Below, piece after piece: positions 1 through 64,000 of a stretch of 64,000 nt of DNA (the first letter of the stretch is position 1; each line of letters begins with the position of its first letter). The DNA is from Spirochaetaceae bacterium. GTDB taxonomy: Bacteria > Spirochaetota > Spirochaetia > Treponematales > Treponemataceae. Position numbers and translations under genes: made by a program. The notes beneath the pieces are model-generated. The model made no database searches, was not told the origin of the DNA, and saw nothing but the letters and a program-made list of their open reading frames with translations. The stretch covers positions 1 through 64,000 of the forward strand of contig JAGBFB010000041.1 in NCBI GenBank assembly GCA_017936665.1, in the 5' to 3' direction.

Positions 1-544
1 CCTTGAGAGCCTCGCAACGATTTAAAACAGGATTTTCTTTATCTACATTAATATTAATCACTTTTACAGATATTTCAAGAGGAAAGTTTTTATTTTCATC
101 AAGTTTTATGAAGGCATCGGATAACTTCATTTCGCTTTCCGATGGAAAATCTTCTTTTCCGTTGTAAAAAACATAAAATTCTGGAACAGGAATTTTAACT
201 AGTTTACGCTCAAATTTTTCTTTTGGGTTTACGATTTTTTCGTAGATTCTTGCGATGTATTCAAGAAAGCGAAAAGGCATATTTTCGTTGATGGTGGACT
301 GATGTTCAATCATCACCACGATTTTCCCGTCAACTAACATAGCTACATCGTTGTAGTACTTCATATACAAGACTTTTTCAAGCATCACTGGTTGAATTTC
401 CGTAGTTGCGACATCTAAATTTGTTCCGTGTAAGGCATTGTACAGCGAAATAAAATTTTCTTTTGCAGATATGTCGTGAGCGAACAAATCTACAAAAACT
501 GAATCTTTGTAATTGCGACGAGTTGCGTTTTGTGAAACGGTCAT
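1..544 (-). CDS. Rpn-family PD-(D/E)XK nuclease / transposase-like protein, partial
   Basis: Reverse-strand reading frame that starts with ATG at 544 and runs off the left edge still open, so only the N-terminal ~181 residues are present. The protein begins MTVSQNATRRNYKDSVF and contains the block GKIVVMIEHQSTINENMPFR followed by FLEYIARIYEK. That block is typical of the abundant treponemal Rpn / PD-(D/E)XK 'transposase' family, where the E-x-Q of IEHQS is part of the nuclease core. Family members promote recombination and cut DNA, usually in multicopy genomic families. GGAGAG lies a few bases upstream of the ATG. A decayed relative lies at 1896-2124, so these elements bracket the lipoprotein genes. 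The C-terminal half cannot be judged. Confidence 0.8.
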   Translation of the reverse strand, partial: MTVSQNATRRNYKDSVFVDLFAHDISAKENFISLYNALHGTNLDVATTEIQPVMLEKVLYMKYYNDVAMLVDGKIVVMIEHQSTINENMPFRFLEYIARIYEKIVNPKEKFERKLVKIPVPEFYVFYNGKEDFPSESEMKLSDAFIKLDENKNFPLEISVKVININVDKENPVLNRCEALK

Positions 545-824
545 AAATTTCTCTCCAAATAAAATAAATTTTTTTTTGTACATCTTTATTATTGAGAAAA
601 ACTTTCAAAATTTAGCAAAAACTTGGAAAATTTTTTATAAAAAAATCTTTCTTTCGGGGGAAAAGAGCAACAATCTTCGTGAATAGATGCTGAACCAAGT
701 TCAGCATGACAAGAATAAATTTGGCATGATTTTTTCATATCTTGGCAAAAGTAAAAAAAAATTTCAACGAATATTTTAAAGCAATTTTTGTATACTTTTT
801 ACCAAAAATATTTCATTCACCTAC
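545..824. other. Gene-free stretch, very AT-rich
   Basis: Intergenic DNA between the Rpn-like gene and the first lipoprotein promoter. It is dominated by A and T runs. Apart from the short palindrome at 687-707 no coding or RNA gene could be supported. Confidence 0.6.
687..707. repeat. Short palindrome, likely dispersed repeat
   Basis: ATGCTGAAC-CAA-GTTCAGCAT is a perfect 9-bp inverted repeat with a 3-nt loop. It is followed by GACAAG and later by a second GGCATGA. Palindromes of this TGCTGAAC/GTTCAGCA type are common dispersed repeats in many bacteria. There is no T-run after it, so it is not an obvious terminator. Confidence 0.5.
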
Positions 825-852
825 TTGACGGGGGGGGGAATCGTGATATGAT
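825..852 (+). promoter_or_regulatory. Promoter with poly-G tract in the -35/-10 spacer
   Basis: TTGACG at 825-830 and TATGAT at 847-852 are separated by 16 bp. The last base of the -35 box opens a run of nine G (830-838), so about half the spacer is a homopolymer. The two paralogous genes downstream have the same TTGACG box without the G run. A change of one G would move the spacer between 15, 16 and 17 bp and should change promoter strength. Confidence 0.7.
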
Positions 853-919
853 AAATTTAATAGTTTTAGCGTATTTGCATAAAACTTAAAAAAAAACTAA
901 TGGAAAGGGGTCAATTATT

Positions 920-1282
920 ATGAAAAAATTGGCAATTGTTTTAGCAGCATTATTGCTTGCTTGTGTATTTGTTGGATGTGGAGCTGGTAATGTGCTCAAA
1001 AATACAACATGGACTGTGGATAAACCTTGGGGTGGATATGATGTTGTTAAGTTTGAATTTAAAGAAAATGATGCTGTAACATTATATGAAGGAGCACATG
1101 TTACTGATTTGACTTGGTCTTGTGATGGTTTTACTTTGACAATTATGGATGGAGAGGATCTTTATGGTGAATATACAGTGGAATTCTCTGGTAAAGATAA
1201 AATGACTTGGACTCAAACAAAACCAGATGCACATAAAGATGAAGTTCTTACACTCACAAAAGTAGTAGAAGACGCTGAATAA
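920..1282 (+). CDS. Small lipoprotein, tandem family member 1
   Basis: 120 residues. A classic lipoprotein signal peptide runs to FVG-C20, so the mature protein is probably anchored in an envelope membrane. The remainder is a small beta-rich domain with recurrent W/T motifs (NTTW, LTWSCDGFTLTI, KMTWTQ) ending LTLTKVVEDAE. This resembles small lipocalin-like secreted domains of unknown ligand. The Shine-Dalgarno GGAAAGGGG lies 11-19 nt before the ATG. It is the first of three adjacent paralogs sharing signal peptide, GA(G/A)xLL-type linker and a ...DAE C-terminus. It is the only one whose promoter contains a poly-G run, which suggests phase-variable expression. The function is unknown. Confidence 0.85.
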   Translation: MKKLAIVLAALLLACVFVGCGAGNVLKNTTWTVDKPWGGYDVVKFEFKENDAVTLYEGAHVTDLTWSCDGFTLTIMDGEDLYGEYTVEFSGKDKMTWTQTKPDAHKDEVLTLTKVVEDAE

Positions 1283-1339
1283 TCAAATCATAATTCAAGA
1301 ATAACAGAAAATACAACCCCTTCTGATATTCTTAAAATA

Positions 1340-1376
1340 GGCAAGTTTACAACCAATGCAATGTAAACTTGCCGCT
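1340..1376 (+). terminator. Probable terminator after lipoprotein 1
   Basis: GGCAAGTTTACA (1340-1351) pairs perfectly with TGTAAACTTGCC (1362-1373) around a 10-nt loop. The following T-rich sequence starts only about 10 nt later, so termination may be inefficient. Confidence 0.55.
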
Positions 1377-1395
1377 TAAAATTTAATTTTTTCTC

Positions 1396-1424
1396 TTGAC
1401 GGTTTTTATACATAGTCGTATAAT
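1396..1424 (+). promoter_or_regulatory. Promoter of lipoprotein 2
   Basis: TTGACG (1396-1401), a 17-bp spacer and TATAAT (1419-1424) form a near-consensus sigma-70 promoter. The 5' leader that follows carries the hairpin CACCTCT/AGAGGTG around 1434-1450. Confidence 0.75.
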
Positions 1425-1482
1425 AAACATAACACCTCTTGGGAGAGGTGAAATTATAATTTTAAATACAAGGGGTTGTATT

Positions 1483-1857
1483 ATGAAAAAATTAGCTATC
1501 GTAGCATTAGCATTGGTACTTGCTATGACATTTGTTGGATGTGGAGCAGCAAATTTACTTGTTGGAACAAAATGGGATACTAAATTCGGTGAATTGAGTT
1601 ATGCACGTTTTGATTTTCAAAAAGACAATGTTTGCAAATACTATTGGGCTTCAATCGAAAGTGCTGTAAAAAATGAAGAAGTAAAGCCATTAGATTACAC
1701 TTGGACTGCTGAAGGTAATACTCTTACTATCAACACTAAATCAGGTGGTGAATATGGAGTATATGAAGTAGAAATTAAAGGCAATGAAATGACTTGGGTA
1801 AATACAAAAGATGAAAAAGATGTAATTAATCTTACTCGAGTTACAGACGCTGAATAA
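1483..1857 (+). CDS. Small lipoprotein, tandem family member 2
   Basis: 124 residues from the ATG at 1483, preceded by AAGGGG. A longer reading of the frame from 1396 would start inside the -35 box and is rejected. The signal peptide MKKLAIVALALVLAMTFVGC ends in a lipobox with C20. The mature domain keeps the family pattern (GTKWDTKFGEL, YTWTAEGNTLTI, EMTWVNTKDEK) and the C-terminus VTDAE. It is closely related to the genes on both sides and has its own promoter and terminator, so the three are separate transcription units rather than an operon. It is a surface or periplasmic lipoprotein of unknown role. Confidence 0.85.
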   Translation: MKKLAIVALALVLAMTFVGCGAANLLVGTKWDTKFGELSYARFDFQKDNVCKYYWASIESAVKNEEVKPLDYTWTAEGNTLTINTKSGGEYGVYEVEIKGNEMTWVNTKDEKDVINLTRVTDAE

Positions 1858-1883
1858 TCCACATTCATAAAATTATTTAGTAC

Positions 1884-1914
1884 AAAAGCACTCTCTTAGT
1901 AGGGTGCTTTTTTT
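1884..1914. terminator. Terminator after lipoprotein 2
   Basis: AAAAGCACTCTC pairs with TAGGGTGCTTTT across a short loop, followed by a long T run (1908-1921). It is the clear rho-independent terminator of lipoprotein 2. It also marks where the degenerate reverse-strand gene is cut off. Confidence 0.75.
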
Positions 1915-2124
1915 ATTTTTTTTGAATCAATATTTATTTCCAACATTCGTTCAAGAAATTCTTTGCAAATTTCTGCGTTTTGCATAACACGGCCAAACAT
2001 AAAGCCGTTCACTCGGCATCCTTGCCTAGTGAACTTTGCGAATTTTGGTTTTACCAAAATATCGCTCGTGTTATTGTGGTGGCTCATCCTTGAGCCACAG
2101 TTCTTCAATAGGTTTTAGTTTCAT
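1896..2124 (-). pseudogene. Broken N-terminal fragment of an Rpn-like transposase gene
   Basis: From the ATG at 2124 the frame reads MKLKPIEELWLKDEPPQ and then stops. About 75 nt further on, in another frame, come FMFGRVMQNAEICKEFLE and RMLEI, the standard N-terminus of Rpn/PD-(D/E)XK transposase-like proteins. In intact relatives the LKD motif is followed almost directly by FMFGxVMQN. The two halves are therefore separated by inserted or rearranged sequence carrying palindromes. The rest of the gene is missing and the frame ends in the neighbouring terminator. It is non-functional. Confidence 0.7.
2007..2098. repeat. Three consecutive palindromes inside the broken Rpn-like gene
   Basis: Palindrome 1 (2007-2034) is GTTCACT-C-GGCA-TCCT-TGCC-T-AGTGAAC. 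Palindrome 2 (2038-2065) pairs GCGA-ATTTTGGT with ACCAAAAT-A-TCGC around TTT. Palindrome 3 (2079-2098) is GTGGCTCA-TCCT-TGAGCCAC. The first two are each 28 bp. The first and third share the loop TCCT. Together they interrupt the reading frame. They may be a small non-autonomous element, or tandem insertions of one palindromic repeat. Confidence 0.6.
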
Positions 2125-2183
2125 AAATTCTCTCCCAAAAATAAGAGGCAAATAAATCAAAAATTGAAGGACTACTTTTTTTA

Positions 2184-2211
2184 TTGACGATTATTACTTG
2201 CCTAGTATAAA
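2184..2211 (+). promoter_or_regulatory. Promoter of lipoprotein 3
   Basis: TTGACG (2184-2189), a 16-bp spacer and TATAAA (2206-2211). It has the same -35 box as the two upstream paralogs. Confidence 0.65.
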
Positions 2212-2265
2212 ATATAATTACACTAACAATTGGTGTAAAATTTTTTCACTAAAAGGGGTTGTATT

Positions 2266-2670
2266 ATGAAAAAATTAATTGTTGTAGCATTAGCATTGGT
2301 AATTGCTTGTGTTTTTGTTGGATGTGGAGCTGGTGCTCTACTAGAAGGTACTCAGTGGTATGAAGAATATACTAATGACGGAGTTACATACCGAGAGGAC
2401 TGGTCTTTTGAAAAAGATAATGTACTCAAGTTCTCTAAAACAGTTGTAGGTGGTGGAGATGTAAATGATCCTGCAATTGGAGTTTGGCAAGTAAATGATG
2501 GTAACATTTTGGAAATTACTGCCGAAGAAAATGTTACTAAGATTTTAGGAATTGTAGGTACATGGCATATTGATATGGGAACAAAAGATTTATTAACTTT
2601 AACTCGTGTTGTAACAGATTCTAAAAAGAACAATGAAATTACACTTAAACGTGTAAAAGATGCTGAATAA
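2266..2670 (+). CDS. Small lipoprotein, tandem family member 3
   Basis: 134 residues, the longest of the three paralogs. Signal peptide MKKLIVVALALVIACVFVGC with lipobox C20, then GAGALLEGTQW and a beta-rich domain. AAAAGGGG precedes the start codon in the same arrangement as its relatives. The C-terminal part seems to repeat the ending motif: LLTLTRVV appears about 20 residues before the final TLKRVKDAE. It may therefore have gained length by internal duplication of the last strand. No terminator is obvious before the convergent LysR gene. It is an envelope lipoprotein of unknown function. Confidence 0.85.
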   Translation: MKKLIVVALALVIACVFVGCGAGALLEGTQWYEEYTNDGVTYREDWSFEKDNVLKFSKTVVGGGDVNDPAIGVWQVNDGNILEITAEENVTKILGIVGTWHIDMGTKDLLTLTRVVTDSKKNNEITLKRVKDAE

Positions 2671-2685
2671 TCAACATCAATAAAA

Positions 2686-3552
2686 TTATAATATTTCCAT
2701 AAATCTTTTTGCAGCGTGGGAGATGTTGTCGTTATCGAAGGCTAGACTTATTGAACGTAGGTCTAGCTTTTCTTTTATGGGAATGATTTTTAACTCTTGG
2801 TTTTCAAGTTCTTTTGTGATGTACTGTTTAGAGACGCAGATTATCCCCATGTTTTTTTTTGCAAACTCAATTAGAAGGTCAAGGGAAGCCAGTTCAAATT
2901 TTGGTCGAAGCTCCACATTGTAGCGTAAAAGATTTGCGTCTAAGAATTTTCGGGAATGGCTGGCTTTTTCTAATAAAAGTGTGCGATATTTTGTAAGGTC
3001 TGCAAGTTGAGTGATTTTTGAACAGTCAAAATCTTTACTACAAACAAAAAAATCTTCCAGGTTTAAACAATGTCTAAAAGTAAAATGCTGATTTGCAATT
3101 GGTGTGTGAACAAATGCAATATCCACATCATTATTTTTTAGCAAATTCAATGATTCTGTGGTGGTACAGTTTGTTACTCGGTAGCGAATTTTTGGGTAAA
3201 GTTCTTCAAAGGTTTTTAGTTTGTCGATTAGGTAATATTTACAAATTGTGTCAGAAGCACCGATTCTTAAAGTTCCTGTATCTAAAGAACTGATGTTTTG
3301 CAATGTGTGATTGATAGATTCAACTTGTGCAAAAATCGTTTTGCAATAACTAAAAATTTCTTGAGCTTCGTTGGTTAATTTTACGCCTTTTTTTGAACGA
3401 GAAAATAATTTAAAACCTACTTGAGTTTCTAGTGTTATTATGTGTTGACTAATTGCAGGTTGTGAAACATGTAATATTTCTGCTGCTTTTGAGATTTGTC
3501 CAGTTTTTGCAACTTGATAAAAAACTCGTAGTAGGTTTAAATCGGTTATCAT
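2686..3552 (-). CDS. LysR-family transcriptional regulator
   Basis: 288 residues, the usual LysR length. Residues 1-60 form the winged helix-turn-helix (LLRVFYQVAKTGQISKAAE, then LHVSQPAISQHI and VGFKLFSRSKKGVKLT). The remainder is a periplasmic-binding-like effector domain (TGTLRIGASDTICKYYL). The start is supported by AGGAG upstream of the ATG. The ligand is unknown. LysR genes usually control a divergent neighbour. Here the divergent neighbours are two orphan membrane-protein genes and, beyond a copy of the same upstream repeat, the CofE-like gene at 5021, which may be the ancestral target. It converges on lipoprotein 3. Confidence 0.9.
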   Translation of the reverse strand: MITDLNLLRVFYQVAKTGQISKAAEILHVSQPAISQHIITLETQVGFKLFSRSKKGVKLTNEAQEIFSYCKTIFAQVESINHTLQNISSLDTGTLRIGASDTICKYYLIDKLKTFEELYPKIRYRVTNCTTTESLNLLKNNDVDIAFVHTPIANQHFTFRHCLNLEDFFVCSKDFDCSKITQLADLTKYRTLLLEKASHSRKFLDANLLRYNVELRPKFELASLDLLIEFAKKNMGIICVSKQYITKELENQELKIIPIKEKLDLRSISLAFDNDNISHAAKRFMEIL

Positions 3553-3610
3553 ATTTTCTCCTAAATTGCCACACAGATTTGTTCAGGACTAACGTCCTTC
3601 ACGGAATAGT

Positions 3611-3661
3611 ATTATAAGTTTTCATTATATTAAACATAATAAATATATATTTTACTTATAT
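3611..3661. repeat. 51-bp direct repeat, copy 1 (LysR upstream region)
   Basis: This copy matches 4766-4816 at 48 of 51 positions. It begins ATTATAAGTTTT and ends TTTTACTTATAT. The similarity continues leftward through a CACG-AAxAGTA block with an 8-nt gap. It lies where a LysR operator and promoter would be expected. Confidence 0.8.
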
Positions 3662-3753
3662 ACCATTTTTAATGATTATACAATAAAAAAAATCATAAAA
3701 AAAACTTGCATATATATATATAATGAATTAGTTGATTTTTATGGAGAAATGAA

Positions 3754-3975
3754 ATGCTAGTATTTTTATTTATTATTATTATTCCAACAATTTATTTTTT
3801 AATTCAATACAATGTGAATTATTTGGAGTCTGAGACTATTTTATTTTTTTGTGCATATTTTATTACCGCATTAATATTGCTTATAAAAAAGAAGCCTATA
3901 AAAAGTAAGATATTGAATTCTTTATTGTTTGTTATCATCCCTTTTTTAATTGGTGGGCTGGTTTTAACATACTAA
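3754..3975 (+). CDS. Small membrane protein, unknown
   Basis: 73 residues, almost entirely hydrophobic. Three probable membrane helices lie at about residues 2-18, 26-44 and 54-72, with the positively charged loop KKKPIKSK between the second and third. GGAGA precedes the ATG. I do not recognise a family. It is paired with the 213-residue membrane protein downstream, 94 bp away, and both lie between the two 51-bp repeats, so they look like a cassette. It could be a small accessory or immunity-type protein, but nothing in the sequence proves this. Confidence 0.6.
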   Translation: MLVFLFIIIIPTIYFLIQYNVNYLESETILFFCAYFITALILLIKKKPIKSKILNSLLFVIIPFLIGGLVLTY

Positions 3976-4069
3976 AGTAAATGAAAGTAGTTTGAAATAA
4001 GAAATAAAAAATGGTTTCTAAACCAGAAAACACAATTGAAAGTGTAAAACTGAAAATAGAGGTGATATT

Positions 4070-4711
4070 ATGACAGATGAAGAAATTTTAAGGGAATATT
4101 ATAATAATGTATATAATAGTGAAATGTATAAACGCTATAAATCAACTGAATGGGGCTTAATTTTTTTTACAAACAATAAAGCTAGTTCAGAAAAATTTGT
4201 AAAGTTTTCAAAGCTTTTATTATTAGCCACTATATATTATTTTATTTTCCGTATTGCTGATGTAATAGAGTTTAGAGTAGGTAATTTAATTCCTATCGCT
4301 TATATTCTAATTTCCGTTCTTGTTTTATTGATTTCAAAGAAAAAGTTAAAAAAAGCCGAACAGGATCTTGAAACAGCAATATATCATTATCAAAATTCTA
4401 AAAGTGAGTTTGCTCAGTTTAAAAACGAAATATCAGTTCCTCCTATTCCAGCGACTATGGATTGTACAGAAGGTATACAAGAACTCCTTGCTGTTTTCCA
4501 ATCCAAAAGGGCTGATACTTTTAAAGAAGCATTGATAATTTATGAACAAGATTGCCAACATAGAGAACTTGTTCGCCGTCAAAATGCTTTGATTTCAGCA
4601 GCTAATAATGCCCAAAGAGAAGCTGAAGAAGCAAAAAAAGTAGCAGAACAGGCAAAAAGAGATGCTGATTTTGCAAGATGGGATGCAGAGTATCATCGTT
4701 GGAATGATTAA
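4070..4711 (+). CDS. Membrane protein with C-terminal coiled coil, unknown
   Basis: 213 residues. A soluble, tyrosine-rich N-terminus of about 45 residues is followed by two membrane helices (about 52-68 and 76-94). A long helical tail comes next, with a heptad-like Ala/Glu/Lys segment at about 185-205 (AQREAEEAKKVAEQAKRD) and the aromatic end ARWDAEYHRWND. AGAGGTGATATT supplies the ribosome site. No catalytic motif is visible and I do not recognise the family. It is strongly AT-rich and lies within the repeat-flanked cassette with the 73-residue protein. This fits a recently acquired or mobile pair. Confidence 0.65.
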   Translation: MTDEEILREYYNNVYNSEMYKRYKSTEWGLIFFTNNKASSEKFVKFSKLLLLATIYYFIFRIADVIEFRVGNLIPIAYILISVLVLLISKKKLKKAEQDLETAIYHYQNSKSEFAQFKNEISVPPIPATMDCTEGIQELLAVFQSKRADTFKEALIIYEQDCQHRELVRRQNALISAANNAQREAEEAKKVAEQAKRDADFARWDAEYHRWND

Positions 4712-4765
4712 ATATAATTGTATAAAAAATTACGGAAATTGATTTCCACGAAAAAGTACATATTT

Positions 4766-4816
4766 ATTATAAGTTTTATTTATATTAAGCATAATAAATA
4801 TATATTTTACTTATAT
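4766..4816. repeat. 51-bp direct repeat, copy 2
   Basis: Second copy of the sequence at 3611-3661 with three differences, 1155 bp away and in the same orientation. It lies upstream of the CofE-like gene. Confidence 0.8.
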
Positions 4817-4876
4817 CAAGACTTGTGGTATTATAATTCTAAATTGAGAAGGAAAATCATTATATTGTGAAATATT

Positions 4877-4978
4877 GGGTTCTTAGGGTGGAACCCTAAG
4901 CCGTGGCCGAGGAAAGGTGGGGTTTTAGGGGAGGAAAACCAACGGCCTTCGGACTCTGAGTGGGTTTTCCTCCCCTAA
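4877..4978 (+). ncRNA. GC-rich structured leader upstream of the CofE-like gene
   Basis: A perfect 16-bp inverted repeat pairs 4925-4940 with 4963-4978 (arms TTAGGGGAGGAAAACC and its complement) around a GC-rich 22-nt loop. Just upstream, GGGTTC/GAACCC (4877-4882 with 4891-4896) competes with TTAGGG/CCCTAA (4883-4888 with 4894-4899). GGCCG (4905-4909) can reach into the large loop to CGGCC (4943-4947). The fold ends about 40 nt before the start codon. No T-run follows it, so it is not a simple terminator. It is either an unrecognised cis-regulatory RNA or a dispersed hairpin repeat. It matches no riboswitch I know. Confidence 0.5.
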
Positions 4979-5020
4979 TAGTTTCCCAGCTTTTCAAAGC
5001 TGAAAGTGTGAGGTGAAAAG

Positions 5021-6202
5021 ATGAAATATAGTGGAACAATTTCTAGAGGTGTTAGAACTCCAATTATCAAGATGGGAGATGATTTAGCATCTATCGTTGT
5101 GGATTCAGTTGGAAAATGTGTTGAAGAAGCTGGAATTGAGCTTCAGGATAAAGATGTTATTGCTATTACAGAAGCTGTTGTTGGAATTTCTCAAGGAAAC
5201 TACGCAACTGCTGACCAAATTGCAAAAGATGTTTCTAGCAAATTTGGGGATGAAACTGTAGGGTTAATTTTCCCAATTATGAGCCGCAATCGTTTTTCTA
5301 TGCTTTTGAAAGGAATTTCTCGTGGTTGTAAAAAACTTGTTATTCAACTTTCATATCCTGGAGATGAAGTTGGAAATCACTTGATTTCAGAAGATGCTCT
5401 TTTTGATTCTGGGGTAAATCCTTATTCTGATGTTTTTACTGCTGATGAATTTCATAAAATTTTCCCAAATACAATTCATCAATTCACTGGTGTTGATTAT
5501 ATCGAATTTTACAAAGAAACTTGCGAATGTCCTTGCGAAATCATTTTGGCAAATGATCCAAAAGCAATTTTGAAATATACTGATAACGTAATTGTGGCTT
5601 CTATCCACAAGCGAAAAAGAGATAAAAAACTTTTACAACAAGCTGGGGTAAAAAAAGTTTACTGCCTAGACGAAATTTTAACTGAATCTGTTGATGGTTC
5701 TGGTTACAATGAAAACTTTGGGCTTCTTGGCTCAAATCTTGCAACTGAAAATTCTGTAAAATTGTTCCCAAGAAATTGTCAGCCTCTAGTTGAAGATGTT
5801 CAATCTCGCATCAAAGCAAAATACGGCAAAAATGTAGAAGTTATGGTTTATGGCGACGGTGCTTTCAAAGACCCACAAGGACAAATCTGGGAATTGGCTG
5901 ATCCTGTTGTTTCTCCTGCTTTTACAAGTGGCTTGGTAGGAACTCCAAACGAATTAAAACTAAAATATCTTTCAGATAACGAATTCAAAGACTTGTCTGG
6001 GGAAGAATTAAGAGAAGCTATGATTAAAAGAATCAAGGAAAAAGATTCTAACTTGGTTGGAAGAATGGAAACACAGGGAACAACTCCTCGTCAGTTGACA
6101 GATTTGCTTGGTTCTTTAAGCGATTTAACTTCTGGCTCTGGAGACAAGGGAACACCTGTTATCTTAATTCAAAACTATTTTACAAACTACGCTAATCAGT
6201 AA
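5021..6202 (+). CDS. CofE-like (coenzyme F420-0:L-glutamate ligase family) protein
   Basis: 393 residues. The first ~120 residues carry the CofE pattern (KDVIAITEAVVGISQGNY, where a canonical F420 ligase has a similar TxKIVSxAEG strand). Later blocks are SGYNENFGLLGSN and a GDGAFKDPQG loop in place of the usual nucleotide and metal site. In archaea and actinobacteria CofE adds glutamate to F420-0 with GTP. Spirochaetes are not known to make F420 and no other F420 gene is in the window, so the true substrate is unknown. It is probably another gamma-glutamyl-type ligation. GTGAGGTGAAAAG precedes the ATG. It is a single-gene unit with a terminator just after. Confidence 0.7.
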   Translation: MKYSGTISRGVRTPIIKMGDDLASIVVDSVGKCVEEAGIELQDKDVIAITEAVVGISQGNYATADQIAKDVSSKFGDETVGLIFPIMSRNRFSMLLKGISRGCKKLVIQLSYPGDEVGNHLISEDALFDSGVNPYSDVFTADEFHKIFPNTIHQFTGVDYIEFYKETCECPCEIILANDPKAILKYTDNVIVASIHKRKRDKKLLQQAGVKKVYCLDEILTESVDGSGYNENFGLLGSNLATENSVKLFPRNCQPLVEDVQSRIKAKYGKNVEVMVYGDGAFKDPQGQIWELADPVVSPAFTSGLVGTPNELKLKYLSDNEFKDLSGEELREAMIKRIKEKDSNLVGRMETQGTTPRQLTDLLGSLSDLTSGSGDKGTPVILIQNYFTNYANQ

Positions 6203-6221
6203 AAATTTGTGTTGTTAAAGA

Positions 6222-6258
6222 AAAGCTCCGCTACAGTTTTGTGGTGGGGCTTTTTTTT
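6222..6258. terminator. Terminator between the CofE-like and ABC-F genes
   Basis: A 14-bp stem with three wobble pairs (6222-6235 with 6240-6253) and a loop around GTTT, followed by eight or more T. It serves the forward gene. The reverse ABC-F gene ends at its T tract. Confidence 0.75.
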
Positions 6259-6260
6259 TC

Positions 6261-8183
6261 TCAATAGGGTAACAATTCTGCTAATTCTTCCCAACGTGGA
6301 TATTTATTTTCTAGGGAATTGCAAATTTCTTTGTATTCTCGGTTGTATTCTTCAATTTTTGAAAAATCGGTGGAAGCGTCGCTTAGAAGACTTTCAAGTT
6401 CGCTTTTTCTATCTTCCATTGTAAAAATGTCTTCTTCTAGTTGTTCAAATTCTTTTTGTTCTTTGAAATTTCTCTTTTTGCTTGGCTTTCTTTCTGTTGG
6501 TTCTAAGGATTTTTGTTTTTCTTCTTTTTCTGCAAGTTGTTTTTGCAAAAGTTTTTCTTCTCTTGTTTTTTCTTCAAGAAATTGGATGTATTCGCTACAT
6601 TTTCCAACAAAGCCAGAAATTTCACCATTACCTTCCATTACAAAAAGAGTATCGGCAACTTTATCCATAAAATATCTATCGTGAGATACAACTAAAAGAC
6701 AACCAGAAAATCCATCTAAAAATGATTCCAAAATTGACATTGTAAAAATATCAAAATCGTTGGTAGGTTCGTCTAAAATTAAAAAGTTTGGATTTGCAAT
6801 TAAAAGCCTAACAAGATAAAGTCGCTTTCTTTCTCCTCCAGAAAGACTTTCTACTGGTGAATATTGAATTTTTCCCTTAAAATCAAATTGCTCTAAAAGT
6901 TGCCCAGCAGAATAAGTTTTTCCGTTGTTCAATGTGATAACTTCGGCAGTTTCCTTGATATATTCCAAAACTGTAAGTTTAGTATTTTCAAAAATAGGAT
7001 TTTGCTGATAGTAAGCGATGTGAGTATTTACTCCTAAATCAATTTCACCAGAATCTGCTTTGATTTTATCAGTAATTATGTTTAATAAAGTTGATTTTCC
7101 GCTTCCGTTGTTTCCATAAATTCCGATTTTTTGTCCTTTATTAAAAATGTAGGAAAAATTTGAAATTACGCAATTACCATCAAAACTTTTTGAAATATTT
7201 TTTAATTCTAAAACTTTTCCACCAAGGCGGCGCTCTTTTGTTTCAAAAGTAAAACCAGTTTCTTTTGTAAATTTTTCTCGATTTATCATTCGGTTGATAT
7301 TATCAATTCTGGCTTTTGCTTTTGTTCCTCGGGCACAAGGTCCACGACGAAGCCAATCTCGTTCTGTTCTTAAAACTGATTCTATTCTTCTGTCTGTGTT
7401 TTCTTCAATTTGAGATTCAATTTCTTTTTTTTCAAGATAAGTTGAATAATTTCCTTGATAAAATTTTATTTTTCCTCTTGCTAATTCAAAAATGTTTGTG
7501 CAAACACTATCTAAAAAATATCTATCGTGGGTAACCATTAAAACAGTTCGTTCTGTAGAAACAAGATATTCTTCAAGATATTTTATGGTTGCAATATCAA
7601 GATGGTTTGTAGGTTCGTCAAGTAACAAAAGTGGAGTATCTTCAACTAAAACTTGAGCAAGAGCAACTTTTTTTATCATTCCACCAGAAAGTGTTTTTAA
7701 TTTTGCTTGTAAATTTGTAATTCCTAAAGTTGTTAAAATTCCTTTTATTGAAGATTCGTAATTCCAAAGATTTCTATTATCCATTTCTTGTGTTAAATTT
7801 TCAAATTCTTGTTGAAATTGTTTAGGAATTGAATTCACAAATTCTGACATTTTTTGACAAGTTAGTTCGTATTTTTTAATTGTGTTTAATTTTACATTGT
7901 CGTTACCAAAAATATAATCCATTATTGTATCTTCAGGATTAAAAATTGGATTTTGAGGAAGGTAAGAGGCTGTTCTTCCTTCTTCAAGGGTTTTATTTAT
8001 TACAACAGTTCCTTCATCAGAATGAAGTTTTCCTGCAATTATTGAAAGTAAAGTACTTTTTCCAGAACCATTTTTACCGATTAAAGCGGCTTTTTCACCT
8101 TCGTTAAGTCCAAAAGAAACTTCTGTAAAAAGTGGTTGTTCTCGTCCGATTTTTGCAAGATTGTGTACTGATAAAACATTCAT
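6261..8183 (-). CDS. ABC-F family ATPase, Uup-like
   Basis: 640 residues with two fused ATP-binding cassettes and no membrane segment, which defines the ABC-F class of ribosome-associated translation factors. Cassette 1 has Walker A GKNGSGKST (36-44), signature LSGGMIKKVALAQ and Walker B LLLLDEPTNHLD. Cassette 2 has GNNGSGKST, LSGGERKRLYL and LILDEPTNDFD. A linker with basic residues (RRGPCARGTKAKARI) lies between them. A charged coiled-coil tail at about 545-635 is the Uup/YdiF type, which binds nucleic acid. Uup-like members help resolve stalled ribosomes or DNA junctions. No Shine-Dalgarno is present; TATATT ends 6 nt before the ATG, so the mRNA is probably leaderless. Confidence 0.9.
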   Translation of the reverse strand: MNVLSVHNLAKIGREQPLFTEVSFGLNEGEKAALIGKNGSGKSTLLSIIAGKLHSDEGTVVINKTLEEGRTASYLPQNPIFNPEDTIMDYIFGNDNVKLNTIKKYELTCQKMSEFVNSIPKQFQQEFENLTQEMDNRNLWNYESSIKGILTTLGITNLQAKLKTLSGGMIKKVALAQVLVEDTPLLLLDEPTNHLDIATIKYLEEYLVSTERTVLMVTHDRYFLDSVCTNIFELARGKIKFYQGNYSTYLEKKEIESQIEENTDRRIESVLRTERDWLRRGPCARGTKAKARIDNINRMINREKFTKETGFTFETKERRLGGKVLELKNISKSFDGNCVISNFSYIFNKGQKIGIYGNNGSGKSTLLNIITDKIKADSGEIDLGVNTHIAYYQQNPIFENTKLTVLEYIKETAEVITLNNGKTYSAGQLLEQFDFKGKIQYSPVESLSGGERKRLYLVRLLIANPNFLILDEPTNDFDIFTMSILESFLDGFSGCLLVVSHDRYFMDKVADTLFVMEGNGEISGFVGKCSEYIQFLEEKTREEKLLQKQLAEKEEKQKSLEPTERKPSKKRNFKEQKEFEQLEEDIFTMEDRKSELESLLSDASTDFSKIEEYNREYKEICNSLENKYPRWEELAELLPY

Positions 8184-8272
8184 AAAAAAAATATAACAAA
8201 AGATAAATTTTTTTTCTACCTAATGGAATTTTTGTTTGCGAAATTATGGCTTTTGGTGTATAATGATTAGAA

Positions 8273-10840
8273 ATGGAACAGGATACAAAGCGCAAAAAAT
8301 CAATTCTCGTGGTTGAAGATCAAGAAGCTAGCAGAACTCAATTAAAATGGCTTTTCTGTGATACTTATGATGTCATCGAAGCCGAAAGTGGCGAAAAAGC
8401 TCTTGAAATCCTTGAGAAAGATAGATATAAACACACAATTTATTTAATTATTTTAGATCTCTTAATGCCAGGAATGACTGGATTTGATGTTTTGGATAAA
8501 ATAAAAAATGATTCAGTTTATAGTGATATTCCTGTTATTGTTGTTACTTCAGATAGTGATGTTGAAAGTGAAATCGAAGCATTGCATAGAGGTGCTTCTG
8601 ATTTGATTATTAAACCATACAATCCTAAAGTAATTTTCCATCGTGTAACAAATGCAATTCGCAAAATAGAAATAAACGAAGCTCGTGTTGAGAATATTCT
8701 TCAAAAAGAGCAAACATTTGTTACTTCAGAATTAAGTTATAGAGCTAATCACGATTTACTTACTGGAATTGCAAATAAGATATCTTTCTGTGAAAAAACA
8801 GAAAAGATGCTTAGAGAAAATCCTGATAAAAAATATGTTTTAGTTAGAACAAATATCGAGCGTTTTAAGGTTATTAACGATTTATTCGGAACAAATGTTG
8901 GAGATATTATTTTAAAAGACGTTGCTAATACTTTACAAATTTTGTTTCATGAAAAAGGAACTTATGGGCGTATTGAGTCTGACCATTTTGCAGTTTGTTT
9001 TGACACTTCTTTAATGGTTCCAGCAGATATTTGTAAGGAAATTGAAAGTGCAATTCAAAGTCATAATTTAAATTATGCACTTCAAGTAAATATCGGAATT
9101 TATGAAATTGATGATATTAGCGTTCCTGTTGACCAGATGTGCGATAGAGCAAATTTGGCTTTGCAAACTATAAAAGGAAATTATCTTCGTCAGATTGCTT
9201 ATTACGACGCAACTTTAAGAAATACTCTTTTGCAAGAGCAAAAACTAGTTTCTGATATGAAAGAAGCTTTAGAAAATCATGAGTTTGTGATTTTCTTACA
9301 ACCTGTGTACAGCCTTTATGAAGAAAAAGTTGTAAGTGCAGAAGCTTTAGTTCGTTGGATGCATCCTGAAAAAGGTTTGATTGCTCCAGGTGGATTTATT
9401 CCTTTCTTTGAAAAAAACGGTTTAATTGCTCGTTTGGATTTTTACATTTGGGAATTAGTTTGTACTTATCAACGCCGTAGAATTGATTCTGGAATGGCGG
9501 AAATGCCTATTTCAATGAATATTTCTAGAATGAGCCTTTATAATCCTCGTTTAAGTGATGAAATTATTGCTTTAGTTGAAAAATATAATGTTCCTCCTAG
9601 ATTGATTAAATTAGAAATTACAGAAAGTGCATACACTGATAATCCAAGTCAGTTGTTGGCAACCATGGCAAACTTGCAATCCTATGGATTTATCATTTTG
9701 ATGGACGATTTTGGAAGTGGATATTCTTCTCTCAATATGTTGAAGGATATACCAGTTGATATTCTAAAATTGGATATGTGCTTTTTGCGTGATTTTGAAA
9801 AATCTGACAAATCAGGAAATATTCTTACATCAGTTGTTAGAATGGCAAAATGGTTAGGAATTCCTGTTGTTGCAGAAGGCGTAGAAACTCAAAATCAATT
9901 GGATTTTTTAAGAGGAATTGGTTGTGATTTTATTCAAGGATATTATTTTTCTCGTCCAATTCCAACTGATGAATTTGAATGTTTAGAAAATAAAACAATA
10001 CTTGGTCATAAAAGAGTTTCTGCTTTATTTGAAGATACTGAGGCGTTTGATGTTTTATTCAACGGAAATGAATTAACATCACGATTATTTAATAGTTTTG
10101 TAGGGGCTGTTGGTCTTTACGATTTTACTGAAGATCGTTTAGAAGTTTTACGAGTAAATGATAACTATTACGATATGATGAATTATAGTCCTCAGACTTT
10201 CCATGCAAATAAGATGAATTTATTTGAGATGGTCGTGCCTGAAGATAGACCAACTTTGATAAATGCTTGTAAATTAGCAATAGATGGTGAAGTTCCTTCT
10301 GAAATAAAAATTCGACGTTATCTTCCTGATGGAACAATTATTTGGCTTTCAATTATGGTACGATGTTTAGGTGGTTCAGATTCACATCCTGTAATTTGTT
10401 TAGCAATGAATAATATTACTGAACAAAAAGTTGCTGAGCAAAGGATGATTAAACAAACTGAAAAAATCCGTCGTTATAATAGATATTTACACGAAACTTT
10501 AGATTCTATTCCTTGTGGAATTGCTCAGTACACAGTCGATAATGGATACATGACAATCTTTGCAAACAAAGAAGCCTTGAGACTTTATGGATACGAAGCT
10601 GGAAATTCTACTATGAACGATAAGACTATTCAGCAATATGATTTTTTCTCATTAGAAGAACGAGAAGAATTTATAAAAATGCTTGATAGAATTAAGGATA
10701 CAAAACAACCTGAAAATTATACAGCTATCATAAAAAAAACAGATGGAACATCTTGTCCTATTGATGGGACTGTAAGTATTATGAAATCTGTTAGTGGCGA
10801 TATGATATTCCAAGATTCTTTTTATGCGGTAACAAAATAA
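8273..10840 (+). CDS. REC-GGDEF(degenerate)-EAL-PAS-PAS cyclic-di-GMP phosphodiesterase
   Basis: 855 residues. The receiver domain spans 10-125 with phospho-acceptor Asp62 (IILDLLMP) and KPYNP at its end. The diguanylate-cyclase domain (about 155-310) is inactive-looking because its GGDEF signature reads ESDHF. The EAL domain (about 325-570) looks intact: EALVRW, SMNIS, LEITES, DDFGSGYSS, the lysine of ILKLD, AEGVETQ and QGYYFSRP. Two PAS-type sensor domains (about 600-720 and 735-850) follow. It should hydrolyse cyclic-di-GMP in response to phosphorylation and a PAS-sensed signal. No kinase gene is adjacent. TATAAT ends 8 nt before the ATG, with no Shine-Dalgarno. The window also has a PilZ effector at 50098. 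Confidence 0.9.
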   Translation: MEQDTKRKKSILVVEDQEASRTQLKWLFCDTYDVIEAESGEKALEILEKDRYKHTIYLIILDLLMPGMTGFDVLDKIKNDSVYSDIPVIVVTSDSDVESEIEALHRGASDLIIKPYNPKVIFHRVTNAIRKIEINEARVENILQKEQTFVTSELSYRANHDLLTGIANKISFCEKTEKMLRENPDKKYVLVRTNIERFKVINDLFGTNVGDIILKDVANTLQILFHEKGTYGRIESDHFAVCFDTSLMVPADICKEIESAIQSHNLNYALQVNIGIYEIDDISVPVDQMCDRANLALQTIKGNYLRQIAYYDATLRNTLLQEQKLVSDMKEALENHEFVIFLQPVYSLYEEKVVSAEALVRWMHPEKGLIAPGGFIPFFEKNGLIARLDFYIWELVCTYQRRRIDSGMAEMPISMNISRMSLYNPRLSDEIIALVEKYNVPPRLIKLEITESAYTDNPSQLLATMANLQSYGFIILMDDFGSGYSSLNMLKDIPVDILKLDMCFLRDFEKSDKSGNILTSVVRMAKWLGIPVVAEGVETQNQLDFLRGIGCDFIQGYYFSRPIPTDEFECLENKTILGHKRVSALFEDTEAFDVLFNGNELTSRLFNSFVGAVGLYDFTEDRLEVLRVNDNYYDMMNYSPQTFHANKMNLFEMVVPEDRPTLINACKLAIDGEVPSEIKIRRYLPDGTIIWLSIMVRCLGGSDSHPVICLAMNNITEQKVAEQRMIKQTEKIRRYNRYLHETLDSIPCGIAQYTVDNGYMTIFANKEALRLYGYEAGNSTMNDKTIQQYDFFSLEEREEFIKMLDRIKDTKQPENYTAIIKKTDGTSCPIDGTVSIMKSVSGDMIFQDSFYAVTK

Positions 10841-10858
10841 TTTTCAAAACTAAATAAC

Positions 10859-11767
10859 TTAAACAAATTCGAACGGTGTTTCTTGGTAAACATAGTAGTT
10901 CAGCCAATTTGAATAAAATAAGTGAGCATGACTTCGCCATGTGGAAATAGGTTTGTTCCAAGGATTATCTTCTGGATAATAATTTTCTGGCATGGCAATT
11001 TTTTTTCCCTGGTCTAAATCACGGCGATATTCTACACCTAAAGTTTCTGGGTCGTATTCAAGATGGCCTGTCATAAAAATTTGTCTGTTATCATTTGATT
11101 TTACAAGCAAAACTCCAGATTTTTCGCTTTCTGCTAAAATTGTTAATTCTGGATGTTGTTTTATTTCTTCTGCTCTAACTTCTGTATGCCTTGATTGTGG
11201 TGACGGAAAGATATCATCAAATCCACGTAGAAGAGGTTCTGCAACTGTTGTTTTATAGTTTTTAAAAATTCCAAAGATTTTTTCATCAAGATTATGTTTT
11301 TGTATTCCGTAGTGATGATAAAGTCCAGCTTGTGCTCCCCAACAAATATATAAAGTACAGAATACATTATTTTTTGCGTAATCCATTATTTGACAAAGTT
11401 CATTCCAATAATCAACATCTTCAAAGGGAATTTGCTCAACTGGTGCACCTGTAATTATCATTCCATCAAATTTTGTTTCTAATGCTTGTTTTGATGTTAT
11501 GTAAAATTTTTCTAGATGGTCAATTTTTGTATTTTTAGATTGATGAGATTCCATGTGAACTAAAGAAATTTCTACTTGCAAAGGAGTATTTCCTAGTAAG
11601 CGTAAAAGTTGAGTTTCTGTAGCAATTTTTGTTGGCATAAGATTTACTATTGCTATTTTTAAAGGTCTAATATCTTGTTTTACAGCACGAGTTTCTGTCA
11701 TTACAAAGATATTTTCTTTTTCTAAAGTTTTACAAGCTGGTAAATCTGATTGAATTTTTATAGGCAT
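10859..11767 (-). CDS. metA: Homoserine O-acetyltransferase (MetA family)
   Basis: 302 residues, full length. It acylates homoserine for methionine synthesis in the cytoplasm. The catalytic Cys142 lies in [15 protein letters not shown], and His235 with Glu237 in TGHLEYD complete the active site. Residue 111 is Glu in TGAPVEQ. In the characterised Bacillus enzyme Glu111 selects acetyl-CoA, whereas the E. coli enzyme has Gly there and uses succinyl-CoA. The enzyme is therefore inferred to be an acetyltransferase. It converges on the phosphodiesterase gene with an 18-bp gap and is divergent from the esterase gene. No methionine-linked neighbour or riboswitch is present. Confidence 0.93.
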
Positions 11768-11817
11768 AACATTTGAACTGTAGCATATTTTTAATGTTTT
11801 TGCTATACTTATTTATT

Positions 11818-12705
11818 ATGAAATCCATTGACAGAAGAGCAGCAATAAAAAAATTAAAGACTTTGATTTTTACTCAGAAATCAGAACCTATTCCTTTTAG
11901 AACAAAAATTGAAAAAGAATTTTCTTCAATTTTTTTACCTAATGGAGTTGAATTTTCTGAGACTACTATCGGAAATGTAAAATGCGATTTATTGGTTCCA
12001 GAAGTTGCAGCTAAAAGTAGAGTGATGATTTATATTTATGGTGGTTCTTTTGTTGGTGGTTCAAGAGCCTCTTGGCGTAGTTTTTGTGCTTCTCTTGCCC
12101 ATGCATCTTCCACAGAAACTTATGTTCCTGAACTTCATCGTTCTCCAGAGCATCCTTTTCCTGCTTCGTTAGAAGATGTTATACAGGTTTTAAAAATTTT
12201 ATTATCAATAAAACAAGATGTAGTTTTAATGGGTGATTCTTCTGGAGCAAGTTTGATTATTGGTTCAGTTTTAAGTTTGCCCGTAAGTAGTCGTTCAAAA
12301 ATAAAAGAGATTGTACTTATGTCTCCTTGGTTTGATTTATCTGCGGAAGCTCCTTTGTTTAATCAACGCAAAAATTCTGACGAAATTATCAGTGCTGAAT
12401 CATTAAGACGCTGTGCTGATGTTTATACTTATCGTTCTAATTTGAAAAATCCTCTTGTTTCACCAATGTTTGGAACTGAACAAGATTATGAAAATTTTCC
12501 ACCGATTTTTATTCAAGCAGGTGAAAAAGAAATTTTGAAAGAACAAATTGAATCTTTTGCTCACATGATGTTTCGCTATAGAATAAATTGTGAATTAGAT
12601 TTTTGGAAAGATATGCCACACATGTTTCAGATGGTTGATGAATATTTGCCACAAGCACATCTTGCAGTAGAAAAAATTGGAAGACACATACAAGAAAAGG
12701 ATTGA
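11818..12705 (+). CDS. Alpha/beta hydrolase, hormone-sensitive-lipase-type esterase
   Basis: 295 residues from the ATG at 11818. A longer frame from a TTG at 11773 would start upstream of the -10 box and is rejected. The oxyanion-hole motif appears as YIYGGSFVGG in place of HGGG. The nucleophile elbow is GDSSGAS, and the acid and His are probably in AGEKEI and DMPHMFQ. These are the marks of the alpha/beta-hydrolase-3 (HSL/acetyl esterase) family, which cleaves short acyl esters. TATACT ends 8 nt before the start and there is no Shine-Dalgarno. The stop overlaps the ribosome site of the next gene, so the two are probably co-transcribed. The substrate is unknown. Confidence 0.82.
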   Translation: MKSIDRRAAIKKLKTLIFTQKSEPIPFRTKIEKEFSSIFLPNGVEFSETTIGNVKCDLLVPEVAAKSRVMIYIYGGSFVGGSRASWRSFCASLAHASSTETYVPELHRSPEHPFPASLEDVIQVLKILLSIKQDVVLMGDSSGASLIIGSVLSLPVSSRSKIKEIVLMSPWFDLSAEAPLFNQRKNSDEIISAESLRRCADVYTYRSNLKNPLVSPMFGTEQDYENFPPIFIQAGEKEILKEQIESFAHMMFRYRINCELDFWKDMPHMFQMVDEYLPQAHLAVEKIGRHIQEKD

Positions 12706-12707
12706 TA

Positions 12708-14168
12708 ATGGAATTAGTTGCACCTGCTGGAAATTTAGAAAAATTAACTTATGCTTATGAATACGGAGCTGATGCTGCTTACATCGGATTAAAAAGATTT
12801 TCTTTGCGTGTAAAAGCTGATAATTTTTACGAAGATGAGTATAAAAAAATAATTGAGTTAAAAAATAATCATCCTGGTAAAAAGTTATTTTGTGCTTTAA
12901 ATATTACCTTTCATAACAAAGACATTCAGCAATTTATTTCTGAAATTGATTATTTCAAAGAGTATCCAATTGATTCGTTTATTGTGCAAGATATTGGAAT
13001 GGTTCGATTAATTCAAAAATATTTTCCAAAGGCTGCTTTGCATTTAAGTACGCAAGCTAATTGTATAAATTCTGAAGCAGTAAAAATGTATCGTGATTTA
13101 GGTTTTAAACGAGTTGTTTTAGGAAGAGAAGCAAGTCTTGCAGAAATTCGGCAGATAAAAGATGCTGTTCCTGAAATGGAACTTGAAGTTTTTGGTCATG
13201 GTGCAATGTGCGTTTCTTATTCAGGTCGTTGTCTTTTAAGTGCTTATATGAATGGGCGTAGTGCAAACGGAGGCTTTTGTTCCCATTCTTGTCGTTGGGA
13301 TTACGATTTACTTTCTACACCAAATGGTGCAAAAAAATTAGCAGAGTCAGGTGAACTTGTTTTACGGGAACATCAACGACCAGATGAATACTTTCCTGTT
13401 TTTGAGGGCGAAAATTTTACAGCAATTCTTTCTTCAAAAGATTTGTGCATGATTGATCATCTTGATGATATGAAAAAAGCTGGAGTGGATTCTCTTAAAA
13501 TCGAAGGAAGAATGAAAAGCATTTATTATGTTGCTTTGGTTACTCGTGCCTACAGAAAAGCTATTGATGCTCTTGAAGGAAAAATTTCTGTTGAACAAGC
13601 AAAACCTTTCATTGACGAACTTGAAAATGTAAGTCATCGAGAATGTACAACTGGATTTTATTATCGTAGAGAAGATGCTGATAAAACAACGGTTGGAGCT
13701 TCTGATAGTAAATATATTTTGGTTGCTCAAATTCATAATGCACTTTCTAAAACAGAACAAGATGATTTATATAATCTTGGACAAAAAACTCAAACTGACT
13801 TTTATGCAGAAATCGAAGCAATGCATCCAAGTGCAAAAGTTGCTCGGCTTAAAGATTTAGAAATCAATCCTGAAAAAAAAGTTTTTGCTTTTGAAAAACA
13901 AGATGGTTGGTTTATGTATAATTTTACTGCTCTAAACAAAATTGATACTTCAATGGATTTAGAATTTGTTTCTTCTGATTGTGTTAGCCAAGTTGTAAAA
14001 AAAGGCGAGTGGAAGTTAATCAATTTTGAAGATGGAACTTCTACCGACTGGACTTGTAACGGACATCCTGTTGTGCTTTACACAAAATATCAACTTCAAA
14101 ATAATACTTTGGTAAGAATTTTAGATCCAGAATATCAAGAAGGTGTTATCAGAAATCACGGAAGATAA
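12708..14168 (+). CDS. Peptidase U32 family protein, TrhP/YegQ-like
   Basis: 486 residues from the ATG at 12708 (AAGAAAAGGA upstream; an earlier TTG adds two residues only). The N-terminus MELVAPAGNLEKL and the block HGAMCVSYSGRC, then CSHSCRW, give the conserved cysteines of U32 enzymes. Several of these carry an iron-sulfur cluster and hydroxylate RNA (TrhP on tRNA U34, RlhA on 23S rRNA) rather than cut collagen. The length fits the TrhP/YegQ branch. It follows the esterase gene by 2 bp. A larger paralog is at 39314, so the two probably divide the tRNA and rRNA roles. That assignment is an inference. Confidence 0.85.
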   Translation: MELVAPAGNLEKLTYAYEYGADAAYIGLKRFSLRVKADNFYEDEYKKIIELKNNHPGKKLFCALNITFHNKDIQQFISEIDYFKEYPIDSFIVQDIGMVRLIQKYFPKAALHLSTQANCINSEAVKMYRDLGFKRVVLGREASLAEIRQIKDAVPEMELEVFGHGAMCVSYSGRCLLSAYMNGRSANGGFCSHSCRWDYDLLSTPNGAKKLAESGELVLREHQRPDEYFPVFEGENFTAILSSKDLCMIDHLDDMKKAGVDSLKIEGRMKSIYYVALVTRAYRKAIDALEGKISVEQAKPFIDELENVSHRECTTGFYYRREDADKTTVGASDSKYILVAQIHNALSKTEQDDLYNLGQKTQTDFYAEIEAMHPSAKVARLKDLEINPEKKVFAFEKQDGWFMYNFTALNKIDTSMDLEFVSSDCVSQVVKKGEWKLINFEDGTSTDWTCNGHPVVLYTKYQLQNNTLVRILDPEYQEGVIRNHGR

Positions 14169-14192
14169 ATAAATTTCAAACTAAATTAAAGT

Positions 14193-16004
14193 TTATTTCT
14201 TTTTAGGTTCAGTTTTTGTTTCTTCCCAGATTACAGGAATGTATCTTTCTTGAATGTTTGGAATCTTAGCAAAGTTTTTACAATCTTTTTTGTGAACGAT
14301 AATTCCTCTTCCTCTTGAAACATAACCAACAATTTCATCTCCAAATTTAGGTGAACAACATTTGGCAACATTTATCATAAAGTTTGTTGTATCTCCAATT
14401 CTAATTTTTACAGGAGCATCATTTTCTTCTGAGGTAGGTTTTCCAGTTCCACTTTTATGAGAATGAATTTTTTGACCTTGGTTTACAACTGTTGAAGGAT
14501 TTTGTGAACTTTCTTTTTTGTCTGTTTCAAAAGCGTATCCATTATTTTGTAACCAAGATTTTATTTTACTTCTTGCTTTTGCAGATTTTACAATTTGTAA
14601 TTGATTTAAAGTTGGATGTGCTTGTGGAGAAGTTAAGACTTCAATTATCTGTGTATTTTTTAACGGCTTTGAAAGTGGAATAATTTGTCCGTCTGCTTTT
14701 GCACCAACAATAGTTTGTCCTATGTGGGAATGAATTGAATATGCAAAATCGATGGCAGTTGCACCTGCTGGTAATTCTTTTACTTCGCCATTTGGTGTGA
14801 AAACAAAAATTGAATCTCCTAAAAGTTCTTCTTTGATTTCATTAAAAAAATCTTCATCATTAAGATGTTCTTTTTTTAATTCTTTTAGTTGATTTATAAT
14901 TGAAAGATTGTCTACGCTAACAGAATCTTTATTTGTACCTTTTTTGTAAAGCCAATGGCTTGCAACTCCGTGTTCTGCAACTGAGTGCATTTGCTGTGTA
15001 CGAATTTGAATTTCAAGAGGTTTTCCTTCGCACATTACAGTTGTATATAAACTTTGATAACCATTTGCTTTTGGCATTGCAATATAATCTTTGAATCTTC
15101 CTTCCAGAGGTTTCCATAAATTATGAACTTGACCAATCATCATATAACATTCTTCTGGAGTTTGACAGATTATGCGAATTGCAAGTAAATCAAAAAGCTC
15201 GTCCGCAGATTTGTTGCGTTTTCGCATCTTTTGATAAATTGAATAAAAATGTTTTGCTCTACTGTTTACAGTAACTTCTATGTTGAGTCTATTTGCACTT
15301 TTGTAAATTTCTTTTTGTGCTTTTTCAAGATATTCTGCTCTTTCTGTTTTTTTTAACGAAACAACTTTTTTTATTTGCTGAAATGCTTCTGGATTTAAAA
15401 CTTTTAAACTTAAATCTTCTAGTTCAACTTTTAAGGATGACATACCTAGTCGGTTTGCAAGGGGAGCCCAAATTTCAATTACTTCGGAAGCAATTTCTTT
15501 TTGAACAGAAATTTCATAAGGCTTGATATTTCTAATTCTATCTAATCTATCTGCAAGTTTTACAAGAATAACTCTGATGTCATCAATCATTGCAAAAAGC
15601 ATTTTTCTAAAAGAATCGGCTTGTTGCAAAGTTTTATTTTTTATTCTTAAGTTTGTAATTTTTTTAGAACCTTGAATTATTGTAAGCACTGCTGTTCCAA
15701 ATTTTTCGCTAATTTCATTTTCATCAATTTCTGGAATTTCAAGGATGTTGTGAAAAAAACCTGCAATAATACTTTCGTAGTCTAAGTGATTTTCTGCAAG
15801 AATACTTGAAACTCTCATTGGATGAATAAAATATGGCTTTCCTGAAGGTCTAAGTTCATTTTTTGATTTTTCTAATAAAAAATTCCATGCTTGAGTGATA
15901 ATTTCTTTTTGTTCGATATATTCAGGATATGTAGAAAAAAAATCTTGTATTAAAGTTTGAGAATCGATGTTTTCATTTTGAAAGTCTTGTTCAATTTTTG
16001 TCAT
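14193..16004 (-). CDS. RelA/SpoT-family (p)ppGpp synthetase with degenerate hydrolase and no ACT domain
   Basis: 603 residues, short for the family (about 700-750). The hydrolase region (40-150) keeps the first His (FIHPMRV) and LADRL. The HD pair reads FFHNILEI, so the metal-binding Asp is Asn, the following Glu-Asp is Glu-Ile, and the Asn of RLHN is lost. Hydrolysis is probably abolished. The synthetase domain (about 225-340) is intact: RFKDYIAMPKANGYQSLYTT and EIQIRTQQMH. TGS (about 400-460) and the Cys-containing zinc-finger-like region (CCSPKFGDEIVGY, then KKDC) follow. The protein ends without the ACT domain. Its ATG overlaps the prmC stop by 4 nt, so translation is coupled. Confidence 0.88.
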   Translation of the reverse strand: MTKIEQDFQNENIDSQTLIQDFFSTYPEYIEQKEIITQAWNFLLEKSKNELRPSGKPYFIHPMRVSSILAENHLDYESIIAGFFHNILEIPEIDENEISEKFGTAVLTIIQGSKKITNLRIKNKTLQQADSFRKMLFAMIDDIRVILVKLADRLDRIRNIKPYEISVQKEIASEVIEIWAPLANRLGMSSLKVELEDLSLKVLNPEAFQQIKKVVSLKKTERAEYLEKAQKEIYKSANRLNIEVTVNSRAKHFYSIYQKMRKRNKSADELFDLLAIRIICQTPEECYMMIGQVHNLWKPLEGRFKDYIAMPKANGYQSLYTTVMCEGKPLEIQIRTQQMHSVAEHGVASHWLYKKGTNKDSVSVDNLSIINQLKELKKEHLNDEDFFNEIKEELLGDSIFVFTPNGEVKELPAGATAIDFAYSIHSHIGQTIVGAKADGQIIPLSKPLKNTQIIEVLTSPQAHPTLNQLQIVKSAKARSKIKSWLQNNGYAFETDKKESSQNPSTVVNQGQKIHSHKSGTGKPTSEENDAPVKIRIGDTTNFMINVAKCCSPKFGDEIVGYVSRGRGIIVHKKDCKNFAKIPNIQERYIPVIWEETKTEPKKK

Positions 16005-16897
16005 TTTTTTATTGCCCTTGTAACTCGTGGTTGTCCTGATAAATCTTCGAAAGTAGTAATATTTGAAAATCCAATTTCAGATAAATAGTCTCTTGTAAGA
16101 TGTGCGTTGTACTCACCAGTTTCGATTAAAAAAATTCCATTATCGTTTAAAAGTTCAAAAGATTGTTTTATTAAAGGTCTAATTAAAGACATTCCGTCGC
16201 CATAGTTTGAATCTGTTGTACTGATATAACAGGCATCTCCGTCTAAGGCAAGGGGAGGTTCTCTTCTTCCGTCTAAAAGTAAATCGTTAACAATGCTTCT
16301 TGGCACATAAGGTGGATTTGAAACTATCATGTCAAATTTTTCTGTAACATTATCTAATAAATCTGCTAAAATAAATTCTACATTATTTTTGGTAAAGTCT
16401 TTGCCTAAAATATTTTCTGAATTTTGTTTTGCAACTTCTAGTGCTTTGTGACAAACATCTGTAGAAAAATATTTTATGTTTTTTGTTTTTTCAAATTGTT
16501 TTGCGATAGAAATAAAAACACATCCACTACCTGTACAAACATCTGCAATTTTTAAAATTTTATTTTCTGAATTTCGTTCAATATCTTGGATAGCTTTTTC
16601 AACTAAAAGTTCAGTGTCAGGTTTGGGAATCAAAACATTTTTATTTACAAAAAATTCTAATCCAAAAAATTCTTTTTTTTCTATAATGTATGCTACTGGT
16701 AATCCTGTTTTGCGTTGTTGAATAAATGAATTTAATTTTTGCAAAGATTGCTCATCAAGCATTTCATCCTGATGAGCTAAAATCCAAGAACGATTTTTTT
16801 TCAAAACTTCACAGAGTAAACAGTCAACATCTAAGGATGGTGTAGTTGAGTTTAATAATTGTTTTGTTTGCTCTTTTCTAAATTCTGAAATTGTCAT
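16001..16897 (-). CDS. prmC: Release-factor glutamine N5-methyltransferase
   Basis: 298 residues, typical length. It methylates the Gln of the GGQ motif of release factors using S-adenosylmethionine. The N-terminal helical release-factor-binding domain is followed by the methyltransferase fold, with PDTELLVEKA, ADVCTGSGCVFI and the catalytic NPPY in IVSNPPYVPRS. It lies 6 bp downstream of prfA, its substrate gene, an arrangement conserved widely. It overlaps rsh by 4 nt. Confidence 0.95.
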   Translation of the reverse strand: MTISEFRKEQTKQLLNSTTPSLDVDCLLCEVLKKNRSWILAHQDEMLDEQSLQKLNSFIQQRKTGLPVAYIIEKKEFFGLEFFVNKNVLIPKPDTELLVEKAIQDIERNSENKILKIADVCTGSGCVFISIAKQFEKTKNIKYFSTDVCHKALEVAKQNSENILGKDFTKNNVEFILADLLDNVTEKFDMIVSNPPYVPRSIVNDLLLDGRREPPLALDGDACYISTTDSNYGDGMSLIRPLIKQSFELLNDNGIFLIETGEYNAHLTRDYLSEIGFSNITTFEDLSGQPRVTRAIKK

Positions 16898-16903
16898 TGT
16901 AAT

Positions 16904-17974
16904 TTATTGTGTATTTTTAAGTTGTTCCTCTTTTGCGTAGATACAAAGTGCGTCAATCATTTCGTCAAGGTAACCTTGCATAACTTGGTCAAGTTTGTAA
17001 AGTGTTAAATTTATACGATGGTCAGTTAAACGATTTTGAGGAAAGTTGTATGTTCTAATTCTTTCGCTTCTGTCTCCAGAGCCAACCATAGATTTTCGGG
17101 CAGCTGAGCGTTCTGCATTTTTCTTTGATTCTTCTAAATCAAAAAGTCTTGCTCGTAAAACTCTCATTGCTTTTTCTTTGTTTCTAAGTTGGCTTTTTTC
17201 GTCCTGTTGGATAACAACAATTCCTGTAGGAAGGTGAGTTAAACGAACTGCGGAGTCTGTTGTGTTAACACATTGTCCACCGTTTCCACCTGCACGCATT
17301 ACATCAACTCGTAAATCTTCAGGTCTAATTTCAATTTCAGTTTCTTCTGCTTCTGGTAAAACTGCAACAGTTACAGCACTTGTGTGAACTCGTCCTTGGC
17401 TTTCTGTTGCTGGAACTCGCTGAACTCTGTGAACTCCACCTTCGTAGCGCAAACTTCCGTAAACATATTTTCCACTGATAGAAAATGAAATTTCTTTGTA
17501 GCCACCAACTTCAGTTTCGTTAGCTTCTAGAACTTCGTATTTCCAACCTTTCATATCTGCAAATCTTGTGTACATTCTAAAAAGGTCGGCAGCAAAAAGT
17601 GATGATTCATCTCCACCTGTTCCACCACGAATTTCCATGATGATATTTTTTTCTTCTAGTGGGTCTGGTGGAATAAGAAGCATTTTCAAATTACTTTCTA
17701 GAGTTGGCAAACGTTCTTCTAAACTTTTTAATTCTTCACGAGCCATCTCTTTCATATCGTGGTCATCTTCTTCTGTGATGAGAATTTTTGAATCTTCAAT
17801 TCCTTGGAGAACATCTTTGTATTCAGTGTAAGCTTCCATCAAAGTTGAAAGATGGGAATGTTCTCGCATTATGTCCTTATATTTTTTAGGATCTTTTGTT
17901 AATTCTGGATCCAAGATTAATTCATTTACTTCTTGGAATCTTTTGGACATTTGTTCAAGTTTATTTAAAAGCAT
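16904..17974 (-). CDS. prfA: Peptide chain release factor 1
   Basis: 356 residues. It recognises UAA and UAG and triggers peptide release. The GGQ motif is in [16 protein letters not shown]. The codon-recognition PxT tripeptide is PAT in [11 protein letters not shown]. The first gene of prfA-prmC-rsh. There is no Shine-Dalgarno; an extended -10 TGTTATAAT ends 6 nt before the ATG, predicting a leaderless transcript. Confidence 0.96.
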
Positions 17975-18040
17975 AATTTAATTATAACAAAAAGGATGAT
18001 TTTCTACAATATCTATAAAAAGTTCCAGATTGTATAGGGT

Positions 18041-18085
18041 AAAAAAAACGCCTCAAACTTAATTTTTCAAAAAAGTTCAAGGCGC
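18041..18085 (-). terminator. Terminator of the 607-residue lipoprotein gene
   Basis: On the reverse strand, CGCCTTGAACTT (18084-18073) pairs with AAGTTTGAGGCG (18060-18049), leaving one mismatch, followed by eight T (complement of 18041-18048). Confidence 0.85.
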
Positions 18086-18112
18086 TTAGTATTATCTAAT
18101 TTTAGCTAAAAC

Positions 18113-19936
18113 TTATGGAGCGGTTACTGTATTTCTTACTCTGATGTAAACTGTGTTAGAGTAAGTTTGACCAGTGATGTCTTCTATTGTAAGCATAACA
18201 ACATGGTTTTTAGCTTCTGTTTCAGATCCCTCAGTTGTATATGTCCAAGATTGTGCTGTAGATTTTACAACTCCGTCAACTGTCCATATCCAACTATTAA
18301 CTTCAGCACCATCAATGTCTGCTGGACCTTCAAAAACAATTGGAGTTCCAACTTCAACATCTTTGTAGAATGTTTCTCCATCAGGTGTAATGAGGAATTC
18401 TTTGTCTTCGTATTCAGGGAAGATAACTTCGATAGATGCTTCTGATTTCCACAAGGCATAAACAGCATCGTTTTGGTAAGTTCTTGTAGCATATTCTGTA
18501 ATTGCTGTGTCTGGAGCACCGTCAGTAATAGGATAGTCTAATTGACCTGCGTTATCTTCTCCGTTTTCAATCATGTGATACCAACCACCAAAGATAAATC
18601 CATCACGCTTGATGTAGTTTGCAGGATCTTCATCAATTGATTTTGGAAGAACATAAGTTCTGCTGATTGAATATGTGTAACTGTAAATGTTTTCATCTGC
18701 ATAATTTTCTGGAACAGGATCTTTTGCAGGACCATAGAAAACATCTCCTGTAAATTCAGCACTTTCTGGAACTTTTACTGTTCCTCCATTTAAGTGCATT
18801 GCAATTACAGCAAGGTTGATAAAGTCTTCGCTATCTGCATTTTCGTAGTCACAATATTCTGATTCACCAAATTCGTTTACAGCTTTAATTTTTGCTTTAT
18901 ACAAAGTTCCAGTTTTAATATTGATTGTAAATGTAGGTTTTACTGTATCTGGACGAGCAATTAGGTCTCCGTCAATATATTCTGGATGATTTCGTAAAAC
19001 TGTATTTTCATCATAAATTACAGGATCTCCTGCTGGTGTTGTAGGGTCTGTATATTCTGTAACTTCAAGTACAAAGCCTGTCTCGTTGATTGCATTATCA
19101 CGCCATGAAAATTCAATTGTAGCTGTACCAAGAGTATTTGCTATATATGTTACGTCTAATTCAGATGGAGCAGCAGGTGGAACATTGATAACATCTCCAA
19201 GAGTAATTTCTTTAGTACTTGTGTTACCTGGATCTACATAAACTTCTTCGATGTAAGGCATCAAAAGAACATCCTGTGCGTTATAAAATCTTGCAATGTA
19301 ATAATATTTTCCAGGAGTAACATCTTTTGTAAGTTTTACATTTGGAGTATTTGTTCCTGCATTATTTATAGTAGCAGGATTATCAACTACAACAGCTTGT
19401 GCTTCTGCATCTGCAATGTTATTGTAAAGTCCAACTGTAACTTTTGTTACAATATCTGGATTTGTAGCAGGTTTTGTGTAAGTTAATGTTACATCAACTG
19501 AACCATTTTCTGTTCCAACTGGTTTTAAGTCAAAGGGAATTGTTTGTTCACCATTGCGTAAGTCAGCAACAGTAAATCCTGATAAGATTATTTTTCCAGC
19601 TTTAGATGCTGTTAATTCAAAACTCCATCTTGAAGCAGCAAGTTCTAGGACAAGTTTGCCGTCAGTAAAATTACCCCAAGTGTAGTCTTTTTCAACTACT
19701 TCATCTGTGTACATAAGGTTTGTGGCAACAAGATGATAAGAAAGTTCTTCTTTTTTCTCATCTGTCCAATCATCTGGTAAAATTGTTCTGGAAGTGTGAT
19801 GATTGTCAATTACAAGAGTTACTTTTGTGTTTCCTAATGCGTTTGGAATATATCCATTTCCTGCTGCATTTTCACAAGAAACAAACAAAAACAAAACTGC
19901 CAAAGATAAGGCAATAAAAAGTAAAGTTTTTTTCAT
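18113..19936 (-). CDS. Multidomain lipoprotein (FN3, bacterial repeat, PKD-like)
   Basis: 607 residues. Signal peptide MKKTLLFIALSLAVLFLF with lipobox VSC21, so the protein is probably surface or periplasmic. After a beta-rich N-terminal domain comes a fibronectin-type-III-like domain at about 255-375 (PPAAPSELDVTY, FSWRDNAINETGFVLEV). A Listeria/Bacteroides-type repeat follows at about 378-495 (MHLNGGTV, RDGFIFGGWYH, DAVYALWKSE). A PKD/Ig-like domain at about 500-607 (WIWTVDGVVKS, YIRVRNT) ends the protein. Such modules bind other surface molecules or sugars; no enzyme motif is visible. GAGGAAACC supplies the ribosome site. Monocistronic with its own terminator. Confidence 0.85.
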   Translation of the reverse strand: MKKTLLFIALSLAVLFLFVSCENAAGNGYIPNALGNTKVTLVIDNHHTSRTILPDDWTDEKKEELSYHLVATNLMYTDEVVEKDYTWGNFTDGKLVLELAASRWSFELTASKAGKIILSGFTVADLRNGEQTIPFDLKPVGTENGSVDVTLTYTKPATNPDIVTKVTVGLYNNIADAEAQAVVVDNPATINNAGTNTPNVKLTKDVTPGKYYYIARFYNAQDVLLMPYIEEVYVDPGNTSTKEITLGDVINVPPAAPSELDVTYIANTLGTATIEFSWRDNAINETGFVLEVTEYTDPTTPAGDPVIYDENTVLRNHPEYIDGDLIARPDTVKPTFTINIKTGTLYKAKIKAVNEFGESEYCDYENADSEDFINLAVIAMHLNGGTVKVPESAEFTGDVFYGPAKDPVPENYADENIYSYTYSISRTYVLPKSIDEDPANYIKRDGFIFGGWYHMIENGEDNAGQLDYPITDGAPDTAITEYATRTYQNDAVYALWKSEASIEVIFPEYEDKEFLITPDGETFYKDVEVGTPIVFEGPADIDGAEVNSWIWTVDGVVKSTAQSWTYTTEGSETEAKNHVVMLTIEDITGQTYSNTVYIRVRNTVTAP

Positions 19937-20079
19937 GGTTTCCTCTTTACAAAAAAATAACCCACAAAGTCTTTATTCTTAAAGACTAAATCCCTAATTT
20001 AAGATTATATAACCAGTATAAATAAAAAGCAACAAAAATGGAGAAAATGGACAAATTTTTGTATTTTTTTTATAAAAAT

Positions 20080-20502
20080 TTACTCGTAAATTTTTATTCT
20101 ACAAGAATCGTCATAGCCTTGTGATTGATAAAATGCGGTAACGTATATTGTGTATTCATTTGCAGGAATTGTATCAACATAAATAACGAATCTCTTACCA
20201 TTATCTTGAATTGCATAATTCCCTTCGCAGTTTGGAGAAATTTTCCAAACTGCACTTTCACATTCAGTAGGTATTGCAAAAATGTGATTTTGGCCACCTT
20301 TAGAAGAATCTTTTTGTACTTCAATATATTCTTCTTGAATTATTGCATCAGGGTTAATGTTTCCGTTAGAAATGAATTTCATAACTGGAGTGTGATCAAA
20401 GTTTGAATTGTAATCTTGTATCATATCATTTATTGTAAATCCACAAGAAAAAAGTGAAAATTGAAAGATTATTACTACGACGATTAAAAGAGATTTTTTC
20501 AT
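20080..20502 (-). CDS. Small lipoprotein, last gene of the envelope operon
   Basis: 140 residues. Signal peptide MKKSLLIVVVIIFQFSLFS with lipobox C20, then a beta-rich domain with tyrosine-rich strands (YTIYVTAFYQSQGYD, CRIKIYE). No known family is recognised. Its ATG overlaps the stop of the propeller-barrel gene by 4 nt. It is therefore translated as the sixth and last gene of the operon that begins at 27304. It may be an outer-membrane partner of that protein, which is an inference from position. Confidence 0.7.
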   Translation of the reverse strand: MKKSLLIVVVIIFQFSLFSCGFTINDMIQDYNSNFDHTPVMKFISNGNINPDAIIQEEYIEVQKDSSKGGQNHIFAIPTECESAVWKISPNCEGNYAIQDNGKRFVIYVDTIPANEYTIYVTAFYQSQGYDDSCRIKIYE

Positions 20503-22175
20503 TTTTCTTTCCTCTTAAAATCAAAGCGATAAGAAGCAGAAGTTGTAAATCCAAAACCAAGACAGGTGTTGTACTCGCCTCCAAGGAAAATTCCCCAATT
20601 ATAAATTGATGCAGAAATTCCTATGGCAGAATAAAGAGTTGGAATGAATTTGCTTGATAAATTTGCTGCAAGGTTTGCACTCCATAATTGCAAAAAACTA
20701 ACACCTAATCTTAATTCTGCTGTGCATAATAAATCAAAATTCTTAATTGGTGCAAAGTTATATCCTACAGAAAAATATGGTACAAATTCAGAAAGAAATG
20801 GTGGATGAAATTCTCTTGAATTTAAATAATATTTATATGGAAAATCTTTTTGTGGAAATCCAAAATTATAATTTAAACCAAGACCTAAAGCCACAGGGGA
20901 TAATAATTCAAATTCTAAATATCTTGCACCACCAAAAACCGAAACAGTGTAAGGTTCTGGCAAAGTGTTAAATCCTAAATTAACTTCTATTGCCCAATTT
21001 TCTACGGGTAAGTTAAAATCTTTTTTGATTTTCTTTTTTGTTGTATCTTCTTGTGATTGCTGATTTTCTTGTTCTTTTAATTGTTCTGCTTCATCCAATT
21101 CTTTTTGCATTCGTAATGCTTCATCTGGTAAAATCATTTTTGTTTTTAAAAATAATTTTATAATCACGCCTTTTTCAAAACCGACTAAAAGAAATTTATT
21201 GCTAACATCTGTATCCATTGAAATAATTTTATCTGGATTTTCAGCAAAAACTGCACCTTCTAAAATTCCTTTGTCAGAGTAAATCCAAATTAAACCATTT
21301 TGTGTAGCAACATAAATTTTGCTACAATCTTTGTTCCAAATAAAATTTGTAATTGGAGAAGGAACTTCAATATCAAAAAGAGGAATTCCTTCTGTACTTC
21401 TTAAAGTTAATTTGTTGATTGCTGTTTGATATAAAAAAGATTCTGATGTGTTATTAAATTTTGCTCCAGCACAACTTTCTGAATAACCGTAAACTTGTAA
21501 GAGTTTTGAAAAATTATCTGATGAAATTAAAAATATATTTCCAAGGGAATCAGTTAGTAAAATTGAGTTTCCTGATTTATTATATTCAATATTGATAATT
21601 GCAGATTCCGTAATTTTTATTAACTGCTGATTTTTGTTTTCATCATTTAAATTTGTAATAATAATATTTCCATCATCTAAACCTGCAACAACATAATTAT
21701 TTTTGTAATTTGCGATTGAAGTCATTTTGATAATTGGATTATATTCTAATTGAGCTTTTGGTTCTTTTGTGTTCACATCAAAAATAAAGGCTCTGTTATT
21801 GTCGTCGTATGAAAGTAATGCATTTACATGATTTATTTTTTCTTCATCTTCTTCGATGTAAATTTCATCATAACTGAAAATACTAATTTGCTTTACTTTA
21901 CCTGTGTGTCCTAAAATTACTTTTTTTGTTTCATCAGTAAAATTGTCGCAGAGGATAATTGTGTCAGAAATTGCGTATCCAAATAATTGTTGTTCATTAC
22001 TAAAGCAAATTGCGTTAACAGGATAATTTGTTTCTGCAATTAGTTTTAATGGTGCAAAGTTTTGTTCAAAAGGAAATTCTTCAGATATATTTTCTTCTTG
22101 TGAAAACATAGTTGATAAAAATATATTTGTTAGTAAAAATATAATTAAAAATTTTTGTAAAAGTTTTTTATTCAT
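20499..22175 (-). CDS. Secreted beta-propeller protein with C-terminal outer-membrane barrel-like domain
   Basis: 558 residues. N-terminal signal peptide (IIFLLTNIFLSTMFSQEEN). About 40-340 is a series of WD40-like blades, with repeated strands such as NAICFSNEQQLFGYAISD and ILLTDSLGNIFLISSDN. A charged helical linker (about 345-385, EALRMQKELDEAEQLKEQEN) follows. The last ~170 residues alternate hydrophobic and polar in the manner of outer-membrane barrels and end in FTTSASYRFDFKRKEK. A propeller fused to a barrel is unusual. Its ATG overlaps the TPR gene's stop by 8 nt and its stop overlaps the small lipoprotein. The function is unknown. Confidence 0.7.
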   Translation of the reverse strand: MNKKLLQKFLIIFLLTNIFLSTMFSQEENISEEFPFEQNFAPLKLIAETNYPVNAICFSNEQQLFGYAISDTIILCDNFTDETKKVILGHTGKVKQISIFSYDEIYIEEDEEKINHVNALLSYDDNNRAFIFDVNTKEPKAQLEYNPIIKMTSIANYKNNYVVAGLDDGNIIITNLNDENKNQQLIKITESAIINIEYNKSGNSILLTDSLGNIFLISSDNFSKLLQVYGYSESCAGAKFNNTSESFLYQTAINKLTLRSTEGIPLFDIEVPSPITNFIWNKDCSKIYVATQNGLIWIYSDKGILEGAVFAENPDKIISMDTDVSNKFLLVGFEKGVIIKLFLKTKMILPDEALRMQKELDEAEQLKEQENQQSQEDTTKKKIKKDFNLPVENWAIEVNLGFNTLPEPYTVSVFGGARYLEFELLSPVALGLGLNYNFGFPQKDFPYKYYLNSREFHPPFLSEFVPYFSVGYNFAPIKNFDLLCTAELRLGVSFLQLWSANLAANLSSKFIPTLYSAIGISASIYNWGIFLGGEYNTCLGFGFTTSASYRFDFKRKEK

Positions 22176-24738
22176 TTTTTAAATTCCATTGTGAAAGTAA
22201 ATAAATAATTCCACTATCTTGTAGTTTTAAATTTGTTCCACAAGATAAACAAACAAATCTTCCATCGTCTTTAAGTTTTTCTTTTGCACAACCGATACAA
22301 AAAATTTTCCCACATTCAGGACAAATTCCTGCAGGTAGATTATCTGGTGGCATTGCTTTAAGTGTAAGTTTTGCTCCCTCCGAAAGATTTTTTGGTACAA
22401 ACCAATTTTGATTACATTTGTTGCAAGAAATTTTGCGCTTAGTTTTTTCATTTAAGTTTTCTAAAAATTCTTGAACTAAGGGATTGTCTAAAAATTCTTC
22501 CAACTCATTTGCAATTTCTTGACTTAAAAAAGTTTTATTTGTTAACAAATATAAATTTGCTAAATCAATTTTAAGTAAAATGTAATCAGAATTTTTTTGA
22601 TAGCAATTTTCTATTCCTTGGCGTAACGCAAGTTCTGCTCTGTAGTAATCTCCTTTTCGTGTTGCGATGCAAGCCATAATTCTTGATGCTTTAGGAGAAG
22701 GTTCTTGAGTAAAAAGTCTACCAAGCAAATTTTCTGCTTCATTTAGTTTTTCTGTTTTAACGCATAAATCTGCATAATCGGTTAGTAATAATTCATCTCT
22801 TGGTGAAAGTTCTAATGCTTTATCGTAAAAGTTTTGTGATTTTTCAAATTGATTATCGTCTTTTAAAAAATTCGCAATTAAGTGATAAGCATCTTTTCGA
22901 TATTCACTTCCTTTACCTGAATGTTTTGCTGTGGATTCAATTAAATTAAGAGCATGTTCTAAACGATTTTCAGTTTTCAAAATCATTGCGTATAAATTTA
23001 ATACAGCAAGTTCTTCTGGCAAAATTGCAGCAGCACTATAAATACAACTTTTTGCTTCTTCAAAATTTTTATCGTTGTAATTTATTTTTGCAAGATAATA
23101 CCAAGACCATCCATCGTTTTCATTTAATTCGGTTGCATGTTCAAAAAGATTTTTTGCTTCTTCAATTTTTTCTAAATCTAAAAGAATTTCTGCTTTTGTT
23201 CTTATGTAAAGACTTTCTTGTGGCTCAATGTTTATTGCTTTGTCGCAAAGTTCTAAGGCTGATTCTAAATTATTTTCATCACGATAAATTACTGATAACA
23301 TAAAAATTGCTTGATGATCAGTTAGTTCAGATTTTTTTCCTTTTACATAAATTTCTAGTTGTTCTTTTGCTTCTTCTATTTGATTTTGATACCAATAGAA
23401 TTTTCCTTTCAAAGAACAAAGTTGTCTTTTTTGACTTGCAGAAAGTTTTTCTTTTTCAATTTCAAAAGTTGTTTGTAAAAAATTTTGCCAATCTTTTTTA
23501 TCCAAAAATAATTGACAAGCACTAAGTAAATTTTCTGAAACTTCTTTGTTTTTGTTTTGCAATTTATAAGTTGAGGCAATATTTAATAAATGTGTTCCTT
23601 CGTCATTTTGTAATTCAAATGCTTTTTGATACCAATTTATTGCTTGGTCAAAGTTTCGTTGTAAAGAACAAACATGTCCTTTTAATGAACAAAGCAAAGC
23701 TGAAGATTGAGCTTGTTCTAAAACAGTTTCAAAGAAAGAATCAAATTCGTTATATCGTGAACTTAGATAAAAACAAGATGCAAGTTCTTGAATTAAAGAT
23801 AAACTTTCTGGATTATTTTCTCTCTGGACTTGCAAAATTTCTATAGCTTCTGGATAAAGTTGCATAGCCATATTTATTCTTGCAATCAGTAAGGCAATTT
23901 CACTATCAATTTTTTCTTCTGGGATTTTTTTTAATTCAATTAAAGCAGGAATATTTCTTCCAACTGCACTTAGGCTTTTTGCAATTTCAATATGATGATT
24001 TATATCAGAATTTGATTTGCTATTCCATTGCTGAAATGAAGCATCAGTTTGAACTTGACGGGATTCAATTACAAAGAAAGGAAGTGTGCAACAAACTTTT
24101 TCGTGTTCTGTCCAATTTTGTCCAGCAAATGCGATGTATCCTTCGCTTTGAATTGTATCGTCTTGTATGGTTGTAACAAATTCATTGTTTATGATAATTG
24201 AAAAATTTGTTCCATTTGCAATTACTTGAAGAGGAATTAAGTTTTTAGAATGTTTCTTATTTTTGTTTTCAGGGATTTTAGTCCAACCTAAAAGAGGAAT
24301 TTGTGTTCCGTTAAAAATTACGTCAAATCTAAATTGTCTTTTATCAGAAACTAAAATCATATAATAATTAGAATCGTTTACGCATCTAAACATAATTCCA
24401 AAGGCACAATATCCTGCGTTTTCAATAGAAGGTTGTTGTTGACTTTCAGTTTCTGGAATTAATTTATCAATTTTAGAAAAATCTAATTCAGTTTCTATAC
24501 AAAGATTTCTGTATTGATATTGAGGATTGGTTGTCCATGCAAAAAGTTCTTTTCTAAATAGTTCAAGATTAAAACCATTTTCAAAATAAGATTTGTATCC
24601 ATCGCCTGTTTCTTCTATGAATCTCCGATTTTTCTCTTTTGTAAAATCGGAAATCCATAGTTCAAAAACACTTGCTGTAAAATCTTGTTCAATAATTTCT
24701 GTTTTTTTTGAAAATAATTTTTTTAGTTTGTTAAACAT
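22168..24738 (-). CDS. Jelly-roll / TPR / zinc-ribbon protein
   Basis: 856 residues and no signal peptide, so probably cytoplasmic. Residues about 20-235 resemble a LamG/DUF1080-like jelly roll (FGIMFRCVNDSNYYMILVS, GYIAFAGQNW). Residues about 245-740 are tetratricopeptide repeats (for example LYIRTKAEILLDLEKIEEAK). The C-terminus has four CxxC pairs (CNKC, CPEC, CIGC, CLSC), two zinc ribbons. This combination is not one I recognise. It is the fourth gene of a tightly packed operon with FecR and barrel proteins. The TPR array could scaffold a complex at the inner membrane. Confidence 0.7.
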   Translation of the reverse strand: MFNKLKKLFSKKTEIIEQDFTASVFELWISDFTKEKNRRFIEETGDGYKSYFENGFNLELFRKELFAWTTNPQYQYRNLCIETELDFSKIDKLIPETESQQQPSIENAGYCAFGIMFRCVNDSNYYMILVSDKRQFRFDVIFNGTQIPLLGWTKIPENKNKKHSKNLIPLQVIANGTNFSIIINNEFVTTIQDDTIQSEGYIAFAGQNWTEHEKVCCTLPFFVIESRQVQTDASFQQWNSKSNSDINHHIEIAKSLSAVGRNIPALIELKKIPEEKIDSEIALLIARINMAMQLYPEAIEILQVQRENNPESLSLIQELASCFYLSSRYNEFDSFFETVLEQAQSSALLCSLKGHVCSLQRNFDQAINWYQKAFELQNDEGTHLLNIASTYKLQNKNKEVSENLLSACQLFLDKKDWQNFLQTTFEIEKEKLSASQKRQLCSLKGKFYWYQNQIEEAKEQLEIYVKGKKSELTDHQAIFMLSVIYRDENNLESALELCDKAINIEPQESLYIRTKAEILLDLEKIEEAKNLFEHATELNENDGWSWYYLAKINYNDKNFEEAKSCIYSAAAILPEELAVLNLYAMILKTENRLEHALNLIESTAKHSGKGSEYRKDAYHLIANFLKDDNQFEKSQNFYDKALELSPRDELLLTDYADLCVKTEKLNEAENLLGRLFTQEPSPKASRIMACIATRKGDYYRAELALRQGIENCYQKNSDYILLKIDLANLYLLTNKTFLSQEIANELEEFLDNPLVQEFLENLNEKTKRKISCNKCNQNWFVPKNLSEGAKLTLKAMPPDNLPAGICPECGKIFCIGCAKEKLKDDGRFVCLSCGTNLKLQDSGIIYLLSQWNLKNE

Positions 24739-24743
24739 ATTTA

Positions 24744-25574
24744 TTATTTTATACTGATTGTAATATCAATTGATGCAGTATGTCGTCCTTCATTATTTGT
24801 AGAATTTGAATCTTGAATTGGAGATGTAATTCTTAAGTCTGAATTAGTTTCTAAAATATCATTTGATTGAAGTCCACCTGTGCTTACAGCTTGTGTATGT
24901 GCAATTTCATGTGGAGGAATTATTTTTCCGTTACTTCCAATTGTGATAGTTTGATTTTCTGTAACTATGAATGCTCCATCGTCAACAGCATCATAAAAAT
25001 CTTGGTCAGCATTTTCAAGTTGTTCTGTTTGTGCAACTTCATCAGTTTGTTCATCTTGTTCAGTTGAGTTTGCTTCTTTTGTGATAACTGTTTTTGTTCC
25101 TTTTTGTTCAGGAGGTGTGATTGCCCACTTTCCAGAAAAACAAACAAGGGTTCCATCAGAATAAATTTCGCCAGAAGTTCCTCGTACAGAAGCGGTTGCA
25201 ACTGATGTTCTAACTTTAAATCCAACACGTTTGTTGTCAGATTTTTTTATATCAGCTTTTATGTTTCCTGCATCAAGAAACATTGTTGTGTTGTAATTTT
25301 GATTTTGTTCAACAATTTCTTCTATTGTGAGTCTTGTTAAGGCTCTAACTTCGATAAGAGATTTTCCGATATATAAAACTGCACTTGATCTAAATCCTGT
25401 GGAAATTACTGTTCCAGGTGTTAAAATGTCACCATTTTTTATTTGTACCCAATTTTCATTTAATTGGATTTCAACTTTTCCTACTACGGAATTTACAATG
25501 GCAACTTCATTAGAAGCAAACGAAAAAGTTCCGATTAAAAAAGAAAATAAAAATAAACAAATAAGTTTTTTCAT
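24744..25574 (-). CDS. FecR-domain secreted protein
   Basis: 276 residues from the ATG at 25574, chosen because GGAGG lies 4 nt upstream; a start six codons earlier would precede that site. The signal peptide (ICLFLFSFLIGTFSFAS) is followed by a FecR domain at about 25-130: VGKVEIQLNENWVQIKNGDIL, then AVLYIGKSLIEVR and VRTSVATASVRGTSGEIYSDG. FecR domains sit in the periplasm and are often found with CHASE2 cyclases and TPR proteins. The tail is rich in Glu, Gln and Thr and probably unstructured. It is the third gene of the operon opposite the CHASE2 cyclase at 27339. Confidence 0.85.
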   Translation of the reverse strand: MKKLICLFLFSFLIGTFSFASNEVAIVNSVVGKVEIQLNENWVQIKNGDILTPGTVISTGFRSSAVLYIGKSLIEVRALTRLTIEEIVEQNQNYNTTMFLDAGNIKADIKKSDNKRVGFKVRTSVATASVRGTSGEIYSDGTLVCFSGKWAITPPEQKGTKTVITKEANSTEQDEQTDEVAQTEQLENADQDFYDAVDDGAFIVTENQTITIGSNGKIIPPHEIAHTQAVSTGGLQSNDILETNSDLRITSPIQDSNSTNNEGRHTASIDITISIK

Positions 25575-25598
25575 AAATCCTCCAAAAATCAAAATAAA

Positions 25599-26849
25599 TT
25601 AAAATGTAAATCCAAATTTAATAGCTGTAGAAAAATAATTAGGATTATCTTGTACAAAAGAAATAAATTGATTTCCGTTTAATGCAAGATATATATCGCT
25701 AACAATTTGCCATTTAGCAGAAAGTTCCCATTGGATTCCGTCAAAAACAAGTGGATTTTCGTTTGTTGTGATAGAGCAAATACAATCAGACCCCAAAGAA
25801 ACAAAAAGTGAATTTATCGGTTTGATTGTGTACAATAAACTTGCTTTTAAGATTGAAGAAAAAGATTTTCCTATTAAGGAGGCATCAATTTGTGTTACAG
25901 GTCTAAATTTGTCAAGGGAAGTTCCTTCTGCAGAAGCAAATATTCCACCAAGTGATAAAGATGAATTTAAGAAATCAAAATATGATGTTAATTCAATTTT
26001 TGAAAGGTTTGATAACTTTAGATTTTCACTTCCATCAGATTTTAAATTCATTCCTAAAGTTGACTGTAATATATAGAATATATTTTGTGAAATTGCACCA
26101 TTGAAAGCAAGTGTTGCATACATTTTTGTGTAATCTAATTTTCCAAAATCCACAGATGCAAAAAATTCTGTGTTAATAAACTGTGTGTTAAAAATATTAA
26201 ATTGTAATCTAGCTGAAGCTACTAAAAAACTTGGTGATAAAACATAAATATTTTCTTCCTTTACGTAAGGAGTTTCAAAGTAATTTGCATTCATGTAGTT
26301 TGCTAATCCAGTGTAGCCTGCAAAAAAAGAAAATTCTGTTTTTGCAAGTTTGAAATCTGCAAATAATCCGTCTACATCTTGGAAAAAAATTAAACCTGTA
26401 GTATCTGCAAAATAAAATCTACCTAAGTTTATCTCTGTGTTTATTTTTTCAGAAGGAATATTGAATACGAATTTTAATAATGGTAAATCTAAAATATTTG
26501 ATATTAGATTACCTTGGTCTTTTGAGTTTGAAACAGAAAATTTATATTCTCCTTCGCAAGCTAAAAATGAAGAACAAGTTTTGTTCAAAGGCAATTTTAG
26601 CCAAAGATTCAAACCTTCAAAGTTGTCAAAAAATAGTTCTGAGCCTTCATAAAAAGAAAAGGCAAAATCGGAATTTAATGAACCACCGTAATTTATTGCA
26701 ACTCCATTTGTGCTTTCGGCAGTTGTGTTTTCTTCCTGTTTTGTTTCTGTAGGTTTAAAAACTGAAAAATCACTAGGTAACTGTGATGCAAAAATATTAA
26801 ATGAGGTTAAAAAGATTAAAAATAGTACTGATAAAATATTTTTTTTCAT
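25599..26849 (-). CDS. Outer-membrane barrel-like protein
   Basis: 416 residues. Signal peptide MKKNILSVLFLIFLTSFNIFAS. The mature sequence is built of alternating amphipathic strands (INLGRFYFADTTGLIFFQD, FFASVDFGKLDYTKMYATLAF) and ends YFSTAIKFGFTF. A terminal aromatic Phe is the usual barrel-insertion signal. It is likely an outer-membrane beta-barrel of 14-18 strands; no sequence family is recognised. GAGGTAATAA supplies the ribosome site and its ATG overlaps the stop of the upstream gene by 4 nt. It is the second gene of the six-gene operon. Confidence 0.75.
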   Translation of the reverse strand: MKKNILSVLFLIFLTSFNIFASQLPSDFSVFKPTETKQEENTTAESTNGVAINYGGSLNSDFAFSFYEGSELFFDNFEGLNLWLKLPLNKTCSSFLACEGEYKFSVSNSKDQGNLISNILDLPLLKFVFNIPSEKINTEINLGRFYFADTTGLIFFQDVDGLFADFKLAKTEFSFFAGYTGLANYMNANYFETPYVKEENIYVLSPSFLVASARLQFNIFNTQFINTEFFASVDFGKLDYTKMYATLAFNGAISQNIFYILQSTLGMNLKSDGSENLKLSNLSKIELTSYFDFLNSSLSLGGIFASAEGTSLDKFRPVTQIDASLIGKSFSSILKASLLYTIKPINSLFVSLGSDCICSITTNENPLVFDGIQWELSAKWQIVSDIYLALNGNQFISFVQDNPNYFSTAIKFGFTF

Positions 26850-27304
26850 TTATTACCTCTGGATTCATAAATTTTTATACATTTTGACATTACGTTTAAT
26901 GCTTCTTTTCCGGATAAATATTGATTAGGATATTTTTGTAAACTTATTAATCCTAGGGATTGCATTTCTCTAAAAGCGTACCGTGGAGATTTTGTTATAG
27001 AATACATTAATCCACCTTTTTTTATCCAAGCATTCATACACATTTGAGAAAATTTTTTATATGTTAGAGGTTTGTATGGATTTTCAGGAATATCACTGAT
27101 GTTTGCTAAAGTTAAAACATTCATCGCTTGTTGTTCGTTAGCACCATCTGGTAAAAGTTCAAGATGGACAGCTACAAAATAAGAAACCTGTGCGTAATTC
27201 ACTTGTTGAGATTCCAAAATCTTAGTTACAGAATCTGCGGATTGAGAATAAAGTGAAACTGCAAAAAATAGCATAAAAAATGCAAAAAAAGTTGTTTTTT
27301 TCAT
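26846..27304 (-). CDS. Small secreted protein, first gene of the envelope operon
   Basis: 152 residues from the ATG at 27304. A longer frame to 27340 would overlap the divergent cyclase gene and is rejected. Signal peptide MKKTTFFAFFMLFFAVSLYS. The mature part is helical and has two similar segments (LTYKKFSQMCMNAWIKKGG and YLSGKEALNVMSKCIKIYES) reminiscent of S-layer-homology-like helices. This likeness is weak. There is no Shine-Dalgarno; TAAAAT ends 7 nt before the ATG. Its promoter region overlaps that of the CHASE2 cyclase. Confidence 0.7.
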   Translation of the reverse strand: MKKTTFFAFFMLFFAVSLYSQSADSVTKILESQQVNYAQVSYFVAVHLELLPDGANEQQAMNVLTLANISDIPENPYKPLTYKKFSQMCMNAWIKKGGLMYSITKSPRYAFREMQSLGLISLQKYPNQYLSGKEALNVMSKCIKIYESRGNK

Positions 27305-27338
27305 ACAATTTATTTTATCACATGTTATAATATTTGTC

Positions 27339-30179
27339 ATGAATAGAACGCCAAAATTGAATTTTTTTTCAAAACATTTAGATGTTGTAATTGTAATTTT
27401 TGTAATTTTACTTTGTGGAATTTTAGGTGTAACTGGCTTAGTTGAAAAAATTGAATTTCGTGTTTACGATGCTTTACTTGAAATAAAACCTGCAACTACA
27501 CAGAATCCTAATATTCGCTTGGTAAATATTGATGACGCTGCTTCTGGCGAAATGGGAGTTTGGCCTTGGGGACGTGAAATTCTTGCCGATGTTCTTGTAA
27601 GGTTGCGTGAAGTTGGTGCAAAAACTGCTGTTTTTGATATAGAGTATATTTCATCAGGTTCTTTGGGAATTGCTCCTGATGTTTTGGCAGAACTTCCTGA
27701 TAGTTTTTCCTATGAATTAGACAATGTTGCAACTTTGATGTCTGAATTTTCAAGTTCAGTTGCTCATAATGGAATTGCTCTAAATCAAGTTGAATCTGTT
27801 AGTGAAGATTTAATCAATAATTATATTGTGCCTTCGTATCAAAATCTTTACGATAAAATTGACGTTTTGGTTAGAGATAACGACGAATATTTTGGTAAAG
27901 CAATCCGATTTTTTGGGAATGCTTGGCTTACAATTAACGCTGCGGATTTAAGTATAAAAGTAGACCCTGAGTATAGGGAATATTTAGATACAAATTTATT
28001 AAATTATAACGTAAAAGACCCTACAAATGAAATTGAAAAGGGAAACGATTATACTTTCAAATTTATGTATAACACTATTCCAGGATTTTCACCTGCATTA
28101 CCTATTTTTATGAAAAATGCAGCAGGGGCTGGTTTTACAAACGTTTCTATCGATAGCGATGGTTCAAGGCGACGAATCGAACTTTTACGTAAAAATAACG
28201 ATGTTTATATTGCACAACTTTCTTTTGCACCACTGCTTTCACTTTTAGATACAAAAGAACTTGAACGAACAAAAACTCATCTTGTTGTAAAAAATGCACT
28301 TTTCCCAGATGAAGAAAAACGTCGAGATATTTCAATTCCACTTGATTCTCATGGTCGTATGTTAATTAACTGGATTCCAAACAACTTTGTTACAAGTTTT
28401 AAATCTGATTCTGTTTTATTTTTAATTGATATCGACAGAGTTGAAGAAAACTTGATTGAACAACTTAAAAATCTTGATACTTTTGTTTTACGAGATGAAT
28501 TTGGTAAAACCTTGCCATATTACGATGTAGTTACTTATCTTCTTGCAACTTATGATGACCTTGAAACTCAAAAACAAGTTCTTTTTAATGAACAGGGTGG
28601 TTCCACAATAAATGATTCAAGGTTTGACGCATATTTTGCAAGTAGGCAAACTTTCTTTTCAGATTTTGCAGAAATTTTTCATCCAAGTTACTTAAACGAA
28701 ATTATGGTTCGGCTTAATTCTCTTACCACAGAAGAAACAAAGGAAGATATTCAACTTTTGAAAGATTCTGTAAACGAAAGATTTGTTGCCTTAAAATCTG
28801 AATACGATTTGTATCAAGAAAATTTTGAGTTCTTAAAAAATCACTATAACGAAACCTTTTGTATAATTGGACACACAGCCGTAGCTTCTACTGATTTAGG
28901 AACAACACCTTTTAATCGGTTCTATCCAAATGTTGGTACTCACGCAAATGTATTTAACACAATTATTACAGAAGAATTTATTACTCCTTTAGAATGGTAT
29001 TTTGGATATATATTCTCTTGTGTTTTTGTATTTTTAGTTTTGTTTTTAGAATACAAAAAACGCCTTGTTGTTCAAAACTTAATTGGTGGATTTAGTACAT
29101 TATTTTTCCCAATTCTTTCTATCTTACTGATGGTAATTTTTAGAATTTACATGCCAGTAATTATTCCTTCTCTTGTACCGATTTTATCATTCTTAGGATT
29201 AACTGCTTATCGTTTTATTAATTCAGAAAAGGATAAAAGTTTCTTACGTTCCGCTTTTTCAACTTACCTTTCTGCTGAAGTTGTAAACGAAATTGTAAGT
29301 GATCCAAAAAAACTTACTCTTGGTGGAGAAGAAAAAAACATCACAGCAATTTTTACAGATGTTCGTGGCTTTTCTACAATTTCAGAAAAAGTTACTCCAA
29401 CTCAGCTTGTAAGTTTTTTGAACCGTTATCTTACTCTTTTAAGTGATATCATTCTTGAAAATCGTGGTACTATTGATAAATACGAAGGAGACGCAATTAT
29501 CGGATTTTTCGGGGCTCCAATTTCTTATGATTATCACGCCTGGACAGCTTGTCTTTCTGCAATCCGCATGAAAGAAGCCGAAATTGAATTTAATGCAGAA
29601 ATGCTTGCAGCGGATGTAATTCCAATGCCTGTTTACACAAGAATTGGTATCAATACAGGAAATATGGTTGTTGGAAACATGGGTACTGATAAAAAGATGA
29701 ACTACACAATGATGGGAAACGATGTAAACTTAGCTGCTCGTCTTGAAGGTGTAAATAAAGTTTATCACACATGGATTTTGGTTTCTGAATCAACATGGCT
29801 TGCAGCAGATAGTGGCGAAAATAAAGGAAAAATTGTTGCACGTCGTATGGATAAGGTACGTGTAGTTGGAATCAATAAACCTGTTCAGCTTTATAACATT
29901 GTAGGTTTGCGCTCCGAAATGACAGAAAATCAGTTAAAATCTGTGGATTTGTTCCATCAAGGTTTAGACCGATATTTACAGCGAGATTTTGTTAATGCAA
30001 AAAAATATTTTGATATGGCAAATGATCTTTATCCAGAAACTGTTACTTGCTACAACCGAGATGGTTCTACCTACACAGAAGATGGTCCTGCATCAGTTTT
30101 CTCTGCTCGCTGTACAAAAAATATTACAGAAGGAATTCCTGCAAATTGGGACGGAGTTGTAAATTTAGTTTCAAAATAA
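27339..30179 (+). CDS. CHASE2-domain adenylate/guanylate cyclase
   Basis: 946 residues. One membrane helix at about 15-33 leads into a large extracytoplasmic CHASE2 sensor (about 40-540, starting ALLEIKPATTQNPNIRLVNI). Three more helices follow at about 550-625. The class III nucleotide cyclase domain (about 665-850) has the two metal-binding Asp residues (FTDVRGF and YEGDAII) and GNMGTDKKMNYTMMGNDVN, which forms the substrate pocket. A short helical tail ends it. It should convert ATP or GTP to the cyclic form when CHASE2 detects an envelope signal. The extended -10 TGTTATAAT ends 7 nt before the ATG (no Shine-Dalgarno). The six-gene FecR/TPR/barrel operon is divergent from it. Confidence 0.9.
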   Translation: MNRTPKLNFFSKHLDVVIVIFVILLCGILGVTGLVEKIEFRVYDALLEIKPATTQNPNIRLVNIDDAASGEMGVWPWGREILADVLVRLREVGAKTAVFDIEYISSGSLGIAPDVLAELPDSFSYELDNVATLMSEFSSSVAHNGIALNQVESVSEDLINNYIVPSYQNLYDKIDVLVRDNDEYFGKAIRFFGNAWLTINAADLSIKVDPEYREYLDTNLLNYNVKDPTNEIEKGNDYTFKFMYNTIPGFSPALPIFMKNAAGAGFTNVSIDSDGSRRRIELLRKNNDVYIAQLSFAPLLSLLDTKELERTKTHLVVKNALFPDEEKRRDISIPLDSHGRMLINWIPNNFVTSFKSDSVLFLIDIDRVEENLIEQLKNLDTFVLRDEFGKTLPYYDVVTYLLATYDDLETQKQVLFNEQGGSTINDSRFDAYFASRQTFFSDFAEIFHPSYLNEIMVRLNSLTTEETKEDIQLLKDSVNERFVALKSEYDLYQENFEFLKNHYNETFCIIGHTAVASTDLGTTPFNRFYPNVGTHANVFNTIITEEFITPLEWYFGYIFSCVFVFLVLFLEYKKRLVVQNLIGGFSTLFFPILSILLMVIFRIYMPVIIPSLVPILSFLGLTAYRFINSEKDKSFLRSAFSTYLSAEVVNEIVSDPKKLTLGGEEKNITAIFTDVRGFSTISEKVTPTQLVSFLNRYLTLLSDIILENRGTIDKYEGDAIIGFFGAPISYDYHAWTACLSAIRMKEAEIEFNAEMLAADVIPMPVYTRIGINTGNMVVGNMGTDKKMNYTMMGNDVNLAARLEGVNKVYHTWILVSESTWLAADSGENKGKIVARRMDKVRVVGINKPVQLYNIVGLRSEMTENQLKSVDLFHQGLDRYLQRDFVNAKKYFDMANDLYPETVTCYNRDGSTYTEDGPASVFSARCTKNITEGIPANWDGVVNLVSK

Positions 30180-30185
30180 TTATAT

Positions 30186-30959
30186 TTAGTTTACATGAAG
30201 GACGGAAGCAATTCTTCCGTCTGGAGTGTATGCTTTGTCAGGATTTGTTTCGTCTACAAAAGATGTTGTTCCCTTGTAAAAAGCGTAAAAATAACTTCCC
30301 TTTGGCAAAGCAAGTGTAATTTCATAAAATCCTGGCGAAGTTTCTTCCAATTCGTAAATAAAAGAATCCCAGTTGGTAAAAGTTCCACCTAGTCTAATTT
30401 TTTGTCCTGGTTTTCCGTTATAAACAAACCGTGTATGACCAGTTAAAGATGGAACAGTGCCATTGGGATAAACGCTTTCAGTTTTTTCTTTTGCAAGATT
30501 TTCAATTTTTACAACTGAAAAATAAGTATCTGCTTCATAACTGTAATATTTGTTTTCGTTTACTGGGTCATAAGTCCAGATTCCATCAACTATTATACGA
30601 TATGAAATTTCAGATATTTTTTCTGGAATTTTACAAATATAGAAAAGCAAAGAATCTACAGGCTCAAATTCGGAATCTTTTGTAACTAATCGTTGGAATG
30701 TGTGAATTTTGCTGTAATTTTCAAAATCAAAAGCAATTCCTGTAAAACGAGCATTTTTGTCAGCAGTAAAAATAATAAAATCTTCTGTAACTATTGGGCT
30801 TTGAACAGTTTTTATACTAGAAATCAAATTTTGTAAAACATAAGATTCCTCTTCTGTAAGTGAATTATCAGTACATGAATCTACAATAGCTATTGCATTA
30901 TAATTTATTGTAAAACAGAGTAATAAAATTATTAAAAGAGATTTATTAGAAGTTTTCAC
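30186..30959 (-). CDS. Secreted protein with two CBM48/isoamylase-N-like domains
   Basis: 257 residues from a GTG start. Signal peptide-like start (SLLIILLLCFTINYNAIAI). Two beta-sandwich domains of the glycogen-binding / early-Set type follow, at about 55-155 (RFTGIAFDFENYSK, SYRIIVDGIWTYDPVNEN) and 170-257 (KIRLGGTFTNWDSFIYELEE, LPKGSYFYAFYKG). These domains usually bind alpha-glucans; a stand-alone secreted protein with two of them and no enzyme is unusual. GATAAT ends 6 nt before the GTG, with no Shine-Dalgarno. It converges on the cyclase gene, 6 bp apart. Confidence 0.78.
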   Translation of the reverse strand: MKTSNKSLLIILLLCFTINYNAIAIVDSCTDNSLTEEESYVLQNLISSIKTVQSPIVTEDFIIFTADKNARFTGIAFDFENYSKIHTFQRLVTKDSEFEPVDSLLFYICKIPEKISEISYRIIVDGIWTYDPVNENKYYSYEADTYFSVVKIENLAKEKTESVYPNGTVPSLTGHTRFVYNGKPGQKIRLGGTFTNWDSFIYELEETSPGFYEITLALPKGSYFYAFYKGTTSFVDETNPDKAYTPDGRIASVLHVN

Positions 30960-31116
30960 GTTTTGATTATCGGAATAAATCTGAAAATGATTATATTTAT
31001 TTTAAAATATAAGTTTTTATAAAAAAACATTTTTTTCTAAGTACTTTTTAAAAACAATCCGAAACATATATTGTATATACTTGTTATAACGTTGTTTATG
31101 GGGTAAAATAATATAA

Positions 31117-34100
31117 ATGCCAGGAATAAATCAGCTTAAAAAATTTATTGAAAACATAAGTTCCATAGGTGATGAACAGAATGTTCGTGCACAAAGAGGC
31201 GAACTTTACATTCCATATTCTCTTCCTACGGGTTTAAAAGATATTGAAGATGCTGATGATTTTCTCTACGGCTTTTCTGGCACAAATTCTGATGATCAAA
31301 TTGAATCTTTTGGTGATATAAATCCAGAAGATATGAATCCTGATGATTTAAATCTTGATTATTTATTGTCAGGTGAAGATAAAGATAAAACAAATGATTT
31401 ACAAGATGATTTTTCTTTAGAAGAGGAAATACCTTCTGAATCTTCATCTCTTGATTCAGCATTTTCACTTCCTGAAGAAGATATAAATCTTGATGCCTTG
31501 AACGACTTTATGGAGGATTCTGAAGTTCCATCTTCTTCTCCTGATATTCCTGATGTTGAAATTCCAGATACAATTACTCCACTAGAATCTTTTGAAATTC
31601 CCCAAGAAGAAAACTTTTCTATGGGAGAAAGTTCTGATCCACTTTCTGCTTTTGGAGATTTAAATTCTTTTGAATCAGAAGATGAAAACGAAGATTTTTC
31701 TTCTCAAATGTCAGATGATTTGGCAAATAGTTTTGCAAGTAATTTTGACGAAGAACAAACTGCTCCAAACCTTGATGATTTTGGAGAACTTGAAGAAATT
31801 GGAGAATTAGAAGAACTTGAACCTATTGAAGATGAATATTCTGAATCTGTTCAAGACATGTCTATAGAAGAAGTTGCCTTTGATGATTTTTCTGAACCAA
31901 GTTCTCAAGAAAGTGCTGCAAGTGAAACATCTTCTGGACCAGATTTTAGCGATTTAGGTTTTGAAGTTGAAGATTTTGAACCACAACAACCTGTTTCATC
32001 TTCTAGTTCAAATACTTCAAAATCTTCATCAGAAACAATAGATTTTGACGGAATTACAGTTGACGAATTTACTCCATCGCAACCAACAGAAAAGAAAACT
32101 TCAAGTAGCGATGGTATGTCCTTCGGTGCTGACGATTTTTCTTTAGATGATATTCCAGAAGTAGATTTTTCTTCTTCAGAATCTTCTTCTGTGCCAGCTT
32201 CTTCATCTTCTGATTTTGGTTCCGATTTTGGGGATATAGAGTTTACTGATATCGGAAGTTCTGATATTGGAATGTCAGATTTACTTTCAGAAATTGATGG
32301 TCCTGCAAAAAATAATTCAGATAATTCCCAAGATTCTTTAGATGATTTTGCCTCTATTTCTGATATCGGAAATTTTGGTAATATTGATTCTGGTAACGAT
32401 TTTTCTTCTTCCGATGAGTTAGATTCACTTCCTATAGATTCTTTGGACGATTTTAGCACAACGGATGAAGCAATCGCAAATAATAGTTCAAATGACTTTG
32501 AAATTCCAGGATTTTCTAGTTCCAGTGATGATTTTGATTTTGACTATTCTGAACCACAAGACTTAAATAATTCTTCTTTTGATTCTTCTGTAGAAAAACG
32601 TACATCATTAACTGATGAAGAATACAAAATTTTCAAAAAAAATCTTCATGATTATCCATTAAATTTACGAATTGAAATTGAAAAACTTATTGTAAATAAT
32701 GAATTTAAAGATGATGCAGTTTTTGCTGTAATCGAAAAAGTTATAAATGGAGCTGCTGCAAGACAAGTTTCGGCTCATCTTTCAAAATATCTTGATATTT
32801 CCGTTGATGTTCCTAGGGATTATGAGCGAAGAACGGCAGAGCAATATGATTCTTATAAAAAATCTTTGGAATACCAATTAAAAAATAGAATTCTTCCTTT
32901 ATGTGTAGTTTCAATTTTTGCAGTTTTTGTTGTAATTGGAATGTTCTTTTTAATAGAAAGATTTGTTTATCGTCCTGTAATGGCAGATATGTTATATAAG
33001 GAAGGATACGAACTTTTAGAAAATAATTTATTTCCACAATCAGAAGTTACATTTAATAGAGCTGTAAATTTTAAACCTAAGAAAAAATGGTTTTTGAAGT
33101 ATGCAAGAGGATATTGTCAGAAAAAACAATATGATCGTTCCAGAAGAATGTACGAAAATTCTCTTTTGCGATTCAATCATGATAAGCTTTCTGGAATGGA
33201 ATATGCTCAAATGGAACTTTACGAACTTTACAACTATGAAAGAGCAGAAGAAATTATTAAGCGTGAAATTCTTGATTATCACATAAATGATCCAGATGCT
33301 TTACTCTTACTTGGGGATGTTTATCTTGAGTGGGCAACAGAAAAAAATCCTGATAAATTTGAAGATGCCTTTGTTCAATATACAGATTTGATAAATCTTT
33401 TTGGTAATAATGATGAGTATACAAAAAGATTAATGCGTTATTACATAAGAACTGATAATTTAAGAGAAGTGCTTCCTATTAAAGCATATTTTTATGGTTT
33501 AAAAAAGAATGTTTTAGGAAGTTCCGATTTAACAGAACTTAGTGGATATCTTTTAGAAAAACTTTATGGTCCTCTTTCTCCTTCTGATGAATATTTAAGA
33601 AGTCAAATTGAAAATGTACGTCAACTTTTAGAGATGGCTATAGAATCTGATCCCACAGTTCCAGAACCACATTACAATCTTGCAAAATATTTTGTTAATA
33701 CTGGAAACGAAGCCAATGCTCAACTTTTGTTAAATACTGCAATTACTCAATTTGAAAATTCAAAAACAAGAAAACCTAAACGCATTCAGAAAAATATTGA
33801 TTGTTTCAGGCTTCTTGGTGAAATTTATACAAATCAGCAGCAATATCTTTTAGCAGAAGAAACTTATGGAAAGGGAATTATGCTTTTTGAAGAAGAGCAA
33901 AAAAATAGTTTCTTAAAAGCTACTCCAGAAATCGGAAAATTGTATGCAGATTTGGGGGATTTAGATTATTTTATCTCAGGAAATATTGATAATGCCTTAT
34001 TGAATTTTACAAAGGCAGTAAAAAATGAATATGACAATGCTTCTGTAAATTATAAGATTGGATTTATCCATTATGCAAATAAAGATTATGAAAAATCATT

Positions 34101-34596
34101 AAACGCGTTTATAAAATCAGCTCAAGAAAAAAGCGAAGATAAACATCTTTTATTTTCTTTAGGAAATGTTTTGGCTTTGCGTAATGATGATTATTCAGCA
34201 CAGGGGTATTATGAACGTCTTATAGATAAGTTAGACTTAGAAAGAGCCAGAGCTGGAATTTTGATGCCACAAATTCAAAGTTCTGATGGAGAACTTGTTG
34301 ACTTATATATGAAAACTTCAAACAATTTAGGTGTTGTTTTAAATAGATTAGCAAAGCGTACTGGCGATAGTTCATTAAATGCACAAGCAATGGTTAACCT
34401 TTCAGAGTCTTTAAGAGCATGGGATGCTTTAACAAGAAATCAAACTACCATGGTAAGACTTGAAGGTAGCAATCTTGCTGCACAAAATTTAAAATATATA
34501 TCACATCCATATAGTGATTTTGAGCCATCAATATACATTTCAATCCCAAGAGTACTCGATGGTGAGCATATTTTAGAACAAACTTTTATAAAATAG
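31117..34596 (+). CDS. Large acidic single-pass membrane TPR protein, possibly flagellar collar protein FlcA-like
   Basis: 1159 residues. Residues about 30-500 are extremely acidic and serine-rich, built from short Asp/Phe/Ser-rich units (SLDDFASISDIGN, DDFDFDYSEP). This region is probably unstructured and cytoplasmic. One membrane helix lies at about 592-613 (LCVVSIFAVFVVIGMFFLI). The remaining ~540 residues are tetratricopeptide repeats (for example AEETYGKGIMLFEEE). The start MPGINQLKKFIENI and this layout resemble spirochaetal periplasmic flagellar collar proteins, in which a TPR domain assembles around the motor. The identification is tentative. TAAAAT ends 7 nt before the ATG, with no Shine-Dalgarno. 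Confidence 0.75.
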   Translation: MPGINQLKKFIENISSIGDEQNVRAQRGELYIPYSLPTGLKDIEDADDFLYGFSGTNSDDQIESFGDINPEDMNPDDLNLDYLLSGEDKDKTNDLQDDFSLEEEIPSESSSLDSAFSLPEEDINLDALNDFMEDSEVPSSSPDIPDVEIPDTITPLESFEIPQEENFSMGESSDPLSAFGDLNSFESEDENEDFSSQMSDDLANSFASNFDEEQTAPNLDDFGELEEIGELEELEPIEDEYSESVQDMSIEEVAFDDFSEPSSQESAASETSSGPDFSDLGFEVEDFEPQQPVSSSSSNTSKSSSETIDFDGITVDEFTPSQPTEKKTSSSDGMSFGADDFSLDDIPEVDFSSSESSSVPASSSSDFGSDFGDIEFTDIGSSDIGMSDLLSEIDGPAKNNSDNSQDSLDDFASISDIGNFGNIDSGNDFSSSDELDSLPIDSLDDFSTTDEAIANNSSNDFEIPGFSSSSDDFDFDYSEPQDLNNSSFDSSVEKRTSLTDEEYKIFKKNLHDYPLNLRIEIEKLIVNNEFKDDAVFAVIEKVINGAAARQVSAHLSKYLDISVDVPRDYERRTAEQYDSYKKSLEYQLKNRILPLCVVSIFAVFVVIGMFFLIERFVYRPVMADMLYKEGYELLENNLFPQSEVTFNRAVNFKPKKKWFLKYARGYCQKKQYDRSRRMYENSLLRFNHDKLSGMEYAQMELYELYNYERAEEIIKREILDYHINDPDALLLLGDVYLEWATEKNPDKFEDAFVQYTDLINLFGNNDEYTKRLMRYYIRTDNLREVLPIKAYFYGLKKNVLGSSDLTELSGYLLEKLYGPLSPSDEYLRSQIENVRQLLEMAIESDPTVPEPHYNLAKYFVNTGNEANAQLLLNTAITQFENSKTRKPKRIQKNIDCFRLLGEIYTNQQQYLLAEETYGKGIMLFEEEQKNSFLKATPEIGKLYADLGDLDYFISGNIDNALLNFTKAVKNEYDNASVNYKIGFIHYANKDYEKSLNAFIKSAQEKSEDKHLLFSLGNVLALRNDDYSAQGYYERLIDKLDLERARAGILMPQIQSSDGELVDLYMKTSNNLGVVLNRLAKRTGDSSLNAQAMVNLSESLRAWDALTRNQTTMVRLEGSNLAAQNLKYISHPYSDFEPSIYISIPRVLDGEHILEQTFIK

Positions 34597-34605
34597 GAAT
34601 TGTTC

Positions 34606-35232
34606 ATGTGTGAATATGTTAGTAATCATAAATCAGGAATTATATTAAGAAGATACGCCAATGATATTTCAAAGGAACTCTTTAGAAAATTGATTCACTT
34701 GTGTGCAGCTTTTATTCCTTTGTCCTTGAAGTATTTTTACGCACCAGTTTTAGTTTTACTTTCTGTTGTTTTAATTTTTTACATTATTGCAGAATTTTTA
34801 CGCTATAAAGGATATTCAGTTCCTCTCATTTCAGTTATAACTCAAACAGCAGCAAGAAAGCGTGATGAAAATAAATTTGTTTTAGGTCCAGTAACTCTTA
34901 CTTTAGGTATAATTTTAACTGCTTTATTTTTTGATTACAAAAGTGCATCTGTTGGAATTTATGCTTTAGCCCTAGGGGATGGTCTAGCAAGTCTTGTAGG
35001 AAAGATTTTTGGAAGGACTATTTTATCTTTTACAAAAGGAAAAACTGTAGAAGGCAGTCTTGCTTGTTTTTCGGCAATTTTTGTTTCTTGTTTTTTAGTT
35101 ACAAAAAATGCATCAACTTCATTGATAATTGCTTTAATTGGTATGTTTATAGAATTATTACCATTAAAAGATTTTGATAACTTTTTTATTCCTATTGTTC
35201 TAGCCTTTGTAATGCAATACTTACTTCCATAA
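34606..35232 (+). CDS. SEC59/DGK1-type CTP-dependent lipid kinase-like membrane protein
   Basis: 208 residues from the ATG at 34606 (TAGGA upstream; a TTG at 34600 would add two residues). Six or seven membrane helices. Conserved blocks are LFRKLIHLCAAFIPL, then ALALGDGLASLVGKIFG and SFTKGKTVEGSLACF. The latter two carry the CDP-alcohol/CTP-binding signature of dolichol, phytol and diacylglycerol kinases of the CTP-dependent type. These are often labelled phosphatidate cytidylyltransferase. It should phosphorylate a lipid alcohol in the membrane. It follows the large TPR gene by 9 bp and so is probably co-transcribed. Its end overlaps the convergent gene by 12 bp. Confidence 0.75.
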   Translation: MCEYVSNHKSGIILRRYANDISKELFRKLIHLCAAFIPLSLKYFYAPVLVLLSVVLIFYIIAEFLRYKGYSVPLISVITQTAARKRDENKFVLGPVTLTLGIILTALFFDYKSASVGIYALALGDGLASLVGKIFGRTILSFTKGKTVEGSLACFSAIFVSCFLVTKNASTSLIIALIGMFIELLPLKDFDNFFIPIVLAFVMQYLLP

Positions 35233-36048
35233 ATAGTATTTGTGTATATTTGATAATAATTTGTAAGAACCTAAAACTAAAAGTATAATTCCGATAAAAA
35301 GTAATAAAAAGCAATCTGATATTGTAAGAGATATGTACCCTAAGAACATTATAAAATAATATGGGCTTGGACTTTCCCAAAAATGAAGGTTTCTTTGGTA
35401 ACTTACTATTAAAAATGCAATTACAGTCATCAATGCACAAGTTAAAATAAAAATATAAAGATATAAATTAAATCCACAAGAAATTGATAAATTAGAAAAT
35501 ATTTTAGTTGTGTTTATAGGAACAATATGTGCAATAAAAATAGATGCACATATGGCTAGTCCATAATTTTTGTCAGCGTCTTGAATTTGGTCTTGTTCAG
35601 GGAAAACTGCTGTAAGAAGTAAGCAAATAGGAGCAAGTAATTTTCCCATAAGATCTAATCTTCCAACTAAGAATAATAAAGATGATGATGTATTATAAAG
35701 ATTTAATAAAACTATAAGAATTTTTGTTGTTTGTAAAAGACAACCTGTAAAAAATCCCATTAGGTAAATTGTTTCAGGAGATTTTGTTTTTTCAAAGGAA
35801 ACATATAAAAAGTAACTAGAAATTGGAATGTAAAGTAAAAGTGCAAGAATAGATAGAATACTAGCAGTAGAACTATTTTTTAACAAAAAACTTTCTGAAT
35901 TTATGGGAAGTACTCTTGTAAATTTAGGAATCAAAGAAAAATTACCCTTTATAAAAGACACTAAGGAAGTAATTGAAAACAAAATTAAAAAAGAAATTGA
36001 AATCACAATGAGAACTAATAATAATCTGTTTCTTGTTTTTAATGTCAT
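35221..36048 (-). CDS. Polytopic membrane protein, unknown
   Basis: 275 residues with about eight hydrophobic helices (for example VLIVISISFLILFSITSLV and YISLTISDCFLLLFIGII). No transporter, kinase or protease motif is seen and I do not recognise a family. The layout is like that of the 7TM sensor-type proteins found in spirochaetes, which is only a resemblance. TATCTT ends 6 nt before the ATG and there is no Shine-Dalgarno, so the mRNA is probably leaderless. It overlaps the end of the lipid-kinase-like gene by 12 bp in convergent orientation. Confidence 0.65.
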   Translation of the reverse strand: MTLKTRNRLLLVLIVISISFLILFSITSLVSFIKGNFSLIPKFTRVLPINSESFLLKNSSTASILSILALLLYIPISSYFLYVSFEKTKSPETIYLMGFFTGCLLQTTKILIVLLNLYNTSSSLLFLVGRLDLMGKLLAPICLLLTAVFPEQDQIQDADKNYGLAICASIFIAHIVPINTTKIFSNLSISCGFNLYLYIFILTCALMTVIAFLIVSYQRNLHFWESPSPYYFIMFLGYISLTISDCFLLLFIGIILLVLGSYKLLSNIHKYYLWK

Positions 36049-36123
36049 ACATATAAGATACCTTGTTGTTAAATTTATGTAAAGACAGAAAAATAAATTC
36101 CGATAATATAACAGAGGTATGAT

Positions 36124-36834
36124 ATGAAAAAACTAATTATTTGTTTTGTTTTAATTTTATCACTTTGTTTATCTGTTTTTGCAGGTGATGTTGCTGAATA
36201 TACAGATTTAGGTTTTTCTCCTGATGGAAAATACTTTGTATTTGCACAATATGGTGTAACAGACAAAGATTTTGAACCTTATGCCGAAATTTACACTGTT
36301 GATGTGGCAAAAAATGATTTTGTAAAAGACGCAGTTTTTAAATCATTGCCAGGAAAATCAAAAACTGGTAAAAACGGATTGTCAGTTTTTGAAGAACTTT
36401 ATAATAAAAATGAAGCTACTTTGAAAAAATATTCTGGAGAAAAGGCTTCTTTAGAAACAACTCTTTACCTTAGAGGTCCAGAGTCAAAAGGTTCAACAGA
36501 AGAAATTACATTCAAAGATTTTGTAAATTCATCTGAAGAAAAAGAACTTTTTTATACAATAAATTTAGTAAAACATATTTCAGGAAAAGGAAAAAACTTA
36601 AAATCATCATTTTTTATCGGATTAGAACAAAAAGATGCTGAAGGTAATATTCTTTCAAGAAAAGTAATTGGAAATCCTGACTTTGAGAGGAAAAATGTTT
36701 CAGATTACACAATCAGAAGAATTATTGCCGATAAAACAGGAAAATCAATTGTCTTTGAAATTGAAAAGAGAATTGAAGACGAAAAAGGAACTTCCTTTAG
36801 GTATATGGTAGAAACATTTATCTTAGATAATTAA
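36124..36834 (+). CDS. DUF2259-family secreted protein
   Basis: 236 residues. Signal peptide MKKLIICFVLILSLCLSVFA followed by GDVAEYTDLGFSPDGKYFVF. This is the start pattern of the DUF2259 family of predicted secreted proteins known in treponemes. The rest has repeated propeller-like beta strands (YAEIYTVDVAKNDFVK, GKSIVFEIEKRIED). Function unknown. AACAGAGG lies about 8 nt before the ATG. Monocistronic. Confidence 0.8.
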   Translation: MKKLIICFVLILSLCLSVFAGDVAEYTDLGFSPDGKYFVFAQYGVTDKDFEPYAEIYTVDVAKNDFVKDAVFKSLPGKSKTGKNGLSVFEELYNKNEATLKKYSGEKASLETTLYLRGPESKGSTEEITFKDFVNSSEEKELFYTINLVKHISGKGKNLKSSFFIGLEQKDAEGNILSRKVIGNPDFERKNVSDYTIRRIIADKTGKSIVFEIEKRIEDEKGTSFRYMVETFILDN

Positions 36835-36840
36835 AAAAGA

Positions 36841-37284
36841 TTAATTATTTTTTATAATTCTTACAAAGAGCTGAAAGACGGCAAATTTTCCTTCTTTCAG
36901 CTTTCTTGCATATATGATGTTATCTGCAAATTTTATTTCTTGCCAAAGAGCTTCCAAAAAAATTGCTTCTGCTAAATCTTCAAGTAAAGTTGTGATTTTA
37001 TTTTTATCGCAAAAATCTTTTTCATCTAAAAAATATTGTACAAAAAAATAATCTCCAGGCAAAATTTGATTTAAATTTTCCTCCGAATCATTTGCTTTAG
37101 AACCAAGATATTTTTTTTCAGTTAAAAAATTGCTTTTTTCAGGATTTATAGAATTTGCAGGAACTTTGTTTACAAAAGAAATCAGTTGTTCTTCAAATTC
37201 TGTAGAAAAATCTGTTTCAGAACTTGTTTTTACAGAAAAATTCAATGGTTCAAAAAGTTTTAGATGTTTTACTTGATAATTCAT
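36841..37284 (-). CDS. Unknown 147-residue protein
   Basis: 147 residues, soluble and acidic, with no signal peptide or membrane helix. A mixed region is followed by a helical segment (TTLLEDLAEAIFLEALWQEI) and the ending FAVFQLFVRIIKNN. I do not recognise a family. It converges on the DUF2259 gene 6 bp away. A weak -10 (GATAAA) lies 8 nt before the ATG, without a Shine-Dalgarno. Confidence 0.6.
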   Translation of the reverse strand: MNYQVKHLKLFEPLNFSVKTSSETDFSTEFEEQLISFVNKVPANSINPEKSNFLTEKKYLGSKANDSEENLNQILPGDYFFVQYFLDEKDFCDKNKITTLLEDLAEAIFLEALWQEIKFADNIIYARKLKEGKFAVFQLFVRIIKNN

Positions 37285-37384
37285 AAAAAAAATTTATCAA
37301 ATTTTGTATTTTTTTTCTATAAAAAAGATTTAAAATTCATTTTTTTCTCTATTATGATAATGAATAAAGTTTTTGGAGGTAAAA

Positions 37385-38383
37385 TTGAAAACTTTAATAA
37401 AAATTTTTGTTGTAGTAATTTGTTCTACTGTTTTTTTGCTGATTTTTACTGGAGTTTCTTGCACAATAACTCCTGAGGGAATTTCAATTTTAGATGGAAA
37501 TTTTGAATCACCAAAATTTTTAGAATTAAATGTACTTTCTGAAAAAGAAATAAATCTTTTATTTTCAACAGATATAAAAATTGAAAACCTAAAAATTGAA
37601 ACTTTTCCAGTAAGCCAATTAGTAAATATTGAATCTAAAAATCTAGGTGATGGTTCTTGGCAAATTATCACAACAGAAACCTTTGATTGTACCAAAACTT
37701 ATGTTATTGAAGGATACGTTTTAGATGCAAGAAAAAATAGTTTGTATTTTAAAGATTCTTTTGTTGGATTTAACAATCGTATTCCAAAAGTTGTGATTAA
37801 TGAAATTCGTACAGAATATTCAAAACCAAAAGTTGAATTTATCGAACTAAAAGTTTTATCTGATGGAAATTTAGGTGGAATGGAATTAATTACTGCTTCT
37901 GATGGAAGTGAAAATTCCTATGTTATTCCTTCGGTAGAAGTAAAATCTGGGGATTATGTTGTAATTCATTATCGTAATATCGAAGATGGCTGTATTGACG
38001 AGCTCGAAAAAGACAAAGAACTTTCCACTGCCACAGAATCAAGTTCTTCAAGAGATTTATGGATAGAAAATTCAAGCGCGAGAATTGCTAAAAGTGATGT
38101 TATTATTCTTAAAGAAAGAATCCAAGGAAATATTGCTGACGGAATAATATTTACAGAAAGTTCTTTTTCTGCTTGGAAAACTGATTATATGGCTGAATGT
38201 GCAGAAGTTTTAATTTCATCTGAAGCCTGGAGTGGAGAAAGTGTAATTTCTGATGGTCTTACCACAACAAGAACTTTATCAAGACAAAATCTAAACAAAG
38301 ATAAATCTGCTTGGATTGTGGTAGGAACTAGCAAAGCAACTCCCGGAAAAGAAAATTCTAGCGTAGTATATGTAGCAAAATAA
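37385..38383 (+). CDS. Lamin-tail-domain (LTD) lipoprotein
   Basis: 332 residues from a TTG at 37385 that has GGAGG 5 nt upstream. A start 12 nt earlier would lie across that ribosome site. Signal peptide with lipobox GVSC26. About residues 30-130 are a beta domain. The rest is a lamin-tail-type immunoglobulin fold: PKVVINEIRTEYSKPKVEFIE, GDYVVIHYRN, SAWIVVGTSKATPGKEN. Such domains sit on cell-surface proteins and secreted nucleases; no nuclease motif is present here. It is a monocistronic envelope lipoprotein of unknown role. Confidence 0.78.
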   Translation: MKTLIKIFVVVICSTVFLLIFTGVSCTITPEGISILDGNFESPKFLELNVLSEKEINLLFSTDIKIENLKIETFPVSQLVNIESKNLGDGSWQIITTETFDCTKTYVIEGYVLDARKNSLYFKDSFVGFNNRIPKVVINEIRTEYSKPKVEFIELKVLSDGNLGGMELITASDGSENSYVIPSVEVKSGDYVVIHYRNIEDGCIDELEKDKELSTATESSSSRDLWIENSSARIAKSDVIILKERIQGNIADGIIFTESSFSAWKTDYMAECAEVLISSEAWSGESVISDGLTTTRTLSRQNLNKDKSAWIVVGTSKATPGKENSSVVYVAK

Positions 38384-38418
38384 ATTCTGCTGAATTGATG
38401 CTAGAAAGAAAATAATTG

Positions 38419-38461
38419 TTATAATATATTGTATTGTCAAACGCAATACAATATATTATAA
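38419..38461. promoter_or_regulatory. 18-bp palindrome, likely toxin-antitoxin operator
   Basis: The arms 38419-38436 and 38444-38461 (TTATAATATATTGTATTG and its exact complement) flank a 7-nt centre. TATAAT at 38420-38425 is inside the left arm, preceded by TGT, so the palindrome overlaps a likely promoter. This fits autoregulation by the RelB-type antitoxin. Confidence 0.7.
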
Positions 38462-38499
38462 TTATATTTGTAAATATAAACAACAATTTTTTCGTGGAG

Positions 38500-38552
38500 A
38501 GTCAATAAAAACTTTTCTTAAAAATAACGACTAAGTTTTTATTGACTTTTTT
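38500..38552 (+). terminator. Terminator-like hairpin in the toxin-antitoxin leader
   Basis: AGTCAATAAAAACTT (38500-38514) pairs perfectly with AAGTTTTTATTGACT (38533-38547) and is followed by a run of T (38547-38552). It lies between the operator palindrome and the antitoxin start. It could therefore attenuate transcription of the pair, or be a transcript end. Confidence 0.6.
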
Positions 38553-38565
38553 GTGGGAGGATAAT

Positions 38566-38868
38566 ATGGCAAATAAAACTGCAAATTTATATGCTAGAAT
38601 AGAACCTGAAACAAAACTTTCTGCAGAATCTATTTTAGAAACTTTGGGCATTCCTGTTTCTACAGCGATAAATATGTTTTATAAACAGATTATTCTTAAT
38701 AACGGATTACCTTTTGATGTAAAAGTTCCTAATAAAAAAAATATAAATTTGTCAGAAATGACCGAAGAACAATTTAATTTAGATATGGAACAATCTTATA
38801 AAAATATGCTAAATAATGAAGGTATATCTGTAGACGAAGCATTTTCTTCAATAAAAAAGGCAAAATAG
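38566..38868 (+). CDS. RelB/DinJ-family antitoxin
   Basis: 100 residues from the ATG at 38566, directly after GGGAGGATAAT. The ribbon-helix-helix-type N-terminus (NLYARIEPETKLSAESIL, then GIPVSTAINMFYKQII) is typical of DinJ/RelB. This domain binds its own operator and its C-terminal tail wraps the toxin. The stop codon is directly followed by the toxin's TTG start, so the two are translationally coupled. It is neutralised in turn by proteolysis in known systems. Confidence 0.88.
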   Translation: MANKTANLYARIEPETKLSAESILETLGIPVSTAINMFYKQIILNNGLPFDVKVPNKKNINLSEMTEEQFNLDMEQSYKNMLNNEGISVDEAFSSIKKAK

Positions 38869-39183
38869 TTGGATTATACTGTAAAAATTTTACCATTAGC
38901 AATAGAAGATTTGCAAAATATCTATGATTACATCGCATTTGAATTAAAATCAATTATAAACGCTGAAAATCAATTGAATCGTTTGAAAGAAGAAATCTTA
39001 AAATTAGATTTTATGCCTGAATCTTATAAATTATACGAAAAGGAACCATGGAAAAGTAGAGGATTAAGATTCCTTCCCATAGATAACTACATCGTTTTTT
39101 ACATAGTCGATAAAAAAAATAAAGTTGTAAATATATTACGAGTTTTATACGGAAAAATGAATTTTTCAGATATTTGGAAATGA
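38869..39183 (+). CDS. RelE/ParE-superfamily toxin
   Basis: 104 residues from a TTG start abutting the antitoxin stop, with AAAAAAGG about 7 nt upstream. The fold pattern MDYTVKILPLAIEDLQNI, RLKEEILKLDFMPESYKL and GLRFLPIDNYIVFYIV is that of RelE/ParE/YafQ toxins. RelE/YafQ members cut mRNA in the ribosome, while ParE members inhibit gyrase. The residue pattern leans toward RelE/YafQ but this cannot be settled by eye. With the DinJ-type antitoxin it forms a complete type II module. Confidence 0.85.
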   Translation: MDYTVKILPLAIEDLQNIYDYIAFELKSIINAENQLNRLKEEILKLDFMPESYKLYEKEPWKSRGLRFLPIDNYIVFYIVDKKNKVVNILRVLYGKMNFSDIWK

Positions 39184-39313
39184 TACTTATTATATAAATA
39201 ATTCCCCTTTTCCTTGCCAAACAATTTCCTATTAAAACAATCTTTAAATCCCTTCTATACATGTATTTTTACACTTACTTTATTTTTTGCAAAAAATTTG
39301 TTATAATCAGAGT

Positions 39314-41509
39314 ATGTCTGAATTATTAGCTCCCGCAGGGAATATCGAAGCTCTTGATGCTGCAATTGGCGAAGGCGCAGATGCAGTTTACATGGGGCTT
39401 AAAAGTTTTAACGCACGATTACGCTCATCAAATTTTGCATGGAATCAATTTGAAGCTGCTGTTCAAGCAGTTCATCGTCAAAAGAAAAAAATATATGTTA
39501 CAGTAAATACTGTAATTGAAGAACGAGAAACAGAAAGGCTTTATCGTTTTTTGTCTTATCTTGATAAAGTTGGACCTGATGGTTTAATCGTTCAAGATTT
39601 TGGAATTATTAGAATGTGTCAGGAATTTTTTCCTAACTTGGAACTTCACGCTTCAACTCAGATGAATATTGCCAGTGCAAAAGCTGCAAATCTCATGGGA
39701 AAAGAAGGATTTAAAAGAGTTGTTCTTGCAAGGGAATTAGGATTAAAAGAAATTCAGGATATAAAAGCAAACTCGAATGTAGAACTTGAAGTTTTTGTTC
39801 ACGGAGCTTTATGTGTTTGTGAGTCAGGGCTCTGTTTATTTTCAAGTTATCTTGGTGGAAAATCAGCAAACCGAGGAATGTGTGCTCAAGCCTGTCGTCG
39901 TTTTTATCAAGCTGAATACGATGGTGGAATTTCTCAAGGTTATTATTTTTCTCCAAACGATTTGCAACTTATAGAAAAAATTCCCGATTTGGTAAATATC
40001 GGAGTTGAATCTTTCAAAATTGAAGGACGAATGAAAAGTGCTGAATATGTTGGAAGTGTAACTGCCGCCTACAGATATTTGCTTGACCATTGGCAAGAAG
40101 ACAAAAAAGGTTCTATTGCAGTTGCTAAACGAATGCTTTCTACTGATTTTGCTAGAGCTAAAACAAAATATTGGTACGATTTTAAATCTCCAGAAACTAT
40201 CGCCGAATCTTTATTGAATCCTAAACAGGCTGGTGGAACAGGAATTTATCTCGGTACAATCGAAAAAACAAAGCCAGTTGAAAATTCAGAAGGATTTAAT
40301 GTTCCTTTTGCCTGCTTAGTTGGAGGAACTTATGATCCAGATGAAGGGGACTCAATAAGACTCCATAAAAAAGATGATACAGGACGTGAAAGTCATAAAA
40401 TAAAACAGGTAATAATTGATAGCAAAAATAATCGCTGGATAGACATTCCAAAAGGTTTTTCAATAGGGGACAGTGTTTATCTATTGCAAACAAAATCTAT
40501 GTCAAAGCGATACAACCATATATTACCTCGGGATTTATCAACTTTTAGAAAGCAACCGGGTGGTCAAGAATTACCAATTTTAGATTTATCTACTCCAGAA
40601 AAAGATAAGTTGTCATATTTCCCAGAAGGAATTTATGTACAAGTTTCTACTGTTTCTGATATGTATGCAATCCAAAGTGAAAATCCTGTGCGAGTAATTT
40701 TAGAACTCAATTCTGAAACCAAAAAATCTCTCATAGAAAAAAAAGAAACTCTTCCTTTTTCTAAAAAACAGATTTATATTTCTCTTGACCCATTCTGTCC
40801 TCAAGAAATTGAAAATGATTTAATCTCTTCCATCGAGTATTTGGTAAACGAAGGTTTTAGATATTGGGTTGTAAATAATCCTGCTCATATTTCTATTCTA
40901 AAATCTTTGAAAGCAACATGTATAGCGGGGCCTTATTTGTATGCTTTCAATAGATGGGCAACTTCATGGCTTGAAAATCAAGATATTGATGTATTTGTTT
41001 CTCCTTATGAAAATTCACGACAAAATCTTGAAGCCACTTACGAAAAAAATCAGCGTTCAAGAGTTTTAGTTCCAATTTTTGCATATCCTGCTTTGTTTAG
41101 AATGCGTTTTAAACTTCCTGCTTCTTATGATTTTACATTTTTTTCAGACAAAGAAGGAGCAGTTTTTAAAGCTCTTTCAACGGAAGACGGTTCTTTCGTA
41201 ACTCCAGAAAAGCCGTTTTCAATTTTGGATAAATCAACCTTTTTGAAAAATGCAGGCTTTACTCACTTTTTAATAGATTTCTCTAAAACCCAAGTAAAAA
41301 AAGGAACTTTGCGCCAGTTGATGAAATCTTTTTATAAAGGTGAAGTTCTTCCTGATATTAGTCGATTTAACTGGAAAGACGGTTTTTATTCTCCAGAAAA
41401 AATGGAAGAATACCGTAATTCCGCAGAAAGAGCCAAGGTTAATGGTAACAGTTTTAAGAACAGTAACCAAAAGAAAACTGTTACCAAAAACAAGTCTAAA
41501 AAGCGATAA
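39314..41509 (+). CDS. Peptidase U32 family protein, RlhA/YhbU-like with C-terminal extension
   Basis: 731 residues from the ATG at 39314. The U32 start MSELLAPAGNIEAL and the cysteine block CVCESGLC with GMCAQACRRFY are present. Residues beyond about 400 form the extra domain seen in the RlhA branch, which hydroxylates 23S rRNA C2501. It is far longer than the paralog at 12708 and ends in a Lys/Asn-rich tail. There is no Shine-Dalgarno; TGTTATAAT ends 6 nt before the ATG. A start nine codons earlier would lie upstream of the -10 box and is rejected. Which RNA it modifies is an inference. Confidence 0.85.
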   Translation: MSELLAPAGNIEALDAAIGEGADAVYMGLKSFNARLRSSNFAWNQFEAAVQAVHRQKKKIYVTVNTVIEERETERLYRFLSYLDKVGPDGLIVQDFGIIRMCQEFFPNLELHASTQMNIASAKAANLMGKEGFKRVVLARELGLKEIQDIKANSNVELEVFVHGALCVCESGLCLFSSYLGGKSANRGMCAQACRRFYQAEYDGGISQGYYFSPNDLQLIEKIPDLVNIGVESFKIEGRMKSAEYVGSVTAAYRYLLDHWQEDKKGSIAVAKRMLSTDFARAKTKYWYDFKSPETIAESLLNPKQAGGTGIYLGTIEKTKPVENSEGFNVPFACLVGGTYDPDEGDSIRLHKKDDTGRESHKIKQVIIDSKNNRWIDIPKGFSIGDSVYLLQTKSMSKRYNHILPRDLSTFRKQPGGQELPILDLSTPEKDKLSYFPEGIYVQVSTVSDMYAIQSENPVRVILELNSETKKSLIEKKETLPFSKKQIYISLDPFCPQEIENDLISSIEYLVNEGFRYWVVNNPAHISILKSLKATCIAGPYLYAFNRWATSWLENQDIDVFVSPYENSRQNLEATYEKNQRSRVLVPIFAYPALFRMRFKLPASYDFTFFSDKEGAVFKALSTEDGSFVTPEKPFSILDKSTFLKNAGFTHFLIDFSKTQVKKGTLRQLMKSFYKGEVLPDISRFNWKDGFYSPEKMEEYRNSAERAKVNGNSFKNSNQKKTVTKNKSKKR

Positions 41510-41906
41510 CCTCCTCTTTGTCCTCGATTTCTTTGGCAAGATGTTCATGAATAACTTGTTCATCGGATTCATCTTTAGGTTTTTTTACAAATTCAATATG
41601 ATCTGTAATAATGTTGATTCGTGAATAATTCTTGCCATCGGAGCCAGTCCAGCGGTTTTGTTTTATCCTTCCAACCATTCTAACTCTTGTTCCACGTAGC
41701 CCTTTTTTTGCAATGATTTTTGCTAAATCTCCCCAGGCTTCAGCATCAAAGAAAGAAACTTCTTTGTGAACTTCACCATTGTGAGTTTTAATTGAACGAT
41801 TAACTGCAATAGAAAAATTGCTTACACAATTTCCATTTTGAGTTTCCTTGATAATGGCATCTCTTACGAGATTTCCTTCAATTACTAAAGAATTGATACT
41901 ATTCAT
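41496..41906 (-). CDS. ssb: Single-stranded DNA-binding protein
   Basis: 136 residues from the ATG at 41906 (AGGAGT upstream; a longer frame to 41948 lacks a ribosome site). The OB fold is clear: MNSINSLVIEGNLVRDAIIK, FSIAVNRSIK and FDAEAWGDLAKI, with the tail ending EDKEEVIAF in place of the usual DDDIPF acidic tip. It binds single-stranded DNA at replication forks. It overlaps the end of the U32 gene by 14 bp in convergent orientation. Confidence 0.92.
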   Translation of the reverse strand: MNSINSLVIEGNLVRDAIIKETQNGNCVSNFSIAVNRSIKTHNGEVHKEVSFFDAEAWGDLAKIIAKKGLRGTRVRMVGRIKQNRWTGSDGKNYSRINIITDHIEFVKKPKDESDEQVIHEHLAKEIEDKEEVIAF

Positions 41907-42053
41907 TTTTACTCCTAGTGAATTAATTGATTTGATTATCAAACGCAACTAATTCTGTTAAAAAAATATTCTTGCTGGCCAACATGAATATATAATTATT
42001 ATTGAGTAAAAAATCGATTTTGAAGAATTTTTTTGAAAAAAAATTAAAAAAAA

Positions 42054-43952
42054 TTACATATTTTTTACAAGTTTTAAGATATAAAGTTGTACATACATTG
42101 TAAGAGGTACATGTTCTTTTATGTTACTCAAGGAAGGTGATTTTACTAATGTATCTGCAAGATTTTTTATTCGTTGGGAATTAAATGTACTTGAACGTAA
42201 AGATCTTGCTGTTGTGCGAATATAATCTCTTATTAAACAATTTACATCTTCTGTTAATTGTTCTCTACTTTGTTTTGTAATCTGTTTGTTCCATTGAAAA
42301 AGACAGTTTGAAAGTTCTTCGTCTAAAGTTGAACCCTGAGGAATTAATTCTTTTTCAACTGATTCAATAGCTTTTTTTAATTCCAATTTAGAATTTGTGG
42401 TTTTCTTCTTTTTTTCAGGTTCTTCTTTTTCTTTCTGATTTTTTTTCTCTTTTTCTGACTTTCCTGGTTTTTTGAAAAACAAAGAAAGAAACCAAGATAA
42501 AATTGGAACTGTGTAGTAAAAAGGCAACATGATTTTTGCATCAGTTAAAATTTCATGTCTTGAAATCATCAAAATTTCGCTATATGGAATTAATTTACCA
42601 TTAGAAAATAAGTTAATTTTTTCAGAAAGAGGTTCTTTTGAATTTCTTGTTTCATAATGAATTAGTGACAAAAAATTTGAATTTAACAAAGCGTAAAGAA
42701 CTGGTTCAAGAGCTTTTACTTTTTCTTGTAGTAATTTTTCAAACGACTTTTGCTCTTTCATGCAAGGTAGATTTTCAAATTCAAGTAACGAATCATACCA
42801 TTCTCTAGTGATGTTTTCTTTTATTTTAGTTCTTGCTTCACTGCAAAGTCTAATTATCAATGGTAGAACCTTATTTTTTGCGATAAAATATCGCTTCCCT
42901 GATTCAACTTTGAAAACTAATAAATTTGGTAAATTGTTATTATCTAAAGAAGTTGTTTCTGTATGTAGATAGTTACTTAAATCTTCTTCTGTATATTGAC
43001 CAAGTAAAGGAATTCCTCTTGAATCTGTAAAATCTGCAATGTCATCCTTTGTAAAAAAGTACGGAGGTTTATTCAAAATAATACCAAGATTTTTTAGTGC
43101 AGTTTCACGTTGTTGACTTTGCTGTGATTTATTTTTGTAGAAAACTGCACAAAATTCTATGATTTGAACAGCTTGTAATTTTGAAATATCTTCTTGTGTA
43201 AAATCTTTTACTTTTTCATAATCTTGTCGGATGAAGAAACATAATTGGCTCCAATAATAAAAAATATCACCAGATTCTTGTAAATAAGTAATAGTGTCTT
43301 TAGGTTTATTTATAACTTGAGAAAAAAAGTTTTTTGCAGCTAATTCCTTTCCAGGATTTGAAATTCTGATTTTTTTTAAAAAGTAATCATGATATTCTTC
43401 GTTTTTTAACATCAAGCGGATTTTTGCTATAGCAGACTCTAGTACTGACAAAATACTTACGGAAGAAGGTAGCAAAATAGATGGCACTTCTCTAGAAAAT
43501 CCGACTTCAAATAAGGTTTTATCATTTAATTCTTGTTTTTTTAGCAATTCAAAAATAAATTCAGAAGCAACTTTTTTTTCGTAAATTTCTTGTGTTAAAT
43601 ATTTTGGTAAATCTGACAAAGTAGGAAACGGTATAGCAGGATTTGATTCAATATCTCTGTATCTTTCTGTTAGTTTTTCAATAAAATATCCTGCTACAAC
43701 TATAGATTTTTTTTCGGTGGTATTATTAATAATAGCAACTTTTTTGTCAGATTCAAGCAAAAGTAATTCTTTCATTACTGCTTCATGTGAATTACCAACA
43801 TATTTTATAAGTTCTTCTTGTTGTTCTAAATATCTTTGAGAATAACGACGCATATATTCGCAAAATTCATTAAAATGAATAAGAGGATTATTTTGTTTTA
43901 ATGCGTAATGAGTCAAAATTGTATATATATTTGCAGTAGGAGTGCTACTCAT
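42054..43952 (-). CDS. Large protein of unknown function, spirochaete-type
   Basis: 632 residues, mainly helical and soluble. One hydrophobic segment lies at about 485-500 (MLPFYYTVPILSWFLSLFF). A Lys/Glu-rich low-complexity stretch (KKPGKSEKEKKNQ) follows, and then a conserved-looking helical C-terminus (CLFQWNKQITKQSREQLTED). It may be peripherally membrane attached through that segment. I do not recognise a family. It lies between ssb and hisC and is divergent from hisC. TATAAT ends 7 nt before the ATG, with no Shine-Dalgarno, so the mRNA is probably leaderless. Confidence 0.65.
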   Translation of the reverse strand: MSSTPTANIYTILTHYALKQNNPLIHFNEFCEYMRRYSQRYLEQQEELIKYVGNSHEAVMKELLLLESDKKVAIINNTTEKKSIVVAGYFIEKLTERYRDIESNPAIPFPTLSDLPKYLTQEIYEKKVASEFIFELLKKQELNDKTLFEVGFSREVPSILLPSSVSILSVLESAIAKIRLMLKNEEYHDYFLKKIRISNPGKELAAKNFFSQVINKPKDTITYLQESGDIFYYWSQLCFFIRQDYEKVKDFTQEDISKLQAVQIIEFCAVFYKNKSQQSQQRETALKNLGIILNKPPYFFTKDDIADFTDSRGIPLLGQYTEEDLSNYLHTETTSLDNNNLPNLLVFKVESGKRYFIAKNKVLPLIIRLCSEARTKIKENITREWYDSLLEFENLPCMKEQKSFEKLLQEKVKALEPVLYALLNSNFLSLIHYETRNSKEPLSEKINLFSNGKLIPYSEILMISRHEILTDAKIMLPFYYTVPILSWFLSLFFKKPGKSEKEKKNQKEKEEPEKKKKTTNSKLELKKAIESVEKELIPQGSTLDEELSNCLFQWNKQITKQSREQLTEDVNCLIRDYIRTTARSLRSSTFNSQRIKNLADTLVKSPSLSNIKEHVPLTMYVQLYILKLVKNM

Positions 43953-44044
43953 AGGTAATATTATATCATTTTTTTTTCTAATTCACAATAATTCTATGGT
44001 AATTTATCGTAGAATATTTGCATAAAAAAGGATATAATAAATTT

Positions 44045-45172
44045 ATGGAAGAATTTATGAAAAGCAATCTAAATTTTAGCTCTCGGGTAGCAAATTTAAA
44101 TCCCTATATTCCAGGAGAACAACCTAAAGATAGAGAATATATAAAACTAAATGCAAATGAAAATCCTTATCCACCTTCACCAAAGGTTGTAGAAGAACTT
44201 TCGCATTTTATAAAAAATAATGAAATGAAAATGGGATTATATCCAGACCCAGATTCTACTGAACTAAGAAAATCAATTGCAGAACATATAAATAAAACTG
44301 GTGGATGTATGAATAATCCTCAGAAACTAAAAAATCCTGTTTCAGAAAATATGATTTTTTGTGGAAACGGTTCTGACGAAGTTTTATCATTTGTGTTTTT
44401 TACTTTTTTTGATAAAGTAATTATTCCTGAACACACATACAGTTTTTATCCTGTTTATTGTGATTATTACGGAATTAAACTAGAAAAAATTCCATTAAAT
44501 TCTGATTTTACTTTGAATAAAGATTTGATGTTAGAAAAATCAAAGGAATCTAGTGGATTAATTTTTGCAAATCCTAATGCACCAACTTCATTAACTTTAT
44601 CAAATGATGAAATCAGACAAATGATAAAAAATTATCCTAAAGACAAAGTTTTTGTGGTGGATGAAGCTTATGCAGATTTTTCAAATGATTCAGCAATACC
44701 ACTTTTAGAAGAATTTGATAATCTTGTTATCGTAAGAACTTTTTCTAAATCAATGTGTGGTGCTGGAATGCGATTGGGATATTTAGTTGCATCCGAGAAA
44801 ATCATTTCAGTTATAAAAACTGCAAAAAACTCCTTTAATCATTTTCCTGTGGATTCGTTGACTCAGTGTTTTGGAATAAATTCTTGTAAAAATACGGATT
44901 ATTACATCGAATGTACAAAAAAAATTGTAAATTCACGGCAAGATTTTTGTGAATTCCTAAAAAATAATAATTGGTTTTTCTATGAAAGTTCTACAAATTT
45001 TGTTCTTGCAAAAAAAGATGGATTACAAGGAAAACAAATCTATGAAGCTATAAAAAAAGAAGGTGTTTTGGTAAGACATTTTTCTACCAAAGGAATAGAG
45101 GATTTTGTTCGGATTTCAATTGGAACAGAATGTCAAATGGAAAAATTAAAGCAAATTATGTCAACTTTGTAA
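44045..45172 (+). CDS. hisC: Histidinol-phosphate aminotransferase
   Basis: 375 residues from the ATG at 44045. TATAAT ends 6 nt upstream and there is no Shine-Dalgarno, so a TTG at 44018 is rejected. The fold-type I aminotransferase motifs are present: KLNANENPYPPSPKVV, GNGSDEVLSF, NPNAPTS and the PLP lysine in RTFSKSMCGAGMRLGY. It transfers an amino group to imidazole acetol phosphate in histidine synthesis and may also serve aromatic amino acids. It is followed by the phosphoesterase gene 16 bp away. No other his genes are in the window. Confidence 0.9.
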   Translation: MEEFMKSNLNFSSRVANLNPYIPGEQPKDREYIKLNANENPYPPSPKVVEELSHFIKNNEMKMGLYPDPDSTELRKSIAEHINKTGGCMNNPQKLKNPVSENMIFCGNGSDEVLSFVFFTFFDKVIIPEHTYSFYPVYCDYYGIKLEKIPLNSDFTLNKDLMLEKSKESSGLIFANPNAPTSLTLSNDEIRQMIKNYPKDKVFVVDEAYADFSNDSAIPLLEEFDNLVIVRTFSKSMCGAGMRLGYLVASEKIISVIKTAKNSFNHFPVDSLTQCFGINSCKNTDYYIECTKKIVNSRQDFCEFLKNNNWFFYESSTNFVLAKKDGLQGKQIYEAIKKEGVLVRHFSTKGIEDFVRISIGTECQMEKLKQIMSTL

Positions 45173-45188
45173 AATAAAGGATGAAAAT

Positions 45189-45884
45189 ATGAATAAGATG
45201 AAATTTTTAGTTATTTCTGATGGTCATGGCGATTTGGAGGTTTTAGACAAACTAGATTCTGAATTTAATTCTTGTGATGCAGTTTTGTTTGGTGGTGATT
45301 TTGCAAAATTCAAAGAAATTGAAACAGGTTTACCTTTTTTGCAAAAACTTGTAAAAAAACATGATTCAATTCATGCTGTTTTAGGGAATTGCGATTCTCC
45401 TGATTTTATTGATGCTATCGAAAATTATGATATTTGTGTAGAAAAATCTTTAACTTTTGGACTTCCATTTTCTTTTATTGGATGTGGTGGTGGAACAAAG
45501 TTTACAGGAACAACTCCTTTTGAGCGTACAGAAGATGAAATCTTGTCAGATTTAAATGTTTTATCTGAGGATGTGGATTTGGATATGCAAAAAGTGATTT
45601 TAATTACTCATAATCCACCTAAAGATACAAAAACTGATACCATAAATGGTGGAATTCATGTTGGTTCAGAAAAAATTCGCCAATGGATAGAAAATTATAA
45701 ACCGTTTTTGGTTGTTACGGGGCATATTCATGAATCTGCTGGAATTGATTACATTGGTAAAACTCCAATTATTAATCCTGGTGCTTTGTGCGAAGGTAAG
45801 TATGCTACAGTGGAAGTTCAGTGGGATGAAAAAGTTTTAGATAAGGTTCCTGAAATTATTTCCATTGAATTGAAGTCTTTATAA
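45189..45884 (+). CDS. YfcE/MJ0936-type metallophosphoesterase
   Basis: 231 residues. The motifs of calcineurin-like phosphoesterases are in order: SDGHGD, FGGDF, GNCDS, THNPP and GHIHE. These coordinate a two-metal centre that hydrolyses phosphoesters; the physiological substrate is unknown. AAAGGATG precedes the ATG. It follows hisC and is probably in its operon. Confidence 0.88.
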   Translation: MNKMKFLVISDGHGDLEVLDKLDSEFNSCDAVLFGGDFAKFKEIETGLPFLQKLVKKHDSIHAVLGNCDSPDFIDAIENYDICVEKSLTFGLPFSFIGCGGGTKFTGTTPFERTEDEILSDLNVLSEDVDLDMQKVILITHNPPKDTKTDTINGGIHVGSEKIRQWIENYKPFLVVTGHIHESAGIDYIGKTPIINPGALCEGKYATVEVQWDEKVLDKVPEIISIELKSL

Positions 45885-45949
45885 TACGTTGAATAAAAAA
45901 AGATATTATGTTAGTCTTGTTGAGTTGCTATTTAACGTGTCTTAATATA

Positions 45950-46040
45950 GCAATTCTCTGGAGAGTCTCCATCACCTTTGGAGCGCCGAAGGGTTAAGGC
46001 TATTAAAGCCGATATCTCAGGCAAAGTGGACAGGGCTAAA
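45950..46040 (+). promoter_or_regulatory. Glycine riboswitch aptamer
   Basis: CTCTGGAGAG (45956-45965), GCGCCGAAGG and, after a variable hairpin, TCTCAGGCAAAGTGGACAG match the conserved core of the glycine riboswitch. One complete aptamer is present. A second start, CTCTTTGGAGAG (46057-46068), looks like a remnant of a tandem partner. A promoter TTGAGT (45920-45925), 17 bp, TAATAT (45943-45948) would start transcription at the aptamer's first bases. The gene controlled is the AGCS transporter. Confidence 0.88.
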
Positions 46041-46064
46041 ATTAAGTCTTTTTCAACTCTTTGG

Positions 46065-46104
46065 AGAGCGATAATCTTAATTGGATTTCGCTCTTATTTT
46101 TTTT
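46065..46104 (+). terminator. Riboswitch expression platform terminator
   Basis: AGAGCGA (46065-46071) pairs with TCGCTCT (46088-46094), followed by TA and a T tract to 46104. The left arm overlaps CTCTTTGGAGAG, which can form an alternative hairpin. Glycine binding can therefore switch between read-through and termination. The direction (on or off) cannot be read from the sequence. Confidence 0.7.
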
Positions 46105-46119
46105 AAGAGGTCAAATGTA

Positions 46120-47541
46120 ATGACTTTTGATGAAATCTTGGTAAAGATTGACGATGTTGTATGGGGAATTCCAACTATCGTTTTAATCTTGGTAACTGGA
46201 TTGATTTTAACAATCCGAACTCGTGGTATTCAGTTTACAAAACTTGGTCGTGCTTTTAAGCAAATTTTTAAGAAGAATGAAGGACAAGGTGAACTTTCTG
46301 GTTTTTCAGCTCTTTGTACTGCTCTTTCTGCTACAATTGGAACTGGAAATATTGTTGGGGTTGCAACTGCTATTGTAGCTGGTGGTCCTGGTGCTTTGTT
46401 TTGGATGTGGTTTGCTGCTATTTTGGGAGTTGCAACAAAATATGCAGAATGTATGCTTGCAATCAAATATCGTGAAGTAAAAGAAGACGGAACTGTACTT
46501 GGTGGTCCATTCTACACAATCGAAAAGGGAATGGGTAAAAAATGGAAGTGGCTTGCTGTTTTATTTGCAATCTTTGGTGTTGCAGCTGGACTTCTTGGTA
46601 TTGGTACGATGACTCAGATTAACGGAATTACTTCTGCTGTTAACATGGCAATTAAATCTGATGTTGCATTCACTTTATTTGGAAATGATTATACCTGGGC
46701 AACTGTAATTGGTGGTGCAATCGTAACAATTTGTGCTGCATTAGTAATCATTGGTGGATTAAAACGAATTTCTAAAGTTGCAGAAAAAATTGTTCCTGCT
46801 ATGGCTGTTATTTATATTTTCTTAGGAATTTCTGTTCTAATAATGAATGCAACAAAAATCCCTGCTGCCTTTGCATTAATTTTCAAATCAGCATTCGGAT
46901 TTCAAGCAATTGCTGGTGGTGTAACAGGTTTTGTTCTAAAACAAGTTATGGATTCTATGCAAAAAGGAATTGCTCGTGGTATTTTCTCTAATGAAGCAGG
47001 TCTTGGTTCTGCTCCAATTGCCGCAGCTCCTGTTCAAACAAAAGAACCTGTAGAACAAGGTCTTGTAAATATGACAGGAACTGTAATTGACACATTAATC
47101 GTTTGTACAATGACAGGTTTAGCAATTGTTATTGCTTTCTGTAATCCTGAATTTGTTCCACTTGCAGAAGGGTTACAAGGTGTTCAATTAACATCAAAAG
47201 CACTTTCTTTCGATTTAGGTGGAGATGGAGTTTCTGTTCAATTTTTGCTTATGCTTTGTTTAGCATTCTTTGCTTTTACAACAATTTTAGGTTGGGATTA
47301 TTACTCAGAAAAATGTCTTGAATATTTAACAAATGGTAAAATGAAGTTTGTTATGGTTTACAGATTTTTCTATATCGTAATGATTGCAATTGGACCATAT
47401 TTTACAGTAAATGCAGTTTTCACTATTGCAGATATTACAAATGGTCTTATGGCTATTCCAAACTGTATTTCTTTAATTGTGTTAAGTGGTGTAGTTGCTA
47501 AAGAAACAAAATCATACTTTGATAGACATCCAACATTTTAA
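46120..47541 (+). CDS. Sodium:alanine/glycine symporter (AGCS family)
   Basis: 473 residues from the ATG at 46120 (AAGAGG upstream), with about 11 membrane helices. It is a sodium-coupled amino-acid importer of the AGCS (AgcS/DagA) family. Family motifs include FSALCTALSATIGTGNIVGV and SNEAGLGSAPIAAA. It sits directly behind a glycine riboswitch, so glycine is the likely main substrate. The next gene converges on a shared terminator. Confidence 0.92.
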   Translation: MTFDEILVKIDDVVWGIPTIVLILVTGLILTIRTRGIQFTKLGRAFKQIFKKNEGQGELSGFSALCTALSATIGTGNIVGVATAIVAGGPGALFWMWFAAILGVATKYAECMLAIKYREVKEDGTVLGGPFYTIEKGMGKKWKWLAVLFAIFGVAAGLLGIGTMTQINGITSAVNMAIKSDVAFTLFGNDYTWATVIGGAIVTICAALVIIGGLKRISKVAEKIVPAMAVIYIFLGISVLIMNATKIPAAFALIFKSAFGFQAIAGGVTGFVLKQVMDSMQKGIARGIFSNEAGLGSAPIAAAPVQTKEPVEQGLVNMTGTVIDTLIVCTMTGLAIVIAFCNPEFVPLAEGLQGVQLTSKALSFDLGGDGVSVQFLLMLCLAFFAFTTILGWDYYSEKCLEYLTNGKMKFVMVYRFFYIVMIAIGPYFTVNAVFTIADITNGLMAIPNCISLIVLSGVVAKETKSYFDRHPTF

Positions 47542-47557
47542 TATTTATTTTAGATAA

Positions 47558-47622
47558 AAAAAGGCTATCCCTTTAGGTGTTTCATTTACTTGAAATTCGC
47601 TTTAACGGATAGCCATTTTTTT
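47558..47622. terminator. Bidirectional terminator between AGCS and SUMF1 genes
   Basis: GGCTATCC (47563-47570) pairs with GGATAGCC (47607-47614), with a smaller hairpin TTTCA/TGAAA inside the loop. An A-run precedes it and a T-run follows, so both convergent genes can use it. Confidence 0.75.
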
Positions 47623-47625
47623 TAT

Positions 47626-48618
47626 TTATTTTATAGTTCTACAAAGTCTAAAACCTAAATAGTTGTATGCTTCTGATGGATCAAAAGCGTATCTATCGCC
47701 TGCAGAAAGGAATGGTGTGTATAAACTCCAACTTCCTCCTCGGCATATTCTGATTTTACCAAATTCAGGTCCACCAATTTGAACATCAGGAGAATATGTA
47801 GAAGAATCTGAGTGTGGTCCGTACCAATCCCAGCAAAATTCTAAAACATTACCAGTCATATCAAAAAGACCAACTTCGTTTGCCTCCCCACTGGTAGCAA
47901 CATCTTTTGTTTTATCACTATTTACATTTGCCCAAGGTAAAGAAATATTTCTAAAACTTGTTACTGTATGTTGTCGTTGTTCTGCATTTCCAGAAGGTTC
48001 ATCACCTCTCATTAAACCATCTTTTAATTTACGAGCAGCGTATTCCCATTCAGCTTCACTTGGAAGTCTAAAACCGTTGGCATTCCAATCACATTTTGCT
48101 AAATCTACTTCTGCCGCATTTACAGAACTTTTAATTACTTTGCCTTCGTAGGTATAACAAGGTGTTAAGCCTTGAATTTCGCTTAATGCATTACACCAAA
48201 CAATTATATCACGCCAGTTTACTGTAACAACAGGTTCTAATTTTCTTTCTGGAGTAGGTGCTTTCCCCCTGCGACCCATAGAACCTTCTTGACCAGGATT
48301 TGAAAATTCATATCCTCTATTTTGAGCTTCTTGTAAAACTTTATACCAAAGTTGATAAGTTGTCTCAAATTTATTCATTTCATAAGGAGCTACTGTAACC
48401 TTTGCTGTAAAAGATTGGGTGTTTTCTCCAATTACAAATTTTGCAGGAGTTTCAGTTATTGTTACCATAGAAATTCCTGTTAATAATTCTTTCTTTGCAG
48501 AAGATCCAGTTCCTTTTTGTGGATTTACCCAATACCATTCATTTACAGGTTTTGGTTGTGCGTAAATTGTTACTAAATTTGTCATTAAAACAAAAAACAC
48601 TAATAAAAATTTTTTCAT
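47626..48618 (-). CDS. Secreted SUMF1 / formylglycine-generating-enzyme-like protein
   Basis: 330 residues from the ATG at 48618, with GGAGG 7 nt upstream. Signal peptide MKKFLLVFFVLMTNLVTIYA. A formylglycine-generating-enzyme (SUMF1) sulfatase-modifying domain spans about 65-330: ITVAPYEMNKFETTYQLWYK, VNWRDIIVWCNALSEIQGL, AEWEYAARKLKDGL, and the FDMTGNVLEFCWDWYG and RGGSW blocks. Secreted proteins of this family in spirochaetes are often binding or activating modules rather than true oxidases. The oxidase cysteine pair was not confirmed. The gene converges on AGCS and lies just downstream of corA. Confidence 0.82.
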   Translation of the reverse strand: MKKFLLVFFVLMTNLVTIYAQPKPVNEWYWVNPQKGTGSSAKKELLTGISMVTITETPAKFVIGENTQSFTAKVTVAPYEMNKFETTYQLWYKVLQEAQNRGYEFSNPGQEGSMGRRGKAPTPERKLEPVVTVNWRDIIVWCNALSEIQGLTPCYTYEGKVIKSSVNAAEVDLAKCDWNANGFRLPSEAEWEYAARKLKDGLMRGDEPSGNAEQRQHTVTSFRNISLPWANVNSDKTKDVATSGEANEVGLFDMTGNVLEFCWDWYGPHSDSSTYSPDVQIGGPEFGKIRICRGGSWSLYTPFLSAGDRYAFDPSEAYNYLGFRLCRTIK

Positions 48619-48648
48619 AGCATCCTCCATGATGAATTTATAATAAAG

Positions 48649-49704
48649 CTAATTCTTCATAGCTTTTTTTTCTAGTTTTAATAATCGTCTTTTTTCAGCC
48701 CTTTCTAACCGAGCTTTTTTTCGTTCTTCCCGTAAAATAAACCAAGGTCTATTTTTTTGCTCTGTTGCATTCTCCTTTAATAACAACTTTGCTGCTATAA
48801 AGGTTGCAAGTCCACATAAAAAAGTTGTAAAAATTATTCCCCACCAACCATTATTTTCAAAAGGAAGAGGAACGTTCATTCCAAAAAAACTTACGATAAA
48901 AGTTGGAACCATCATAATTAAAGAGATGATAGTAAGTTTTTTCATTACGATATTCAAGTTATTAGAAATAACAGAAGCAAATGTATCCACCATTCCAGTT
49001 AGAATGTCACTGTAAGTATCAGCCATTTCAATAGCTTGTCTATTATCAATTACAACATCTTCAAGCCAATCTTTATCATCTTCATCAAATGAAAGATATC
49101 TTGTTTTTAAAAGTTTTTCTAACAAAAGTTGATTGCTTTTTAATGAAGTTGTAAAAAACACAAGGGATTTTTCTAAGTTCAATAATTGAATAAGTTCATT
49201 ATTTTTTACAGAAAGCTGCAATTCATTTTGAATTGTTGTTGAACGACGATTTATTTCTTTTAGATAACGCAAGAAGATGGTATCTGCACGACTCAAAATT
49301 CTAGTTACTAATTCAGGAAAGTCAGAAAGTGTTACGCCTTTTAAGCGATTTGACGCAATATCTTTTAGAACTTCACAATCTGTCCAACAAATTGTTATAA
49401 TTGTATTTTCATAAAGAATGATACCTAGAGGAATTGTAAAATAGCTAATGTCTGCGTCTGGTACAAAAACAGGCAAACGAAGAATTATTAATATGTATTC
49501 GTCTTCTTTTTCGATACGAGAAAGTTCGTCTTGGTCAAGAATATCTAAAATATGTTCTTGGTCGATATGAAATTCTTCTTCTAAAATTCTCATATCTTCT
49601 CGATTTACATTTCGAGCATCAACCCACCTAGGAAGATTTTTTTCTAGTTCTTCTTGTTCTTTGTGAATAAATTTTCCATTTTCTTGTTGCCAAAATGTTA
49701 TCAT
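48649..49704 (-). CDS. corA: CorA magnesium/cobalt transporter
   Basis: 351 residues. A long cytoplasmic funnel domain of helices is followed by two membrane helices at the C-terminus. The signature GMN lies in SFFGMNVPLPF. It forms a pentameric, self-gated Mg2+ channel (also Co2+). A basic tail (KKARLERAEKRRLLKLEKK) ends it. AAGGAAGG lies 9 nt upstream of the ATG. Its leader contains a terminator-like hairpin, a 22-codon reading frame with a perfect ribosome site, and competing pairings that could hide its start codon. Confidence 0.93.
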   Translation of the reverse strand: MITFWQQENGKFIHKEQEELEKNLPRWVDARNVNREDMRILEEEFHIDQEHILDILDQDELSRIEKEDEYILIILRLPVFVPDADISYFTIPLGIILYENTIITICWTDCEVLKDIASNRLKGVTLSDFPELVTRILSRADTIFLRYLKEINRRSTTIQNELQLSVKNNELIQLLNLEKSLVFFTTSLKSNQLLLEKLLKTRYLSFDEDDKDWLEDVVIDNRQAIEMADTYSDILTGMVDTFASVISNNLNIVMKKLTIISLIMMVPTFIVSFFGMNVPLPFENNGWWGIIFTTFLCGLATFIAAKLLLKENATEQKNRPWFILREERKKARLERAEKRRLLKLEKKAMKN

Positions 49705-49823
49705 GAGGCATTCCTTCCTTATTGATTAAGAATGTAAGAAACTTTCAATACTCAATTTGAAAGTAACCTTTCTGCCTCGTAAACTCATTTTTAGAAAATG
49801 TTAAGAAATGAATACAGAGGCAG
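49705..49823 (-). promoter_or_regulatory. corA leader with three competing pairing segments
   Basis: On the reverse strand, segment A CTGCCTC (49823-49817) is complementary to segment B GAGGCAG (49778-49772). B is also complementary to segment C TGCCTC (49710-49705), which directly precedes the corA ATG. The A-B hairpin is extended by GTA/TAC and TCATTT/AAATGA. A lies inside the upstream reading frame and the frame's stop lies between A and B. A ribosome on the frame would disrupt A-B and let B cover the corA start. A separate 8-bp hairpin (ACTTTCAA/TTGAAAGT, 49741-49764) lies between B and the corA ribosome site. Confidence 0.6.
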
Positions 49824-49869
49824 TGCTTATGTTTGAGAAATTACGCTTACTTCCCGGGTCCGAACCCAT
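49801..49869 (-). CDS. 22-codon upstream reading frame in the corA leader
   Basis: ATG at 49869, stop TAA at 49801-49803. The peptide begins MGSDPGSKRNFSNI and ends STASVFIS. A perfect AGGAGG (49875-49880) lies 5 nt upstream. The start codon is followed by GGGTTCGGACCC, a small hairpin. A leader peptide (corL) that controls corA is known in Salmonella; this one has no visible similarity beyond position and the early acidic-proline pair DP. It is probably a regulatory leader peptide rather than a functional protein. It is too short for standard gene calling. Confidence 0.6.
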   Translation of the reverse strand: MGSDPGSKRNFSNISTASVFIS

Positions 49870-49880
49870 AACTACCTCCT

Positions 49881-49924
49881 AAAAAAATCGCGAGAAAAAT
49901 TTCAACTTTTGGAGCGATTTTTTT
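49881..49924 (-). terminator. Terminator-like hairpin in the corA leader
   Basis: AAAAAAATCGC (49881-49891) and GCGATTTTTTT (49914-49924) form a perfect 11-bp stem with a 22-nt loop. On the reverse strand the T tract runs directly into the AGGAGG of the upstream frame. It is probably a conditional attenuator, or the end of a ~75-nt RNA. Its A/T-flanked symmetry means it could work on either strand. Confidence 0.65.
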
Positions 49925-49962
49925 ACGTTGTTTCGTAATAAAAAACTCCAAAAAACAAGTAT

Positions 49963-50012
49963 ATTTTACCTTTTATTTGAAAAAAAATCAACGGAACAAA
50001 TAGAAGGTAAAA
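49963..50012 (-). promoter_or_regulatory. corA: corA promoter overlapped by a palindrome
   Basis: On the reverse strand TTGATT (complement of 49986-49991), a 17-bp spacer and TAAAAT (complement of 49963-49968) form a promoter, starting near 49956. A 16-bp inverted repeat with one wobble (49964-49979 with 49997-50012, arms around TTTTACCTT and AAGGTAAAA) overlaps the -10 box. It may be an operator. Confidence 0.6.
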
Positions 50013-50097
50013 GAAAAAAGTTTACAAAAACACAACAGATACAAAATTTTGAAGAGTGTCTTGACAATTTTCATTAACAAGTGCATTCTGAATATGT

Positions 50098-50478
50098 ATG
50101 AGAGTAGAAAAACGAAAGAACATCCGTTTTGATGATATTGGTAAAGTTGAGTCTCCTGAATTATGTCTTTTTTCTGGTGTTTTAGTTGATGTAAGTAAGC
50201 AGGGCTGTAGAGTGCGATTTCCTACTTCTTTAGAAATTGATACAGAAATGGATTATGAATTAAAAATTTCTCCTGTTCGATATAATTGTACGGACTGTTT
50301 TCTGATTATGGCTCGTCCTATCTGGCATAGTTCTACAGATGATTCCACAGAAATTGGCTTTGCAATTTTACATTCTCCTAGTTTAAAAAAATACGATAGT
50401 TATGTTGATAAATTACTAGAAGAAAAACAGAATATGGATTCTGAACAAGAATTGTTGGATGGAATAAATATTGATTGA
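50098..50478 (+). CDS. PilZ-domain cyclic-di-GMP receptor
   Basis: 126 residues. The PilZ signature is present: the RxxxR stretch RKNIRFDDIG near the N-terminus and DVSKQGCRVRF (D/NxSxxG). These residues bind cyclic-di-GMP. The domain spans about 5-108 and the tail is acidic. It is a likely effector for signals such as the EAL protein at 8273. It is not preceded by a clear Shine-Dalgarno; TTGACA at 50061-50066 is a strong -35 box. A weak -10 would put the start of transcription close to the ATG. The stop overlaps the next gene's start by 8 nt. Confidence 0.85.
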   Translation: MRVEKRKNIRFDDIGKVESPELCLFSGVLVDVSKQGCRVRFPTSLEIDTEMDYELKISPVRYNCTDCFLIMARPIWHSSTDDSTEIGFAILHSPSLKKYDSYVDKLLEEKQNMDSEQELLDGINID

Positions 50479-51421
50479 GTACATTGATTCTATAGGATTT
50501 TTGTCTTTTCCAGACATGGTTGGAATGCTTCAATCTGAATTAAAAAATCGTTTTGAAGTTGATAGTTCATCTTCAAAAATATATGGAGATTTAATTTTAC
50601 AGGATTCTTGTAAGGAAATTTTACCTTATTGGAGTAAGTGTACTTTAACAAAGCCTTTTATTCTTCATTTTGATTCTATTGGAGAGGCTGCTAGGGAATT
50701 AAAAAGTATTCAACGAAATTGGGCTTCTTATCAGTTTACTCAATTTAGACGTTCTGCTCTTATTCAAGAAAAATTACCTTATATAAATTTGAAAGTAAAA
50801 AAATTTCCGTTTACAATTCCTCAATCTCCAATAGGTATTTTTACTTTACTTGATTCTAATACGTTAATTGGTTCTGCACAAACTTCTTCTTTTTTGCCAG
50901 CAGGTAATTTAGTTTTAGAAGAAGATCACGAAAATCCTCCAAGTAGAGCATATTTAAAGTTACAAGAAGCCTTATGTAGATTTGTTTCTCACTTTGATGT
51001 AGATTTTCCAGATGAAAATTCAACTTGTTTTGATGCTGGAGCTTGCCCTGGTGGATGGACTTGGGTGTTACGACAACTTGGGTCAAGTGTTTTTGCAGTG
51101 GATAGGGCAGAATTGGTTCCTGCTTTAATGAATGATTCAAAAGTAAAGTTCTTAAAGCACGATGCTTTTACATTAAAACCAAATGAGTTAGGAAGATTTG
51201 ATTGGATTTTTTCTGATGTTATTTGTTATCCGATACGACTTTATGAGTGGGTTAATTTGTGGCTTGATAGCGGATTAGTAAAAAATATGATTTGTACTAT
51301 AAAAATGCAAGGCGAAATTGATTGGAATTTAGTTGAAAAGTTTGCAGAAATTCCAAATAGTCTTGTTGTTCACTTAAATTATAACAAACATGAATTAACT
51401 TGGATGCACTGCGAAAAATAA
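50471..51421 (+). CDS. RlmM/FtsJ-like 2'-O-methyltransferase
   Basis: 316 residues. The start is probably a TTG at 50471, overlapping the PilZ gene by 8 nt; ribosome site AATATTGA is poor, so the true start may be later. The Rossmann S-adenosylmethionine site FDAGACPGGWTWVLRQLG and the residues expected of a K-D-K-E RNA 2'-O-methyltransferase (FDWIFSDVI, CTIKMQGEIDWN) match the RlmM type, which methylates 23S rRNA C2498. Co-translated with the PilZ gene, an unusual partner. Confidence 0.75.
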   Translation: MIEYIDSIGFLSFPDMVGMLQSELKNRFEVDSSSSKIYGDLILQDSCKEILPYWSKCTLTKPFILHFDSIGEAARELKSIQRNWASYQFTQFRRSALIQEKLPYINLKVKKFPFTIPQSPIGIFTLLDSNTLIGSAQTSSFLPAGNLVLEEDHENPPSRAYLKLQEALCRFVSHFDVDFPDENSTCFDAGACPGGWTWVLRQLGSSVFAVDRAELVPALMNDSKVKFLKHDAFTLKPNELGRFDWIFSDVICYPIRLYEWVNLWLDSGLVKNMICTIKMQGEIDWNLVEKFAEIPNSLVVHLNYNKHELTWMHCEK

Positions 51422-51435
51422 TGTATTTAAAATAA

Positions 51436-51477
51436 AATAAGGTCATCTCGTAACAATTTGCTACAGATGACCTTATT
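51436..51477. terminator. Terminator between the RlmM-like gene and rny
   Basis: AATAAGGTCATCT (51436-51448) pairs perfectly with AGATGACCTTATT (51465-51477). T-rich sequence follows on the reverse strand, so it suits rny best. Confidence 0.7.
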
Positions 51478-51481
51478 AAAC

Positions 51482-51534
51482 GTGCATATTCGAGCCGCTA
51501 CGCTCTTCGAATATGCACTAGCGTGCATATTCGA
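51482..51534. repeat. Triplicate 12-bp arm forming alternative hairpins at the rny 3' end
   Basis: GTGCATATTCGA occurs at 51482-51493 and 51523-51534, with its exact complement TCGAATATGCAC at 51507-51518. The 51523 copy is the end of the rny coding sequence. The central arm can pair with either neighbour, and one of the two hairpins contains the rny stop codon in its loop. The outer hairpin has a 13-nt GC-rich loop. See findings. Confidence 0.7.
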
Positions 51535-53047
51535 CGATTCGGGTTTCGCGAATCATGGTGATTTTGATTCTACCCGGATATTTTAAGTCTGTTTCGATTT
51601 GTTTTGCAATTCTTCTTGCCAAATCTTTTACATCGCTATCTGGAATTTTTTCGTTATTTACAAGAACTCGTAATTCTCTACCAGCTTGAATAGCGTATGC
51701 TTTTTCTACACCGTTAAAGTTTTCTGCCACAGCTTCAAGGTTTTCAAGACGTTTTACATAGTTATCCATTGTTTCCCGTCTTGCACCTGGGCGTGCAGCT
51801 GAAATTGCATCTGCTATTTGTACAATAACTGCTTCTAAACTTTCTGGCTCAACATCATTGTGGTGAGAACCAATTGCATTTACAATTCGTGGATCTTCAC
51901 CCATTTTTCTTGCCATTTCTGCACCAACTTCTGCGTGGTTTTGTTCAGAATCAGTTTCAGTACCTTTACCAATATCATGAAGAAGGGCTGCTCGTTTTGC
52001 TAAGTCTCTGTTTGCACCAATTTCAGCAGCAATCATTCCAGCGATTATTGCTACTTCTTTTGAGTGATTTAACACATTTTGCCCGTAACTTGTTCTAAAA
52101 TAAAGTCTACCTAAAGCTCTTACGCCATCTTGACTCATATTATGAATGCCAAGATCAAATAAAACTCTTTCACCTTCTTCATAGATTTTTTGCTGAATTT
52201 CACGTGTAACTTTTTGCACAACTTCTTCAATTCTTGCAGGGTGAATTCTTCCATCAGAGATAAGGCGTTCCAAAGCAACTTTTGCAATTTCTTTTCTAAC
52301 TGGGTCAAAACATGAAATTACAACTGCTTCTGGAGTATCGTCAATGATGATATCAACACCAGTTAATGTTTCTAAAGTACGAATATTACGTCCTTCTCGA
52401 CCAATAATTCGTCCTTTCATTTCATCACTTGGAAGAGAAACTGTTGTAACTGTTATATCACTTGTAGTTTCTGTTGCAATTCTCTGAATTGTTGTAACAA
52501 GTATTTCCCTTGCTTTCTTTTCTGAAGTAAGTTGAGCTTCTTGTTCAATTTTGTTTAACAATGCTTGTGCATCATGACGAGCTTCGTTTTCAAGATTTTG
52601 AATAATCAGATTTTTTGCTTCTTGAGCAGAAAGTCCTGAAATTCTTTCAAGTTCTTGTCTGTATCGTTCTTCTTCTGATGCAAGGACAGTTTCTCGTTCA
52701 GATATTTCTTTTTCTCTTTTTGAAAAAGCTTGTTCTTGTTCATCTAAAGTAATACCTCTTTTATCTAAGGTTTCTTCTTTTTGAACAAGCCGGCGTTCCA
52801 TACGTTGTAGTTCCCCACGACGTTCACGGTTCTCCCGCTCCTGTTGATTTCGCTCTCGAATGAGTTGTTCTTTTGCTTCTAGCAGAATTTCTTTTTTCTG
52901 AGCTTCTGCTTCTCTTATAGCATCTTGTTTTACTCGTTCTGCTCTTTGTTCAGAGGCAGATAGTTGAAATCTGGCATAAAGCCAGCGAATAGTCCATCCA
53001 AGAACAATTCCAGCAATAGGGAGACCGATATACAAAATAAGTTGCAT
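51518..53047 (-). CDS. rny: Ribonuclease Y
   Basis: 509 residues from the ATG at 53047 with GGAGG 7 nt upstream. An N-terminal membrane helix (LILYIGLPIAGIVLGWTI), a long coiled coil at about 30-170, a KH RNA-binding domain (GRIIGREGRNIRTLETL) and a metal-dependent HD domain (AALLHDIGKG, GSHHNDVEPE) follow in order. It is an endoribonuclease at the membrane that starts mRNA decay. Promoter at 53081-53109 is excellent. Confidence 0.95.
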   Translation of the reverse strand: MQLILYIGLPIAGIVLGWTIRWLYARFQLSASEQRAERVKQDAIREAEAQKKEILLEAKEQLIRERNQQERENRERRGELQRMERRLVQKEETLDKRGITLDEQEQAFSKREKEISERETVLASEEERYRQELERISGLSAQEAKNLIIQNLENEARHDAQALLNKIEQEAQLTSEKKAREILVTTIQRIATETTSDITVTTVSLPSDEMKGRIIGREGRNIRTLETLTGVDIIIDDTPEAVVISCFDPVRKEIAKVALERLISDGRIHPARIEEVVQKVTREIQQKIYEEGERVLFDLGIHNMSQDGVRALGRLYFRTSYGQNVLNHSKEVAIIAGMIAAEIGANRDLAKRAALLHDIGKGTETDSEQNHAEVGAEMARKMGEDPRIVNAIGSHHNDVEPESLEAVIVQIADAISAARPGARRETMDNYVKRLENLEAVAENFNGVEKAYAIQAGRELRVLVNNEKIPDSDVKDLARRIAKQIETDLKYPGRIKITMIRETRIVEYAR

Positions 53048-53080
53048 AATCAATCCTCCAAACTAGATTAGTTCACAATA

Positions 53081-53109
53081 AGAATACCATAACTTTTTTA
53101 TTCTGTCAA
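53081..53109 (-). promoter_or_regulatory. rny: rny promoter
   Basis: On the reverse strand TTGACA (complement of 53104-53109), a 17-bp spacer and TATTCT (complement of 53081-53086) form a near-consensus promoter. Confidence 0.8.
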
Positions 53110-53186
53110 ATGATACTTTATAGAGATACAATTCTTTTTGACGAAAATTTGAATGAGGAGAGTTGAAATGTAAAAAAAATATGTAT

Positions 53187-53924
53187 TTATTTTAGACTAT
53201 ATGCAATTCCTATACCAATGTAAAATCCTAAACGATTTCCGACTGCATTTGAAAACCATTCACCAATAATTTCTTCTTTGAAAACTGGTGTAAAATCATA
53301 AAATCCTGATGCATTTACTGTAACTAGGGTTTTGTTTGCAACTGTAATAGCTGCTTCTGCCCCAGCTTTTACTCCAAAAAGAAATTTATTTTGGAATGGC
53401 TCATATTCTTGAACAGAAGTATTTTCTGCATTAATAAAAATACCTTCTGAAATGCTTTTTCCTGTGTAGGACAATTTTGGTCCTAAAAATGCTGAAAGAT
53501 ATCCCATGGATGATTTAGCAAATGTATATTTACCTAAAACACTAAAATCTATAGTTTTAAACTTTCTTTCGTAAGATGAAATTGTTTCCTTTCCTTCTTC
53601 TGTATCTACGCTAATATCTGTTGTATAACCTTGATTACTTGTAATTCCAACTGTTCCTTCAATTGCAATCTTTGGTGTAATTCCAACTTGCAAATAAGCT
53701 TCTGCTCCAACAGCAAAATTACTTCTTGAAGTATTTACTACATCTTCTGCTTCCTGTTTTAAAATTCCGTAGGTATAGATTAAAGAGTATAAATCATTTT
53801 CTGCAACGATATTTCCACCTGTTACAAAATTTGGTACTAAAAATAATCTTGCTCCAACTAATGTTTGTGAAAAACACAAAAAACTTGAAAATACTAAAAC
53901 TAACATTAATAATCTTTTTTTCAT
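53187..53924 (-). CDS. Outer-membrane beta-barrel-like protein
   Basis: 245 residues. Signal peptide MKKRLLMLVLVFSSFLCFS. The mature part has alternating amphipathic strands with the pattern of small barrels: FAVGAEAYLQVGITPKIAIE, DFSVLGKYTFAKSSMGYLSA, GVKAGAEAAITVANKTLVTV, ending YIGIGIAYSLK. No sequence family is recognised. AAGGAATT lies upstream of the ATG. It follows lptB by 16 bp, so it may be the last gene of the lpt operon. Whether it works with the Lpt proteins is unknown. Confidence 0.7.
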   Translation of the reverse strand: MKKRLLMLVLVFSSFLCFSQTLVGARLFLVPNFVTGGNIVAENDLYSLIYTYGILKQEAEDVVNTSRSNFAVGAEAYLQVGITPKIAIEGTVGITSNQGYTTDISVDTEEGKETISSYERKFKTIDFSVLGKYTFAKSSMGYLSAFLGPKLSYTGKSISEGIFINAENTSVQEYEPFQNKFLFGVKAGAEAAITVANKTLVTVNASGFYDFTPVFKEEIIGEWFSNAVGNRLGFYIGIGIAYSLK

Positions 53925-53940
53925 AACAATTCCTTATAAA

Positions 53941-54666
53941 TTACATTCTAAATTCTTCGCCAAGATAAATTTTTCTTGCAATTGGCGAATCCAAAATTTC
54001 TTGCTTTCCACCTTGTGCTACAATCTGACCAGTACTAATAATAATAGCTCTATCTGTAATTTCGAGAGTATCGCGTACATTGTGGTCTGTAATCAATACT
54101 CCAATGCCCCGTTTAGAAAGCAACCTTATCATAGATTTTATATCTGAAACTGCAATTGGGTCAATACCTGCAAAAGGTTCATCCAACAAAAGGAATTCTG
54201 GTTCAATAGCAAGGGAACGTGCAATTTCTGTTCTTCGTCTTTCTCCTCCAGAAAGCGTGAAAGCAGGTTGTTTACGGATTCTTTCTATATTGAACTCACC
54301 GATTAATTCATCAAGTTTATATTGTTTTTCTGCTTTTGATAAATCTTTTCTGGTTTCTAAAACCGCCCATATATTTTGCTCTACAGTGAGTTTTCTAAAA
54401 ACAGAAGCTTCTTGTGGAAGATATGAAATCCCCATCCTTGCTCTCTTGTACATGGGAAGCCTTGTGATGCAAGTGTCATTTAGAAAAACTTCTCCACTAG
54501 TTGGGCGATAAAATCCAACTATCATGTAGAAACTTGTAGTTTTTCCTGCACCATTTGGACCAAGAAGCCCAAGGACTTCTCCTGTTTCCATAGAAAAATC
54601 TACACCTCTAACAACTTCTTTTTTTCCGAATCTTTTATATAGGGAATTAATTTTTAGTACACTCAT
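53941..54666 (-). CDS. lptB: LptB-type ABC transporter ATPase
   Basis: 241 residues. Walker [14 protein letters not shown], signature [15 protein letters not shown], Walker [14 protein letters not shown] and the LptB-typical switch [11 protein letters not shown]. It powers extraction of lipopolysaccharide-type lipids from the inner membrane with LptF/G (not in the window). AAGGAAGAATAGC precedes the ATG, 4 bp after lptA. Treponemes that lack classical LPS still carry lpt genes, so the substrate may be another amphiphile. Confidence 0.92.
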
Positions 54667-54670
54667 TTTG

Positions 54671-55315
54671 CTATTCTTCCTTTTCGGATGAAGTATCTGT
54701 AACAGAACCTCGTACTTTTCCGTCTAAAATAATTTCTTCAGTTTCAAGATTCATAAAAATTTCGTTTGCTCTAAAATTATCTTTATCTTTAATAATTTGA
54801 GGAGTTCCAGAAAGTTCGAGGGTTTGCTCTTTTTTCTTGTAAATTGCATTTGCTCCAGTACAAGTATTTTCTTTTTGAATCAATTTAACATCAATTTGCA
54901 TATAAGCTACTTCTGTTTTTTGATTATATTCGATAATTTGAGCAGAAGCGTTTACTTCATTTTCTGTATCAATCATAGAAACGTTGCCTTTTAAAACAGC
55001 AATTTCAGTTTCTCTGTCATATTCCATTTGTTGACTTGAAAAATCAAATTCACCTTCGCTGCTTTTTCCAGAAACATTCCCAGTTGCGTTGATAAATCTA
55101 AAATCTGTTCCAGATAAAATGATTTCGTCAGCTTTAATTTCCATAGATTCTGTTTTTATGTAAGCATTTCCTGAAAGTTTTGTGTATTCTGAATTTTCTC
55201 CTGTGGAACCATTCATTTTATCTGCTGAAAAAGTGATTTCTTCCCCATAAAGAAAAATAGACATTATGGATAATAAAAGCGAAGTAAAAAATATTTTATT
55301 CTTCAAGATTTTCAT
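54671..55315 (-). CDS. lptA: LptA-like periplasmic lipid-transport protein
   Basis: 214 residues from the ATG at 55315 (AAGGAA upstream). The N-terminus [20 protein letters not shown] is a signal peptide. The rest repeats OstA-type beta strands: [58 protein letters not shown]. These build the LptA bridge that carries lipid across the periplasm. It overlaps the end of lptC by 20 bp and precedes lptB. Confidence 0.85.
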
Positions 55316-55931
55316 CTGTTGTTTCCTTGTCTTCAGTAATGATTTTTCCTGTAGTTGCATTTTTAAAAGCATATTTCCAAGTTACACCACTTGCCGAAAA
55401 TCCTTTACCTTGTATTTCAATTTGAGATTTATTTTCGGATTTTGGTTTTACATATCCAGAAGTTGGAACTTCTGTCAAATTAGAAATTGTAACAATATCT
55501 TCTGCAGAACTTGTTAGTTGTTCAGTTTTGTTATTCCATTTTAAATTTTTTGCTTCTATGTTCATATTTTGTTCGTAAGACGTAATAGAAGCGTAATTAA
55601 ACATTGTATAAACTTGAGATTTGTTATTAACTGAAAGCAACTCGGAAGTTCCTTCAACTTCGATTAAGTTATTATCGTTAAAAAGTTTGAAGTTTACATT
55701 TTTTGCAAAAGAAGAATCTAACTTGTGATATTGTTCAAGAATATCAGCTTTAATTTCTGCCTTTTTCTTTCCTTTTTCAATTTTTGTTAATGTAAGATTT
55801 TCAAATGTAAATTCAGGTGCTTTGATTTTTTCTTGTGTATCATTTGAATAATCAAGAGAACAACCTAAAAACAAAATGAGAAAACTAAAAATAATAAGTG
55901 AATTAAAAAAGGATAGAAATCTTTTCTTCAT
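55296..55931 (-). CDS. lptC: LptC-like lipid-transport protein
   Basis: 211 residues from the ATG at 55931. The N-terminus is a membrane/lipoprotein-type segment (IIFSFLILFLGC, C24) which could be a lipobox rather than the usual single LptC anchor. The domain TLTKIEKGKKKAEIKADILEQ, then NVKFKLFN-type strands, is of the YrbK/LptC superfamily. First gene of lptC-lptA-lptB. A TTGACA (complement of 55962-55967) is 17 bp upstream of a weak -10 near the ATG, and there is no clear Shine-Dalgarno. Confidence 0.8.
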   Translation of the reverse strand: MKKRFLSFFNSLIIFSFLILFLGCSLDYSNDTQEKIKAPEFTFENLTLTKIEKGKKKAEIKADILEQYHKLDSSFAKNVNFKLFNDNNLIEVEGTSELLSVNNKSQVYTMFNYASITSYEQNMNIEAKNLKWNNKTEQLTSSAEDIVTISNLTEVPTSGYVKPKSENKSQIEIQGKGFSASGVTWKYAFKNATTGKIITEDKETTDENLEE

Positions 55932-56039
55932 TGATTCAATTTTCACATCTAGTATGATTTTTGTCAACATCTAACAAACAATTGATTTACTTTTTTTTAT
56001 TCGTATTGTACAATATTATGATATTAAGGAATTTCAGAT

Positions 56040-56855
56040 ATGACAGAATTATTATCAGATAACGAATTTGAACTTTTTAGAAAACGCATTTACGATGAAA
56101 GTGGAATAACATTTTCCGAAACTAATCGTTCTATTTTGGACAGTCGTTTGAAAGAAAGACTACGAGAAAAACAATTTGATACAGTTGATAAATACTACAA
56201 TTTGATTTCTAGAGATAAAGAAGAAATGAAGGTTTTTCTTGATTCTGTTACCACAAATCTTACTAGATTTTTTAGAAATCAAGCTCACTGGGATGCTTTT
56301 GTAAATTATGTAATTCCTAAAGTAATAGAGAATAAAAAACGTAGTGGAGAATCCACAATTAAAATTTGGAGTGCTGGATGTTCTACAGGGGAAGAACCAT
56401 ACACAATGGCAATGATTCTAAAAGAAATTTTGCCACCACCTTATTCTTTTCAGATTACCGCTTCTGATATTTCTTTGAAATCATTAATGGTTGCAAAACA
56501 AGGATTTTATCCAGATTCAAGAATTGCTGGAATTCCCGATAAATATTTGAATTCTTATTTCTTAAAAACTGAAGGTGGATATCAAGTTTGTAGTGATTTA
56601 ATGAATTGTATTCGCTTTGACTACCACAATCTAAAAAACGATTCTGGATTGCGAAATTTGGATATTGTTTTTTGTAGAAATGTTCTTATTTATTTTGATG
56701 AAGCTGCTCAACTTGCAACAATAAATCGCTTTTGGGATTCTATGGCTCAAAAATCCTATTTATTTATTGGGCATTCTGAATCTCTTTTTGGCATGAAAAC
56801 TGGATTTGAATTTCTTAAGACTGATTGGGCTTGTTTATACCAAAAAAATATATAA
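56040..56855 (+). CDS. cheR: Chemotaxis protein methyltransferase CheR
   Basis: 271 residues. The CheR N-terminal helical domain (FRKRIYDESGITFSETNRSIL) is followed by the methyltransferase core with WSAGCSTGEEPYTMAMIL and FCRNVLIYFDEAAQ. It methylates glutamates of chemoreceptors to reset sensitivity. AAGGA lies about 9 nt before the ATG. cheB follows 24 bp downstream, forming the adaptation operon. Confidence 0.95.
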   Translation: MTELLSDNEFELFRKRIYDESGITFSETNRSILDSRLKERLREKQFDTVDKYYNLISRDKEEMKVFLDSVTTNLTRFFRNQAHWDAFVNYVIPKVIENKKRSGESTIKIWSAGCSTGEEPYTMAMILKEILPPPYSFQITASDISLKSLMVAKQGFYPDSRIAGIPDKYLNSYFLKTEGGYQVCSDLMNCIRFDYHNLKNDSGLRNLDIVFCRNVLIYFDEAAQLATINRFWDSMAQKSYLFIGHSESLFGMKTGFEFLKTDWACLYQKNI

Positions 56856-56879
56856 TAAAAGTTGTTTTAGAGGATTTTT

Positions 56880-58085
56880 ATGGATGAAGTAAATGTACTT
56901 GTTGTTGATGACTCAGCCTTTATGCGCAATTTAATCTCCAAAATAATTGAATCTACTCCAGGATTATGTGTTGTTGGTAAGGCAATGAACGGTAGGTTCG
57001 CTTTAGAGAAAATTCCTCTCTTGAATCCTGATATTATTGTTCTTGATATAGAAATGCCAGAAATGAATGGTATTGAATTTCTAAAACAACGAAAGATTCA
57101 AAATATTGATATTCCTGTAATCGTACTTTCGTCAGTTGCTCAAGAAGGTGCTTATGTAACTATGCAGTGTCTTTCTTTGGGTGCTTCGGATTTTATGACA
57201 AAACCTTCTTCTGGTTCTAATGATTTAAATGAGGTTGCAAAAAATCTTTCTGATGTTTTGTTGTCCTACGGAGGTCAATATAAGAAGTCTAAAGGAGCTC
57301 ACCAAAAACTTAGTTTGGATAAAAAATCTTCAATTTCTAAGACTCTTACTGGTAAAAATAATGATGCAACATCAGTTATTGCAGAGAAACGAACTTTGAA
57401 TGAATCTTCATCAAATGAAAAAAATTCAGAAAAATCTCCTTTTTCTTGGTTTTCTAGACAAGAAAAAAAAGAAATTAAAGAAATTAGAGCTTATAGAGAA
57501 CCTGGAAAAATTGAAGTTATTGCTATTGGAATTTCAACTGGTGGACCCAATGCTTTACGAGAAGTTTTTGCAAAAATAGATGCTAATATTACTCAGCCAA
57601 TTTTAGTTGTTCAACATATGCCAGCAGGTTTTACTGCTGAATTTGCCAACAGTTTGAATCAAATTTGTCCTTTGGAAGTAAAAGAAGCAAAAGACGGGGA
57701 TTTATTAAAACCTGGTAGAATTTTGATTGCTCCAGGAAGTATGCACATGTATGTTGAAAAGCGTTCTTTAGCAACTATTGTAAGATTAAGTGACGCTCCT
57801 TTGTGTAATGGACATAGACCTTCTGTTGATGTACTTTTTGAATCCGTTGCAAAATGCTTTCAAAACAGAGCATTAGGTGTAATTATGACTGGAATGGGTA
57901 AAGACGGAGCTTTGCAACTTGCAGAAATGCGTCGTGAAGGTGCTTGGACATTGGGGCAAGATGAAGAATCTTCTATCGTTTACGGAATGCCAAAAGTTGC
58001 TTACGAATACGGTGCAGTTCAAAAACAAGTTCCCCTTTCAGAAATGGCAGATGCAATCAGCAAACTTGCAAGAGAACATTGCTAG
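56880..58085 (+). CDS. cheB: Chemotaxis response regulator methylesterase CheB
   Basis: 401 residues. The receiver domain (5-125) has the phospho-acceptor Asp in VLDIEMPEMNG. A Ser/Lys-rich linker of about 70 residues follows. The catalytic domain (about 210-400) carries the nucleophile Ser in GISTGGPNAL, His in VQHMPAGFTAEF and Asp in MTGMGKDGA. It removes methyl groups added by CheR and deamidates receptor glutamines. AGAGG supplies the ribosome site. Confidence 0.95.
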   Translation: MDEVNVLVVDDSAFMRNLISKIIESTPGLCVVGKAMNGRFALEKIPLLNPDIIVLDIEMPEMNGIEFLKQRKIQNIDIPVIVLSSVAQEGAYVTMQCLSLGASDFMTKPSSGSNDLNEVAKNLSDVLLSYGGQYKKSKGAHQKLSLDKKSSISKTLTGKNNDATSVIAEKRTLNESSSNEKNSEKSPFSWFSRQEKKEIKEIRAYREPGKIEVIAIGISTGGPNALREVFAKIDANITQPILVVQHMPAGFTAEFANSLNQICPLEVKEAKDGDLLKPGRILIAPGSMHMYVEKRSLATIVRLSDAPLCNGHRPSVDVLFESVAKCFQNRALGVIMTGMGKDGALQLAEMRREGAWTLGQDEESSIVYGMPKVAYEYGAVQKQVPLSEMADAISKLAREHC

Positions 58086-58104
58086 GAAGAAAGTTTGTTC
58101 GCGC

Positions 58105-58152
58105 AAAAAAAAAGCACTAATTACTTACGATTTGTAGGTAATCAGTGCTTTT
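58105..58152. terminator. Bidirectional terminator between cheB and the lipoprotein gene
   Basis: AAAGCACT (58111-58118) pairs with AGTGCTTT (58144-58151), with ATTAC/GTAAT and TAC/GTA pairs within, and a 9-nt A-run before it. On the reverse strand this is a strong terminator for the lipoprotein gene; cheB may use it too. Confidence 0.75.
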
Positions 58153-58172
58153 GATTTTAGATTGATAAGGAA

Positions 58173-58529
58173 TTATAATTCTCGTTTGTAATAATATTTT
58201 TTATAGCCAATTTGCAAGTACCTTTTTTCAATTCTATCTTCACTTTCACCCTCATATGTAGTGTGATGTATTGCTATAAGATTTTCATTTTCTTCTGATT
58301 CTCTAAGTAATGTTATTGAATTATCTCCATTGTGAATCCATTCTCCAACTTCCCAACCTGTAATATAGTGTCCTAATGCCCATTCTCCATTTGATGCTAT
58401 TTGTAGGTCTTCAAGATTATCTGAACTCCAATATCCGTAAAATAAATCTTCAGAGGCATAAGATCCACATCCTACCAAGCTAAAAGTAACAACTAGCACT
58501 AAAAGTGCTAACAAAATTTTGTTTTTCAT
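58173..58529 (-). CDS. Small lipoprotein
   Basis: 118 residues from the ATG at 58529 (AAGGAGT upstream). Signal peptide MKNKILLALLVLVVTFSLVG with lipobox C21. The signal peptide is similar to those at 920-2670 but the mature domain (DLFYGYWSSDNLEDLQIASN, GEWIHNGDNSITLLRESEEN, then KRYLQIGYKKYYYKREL) is different in detail. The W/G-rich pattern may be distantly the same fold. It is divergent from the XRE regulator gene and shares its operator region. Confidence 0.8.
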   Translation of the reverse strand: MKNKILLALLVLVVTFSLVGCGSYASEDLFYGYWSSDNLEDLQIASNGEWALGHYITGWEVGEWIHNGDNSITLLRESEENENLIAIHHTTYEGESEDRIEKRYLQIGYKKYYYKREL

Positions 58530-58578
58530 AAAAAAACTCCTTGTAAATACTTTTTTTGTAAAAGTATCAATTATAATT

Positions 58579-58650
58579 AGTTTGCAACGCAAACTTTGGT
58601 CAAATATTACAATACTACAGTATTTATAAATAAGTCAAGTATTGCAATAC
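58579..58650. promoter_or_regulatory. Palindromic sites between the lipoprotein and XRE genes
   Basis: AGTTTGC-AAC-GCAAACT (58579-58595), AATACT-AC-AGTATT (58611-58624) and GTATTGCAATAC (58639-58650) are perfect short palindromes. The last two share the half-site pattern (A)GTATT. TATAAT for the reverse lipoprotein gene lies beside the first (complement of 58572-58577). They are candidate binding sites for the XRE protein. Confidence 0.55.
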
Positions 58651-58689
58651 AATAGTACAAAATAACTGTATTGAGGAAATGAAAAATAA

Positions 58690-58968
58690 ATGCTTAATGA
58701 AAGAATTAGAGAACTGAGACTTGCTGCTGGTTTTAGTCAAGTAGAATTAGCAGAAAAACTTGGAGTTTCTAAACAAAGTGTTTCAAATTGGGAAAACGAT
58801 AATATTCAACCATCAATAGAAATGCTTGTAAAAATATCTCGAATTTTTAACGTAAGTACAGATTTTATTTTAGGCGAAGATAATCACACATATATTGAAG
58901 TAACAAACCTTACAAAAACACAAATTCATCATGTACAACAAATAATAAACGATATAATTGGGTGTTAA
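58690..58968 (+). CDS. XRE-family transcriptional regulator
   Basis: 92 residues. The helix-turn-helix is at residues 1-60: RIRELRLAAGFSQVELAEK, VSKQSVSNWENDNIQPSIE, FNVSTDFILG. A short C-terminal tail (THIEVT-like) lacks a known effector domain. GAGG lies 13 nt upstream, a poor spacing. Likely represses itself and/or the divergent lipoprotein gene through the palindromes between them. Confidence 0.88.
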   Translation: MLNERIRELRLAAGFSQVELAEKLGVSKQSVSNWENDNIQPSIEMLVKISRIFNVSTDFILGEDNHTYIEVTNLTKTQIHHVQQIINDIIGC

Positions 58969-58993
58969 AATTTTTGTTAAGAAGAAATTTCAT

Positions 58994-59407
58994 TTAAAGA
59001 ACTTCTACAATTTCAGTTTTTCGTAGTTTTAGCAAAGTTTTAGAACAGATAAAAATTAAGACAGAAGTTATTATCAAGCCAAGTAAAACTCCAACTGCTT
59101 GGAAGATTTCAGTATTTTTTGCTTCAAATTTTATTCCAAGTTGGCCACCTAGGACAAATCCTAAAATTGCACCCAAAATTGGAACTATTAGCGAAAAAAA
59201 TCCTTGTAAAGTTTGGCTTGTGGGATTTGCTTTTAATTTTACAATATCACCTTTTTTTATTTCAAATTTTTTAGGATTTGCAACTGAAAAAGGCTTGCCT
59301 TGTTTTGCACAGCCTGATTTTTCGCAATTTATGCAAGCGTCAGTTATCAAAGGTCTAACTAATATATCTTTTTCTGAAATATCTATAATAATCGCATTAT
59401 CAACCAT
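58994..59407 (-). CDS. RseC/SoxR-reducing-system-like membrane protein
   Basis: 137 residues from the ATG at 59407 (AGGAACTC upstream). The cysteine cluster ACINCEKSGCAKQGKPF near residue 25 and two membrane helices (about 70-92 and 100-125) are the marks of the RseC/RsxC-associated family, which helps reduce redox regulators or couples to the Rnf complex. It overlaps the stop of the TPR gene by 8 nt, so it is co-translated with it. Confidence 0.82.
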   Translation of the reverse strand: MVDNAIIIDISEKDILVRPLITDACINCEKSGCAKQGKPFSVANPKKFEIKKGDIVKLKANPTSQTLQGFFSLIVPILGAILGFVLGGQLGIKFEAKNTEIFQAVGVLLGLIITSVLIFICSKTLLKLRKTEIVEVL

Positions 59408-59936
59408 AAAGAGTTCCTGAAGATTTAATATTTTGCATATATCTGGTACATTCTTTTGCACCTTCTTTGTTTCCTAATTCTAGATATGTGTCTCGTAAAT
59501 TATACAAAGCATCATAAAAATGAGGATAAATTGAAAGAGCTGTTTCAAAACTGGTTGCAGCTTCTTCGTAATCTTTTTTTGAAAAATTAAAAACTCCTAG
59601 ATTATTCCAACAATGATGGTTTGTTGGATTTAAATCTAATCCTTCGTAACAAAATCTAAAAGCGTCGTCTAAATCATTTAAAGAAAAACTTATTAAAGAT
59701 AAAGATTCTAGTAAATCTTCGTCAATGTAATTAAGTTCGTAGGCTTGCAGAAAAGCCTTTTTGGCATCTCTTTGTTTACCCATATCTCTGTAGGTTATTC
59801 CAAGATTGTACCATAAAAGATAATTTTTTTTGTCGATTGTTATGGCTCTGTTTAAACAAGCAACTGCTTCTTTGTAGTAACCTTGAGAGGCAAGTTCAAT
59901 GGCTTGTGTATTAAGATTTTCAGGAGTTTCTAGCAT
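59400..59936 (-). CDS. Small TPR protein
   Basis: 178 residues, no signal peptide. Four or five tetratricopeptide repeats (for example YLLWYNLGITYRDMGKQRDAKKAF and HCWNNLGVFNFSKKDYEEAATSF patterns, here abbreviated) fill the whole protein. It is a helical scaffold for protein-protein interaction. It lies between the polyprenyl synthase and RseC-like genes in one reverse-strand operon and overlaps the latter by 8 nt. The partner is unknown. Confidence 0.8.
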   Translation of the reverse strand: MLETPENLNTQAIELASQGYYKEAVACLNRAITIDKKNYLLWYNLGITYRDMGKQRDAKKAFLQAYELNYIDEDLLESLSLISFSLNDLDDAFRFCYEGLDLNPTNHHCWNNLGVFNFSKKDYEEAATSFETALSIYPHFYDALYNLRDTYLELGNKEGAKECTRYMQNIKSSGTLYG

Positions 59937-59941
59937 TTTAC

Positions 59942-60994
59942 CTATAACAAACTTGTAAAAAGATTTTCTATTGCTAAACTAGCATTACTATTATTGTAAA
60001 GCACATTAATTTTTTTGCAAGAGTTATCAATCATCTTTGAAGCATAAATTTTAGCTTCAGTTATTGCACCTGAAGATTCAAGCATTTGAATTGTATTTTC
60101 TATAGCAGAACTTTCAATTCCTTCTTGACTTGCAATTTCAAAATTTTTGATGATAGATTCTTTATCTGAAGGATTTTTTTGTAAGTGTAAAATTATCGGA
60201 AGGCTTTTCTTTCCTTCGATGATGTCATCTCCGCGTTTTTTTCCTTTATTTCCTGTAGTGATATTGATAACATCATCTAAAACTTGAAATCCTTCTCCAA
60301 TTTCTGAAGCAATTTTTCCAAGAACTTCGGCTTGTTCAAAAGAACCTCCCCCTGCAATAATTCCTGCCTGAGCCGAAAGGGATGCTAAAGTTCCAGTTTT
60401 CATTCTGACCATGGCGCTATAAGATTCTTTACTAGGAATTTCGTTAGGATTTCTGTGCCAAAAAATATCCATGGCTTGCCCAAGATGAAGTCGTCTTAGT
60501 TGCATAGAAAGCATTTTGTAAAATTCATTTTTCAATTGAACATTTTTTACTTCTTTTTCGATTACAGAATACGCAGAAAAATAAAGCCAACTTGCTGAAT
60601 TTATTGCAGTATCAATTCCCCAAGTAAGATGAGTGGCTGGTTGTCCTCTTCGTTCATCGGCACCATCTTCAATATCGTCGTGAATTAAACTTGCAGTGTG
60701 AACAAGTTCCACCAAAGGCGTTAATTTATAGGCTAAATCCACATCTTCTGAGTTTTTTATTAGTTCAGCACATAAAACCATAAAAAGAGGTCGCCAGCGT
60801 TTTCCTCCCAATTTCATTAAATTTCTACATGGATTTACAAGTTGATTAAAATGCGTTATTTCAACTCCCTGAGGCAATGCTCCAAAGTTTAAGGTTTGCC
60901 AATCATCAATGTTTGAAAGAGATTCTAATTCAGGAAGAAAGTTATCTAAAATGTCTTCTATTTTTTGGATTTTAGGTGTATAATTAAATTTCAT
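59942..60994 (-). CDS. Polyprenyl (isoprenyl) diphosphate synthase
   Basis: 350 residues from the ATG at 60994. TATACT ends 6 nt upstream and a longer frame to 61150 would overlap rlmE, so the longer start is rejected. The two Asp-rich motifs are HDDIEDGADERRG (FARM) and LDDVINITTGNKGKK (SARM). It makes all-trans prenyl diphosphates for quinones or undecaprenyl synthesis; chain length cannot be set by eye. The TPR and RseC-like genes follow. A leaderless mRNA is likely. Confidence 0.9.
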   Translation of the reverse strand: MKFNYTPKIQKIEDILDNFLPELESLSNIDDWQTLNFGALPQGVEITHFNQLVNPCRNLMKLGGKRWRPLFMVLCAELIKNSEDVDLAYKLTPLVELVHTASLIHDDIEDGADERRGQPATHLTWGIDTAINSASWLYFSAYSVIEKEVKNVQLKNEFYKMLSMQLRRLHLGQAMDIFWHRNPNEIPSKESYSAMVRMKTGTLASLSAQAGIIAGGGSFEQAEVLGKIASEIGEGFQVLDDVINITTGNKGKKRGDDIIEGKKSLPIILHLQKNPSDKESIIKNFEIASQEGIESSAIENTIQMLESSGAITEAKIYASKMIDNSCKKINVLYNNSNASLAIENLFTSLL

Positions 60995-61080
60995 GTTAAT
61001 AGTATACTTTTTTTTGCCGAAAAGTAAAAGAGAGTAAAGTTTGCTTTGTGAATTTTTATTAACATTTAGTGGGAATATTG

Positions 61081-61680
61081 ATGGCAAATAATAGCTATGA
61101 AAAACCGGATTTCTGGTCTCGTAAGGCTTTTTCTGAAGGGTATCCAGCAAGATCTGTTTATAAATTAAAAGAAATTGATGAAAAATTTGGTATGCTTAAA
61201 AAAAATAGCCGCATACTAGATTTAGGTGCTTCTCCTGGAAGTTGGACTGTTTTTGCTTTGCGTACTTTAGATGGTACGGGGCATGTAACTTCGATAGATT
61301 TGAATCCTTTAGCAAAAGATGTGAAAGGTGATAATCTTACTTTTATCCAAGGGGATTTGTACGATGAAGAAGTTAGAGCAAAAGCAATGGAAGGCGGATT
61401 TTATCAATCTGTAATTTGCGATGCAGCTCCTCGTACTACTGGTAATAAATTTGTAGATACAGCTCGTTCAACAGGGCTTGTGGAACTTGCAATTTATTAT
61501 GCACAAACTATGCTTGCTCCTGGTGGAAATTTTGTAGTAAAAATTTTTCAGGGTGGAGATCAGCAACAACTTCTTAAACAAATGCGCGAAATTTTTGTTT
61601 CTGCAAGAGGTTTTAAGCCAGAAGCTTGTAGAACAGAATCTTTTGAGACTTATTTAATAGGTCTTAATAAAAAAGGATAA
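61081..61680 (+). CDS. rlmE: 23S rRNA U2552 2'-O-methyltransferase (RlmE/FtsJ)
   Basis: 199 residues from the ATG at 61081; a GTG at 61069 is an alternative giving four more residues. FtsJ motifs: DFWSRKAFSEGYPARSVYKL, LGASPGSWTVFALR, SVICDAAPRTTGN and NFVVKIFQGGD give the K-D-K-E catalytic set of 2'-O-methyltransferases. It methylates the ribosomal A-loop. Four bp upstream of the LysM peptidase gene. Confidence 0.92.
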   Translation: MANNSYEKPDFWSRKAFSEGYPARSVYKLKEIDEKFGMLKKNSRILDLGASPGSWTVFALRTLDGTGHVTSIDLNPLAKDVKGDNLTFIQGDLYDEEVRAKAMEGGFYQSVICDAAPRTTGNKFVDTARSTGLVELAIYYAQTMLAPGGNFVVKIFQGGDQQQLLKQMREIFVSARGFKPEACRTESFETYLIGLNKKG

Positions 61681-61683
61681 AAT

Positions 61684-62589
61684 ATGAATAGAAATAGATA
61701 TACTTTTATTTTTAGTTTATTGATAATAATTTCTTTATTTGTTTCTTGTCAAAAAGAAGAAACTCACGGACAAGGTGGGTACGATACTTTGTCTGCACCA
61801 GTTTCTTATGATGATATTATTCTTACAGAAGAAACTTCTGTTTATAACGAGCCTACTTTGGAATACACTGTTTATCGAGTAAAAAAAGATGATTATATCG
61901 GAAATATTGCAAAACAATACGGAGTTACAGAAGATACAATTATCAGTGTGAATGGTGTAAAGCAAAGTCGTTTGATTCAAATTGGTGATTATTTTAAAAT
62001 TCCTTCTATGCCAGGAATTATGTATACAGTTAGAGCAGATGGCGAAACTGTTGAATCAATCTGCTCAAAATACGAAATTGCTTCTGATAAATGTGCAAGA
62101 GTAAATGCTTTAGAACAAAAAGTTGCATTGAAAGCTGGAACAACTTTATTCTTACCTGATGCAGAATTAGACTGGGTTACTCGCCAAGAAATTAACGGGG
62201 ATTTGTTTACACGCCCTCTTAGACGTGGCTATTATTTTTCATCATATTACGGTTGGAGAAGCAATCCTTTTTCTGGGAAGAGAACTTTTCATGGTGGAAT
62301 TGATATGGCTTGTCCTGCAGGAACTCCGATTTATGCTGCATTGGTAGGTACTGTTTCAAGAGCAGGGTATGACACAGTTTACGGAAACTTTGTAGAAGTT
62401 AAACATCATTCTGGATATAAAACTTTGTATGCCCACATGACAGAAATTAGAGTAAAAAAAGGTCAATCTGTAACAACTGGTACTATTGTGGGAACAGTTG
62501 GAACTACAGGACTTAGTACAGGAAATCACTTACATTTTGCTGTTTACAAAAATGGTAAAAGTATGGATCCTCGTCGTTTGTGGAAATAA
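61684..62589 (+). CDS. LysM-M23 peptidase lipoprotein
   Basis: 301 residues. Signal peptide with lipobox FVSC22. Two LysM-type peptidoglycan-binding motifs at about 60-105 (YRVKKDDYIGNIAKQYGV) and 115-160 (YTVRADGETVESICSKYEI). The M23 LytM domain (about 185-300) has the metal ligands HGGID and HLHFAVY and KHHSGYKTLYAHM, so it should be an active endopeptidase cutting peptidoglycan cross-bridges. It follows rlmE and AAAAGGATA supplies the ribosome site. Confidence 0.92.
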   Translation: MNRNRYTFIFSLLIIISLFVSCQKEETHGQGGYDTLSAPVSYDDIILTEETSVYNEPTLEYTVYRVKKDDYIGNIAKQYGVTEDTIISVNGVKQSRLIQIGDYFKIPSMPGIMYTVRADGETVESICSKYEIASDKCARVNALEQKVALKAGTTLFLPDAELDWVTRQEINGDLFTRPLRRGYYFSSYYGWRSNPFSGKRTFHGGIDMACPAGTPIYAALVGTVSRAGYDTVYGNFVEVKHHSGYKTLYAHMTEIRVKKGQSVTTGTIVGTVGTTGLSTGNHLHFAVYKNGKSMDPRRLWK

Positions 62590-62607
62590 TAGTAATACTA
62601 AATAAAT

Positions 62608-63084
62608 TTAGTTAAAATTAGACAGTATTTTATCTAATAGATAGAATACTGTTTTTTTTTCGTCTTCGGAAAAACCATTGTAAAACTTTTCTGAAAGTTC
62701 TTTAGAAATTCTTTCCATTTCAGGAATAAAAGATTTTCCCTTTTCAGAAAGAGAAATGTATGAATATCGAGTATCTGAATTATTTTTTTCTCGAATGATG
62801 TATCCATATTTTAGTAATTTATCTATAAGAACTGTCATTGTAGATTTATTTTTATCAATTCGTTTAGAAATTTCTTTCATTGTCATGGGTTCTAATTTTT
62901 GTGTTTCTGTGTTTTTGTTTTGAGAAAGAACAAAAAGTATAAATCCATGCGATGTAGTAATTTCTGATAGTCCAATTTTTTTTAGTTGAGAATCTAAGTA
63001 ATTATTTGCATCATTTTGTATTTGTGCAATCAATGATGAAATTGTTGTAAGTTTTTTTTCTTGAGACTGTTCAATATTTTCCAT
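62608..63084 (-). CDS. MarR-family transcriptional regulator
   Basis: 158 residues. The winged helix-turn-helix core is clear (PMTMKEISKRIDKNKSTMTV, then LIDKLLKYGYIIREKN, SDTRYSYISLSEKGKSF). MarR proteins respond to small molecules or oxidants and often control a divergent gene, here the membrane protein at 63151. The TAAAAT box lies 8 nt before the ATG, with no Shine-Dalgarno. Its end overlaps the terminator of the LysM-M23 gene. Confidence 0.9.
   Translation of the reverse strand: MENIEQSQEKKLTTISSLIAQIQNDANNYLDSQLKKIGLSEITTSHGFILFVLSQNKNTETQKLEPMTMKEISKRIDKNKSTMTVLIDKLLKYGYIIREKNNSDTRYSYISLSEKGKSFIPEMERISKELSEKFYNGFSEDEKKTVFYLLDKILSNFN
62622..62660 (+). terminator. Terminator of the LysM-M23 gene, inside the marR coding end
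   Basis: ACAGTATT-T-TATCT (62622-62635) pairs with AGATA-G-AATACTGT (62639-62652), with one wobble, followed by T to 62660. The stem lies within the last codons of the convergent marR gene. Confidence 0.8.
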
Positions 63085-63150
63085 ATTGTTTCATTTTATC
63101 ATTCATTTTATCCATTGACTAGACATAAACAATAGAATAATATTTTATTT
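63085..63150. promoter_or_regulatory. Divergent marR / membrane-protein promoter region
   Basis: ATTGTTT (63085-63091) and AAACAAT (63127-63133) form an inverted pair around the repeat CATTTTATC (63092-63100), present again as CATTTTATC near 63104. TTGACT (63115-63120), 17 bp, TAATAT (63138-63143) drives the forward gene; TAGTCA (complement of 63116-63121) with TAAAAT (complement of 63093-63098) drives marR. The two -35 boxes overlap. Confidence 0.6.
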
Positions 63151-63951
63151 ATGATTAAATTTTTACTAAGAAAGAATTTTGTAGATGGTTGGGATAATAT
63201 GTTCCAAATAATTTTCTACAATTTTATTACATTGATGTTGTGCATCGGTGGATATTTTGCAATTTCTGCAACAATATCTAATATTTATGTAGCCCTTGCT
63301 TTATTTTTTGTTGTTACGGCAATTATTTTTATACCTATTTTTTCAATGGCAGAAATTTGTCAGCAAATTGCTTGCTTTAAGCCTATAGATACAAAAGATT
63401 TTTTCAAAAATTTACCTAAGGTGTGTAAAGTTGCAATTCCTTTTGGTCTTATAATTGCTACTTTAATAATTATTGCTTTGGTTGCTTTTCCTTTTTATGC
63501 ACAAAATGAAAGTGTTTTTGGAACAGCCTTATTAATTTTATTATTTTGGATTTACATTTTTCTTTTTCTTTCTTTGCAGTGGTTTTGTCCTTTGTATGTG
63601 AATATGCATGGTAGTTTTTTCAAAACTCTAAAAAAATCTTTTATTTTTTTTATTGATAACACAGGATTTTCAATCTTCTTTTTTCTGTATACAATTTTTC
63701 TTTACATAGTTTCTTTTATCATTATTCTTTTAGTTCCTGGTTTTGCTGGTGTTGTTTTGGCTCAATGTAATGCGGTAAAACTTAGAATGTACAAATATGA
63801 TTGGATGGAAGAAAACAAAGAAGAAATCGAAAGAGATCGACAAAAAAACTTCATGGGAAAAGTTCGAATCCCTTGGGCAGAATTAATTGCTGAAGATAAA
63901 GAACTTTTAGGTCACAGAACATTTTTGGATTTAATTTTTCCTTGGAGATAG
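63151..63951 (+). CDS. Polytopic membrane protein (DUF624-like)
   Basis: 266 residues with six hydrophobic helices (for example FITLMLCIGGYFAISATI, VALALFFVVTAIIFIPIF and TGFSIFFFLYTIFLYIVSFI). The layout and FKPIDTKDFFKNLPKV resemble the YesL/DUF624 family, but this is a fold-level likeness only. Divergent from marR and probably controlled by it. TAATAT ends 7 nt before the ATG, so the mRNA is probably leaderless. Confidence 0.65.
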   Translation: MIKFLLRKNFVDGWDNMFQIIFYNFITLMLCIGGYFAISATISNIYVALALFFVVTAIIFIPIFSMAEICQQIACFKPIDTKDFFKNLPKVCKVAIPFGLIIATLIIIALVAFPFYAQNESVFGTALLILLFWIYIFLFLSLQWFCPLYVNMHGSFFKTLKKSFIFFIDNTGFSIFFFLYTIFLYIVSFIIILLVPGFAGVVLAQCNAVKLRMYKYDWMEENKEEIERDRQKNFMGKVRIPWAELIAEDKELLGHRTFLDLIFPWR

Positions 63952-63987
63952 TTTGCATTGTAAACTTGTGTAATTATGGGAGATAAT

Positions 63988-64000
63988 ATGAAACGAGTTG
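63988..64000 (+). CDS. Start of a gene cut by the window edge
   Basis: ATGAAACGAGTTG, with GGGAGA 6 nt upstream, opens the frame MKRV before the window ends. It is the likely next gene of the 63151 unit, or an independent one. Confidence 0.5.

Follow-up and report, generated by a model that had tools for sequence, protein, structure and literature searches.

What does an uninterrupted run of nine G do in the promoter spacer of a lipoprotein gene, and does it concern that gene only or a larger set? The question is raised by a locus near the beginning of a 64,000-nucleotide stretch of DNA (hereafter the window), which is the start of contig C31 in a genome of 2,584,639 bases (2.58 Mb) and 43 contigs, referred to as G000. 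On the forward strand, a -35 hexamer TTGACG (825 to 830), whose final base doubles as the opening G of the run, leads into the G9 tract (830 to 838), the proposed slippage site; the 16-bp spacer consists of eight G and AATCGTGA, followed by TATGAT at 847 to 852, which forms an extended -10 element (844 to 852) with TG at 844 to 845 and the intervening A. An earlier note on this DNA had described the run as filling half of the 16-bp spacer between TTGACG and TATGAT, and re-measurement of coordinates and spacer confirmed this in detail. Comparison of tract promoters (see below) further delimits a CCTAC box (820 to 824) adjoining the -35 on its upstream side. Downstream are a weak 5'-UTR hairpin (862 to 886) pairing AGTTTTA (862 to 868) with TAAAACT (880 to 886) (z -0.9, not significant), a ribosome-binding site recognized by eye, GGAAAGGGG (902 to 910), and the ATG at 920 that opens the lipoprotein gene; an Rfam search of window positions 1 to 6000 gave no match at gathering thresholds. 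The G9 tract is the sole run of more than five G or C in the 64-kb window, for which dinucleotide shuffles predict 0.04 occurrences of the eight-G pattern.

The focal gene (920 to 1282, forward strand) encodes a 120-aa lipoprotein with the lipobox FVGC (cysteine 20) and a predicted lipocalin-like barrel, and is followed on the same strand by two paralogous lipoprotein genes, paralogue 2 (1483 to 1857) and paralogue 3 (2266 to 2670). That both paralogues possess TTGACG but no run, as had also been remarked, holds true: the tract-free promoter of paralogue 2 (1396 to 1424) combines TTGACG, 17 bp and TATAAT, and that of paralogue 3 (2184 to 2213) combines TTGACG (2184 to 2189) with either TATAAA at 16 bp or TAAAAT at 18 bp. 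These paralogues would be steadily expressed companions of the focal gene. A Pfam scan of the 120-aa protein returned nothing above cut-off, Lipocalin_4 (PF13648) included; this family is matched at 2.9e-6 by paralogue 2, 48% identical to the focal product, and also by two other genes with tract promoters. The three window paralogues are modelled by AlphaFold2 as an eight-stranded barrel (mean pLDDT 82), for which the best solved structures found by Foldseek are mostly lipocalins (E 0.01-0.02, with zero matches at E below 0.001). A ligand-binding envelope lipoprotein would thus far be a fair guess, no more, at the nature of the product.

Is the arrangement peculiar to this gene? In G000, TTGAC followed by at least five G occurs 19 times (once, at C18:76790, with G5 only), versus 0 for the reversed pattern. 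If a promoter-type tract is defined as an unbroken run of at least seven G (runs of 7 to 10 were found) that begins immediately after TTGAC or one base further on, the genome holds 20 of them on 14 contigs, namely one G7, eight G8, ten G9 and one G10. With the search limited to 14-19 bp from the -35 and boxes taken as consensus matches, every one of the 20 has a -10-like box, at a spacer of 16 bp in 14 promoters, 15 bp in four and 17 bp in two, and the TG extension is present in 13. The motif [CA]TA[CG] stands immediately before TTGAC in 19 of the 20, and is absent from all 15 promoter-like TTGAC sites without a tract that were collected from the window and the retrieved stretches; the cassette consensus reads [CA]TA[CG]-TTGAC-G7..10-n7..9-TAnnnT. 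According to a fixed lipobox rule, a lipoprotein start follows within 250 bp in 19 of the 20 tract promoters; the product of the twentieth (C41:29298) fails the rule, with LFCITGC seen by eye. The same rule selects 9 of the 57 window genes, or 8 of 56 once the focal gene is set aside (Fisher p 1e-10 against the tract genes).

A side tract with a degenerate -35 (C22:20083) likewise has a lipoprotein gene behind it. Elsewhere in the genome, a G10 at C22:540-549 (L025) takes up the 3' portion of a long spacer (TTGACA ... G10 CATAAT), and the ORF downstream of it opens with a double-glycine leader-like start (MQVNGG); at C8:52388-52396 (L022) CCTAGT is followed by G9, with TGAC missing and a non-lipoprotein ORF downstream; the latter tract may be a decayed cassette. 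The 5'-UTR hairpin was considered as a defining part of the arrangement and dropped, z being below -1.5 in 7 of the 20 scored tract genes (mean -1.1; a 21st UTR was too short) and -0.9 for the focal gene. Hairpins placed directly upstream of the ribosome-binding site, with non-matching arm sequences, were noted in the 5' UTRs of the tract genes at L076, L081, L029, L016, L072 and L024.

Counted on both strands of G000, exact G-run lengths comprise 13 G6, one G7, 12 G8, 20 G9 and three G10. As a random sequence would show a steady fall with length, the gap at seven and the peak at nine indicate that long runs are kept. Runs of at least seven G amount to 36, of which 20 lie in promoters. Across these 20, tract length is negatively correlated with the rest of the spacer (r -0.61, permutation p 0.006), as would follow from selection on the total spacing; the correlation drops to r -0.20 when -10 boxes are picked without a distance limit, and selection for constancy of the spacing is only moderately supported. 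Judging from sequence, the best explanation, and a probable one, is slipped-strand phase variation of a set of lipoproteins, with the G run located in the spacers of sigma-70-type promoters. DNA polymerase would slip on the G9 tract in living cells, adding or removing a single G; the distance between -35 and -10 (now 16 bp) would thereby shift one base at a time, and the transcription rate of the lipoprotein gene would be altered. With about 20 scattered lipoprotein genes on one cassette, a population could contain many combinations of expression levels, of proteins that may be exposed at the surface and may confer an adaptive benefit. Because a one-base change of the spacer would take place next to an extended -10 element, graded output is predicted and not a strict on/off response, so that control is best read as more of a rheostat than a switch.

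The earlier note had invoked promoter-spacer slippage for a lipoprotein that switches on and off. Phase variation by slippage in the spacer stands as the best-supported reading, but its unit is about 20 lipoprotein promoters together with tracts located within reading frames, not one gene, and the extended -10 favors graded output over the proposed switching; the lipoprotein may nonetheless be turned fully on and off, and may have an antigenic role. The comparison with Treponema pallidum made there was sound: in TP0126, an OmpW homologue, the -35 and -10 boxes flank a poly-G tract, and a spacing of 17 bp gives the best transcription (PMC7864442). Relative to this optimum, two of the 20 promoters of G000 are at 17 bp, 14 (the focal one included) are one base short, and four are two bases short. 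Two other candidate mechanisms were discarded. Transcriptional slippage was rejected, the run being upstream of the expected start site. An intramolecular quadruplex is built from four separate G tracts, and G-quadruplex switching was set aside, since a single G9 run does not provide them.

Could the run be a fixed site rather than a variable one? The G run and the upstream box would then be bound by an activator, a repressor or a special sigma factor, and the genes would form a co-regulated regulon with a constant run length and no switching. Although unlikely, this possibility agrees with the near-uniform G8-G9 lengths, the fixed position, the [CA]TA[CG] box common to 19 of the 20 promoters (a box that is unnecessary for a pure spacer model), and the fact that a CRP homologue also acts at the T. 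pallidum poly-G tpr promoters (PMC10118025). The narrow lengths (18 of the 20 being G8 or G9) fit a held length too. However, a protein site should tolerate substitutions, yet a two-mismatch search of G000 returned no promoter with a run interrupted by one other base (twice-broken runs were found at three sites, versus eight reversed-control matches). The twin promoters of tandem lipoprotein genes on C18, identical over 31 bp upstream and 91 bp downstream of the run, differ by one G within it (G8 versus G9), which is at odds with a constant length. Runs of equal length are also found inside reading frames: seven of the other 16 tracts lie in long ORFs, three of them in register and the remaining four (C1:3875, C1:6880, C13:5382 and C7:180557) out of register as assembled here, as expected of unstable runs. 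Moreover, tract promoters of other taxa have the run without the upstream box.

Four of these seven ORF tracts are a G9 or G10 inside a large lipoprotein gene, soon after the lipobox, at C7:180557, C7:209760, C17:34425 and C29:2576 (L020, L021, L023 and L028), one of the four being out of register. A G8 at C22:83923-83930 (L080) closes an ORF that resembles a sensor kinase, and a gene resembling a DNA cytosine methylase follows about 110 bp further on.

Another possibility, very unlikely, is that recent duplication spread one promoter together with its lipoprotein gene, the run itself being functionless. The 21 products considered (those of the 20 tract genes and of the gene behind C22:20083) do include one cluster of 10 members and a pair that is a tandem duplicate, but they form eight sequence clusters in all, some links of which depend on the N-terminal part only, and the 20 main sites are dispersed over 14 contigs. 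The run is absent from the close paralogues in the window, promoters of a similar kind arose in unrelated phyla, and comparison of the tract promoters of G000 suggests that the run and the -35 were retained where the remaining upstream region diverged, all of which argues against such a spread. Pfam matches above cut-off among the tract products comprise Lipocalin_4, TRL, OmpA, CotH, FGE-sulfatase with Listeria-Bacteroides repeats, and DUF6567; the diversity of matches and clusters indicates a cassette common to several kinds of lipoprotein genes. Among the tract genes scanned, that of the window included, no Pfam match to OmpW (the family of TP0126) or to Tpr was found. Finally, it is extremely improbable that the run lengths result from mistakes of sequencing or assembly. 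Homopolymers are error-prone; for one G tract a reference length unlike the culture majority has been reported, as have anomalous Illumina reads across G tracts (PMC9187656); and one-base errors could account both for the G8 and G9 of the twin promoters and for the ORFs that are out of register. Such errors do not, however, produce the inverted genome-wide length distribution, the placement of runs in promoters or their link to lipoproteins.

Slippage in promoter spacers, the reading preferred here, would best be seen as working like TP0126 on a genome scale. As in T. pallidum TP0126 and tpr E, G, J and L, a poly-G tract of about 8-10 is found in the promoter of a gene for an envelope protein, here a predicted one; in contrast to them, about 20 promoters share one cassette in which the run is fused to TTGAC, and the genes behind them all encode lipoproteins, from several families. 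In the Vlp system of Mycoplasma hyorhinis, the repeat is a poly-A tract between -35 and -10. Several lipoprotein genes of that system each have their own variable promoter, giving combinatorial surfaces (PMC11868660; PMC4198240), a likeness to the candidate slippage-prone promoters described here, whereas the Vlp genes form one paralogous cluster and those of G000 are scattered, belong to several families, and use G in place of A. Among gut commensals, G-tract slippage has been documented for bbr_0113 and bbr_1889 of Bifidobacterium breve, with changes seen in mice (PMC9187656); the tracts studied lie inside pilus-gene reading frames, promoter-spacer G tracts are mentioned in one sentence, and the consulted part of that paper describes no lipoprotein promoter set, unlike here. 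Similarly, the 29 loci of Campylobacter jejuni NCTC11168 with poly-G/C runs of seven or more (PMC4965091) are close in number to the 36 runs of G000, but mainly switch reading frames, while 20 of the 36 runs here are in promoters. Tracts inside coding genes have been treated more generally (PMC2831843). A literature search by title and start of abstract, with most subscription journals outside its reach, retrieved no genome-wide set of lipoprotein genes with poly-G in promoter spacers.

To what extent does this design occur in other bacteria? A wide scan for TTGACG8-n3..7-TGATA, with one genome per species and 84,980 species (records near the window being possibly omitted), yielded 56 stretches, mostly from gut Clostridia and Bacilli, along with Kiritimatiellota-type, spirochaete and other records; several single matches in GC-rich genomes are probably due to chance. 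In 14 genomes searched whole, the promoter pattern was present in all 14 and at least twice in 11, with reversed controls at zero; as these genomes were chosen from scan matches, one match was expected in each and a second was not. The pattern also occurs in 17 of the 74 genomes of the family to which Pumilibacter muris belongs, with at most five matches each and controls at zero. The 56 stretches carry 57 sites; for 43 of them, an ORF that has a ribosome-binding site lies no more than 300 bp away. Near copies from one genome being counted singly, 19 of these 43 tract ORFs are lipoprotein-like, versus 15 of the 404 remaining ORFs on those stretches (p 5e-13), a test that somewhat favors the tract set since several start codons were allowed for tract ORFs and only the first for controls; lipoprotein-like or signal/TM-like starts taken together are found in 30 of 43 versus 53 of 404.

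In an uncultured member of the Clostridia from rabbit gut (Lapin-026 bin107), eight near-identical TTGAC-G8/9/10-TATGATATACT promoters occur in one genome (L085, L086, L092, L097, L122, L124, L129 and L137), and those with room downstream lead to large lipoproteins opening with MKGKKRIS. Spirochaetaceae bacterium Cf509_bin6 (L140-L145) has six TTGAC-G12/13 promoters, of which the sixth is at a contig end; the other five precede genes with signal-peptide-like starts, the products of which resemble outer-membrane or exported proteins.

Does TTGAC-polyG-TGnTA then represent a general, repeatedly evolved device to diversify the lipoprotein coat of host-associated bacteria in several phyla, giving access to very many surface states without recombinases or invertible DNA? 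We regard the chances for and against as evenly balanced. The scope of such a device, for which the balance is just as even, would run from about 20 independent rheostats here to eight in the rabbit-gut Clostridia, and up to five per genome in the Pumilibacter family, and would include outer-membrane-type proteins in a spirochaete of the termite-gut type. If this is true, a simple and mutable type of promoter, known for a few genes of the syphilis agent, controls an entire repertoire of lipoproteins in a treponeme other than that agent and reappears in gut bacteria unrelated to it, adding a promoter-based, recombinase-free layer to the surface variation of gut microbes, a field in which invertible promoters have dominated the work.

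Among closer relatives, the pattern TTGACG8-n5..10-TAnnnT was found in 7 of 274 genomes of the family, with reversed controls at zero throughout: 18 matches in G000 (at least one site being counted twice) and a single one in each of six others. The genus of G000 is probably Treponema-like, a 'Treponema brennaborense' record carrying the G015 site. The two other genomes of the genus have zero matches to this pattern, and in one of them (G001) a homologue has a tract-free promoter (TTGACA, 17 bp, TATAAT). On this distribution, the G000 lineage seems to be where the cassette originated or multiplied. A family scan for G8 before TATNAT was noisy, reversed-control matches equalling real ones in many genomes; apart from some genomes of genera g20 and g15, none rises above this background. 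A different poly-G promoter was observed in some genomes of other genera (L150-L168, in G054, G055, G056, G058, G059 and G062), with 12-17 G at or adjoining TATTAT/TATAAT, often in the arrangement TCTTGACtttTgA-polyG-TATTATGGAAG, and with lipoprotein genes downstream of some of them; other sites of this group read as promoters of the opposite strand, with poly-C directly after the -10.

Follow-up and report, generated by a model that had tools for sequence, protein, structure and literature searches.

A putative Mg2+-responsive leader peptide with an invariant AGU codon upstream of corA in a Spirochaetaceae bacterium and of Mg2+ importer genes in several phyla

Introduction

The leader peptides for which we found a description of Mg2+-dependent ribosome destabilisation in the literature are enterobacterial. 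In Salmonella, the mgtQ-mgtB leader forms the stems 1:2, 2:3 and 3:4 and has Asp2 and Glu5 in its uORF, and the exchanges Asp2-to-Gly and Glu5-to-Ala increase uORF translation and decrease mgtB (PMC8092293). The EPDP stretch of MgtL, encoded upstream of mgtA in E. coli and Salmonella, causes ribosome drop-off at low Mg2+, with Rho-dependent termination as the reported output (PMC11282234). CorL, encoded upstream of corA in Salmonella and E. coli, has few acidic and proline residues, is Rho-dependent and is expressed inversely to corA (PMC11552253). The M-box (ykoK, RF00380) is an RNA aptamer and involves no peptide. In Mycobacterium tuberculosis, the pe20 M-box with the conserved uORF rv1805A combines a Mg2+ leader, small uORFs and Shine-Dalgarno/anti-Shine-Dalgarno alternatives; the aptamer is described as doing the sensing, with the uORF as the product under regulation, which sets this system apart from the one considered here (PMC12810186).

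We analysed the leader of corA in a Spirochaetaceae bacterium (contig JAGBFB010000041.1; the window is the whole analysed stretch of 64,000 nucleotides). A sequence-only reading of this DNA had drawn a parallel to Salmonella corL-corA; the common feature, a uORF before corA, stands, and mgtQ-mgtB proved the closer system as far as the mechanism is concerned. Like mgtQ-mgtB, the leaders studied here have a short uORF, Asp2 (a feature of the relatives, with Gly2 in the window), another acidic codon soon after, and predicted alternative stems, of which 3:4 would hide the ribosome-binding site of the Mg2+ transporter gene, giving a translational output. In contrast to them, mgtQ has 8 codons, precedes the gene of a P-type ATPase transporter, occurs in another phylum and has neither DPGS nor an invariant AGU, and a sequence relation is undetectable. 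With MgtL they share the N-terminal acidic and proline residues (EPDP there, DxDP here) and the Mg2+ importer gene downstream, whereas MgtL has no AGU and an unrelated sequence; CorL differs in its RNA structure. The window itself has a short uORF before a Mg2+ importer gene and N-terminal acidic and proline residues (DPG, and DxDPG in the relatives). Neither the Rfam models nor the peptide motifs (EPDP versus DxDPGS) gave any sequence relation to the mgtL or corL leaders. The MDxDPGS leaders, having no recognisable sequence in common with MgtL and mgtQ, most likely form a separate family. A search of the open-access literature, outside which most subscription papers and all preprints lie, returned no description of an MDxDPGS leader-peptide family.

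Results

The corA gene encodes a CorA-type Mg2+ channel of 351 aa (48649-49704, minus strand; Pfam PF01544, E 5.9e-54). The genome search with corA as the query gave a single match, the corA of the window, and no MgtE-family gene was found in the window's genome. A PilZ-like gene, with a Pfam score just under the cut-off, is divergently oriented on the plus strand from 50098. Elsewhere in the window, a glycine riboswitch (RF00504, 48.1 bits, 45948-46043, plus strand) lies directly 5' of a frame for a membrane transporter of 486 aa (46081-47541), which resembles a sodium:alanine/glycine symporter.

The leader probably starts from the promoter TTGATT-17-TAAAAT (49963-49991, minus strand), and a similar TTGNNN-17-TANNNT is located 5' of the uORF in many relatives (mean z 1.19 versus shuffles, 52 leaders). 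A transcription start downstream of the central pairing segment is unsupported, the likely promoter being upstream of the frame. The sequence-only reading had placed the promoter in a palindrome and had a terminator-like stem follow it. The imperfect palindrome does overlap the promoter-like sequence (49953-50023; arms 49953-49979 and 49997-50023, 78%) but is absent from the relatives. The 11-bp stem is likewise present in an A/T-rich stem-loop (49881-49924, minus strand; arms AAAAAAATCGC at 49924-49914 and GCGATTTTTTT at 49891-49881), with a T run abutting AGGAGG; it is not a normal intrinsic terminator, since the T run lies within the stem and the stem has 3 G-C pairs only, and the terminator scan did not report it. 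Neither the stem nor the palindrome recurs in the relatives, and both were rejected as core parts of the switch.

No Rfam family reached the gathering score in the window leader. A match to the TD-1 RNA (RF03155, 49997-49877, minus strand), ending at the Shine-Dalgarno of the uORF, scored 30.4 bits where 64.5 are needed, with many broken pairs, and was rejected; it probably reflects the A/T-rich composition. The covariance model of the M-box (RF00380) detected no M-box in the window or in the spirochaete leaders scanned.

The uORF has 22 codons (49801-49869, minus strand; MGSDPGSKRNFSNISTASVFIS) and is preceded by the Shine-Dalgarno AGGAGG (49880-49875), the equivalent of segment 1, both as described in the earlier reading. 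That reading overlooked the conserved N-terminus of the uORF and its invariant AGU at codon 7. To describe both, we gathered 60 corA orthologues from three spirochaete families by protein search alone and then read their upstream regions. A short frame with an MD(S/T)DPGS-like start was detected upstream of 43 of the 60, including MDSDPGS, MDTDPGS, MDTEPGS, MDTYPGS and MDPDPDS; the window uORF begins MGSDPGS. Other spirochaete families gave the starts MPDPDSSS, MDPDGSC and MPDPDSHS, with PDPDS in families f3 and f4. A weak version (MDSGSC, lacking a good Shine-Dalgarno) precedes corA in 3/60, and no uORF of the MDxDPGS type was found upstream of the remaining 14/60 orthologues. A GGAGG or GGGGG Shine-Dalgarno stands before 51 of the 53 frames analysed. 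In the window's 2.58-Mb genome the loosened motif has one match, at corA.

Conservation is confined to the first ~7 residues; the C-terminus is not conserved and the peptides are 11 to 55 aa long. Nucleotide variation at codons 2, 4, 5 and 6 falls mainly on third positions, and Ser3 is encoded by AGC or TCN among the relatives, which together point to selection on the peptide. Acidic codons at position 2 and at positions 4-5, as in mgtQ, are found in most relatives. Codon 2, for Asp in nearly every other member, encodes Gly in the window uORF, leaving Asp4 as the single acidic residue before codon 7, so that its sensor may be weaker than those of its relatives. In the large genus g4 (L028, L101, L103, L106-L112 and others) the uORF of the corA leader is degenerate (MDSGSC, MDGGSSYP) or missing, a possible loss of the switch.

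The serine at position 7 is encoded by a single codon. Among loci that had been found without the motif, Ser7 is AGT in 31/31, with about 3 expected, and AGT, accounting for 7.8% of the serine codons in the adjacent corA genes, is the rarest serine codon there. An AGT lies within codons 6-8 in 42 of the 43 frames, and the shifted variants keep it after the acidic/proline/glycine stretch. The simplest reading is that AGU (49849-49851, minus strand, in the window) occupies the A site as a ribosome carrying a chain of 5-6 residues pauses or drops off.

The three pairing segments of the earlier reading, A, B and C, were confirmed in the sequence and are called here segments 2, 3 and 4. Segment 2 (CTGCCTC, 49817-49823, minus strand) is inside the uORF; segment 3 (GAGGCAG, 49772-49778) follows it; and segment 4 (TGCCTC, 49705-49710) adjoins the corA ATG at 49704. 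Segments 2 and 3 form a perfect 7-bp inverted repeat within a longer hairpin. The pairing of segment 3 with segment 4 extends to 19 nt (49773-49791 with 49692-49710), is 74% complementary and runs across the corA start codon. Folding predicted the 2:3 helix (0.995) with a ribosome near codon 5 and the 3:4 helix (0.95) with a ribosome at the stop codon; the two helices are mutually exclusive, with 3:4 over the downstream start as in mgtQ. The window leader folds better than its shuffles (z -3.3). Its own switch score (z 1.5, p 0.09) is modest and only suggestive, and the computed case becomes convincing across the relatives (41 leaders, 24 genera).

For these 41 leaders, which have room between uORF and gene, we computed the energy needed to open the ribosome-binding site of the gene for two positions of the ribosome, the uORF stop and codon 5, using preset footprints and shuffled middles as the control. 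The start site was harder to open with the terminating ribosome than with the early-held one in 36/41 (mean z 1.39), and 18 of the 41 were individually below p 0.05. By genus, 22/24 were positive (sign p 3.6e-5), the genera still being related by descent; genus g9 scored in the wrong direction. When natural middles were exchanged among leaders instead, 31/41 were positive (mean z 0.68), which is weaker than with the shuffle control; this swap control is conservative because Shine-Dalgarno-like complementarity is common to many leaders. The helix sequences vary among lineages while the wiring recurs (2:3 or 3:4 is clear in L088, L082 and L031), and complementarity of the three segments is retained in most genera despite the different sequences. 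The claim that finished translation of the frame exposes segment 3 to cover the corA start is thus supported by folding, both in the window and in the relatives.

The companion claim, that the 2:3 helix forms on stalling or on ribosome loss alike, holds in part: the folding favours it for an early-held ribosome. Most relatives are closed as empty leaders too (no ribosome minus early-held, mean z +1.36, 36/41), which makes a stall and the plain absence of a ribosome not equivalent. This closure often comes from pairing of the uORF Shine-Dalgarno with segment 2, e.g. in L013, L031 and L104. In the window, the two states look alike (opening energy 7.8-7.9 kcal/mol with no ribosome and 8.0 kcal/mol with an early-held one), and for segment 1 of the empty leader the predicted partner is segment 4 (0.61), not segment 2.

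Where uORF and gene do not overlap, they are 60-190 nt apart. In about ten leaders (L010, L011, L012, L016, L017, L026, L089-L093), among them those of genus g5 and of Treponema lecithinolyticum, the uORF overlaps the corA start by 29-62 nt. Intrinsic terminators between uORF and gene are not in excess (1/41 leaders, expected 0.9) and none was reported in the window leader; intrinsic termination was rejected as the output.

The motif is not limited to spirochaetes. When 84,980 species were scanned for exact matches to GGAGG-N(2-11)-ATG-GAY-NNN-GAY-CCN-GGN-AGT, 31 loci in several phyla came up, and 27 of them precede a corA, mgtE or Nramp-type gene. It stands before corA in Treponemataceae and Clostridia, and before mgtE in Sphaerochaetaceae, Kiritimatiellae, Halothermothrix, Desulforadius and a Chloroflexi genome. 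In Ktedonobacter racemifer (L085) it precedes an Nramp-family gene by ~300 nt; a subgroup related to Nramp transports Mg2+ (PMC4072509), and the position of the motif suggests a putative Mg2+-transporting Nramp here. The other four loci lie within longer frames (L056, L069) or have no importer in reach (L057, L071). Among 299 genomes from the phylum of Desulforadius, a looser motif gave three matches, all three before corA or mgtE. A survey of 196 Clostridia genomes with the motif freed of its Shine-Dalgarno returned one match, already known, and no new member, indicating that the strict motif is rare in Clostridia. Five loci (L068, L074, L078, L082 and L088) have an M-box of 132-154 bits on the same strand, ~50-120 nt 5' of the MDxDPGS uORF, an apparent stacking of riboswitch and leader peptide within one leader, and both are associated with the same importer families.

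Discussion

Our results favour, with fair though not high confidence, the corA leader as a translational attenuator whose sensor is the ribosome translating a short leader peptide in a Mg2+-responsive manner. At adequate Mg2+, the ribosome would reach the uORF stop and mask segment 2, segment 3 would pair with segment 4 and corA would stay untranslated. At low Mg2+, the ribosome would be destabilised or held after an acidic/proline chain of 5-6 residues, with AGU in its A site; this early failure near codons 5-7 would leave segment 2 free to form the 2:3 helix, which would open the corA start. The relatives with an overlapping uORF may follow the same logic with no helix, since completing ribosomes would cross the corA start and aborted ones would not. 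The structural half of the switch is supported by computation, and the Mg2+ half we infer from the kind of genes downstream, from the M-boxes in tandem with the uORF and from MgtL and MgtQ as precedents. The earlier proposal of a Mg2+- or translation-sensing leader keeps its uORF-controlled pairing; RNA alone as the sensor gives way to the conserved acidic/proline peptide start together with the AGU codon, which most likely do the sensing.

The same peptide sensor could act on Rho-dependent termination, uORF translation opening a Rho loading site and abortion closing it. The mgtL-mgtA leader works in this way (PMC11282234), corL-corA is reported to do likewise (PMC11552253), and the uORF-to-gene distances of the non-overlapping leaders leave room for it. 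In most genera, however, the predicted structures affect the ribosome-binding site of the gene downstream, and the leaders in which the uORF overlaps corA have no untranslated stretch between the two; we consider this output unlikely, although it is the best placed of the alternatives. A Rho-dependent component may contribute to the translational mechanism.

Improbable, in our view, is codon-supply attenuation, in which AGU and the conserved Pro5 would report charged tRNA-Ser or tRNA-Pro, and so the amino-acid/tRNA state and not Mg2+. The invariance and rarity of AGU would fit, and in Salmonella a response to charged tRNA-Pro is known for mgtP (PMC8092293). Yet there is one serine codon and no run, the acidic residues are conserved as well, and the genes downstream belong to unrelated Mg2+ importer families, some of them behind an M-box.

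Still less probable is a function of the small frame's product itself, as a micro-protein that might e.g. partner the importer. Its conserved N-terminus is encoded next to an importer gene, and peptides of the MgtR and MgtU type are known from the mgtCBRU operon (PMC8092293), but only ~7 residues are conserved in products of such variable length, the remainder is unrelated, and the same start stands before three unrelated importer families. Chance, a spurious ORF with fortuitous complementarity in an ordinary intergenic region, could account for the complementarity of the window taken alone (p about 0.09) and is very improbable overall, being contradicted by the conservation: the motif, its codon, the place of the promoter and the energetics of the switch all recur in relatives, and the loosened motif occurs singly in the genome, at corA.

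Returning to the translational attenuator, the wider proposal is one to which we give even chances: that M-D-x-D-P-G-(AGU) marks a cross-phylum family of Mg2+-sensing leaders controlling CorA, MgtE and Nramp-type importers in spirochaetes, Firmicutes, Chloroflexi and Kiritimatiellae, either by themselves or behind an M-box, in which the ribosome would be destabilised at one obligatory rare codon, and helices particular to each lineage, or a uORF overlapping the importer gene, would provide the readout.

If this is true, the translating ribosome as a Mg2+ sensor would be a widespread strategy, placed before non-homologous importers and sometimes combined with an M-box. The family would supply a defined minimal sequence for arrest or drop-off, whose codon-level requirement can be tested directly, and it would serve as a marker by which to find Mg2+ importers and allow one to ask why AGU should be essential.
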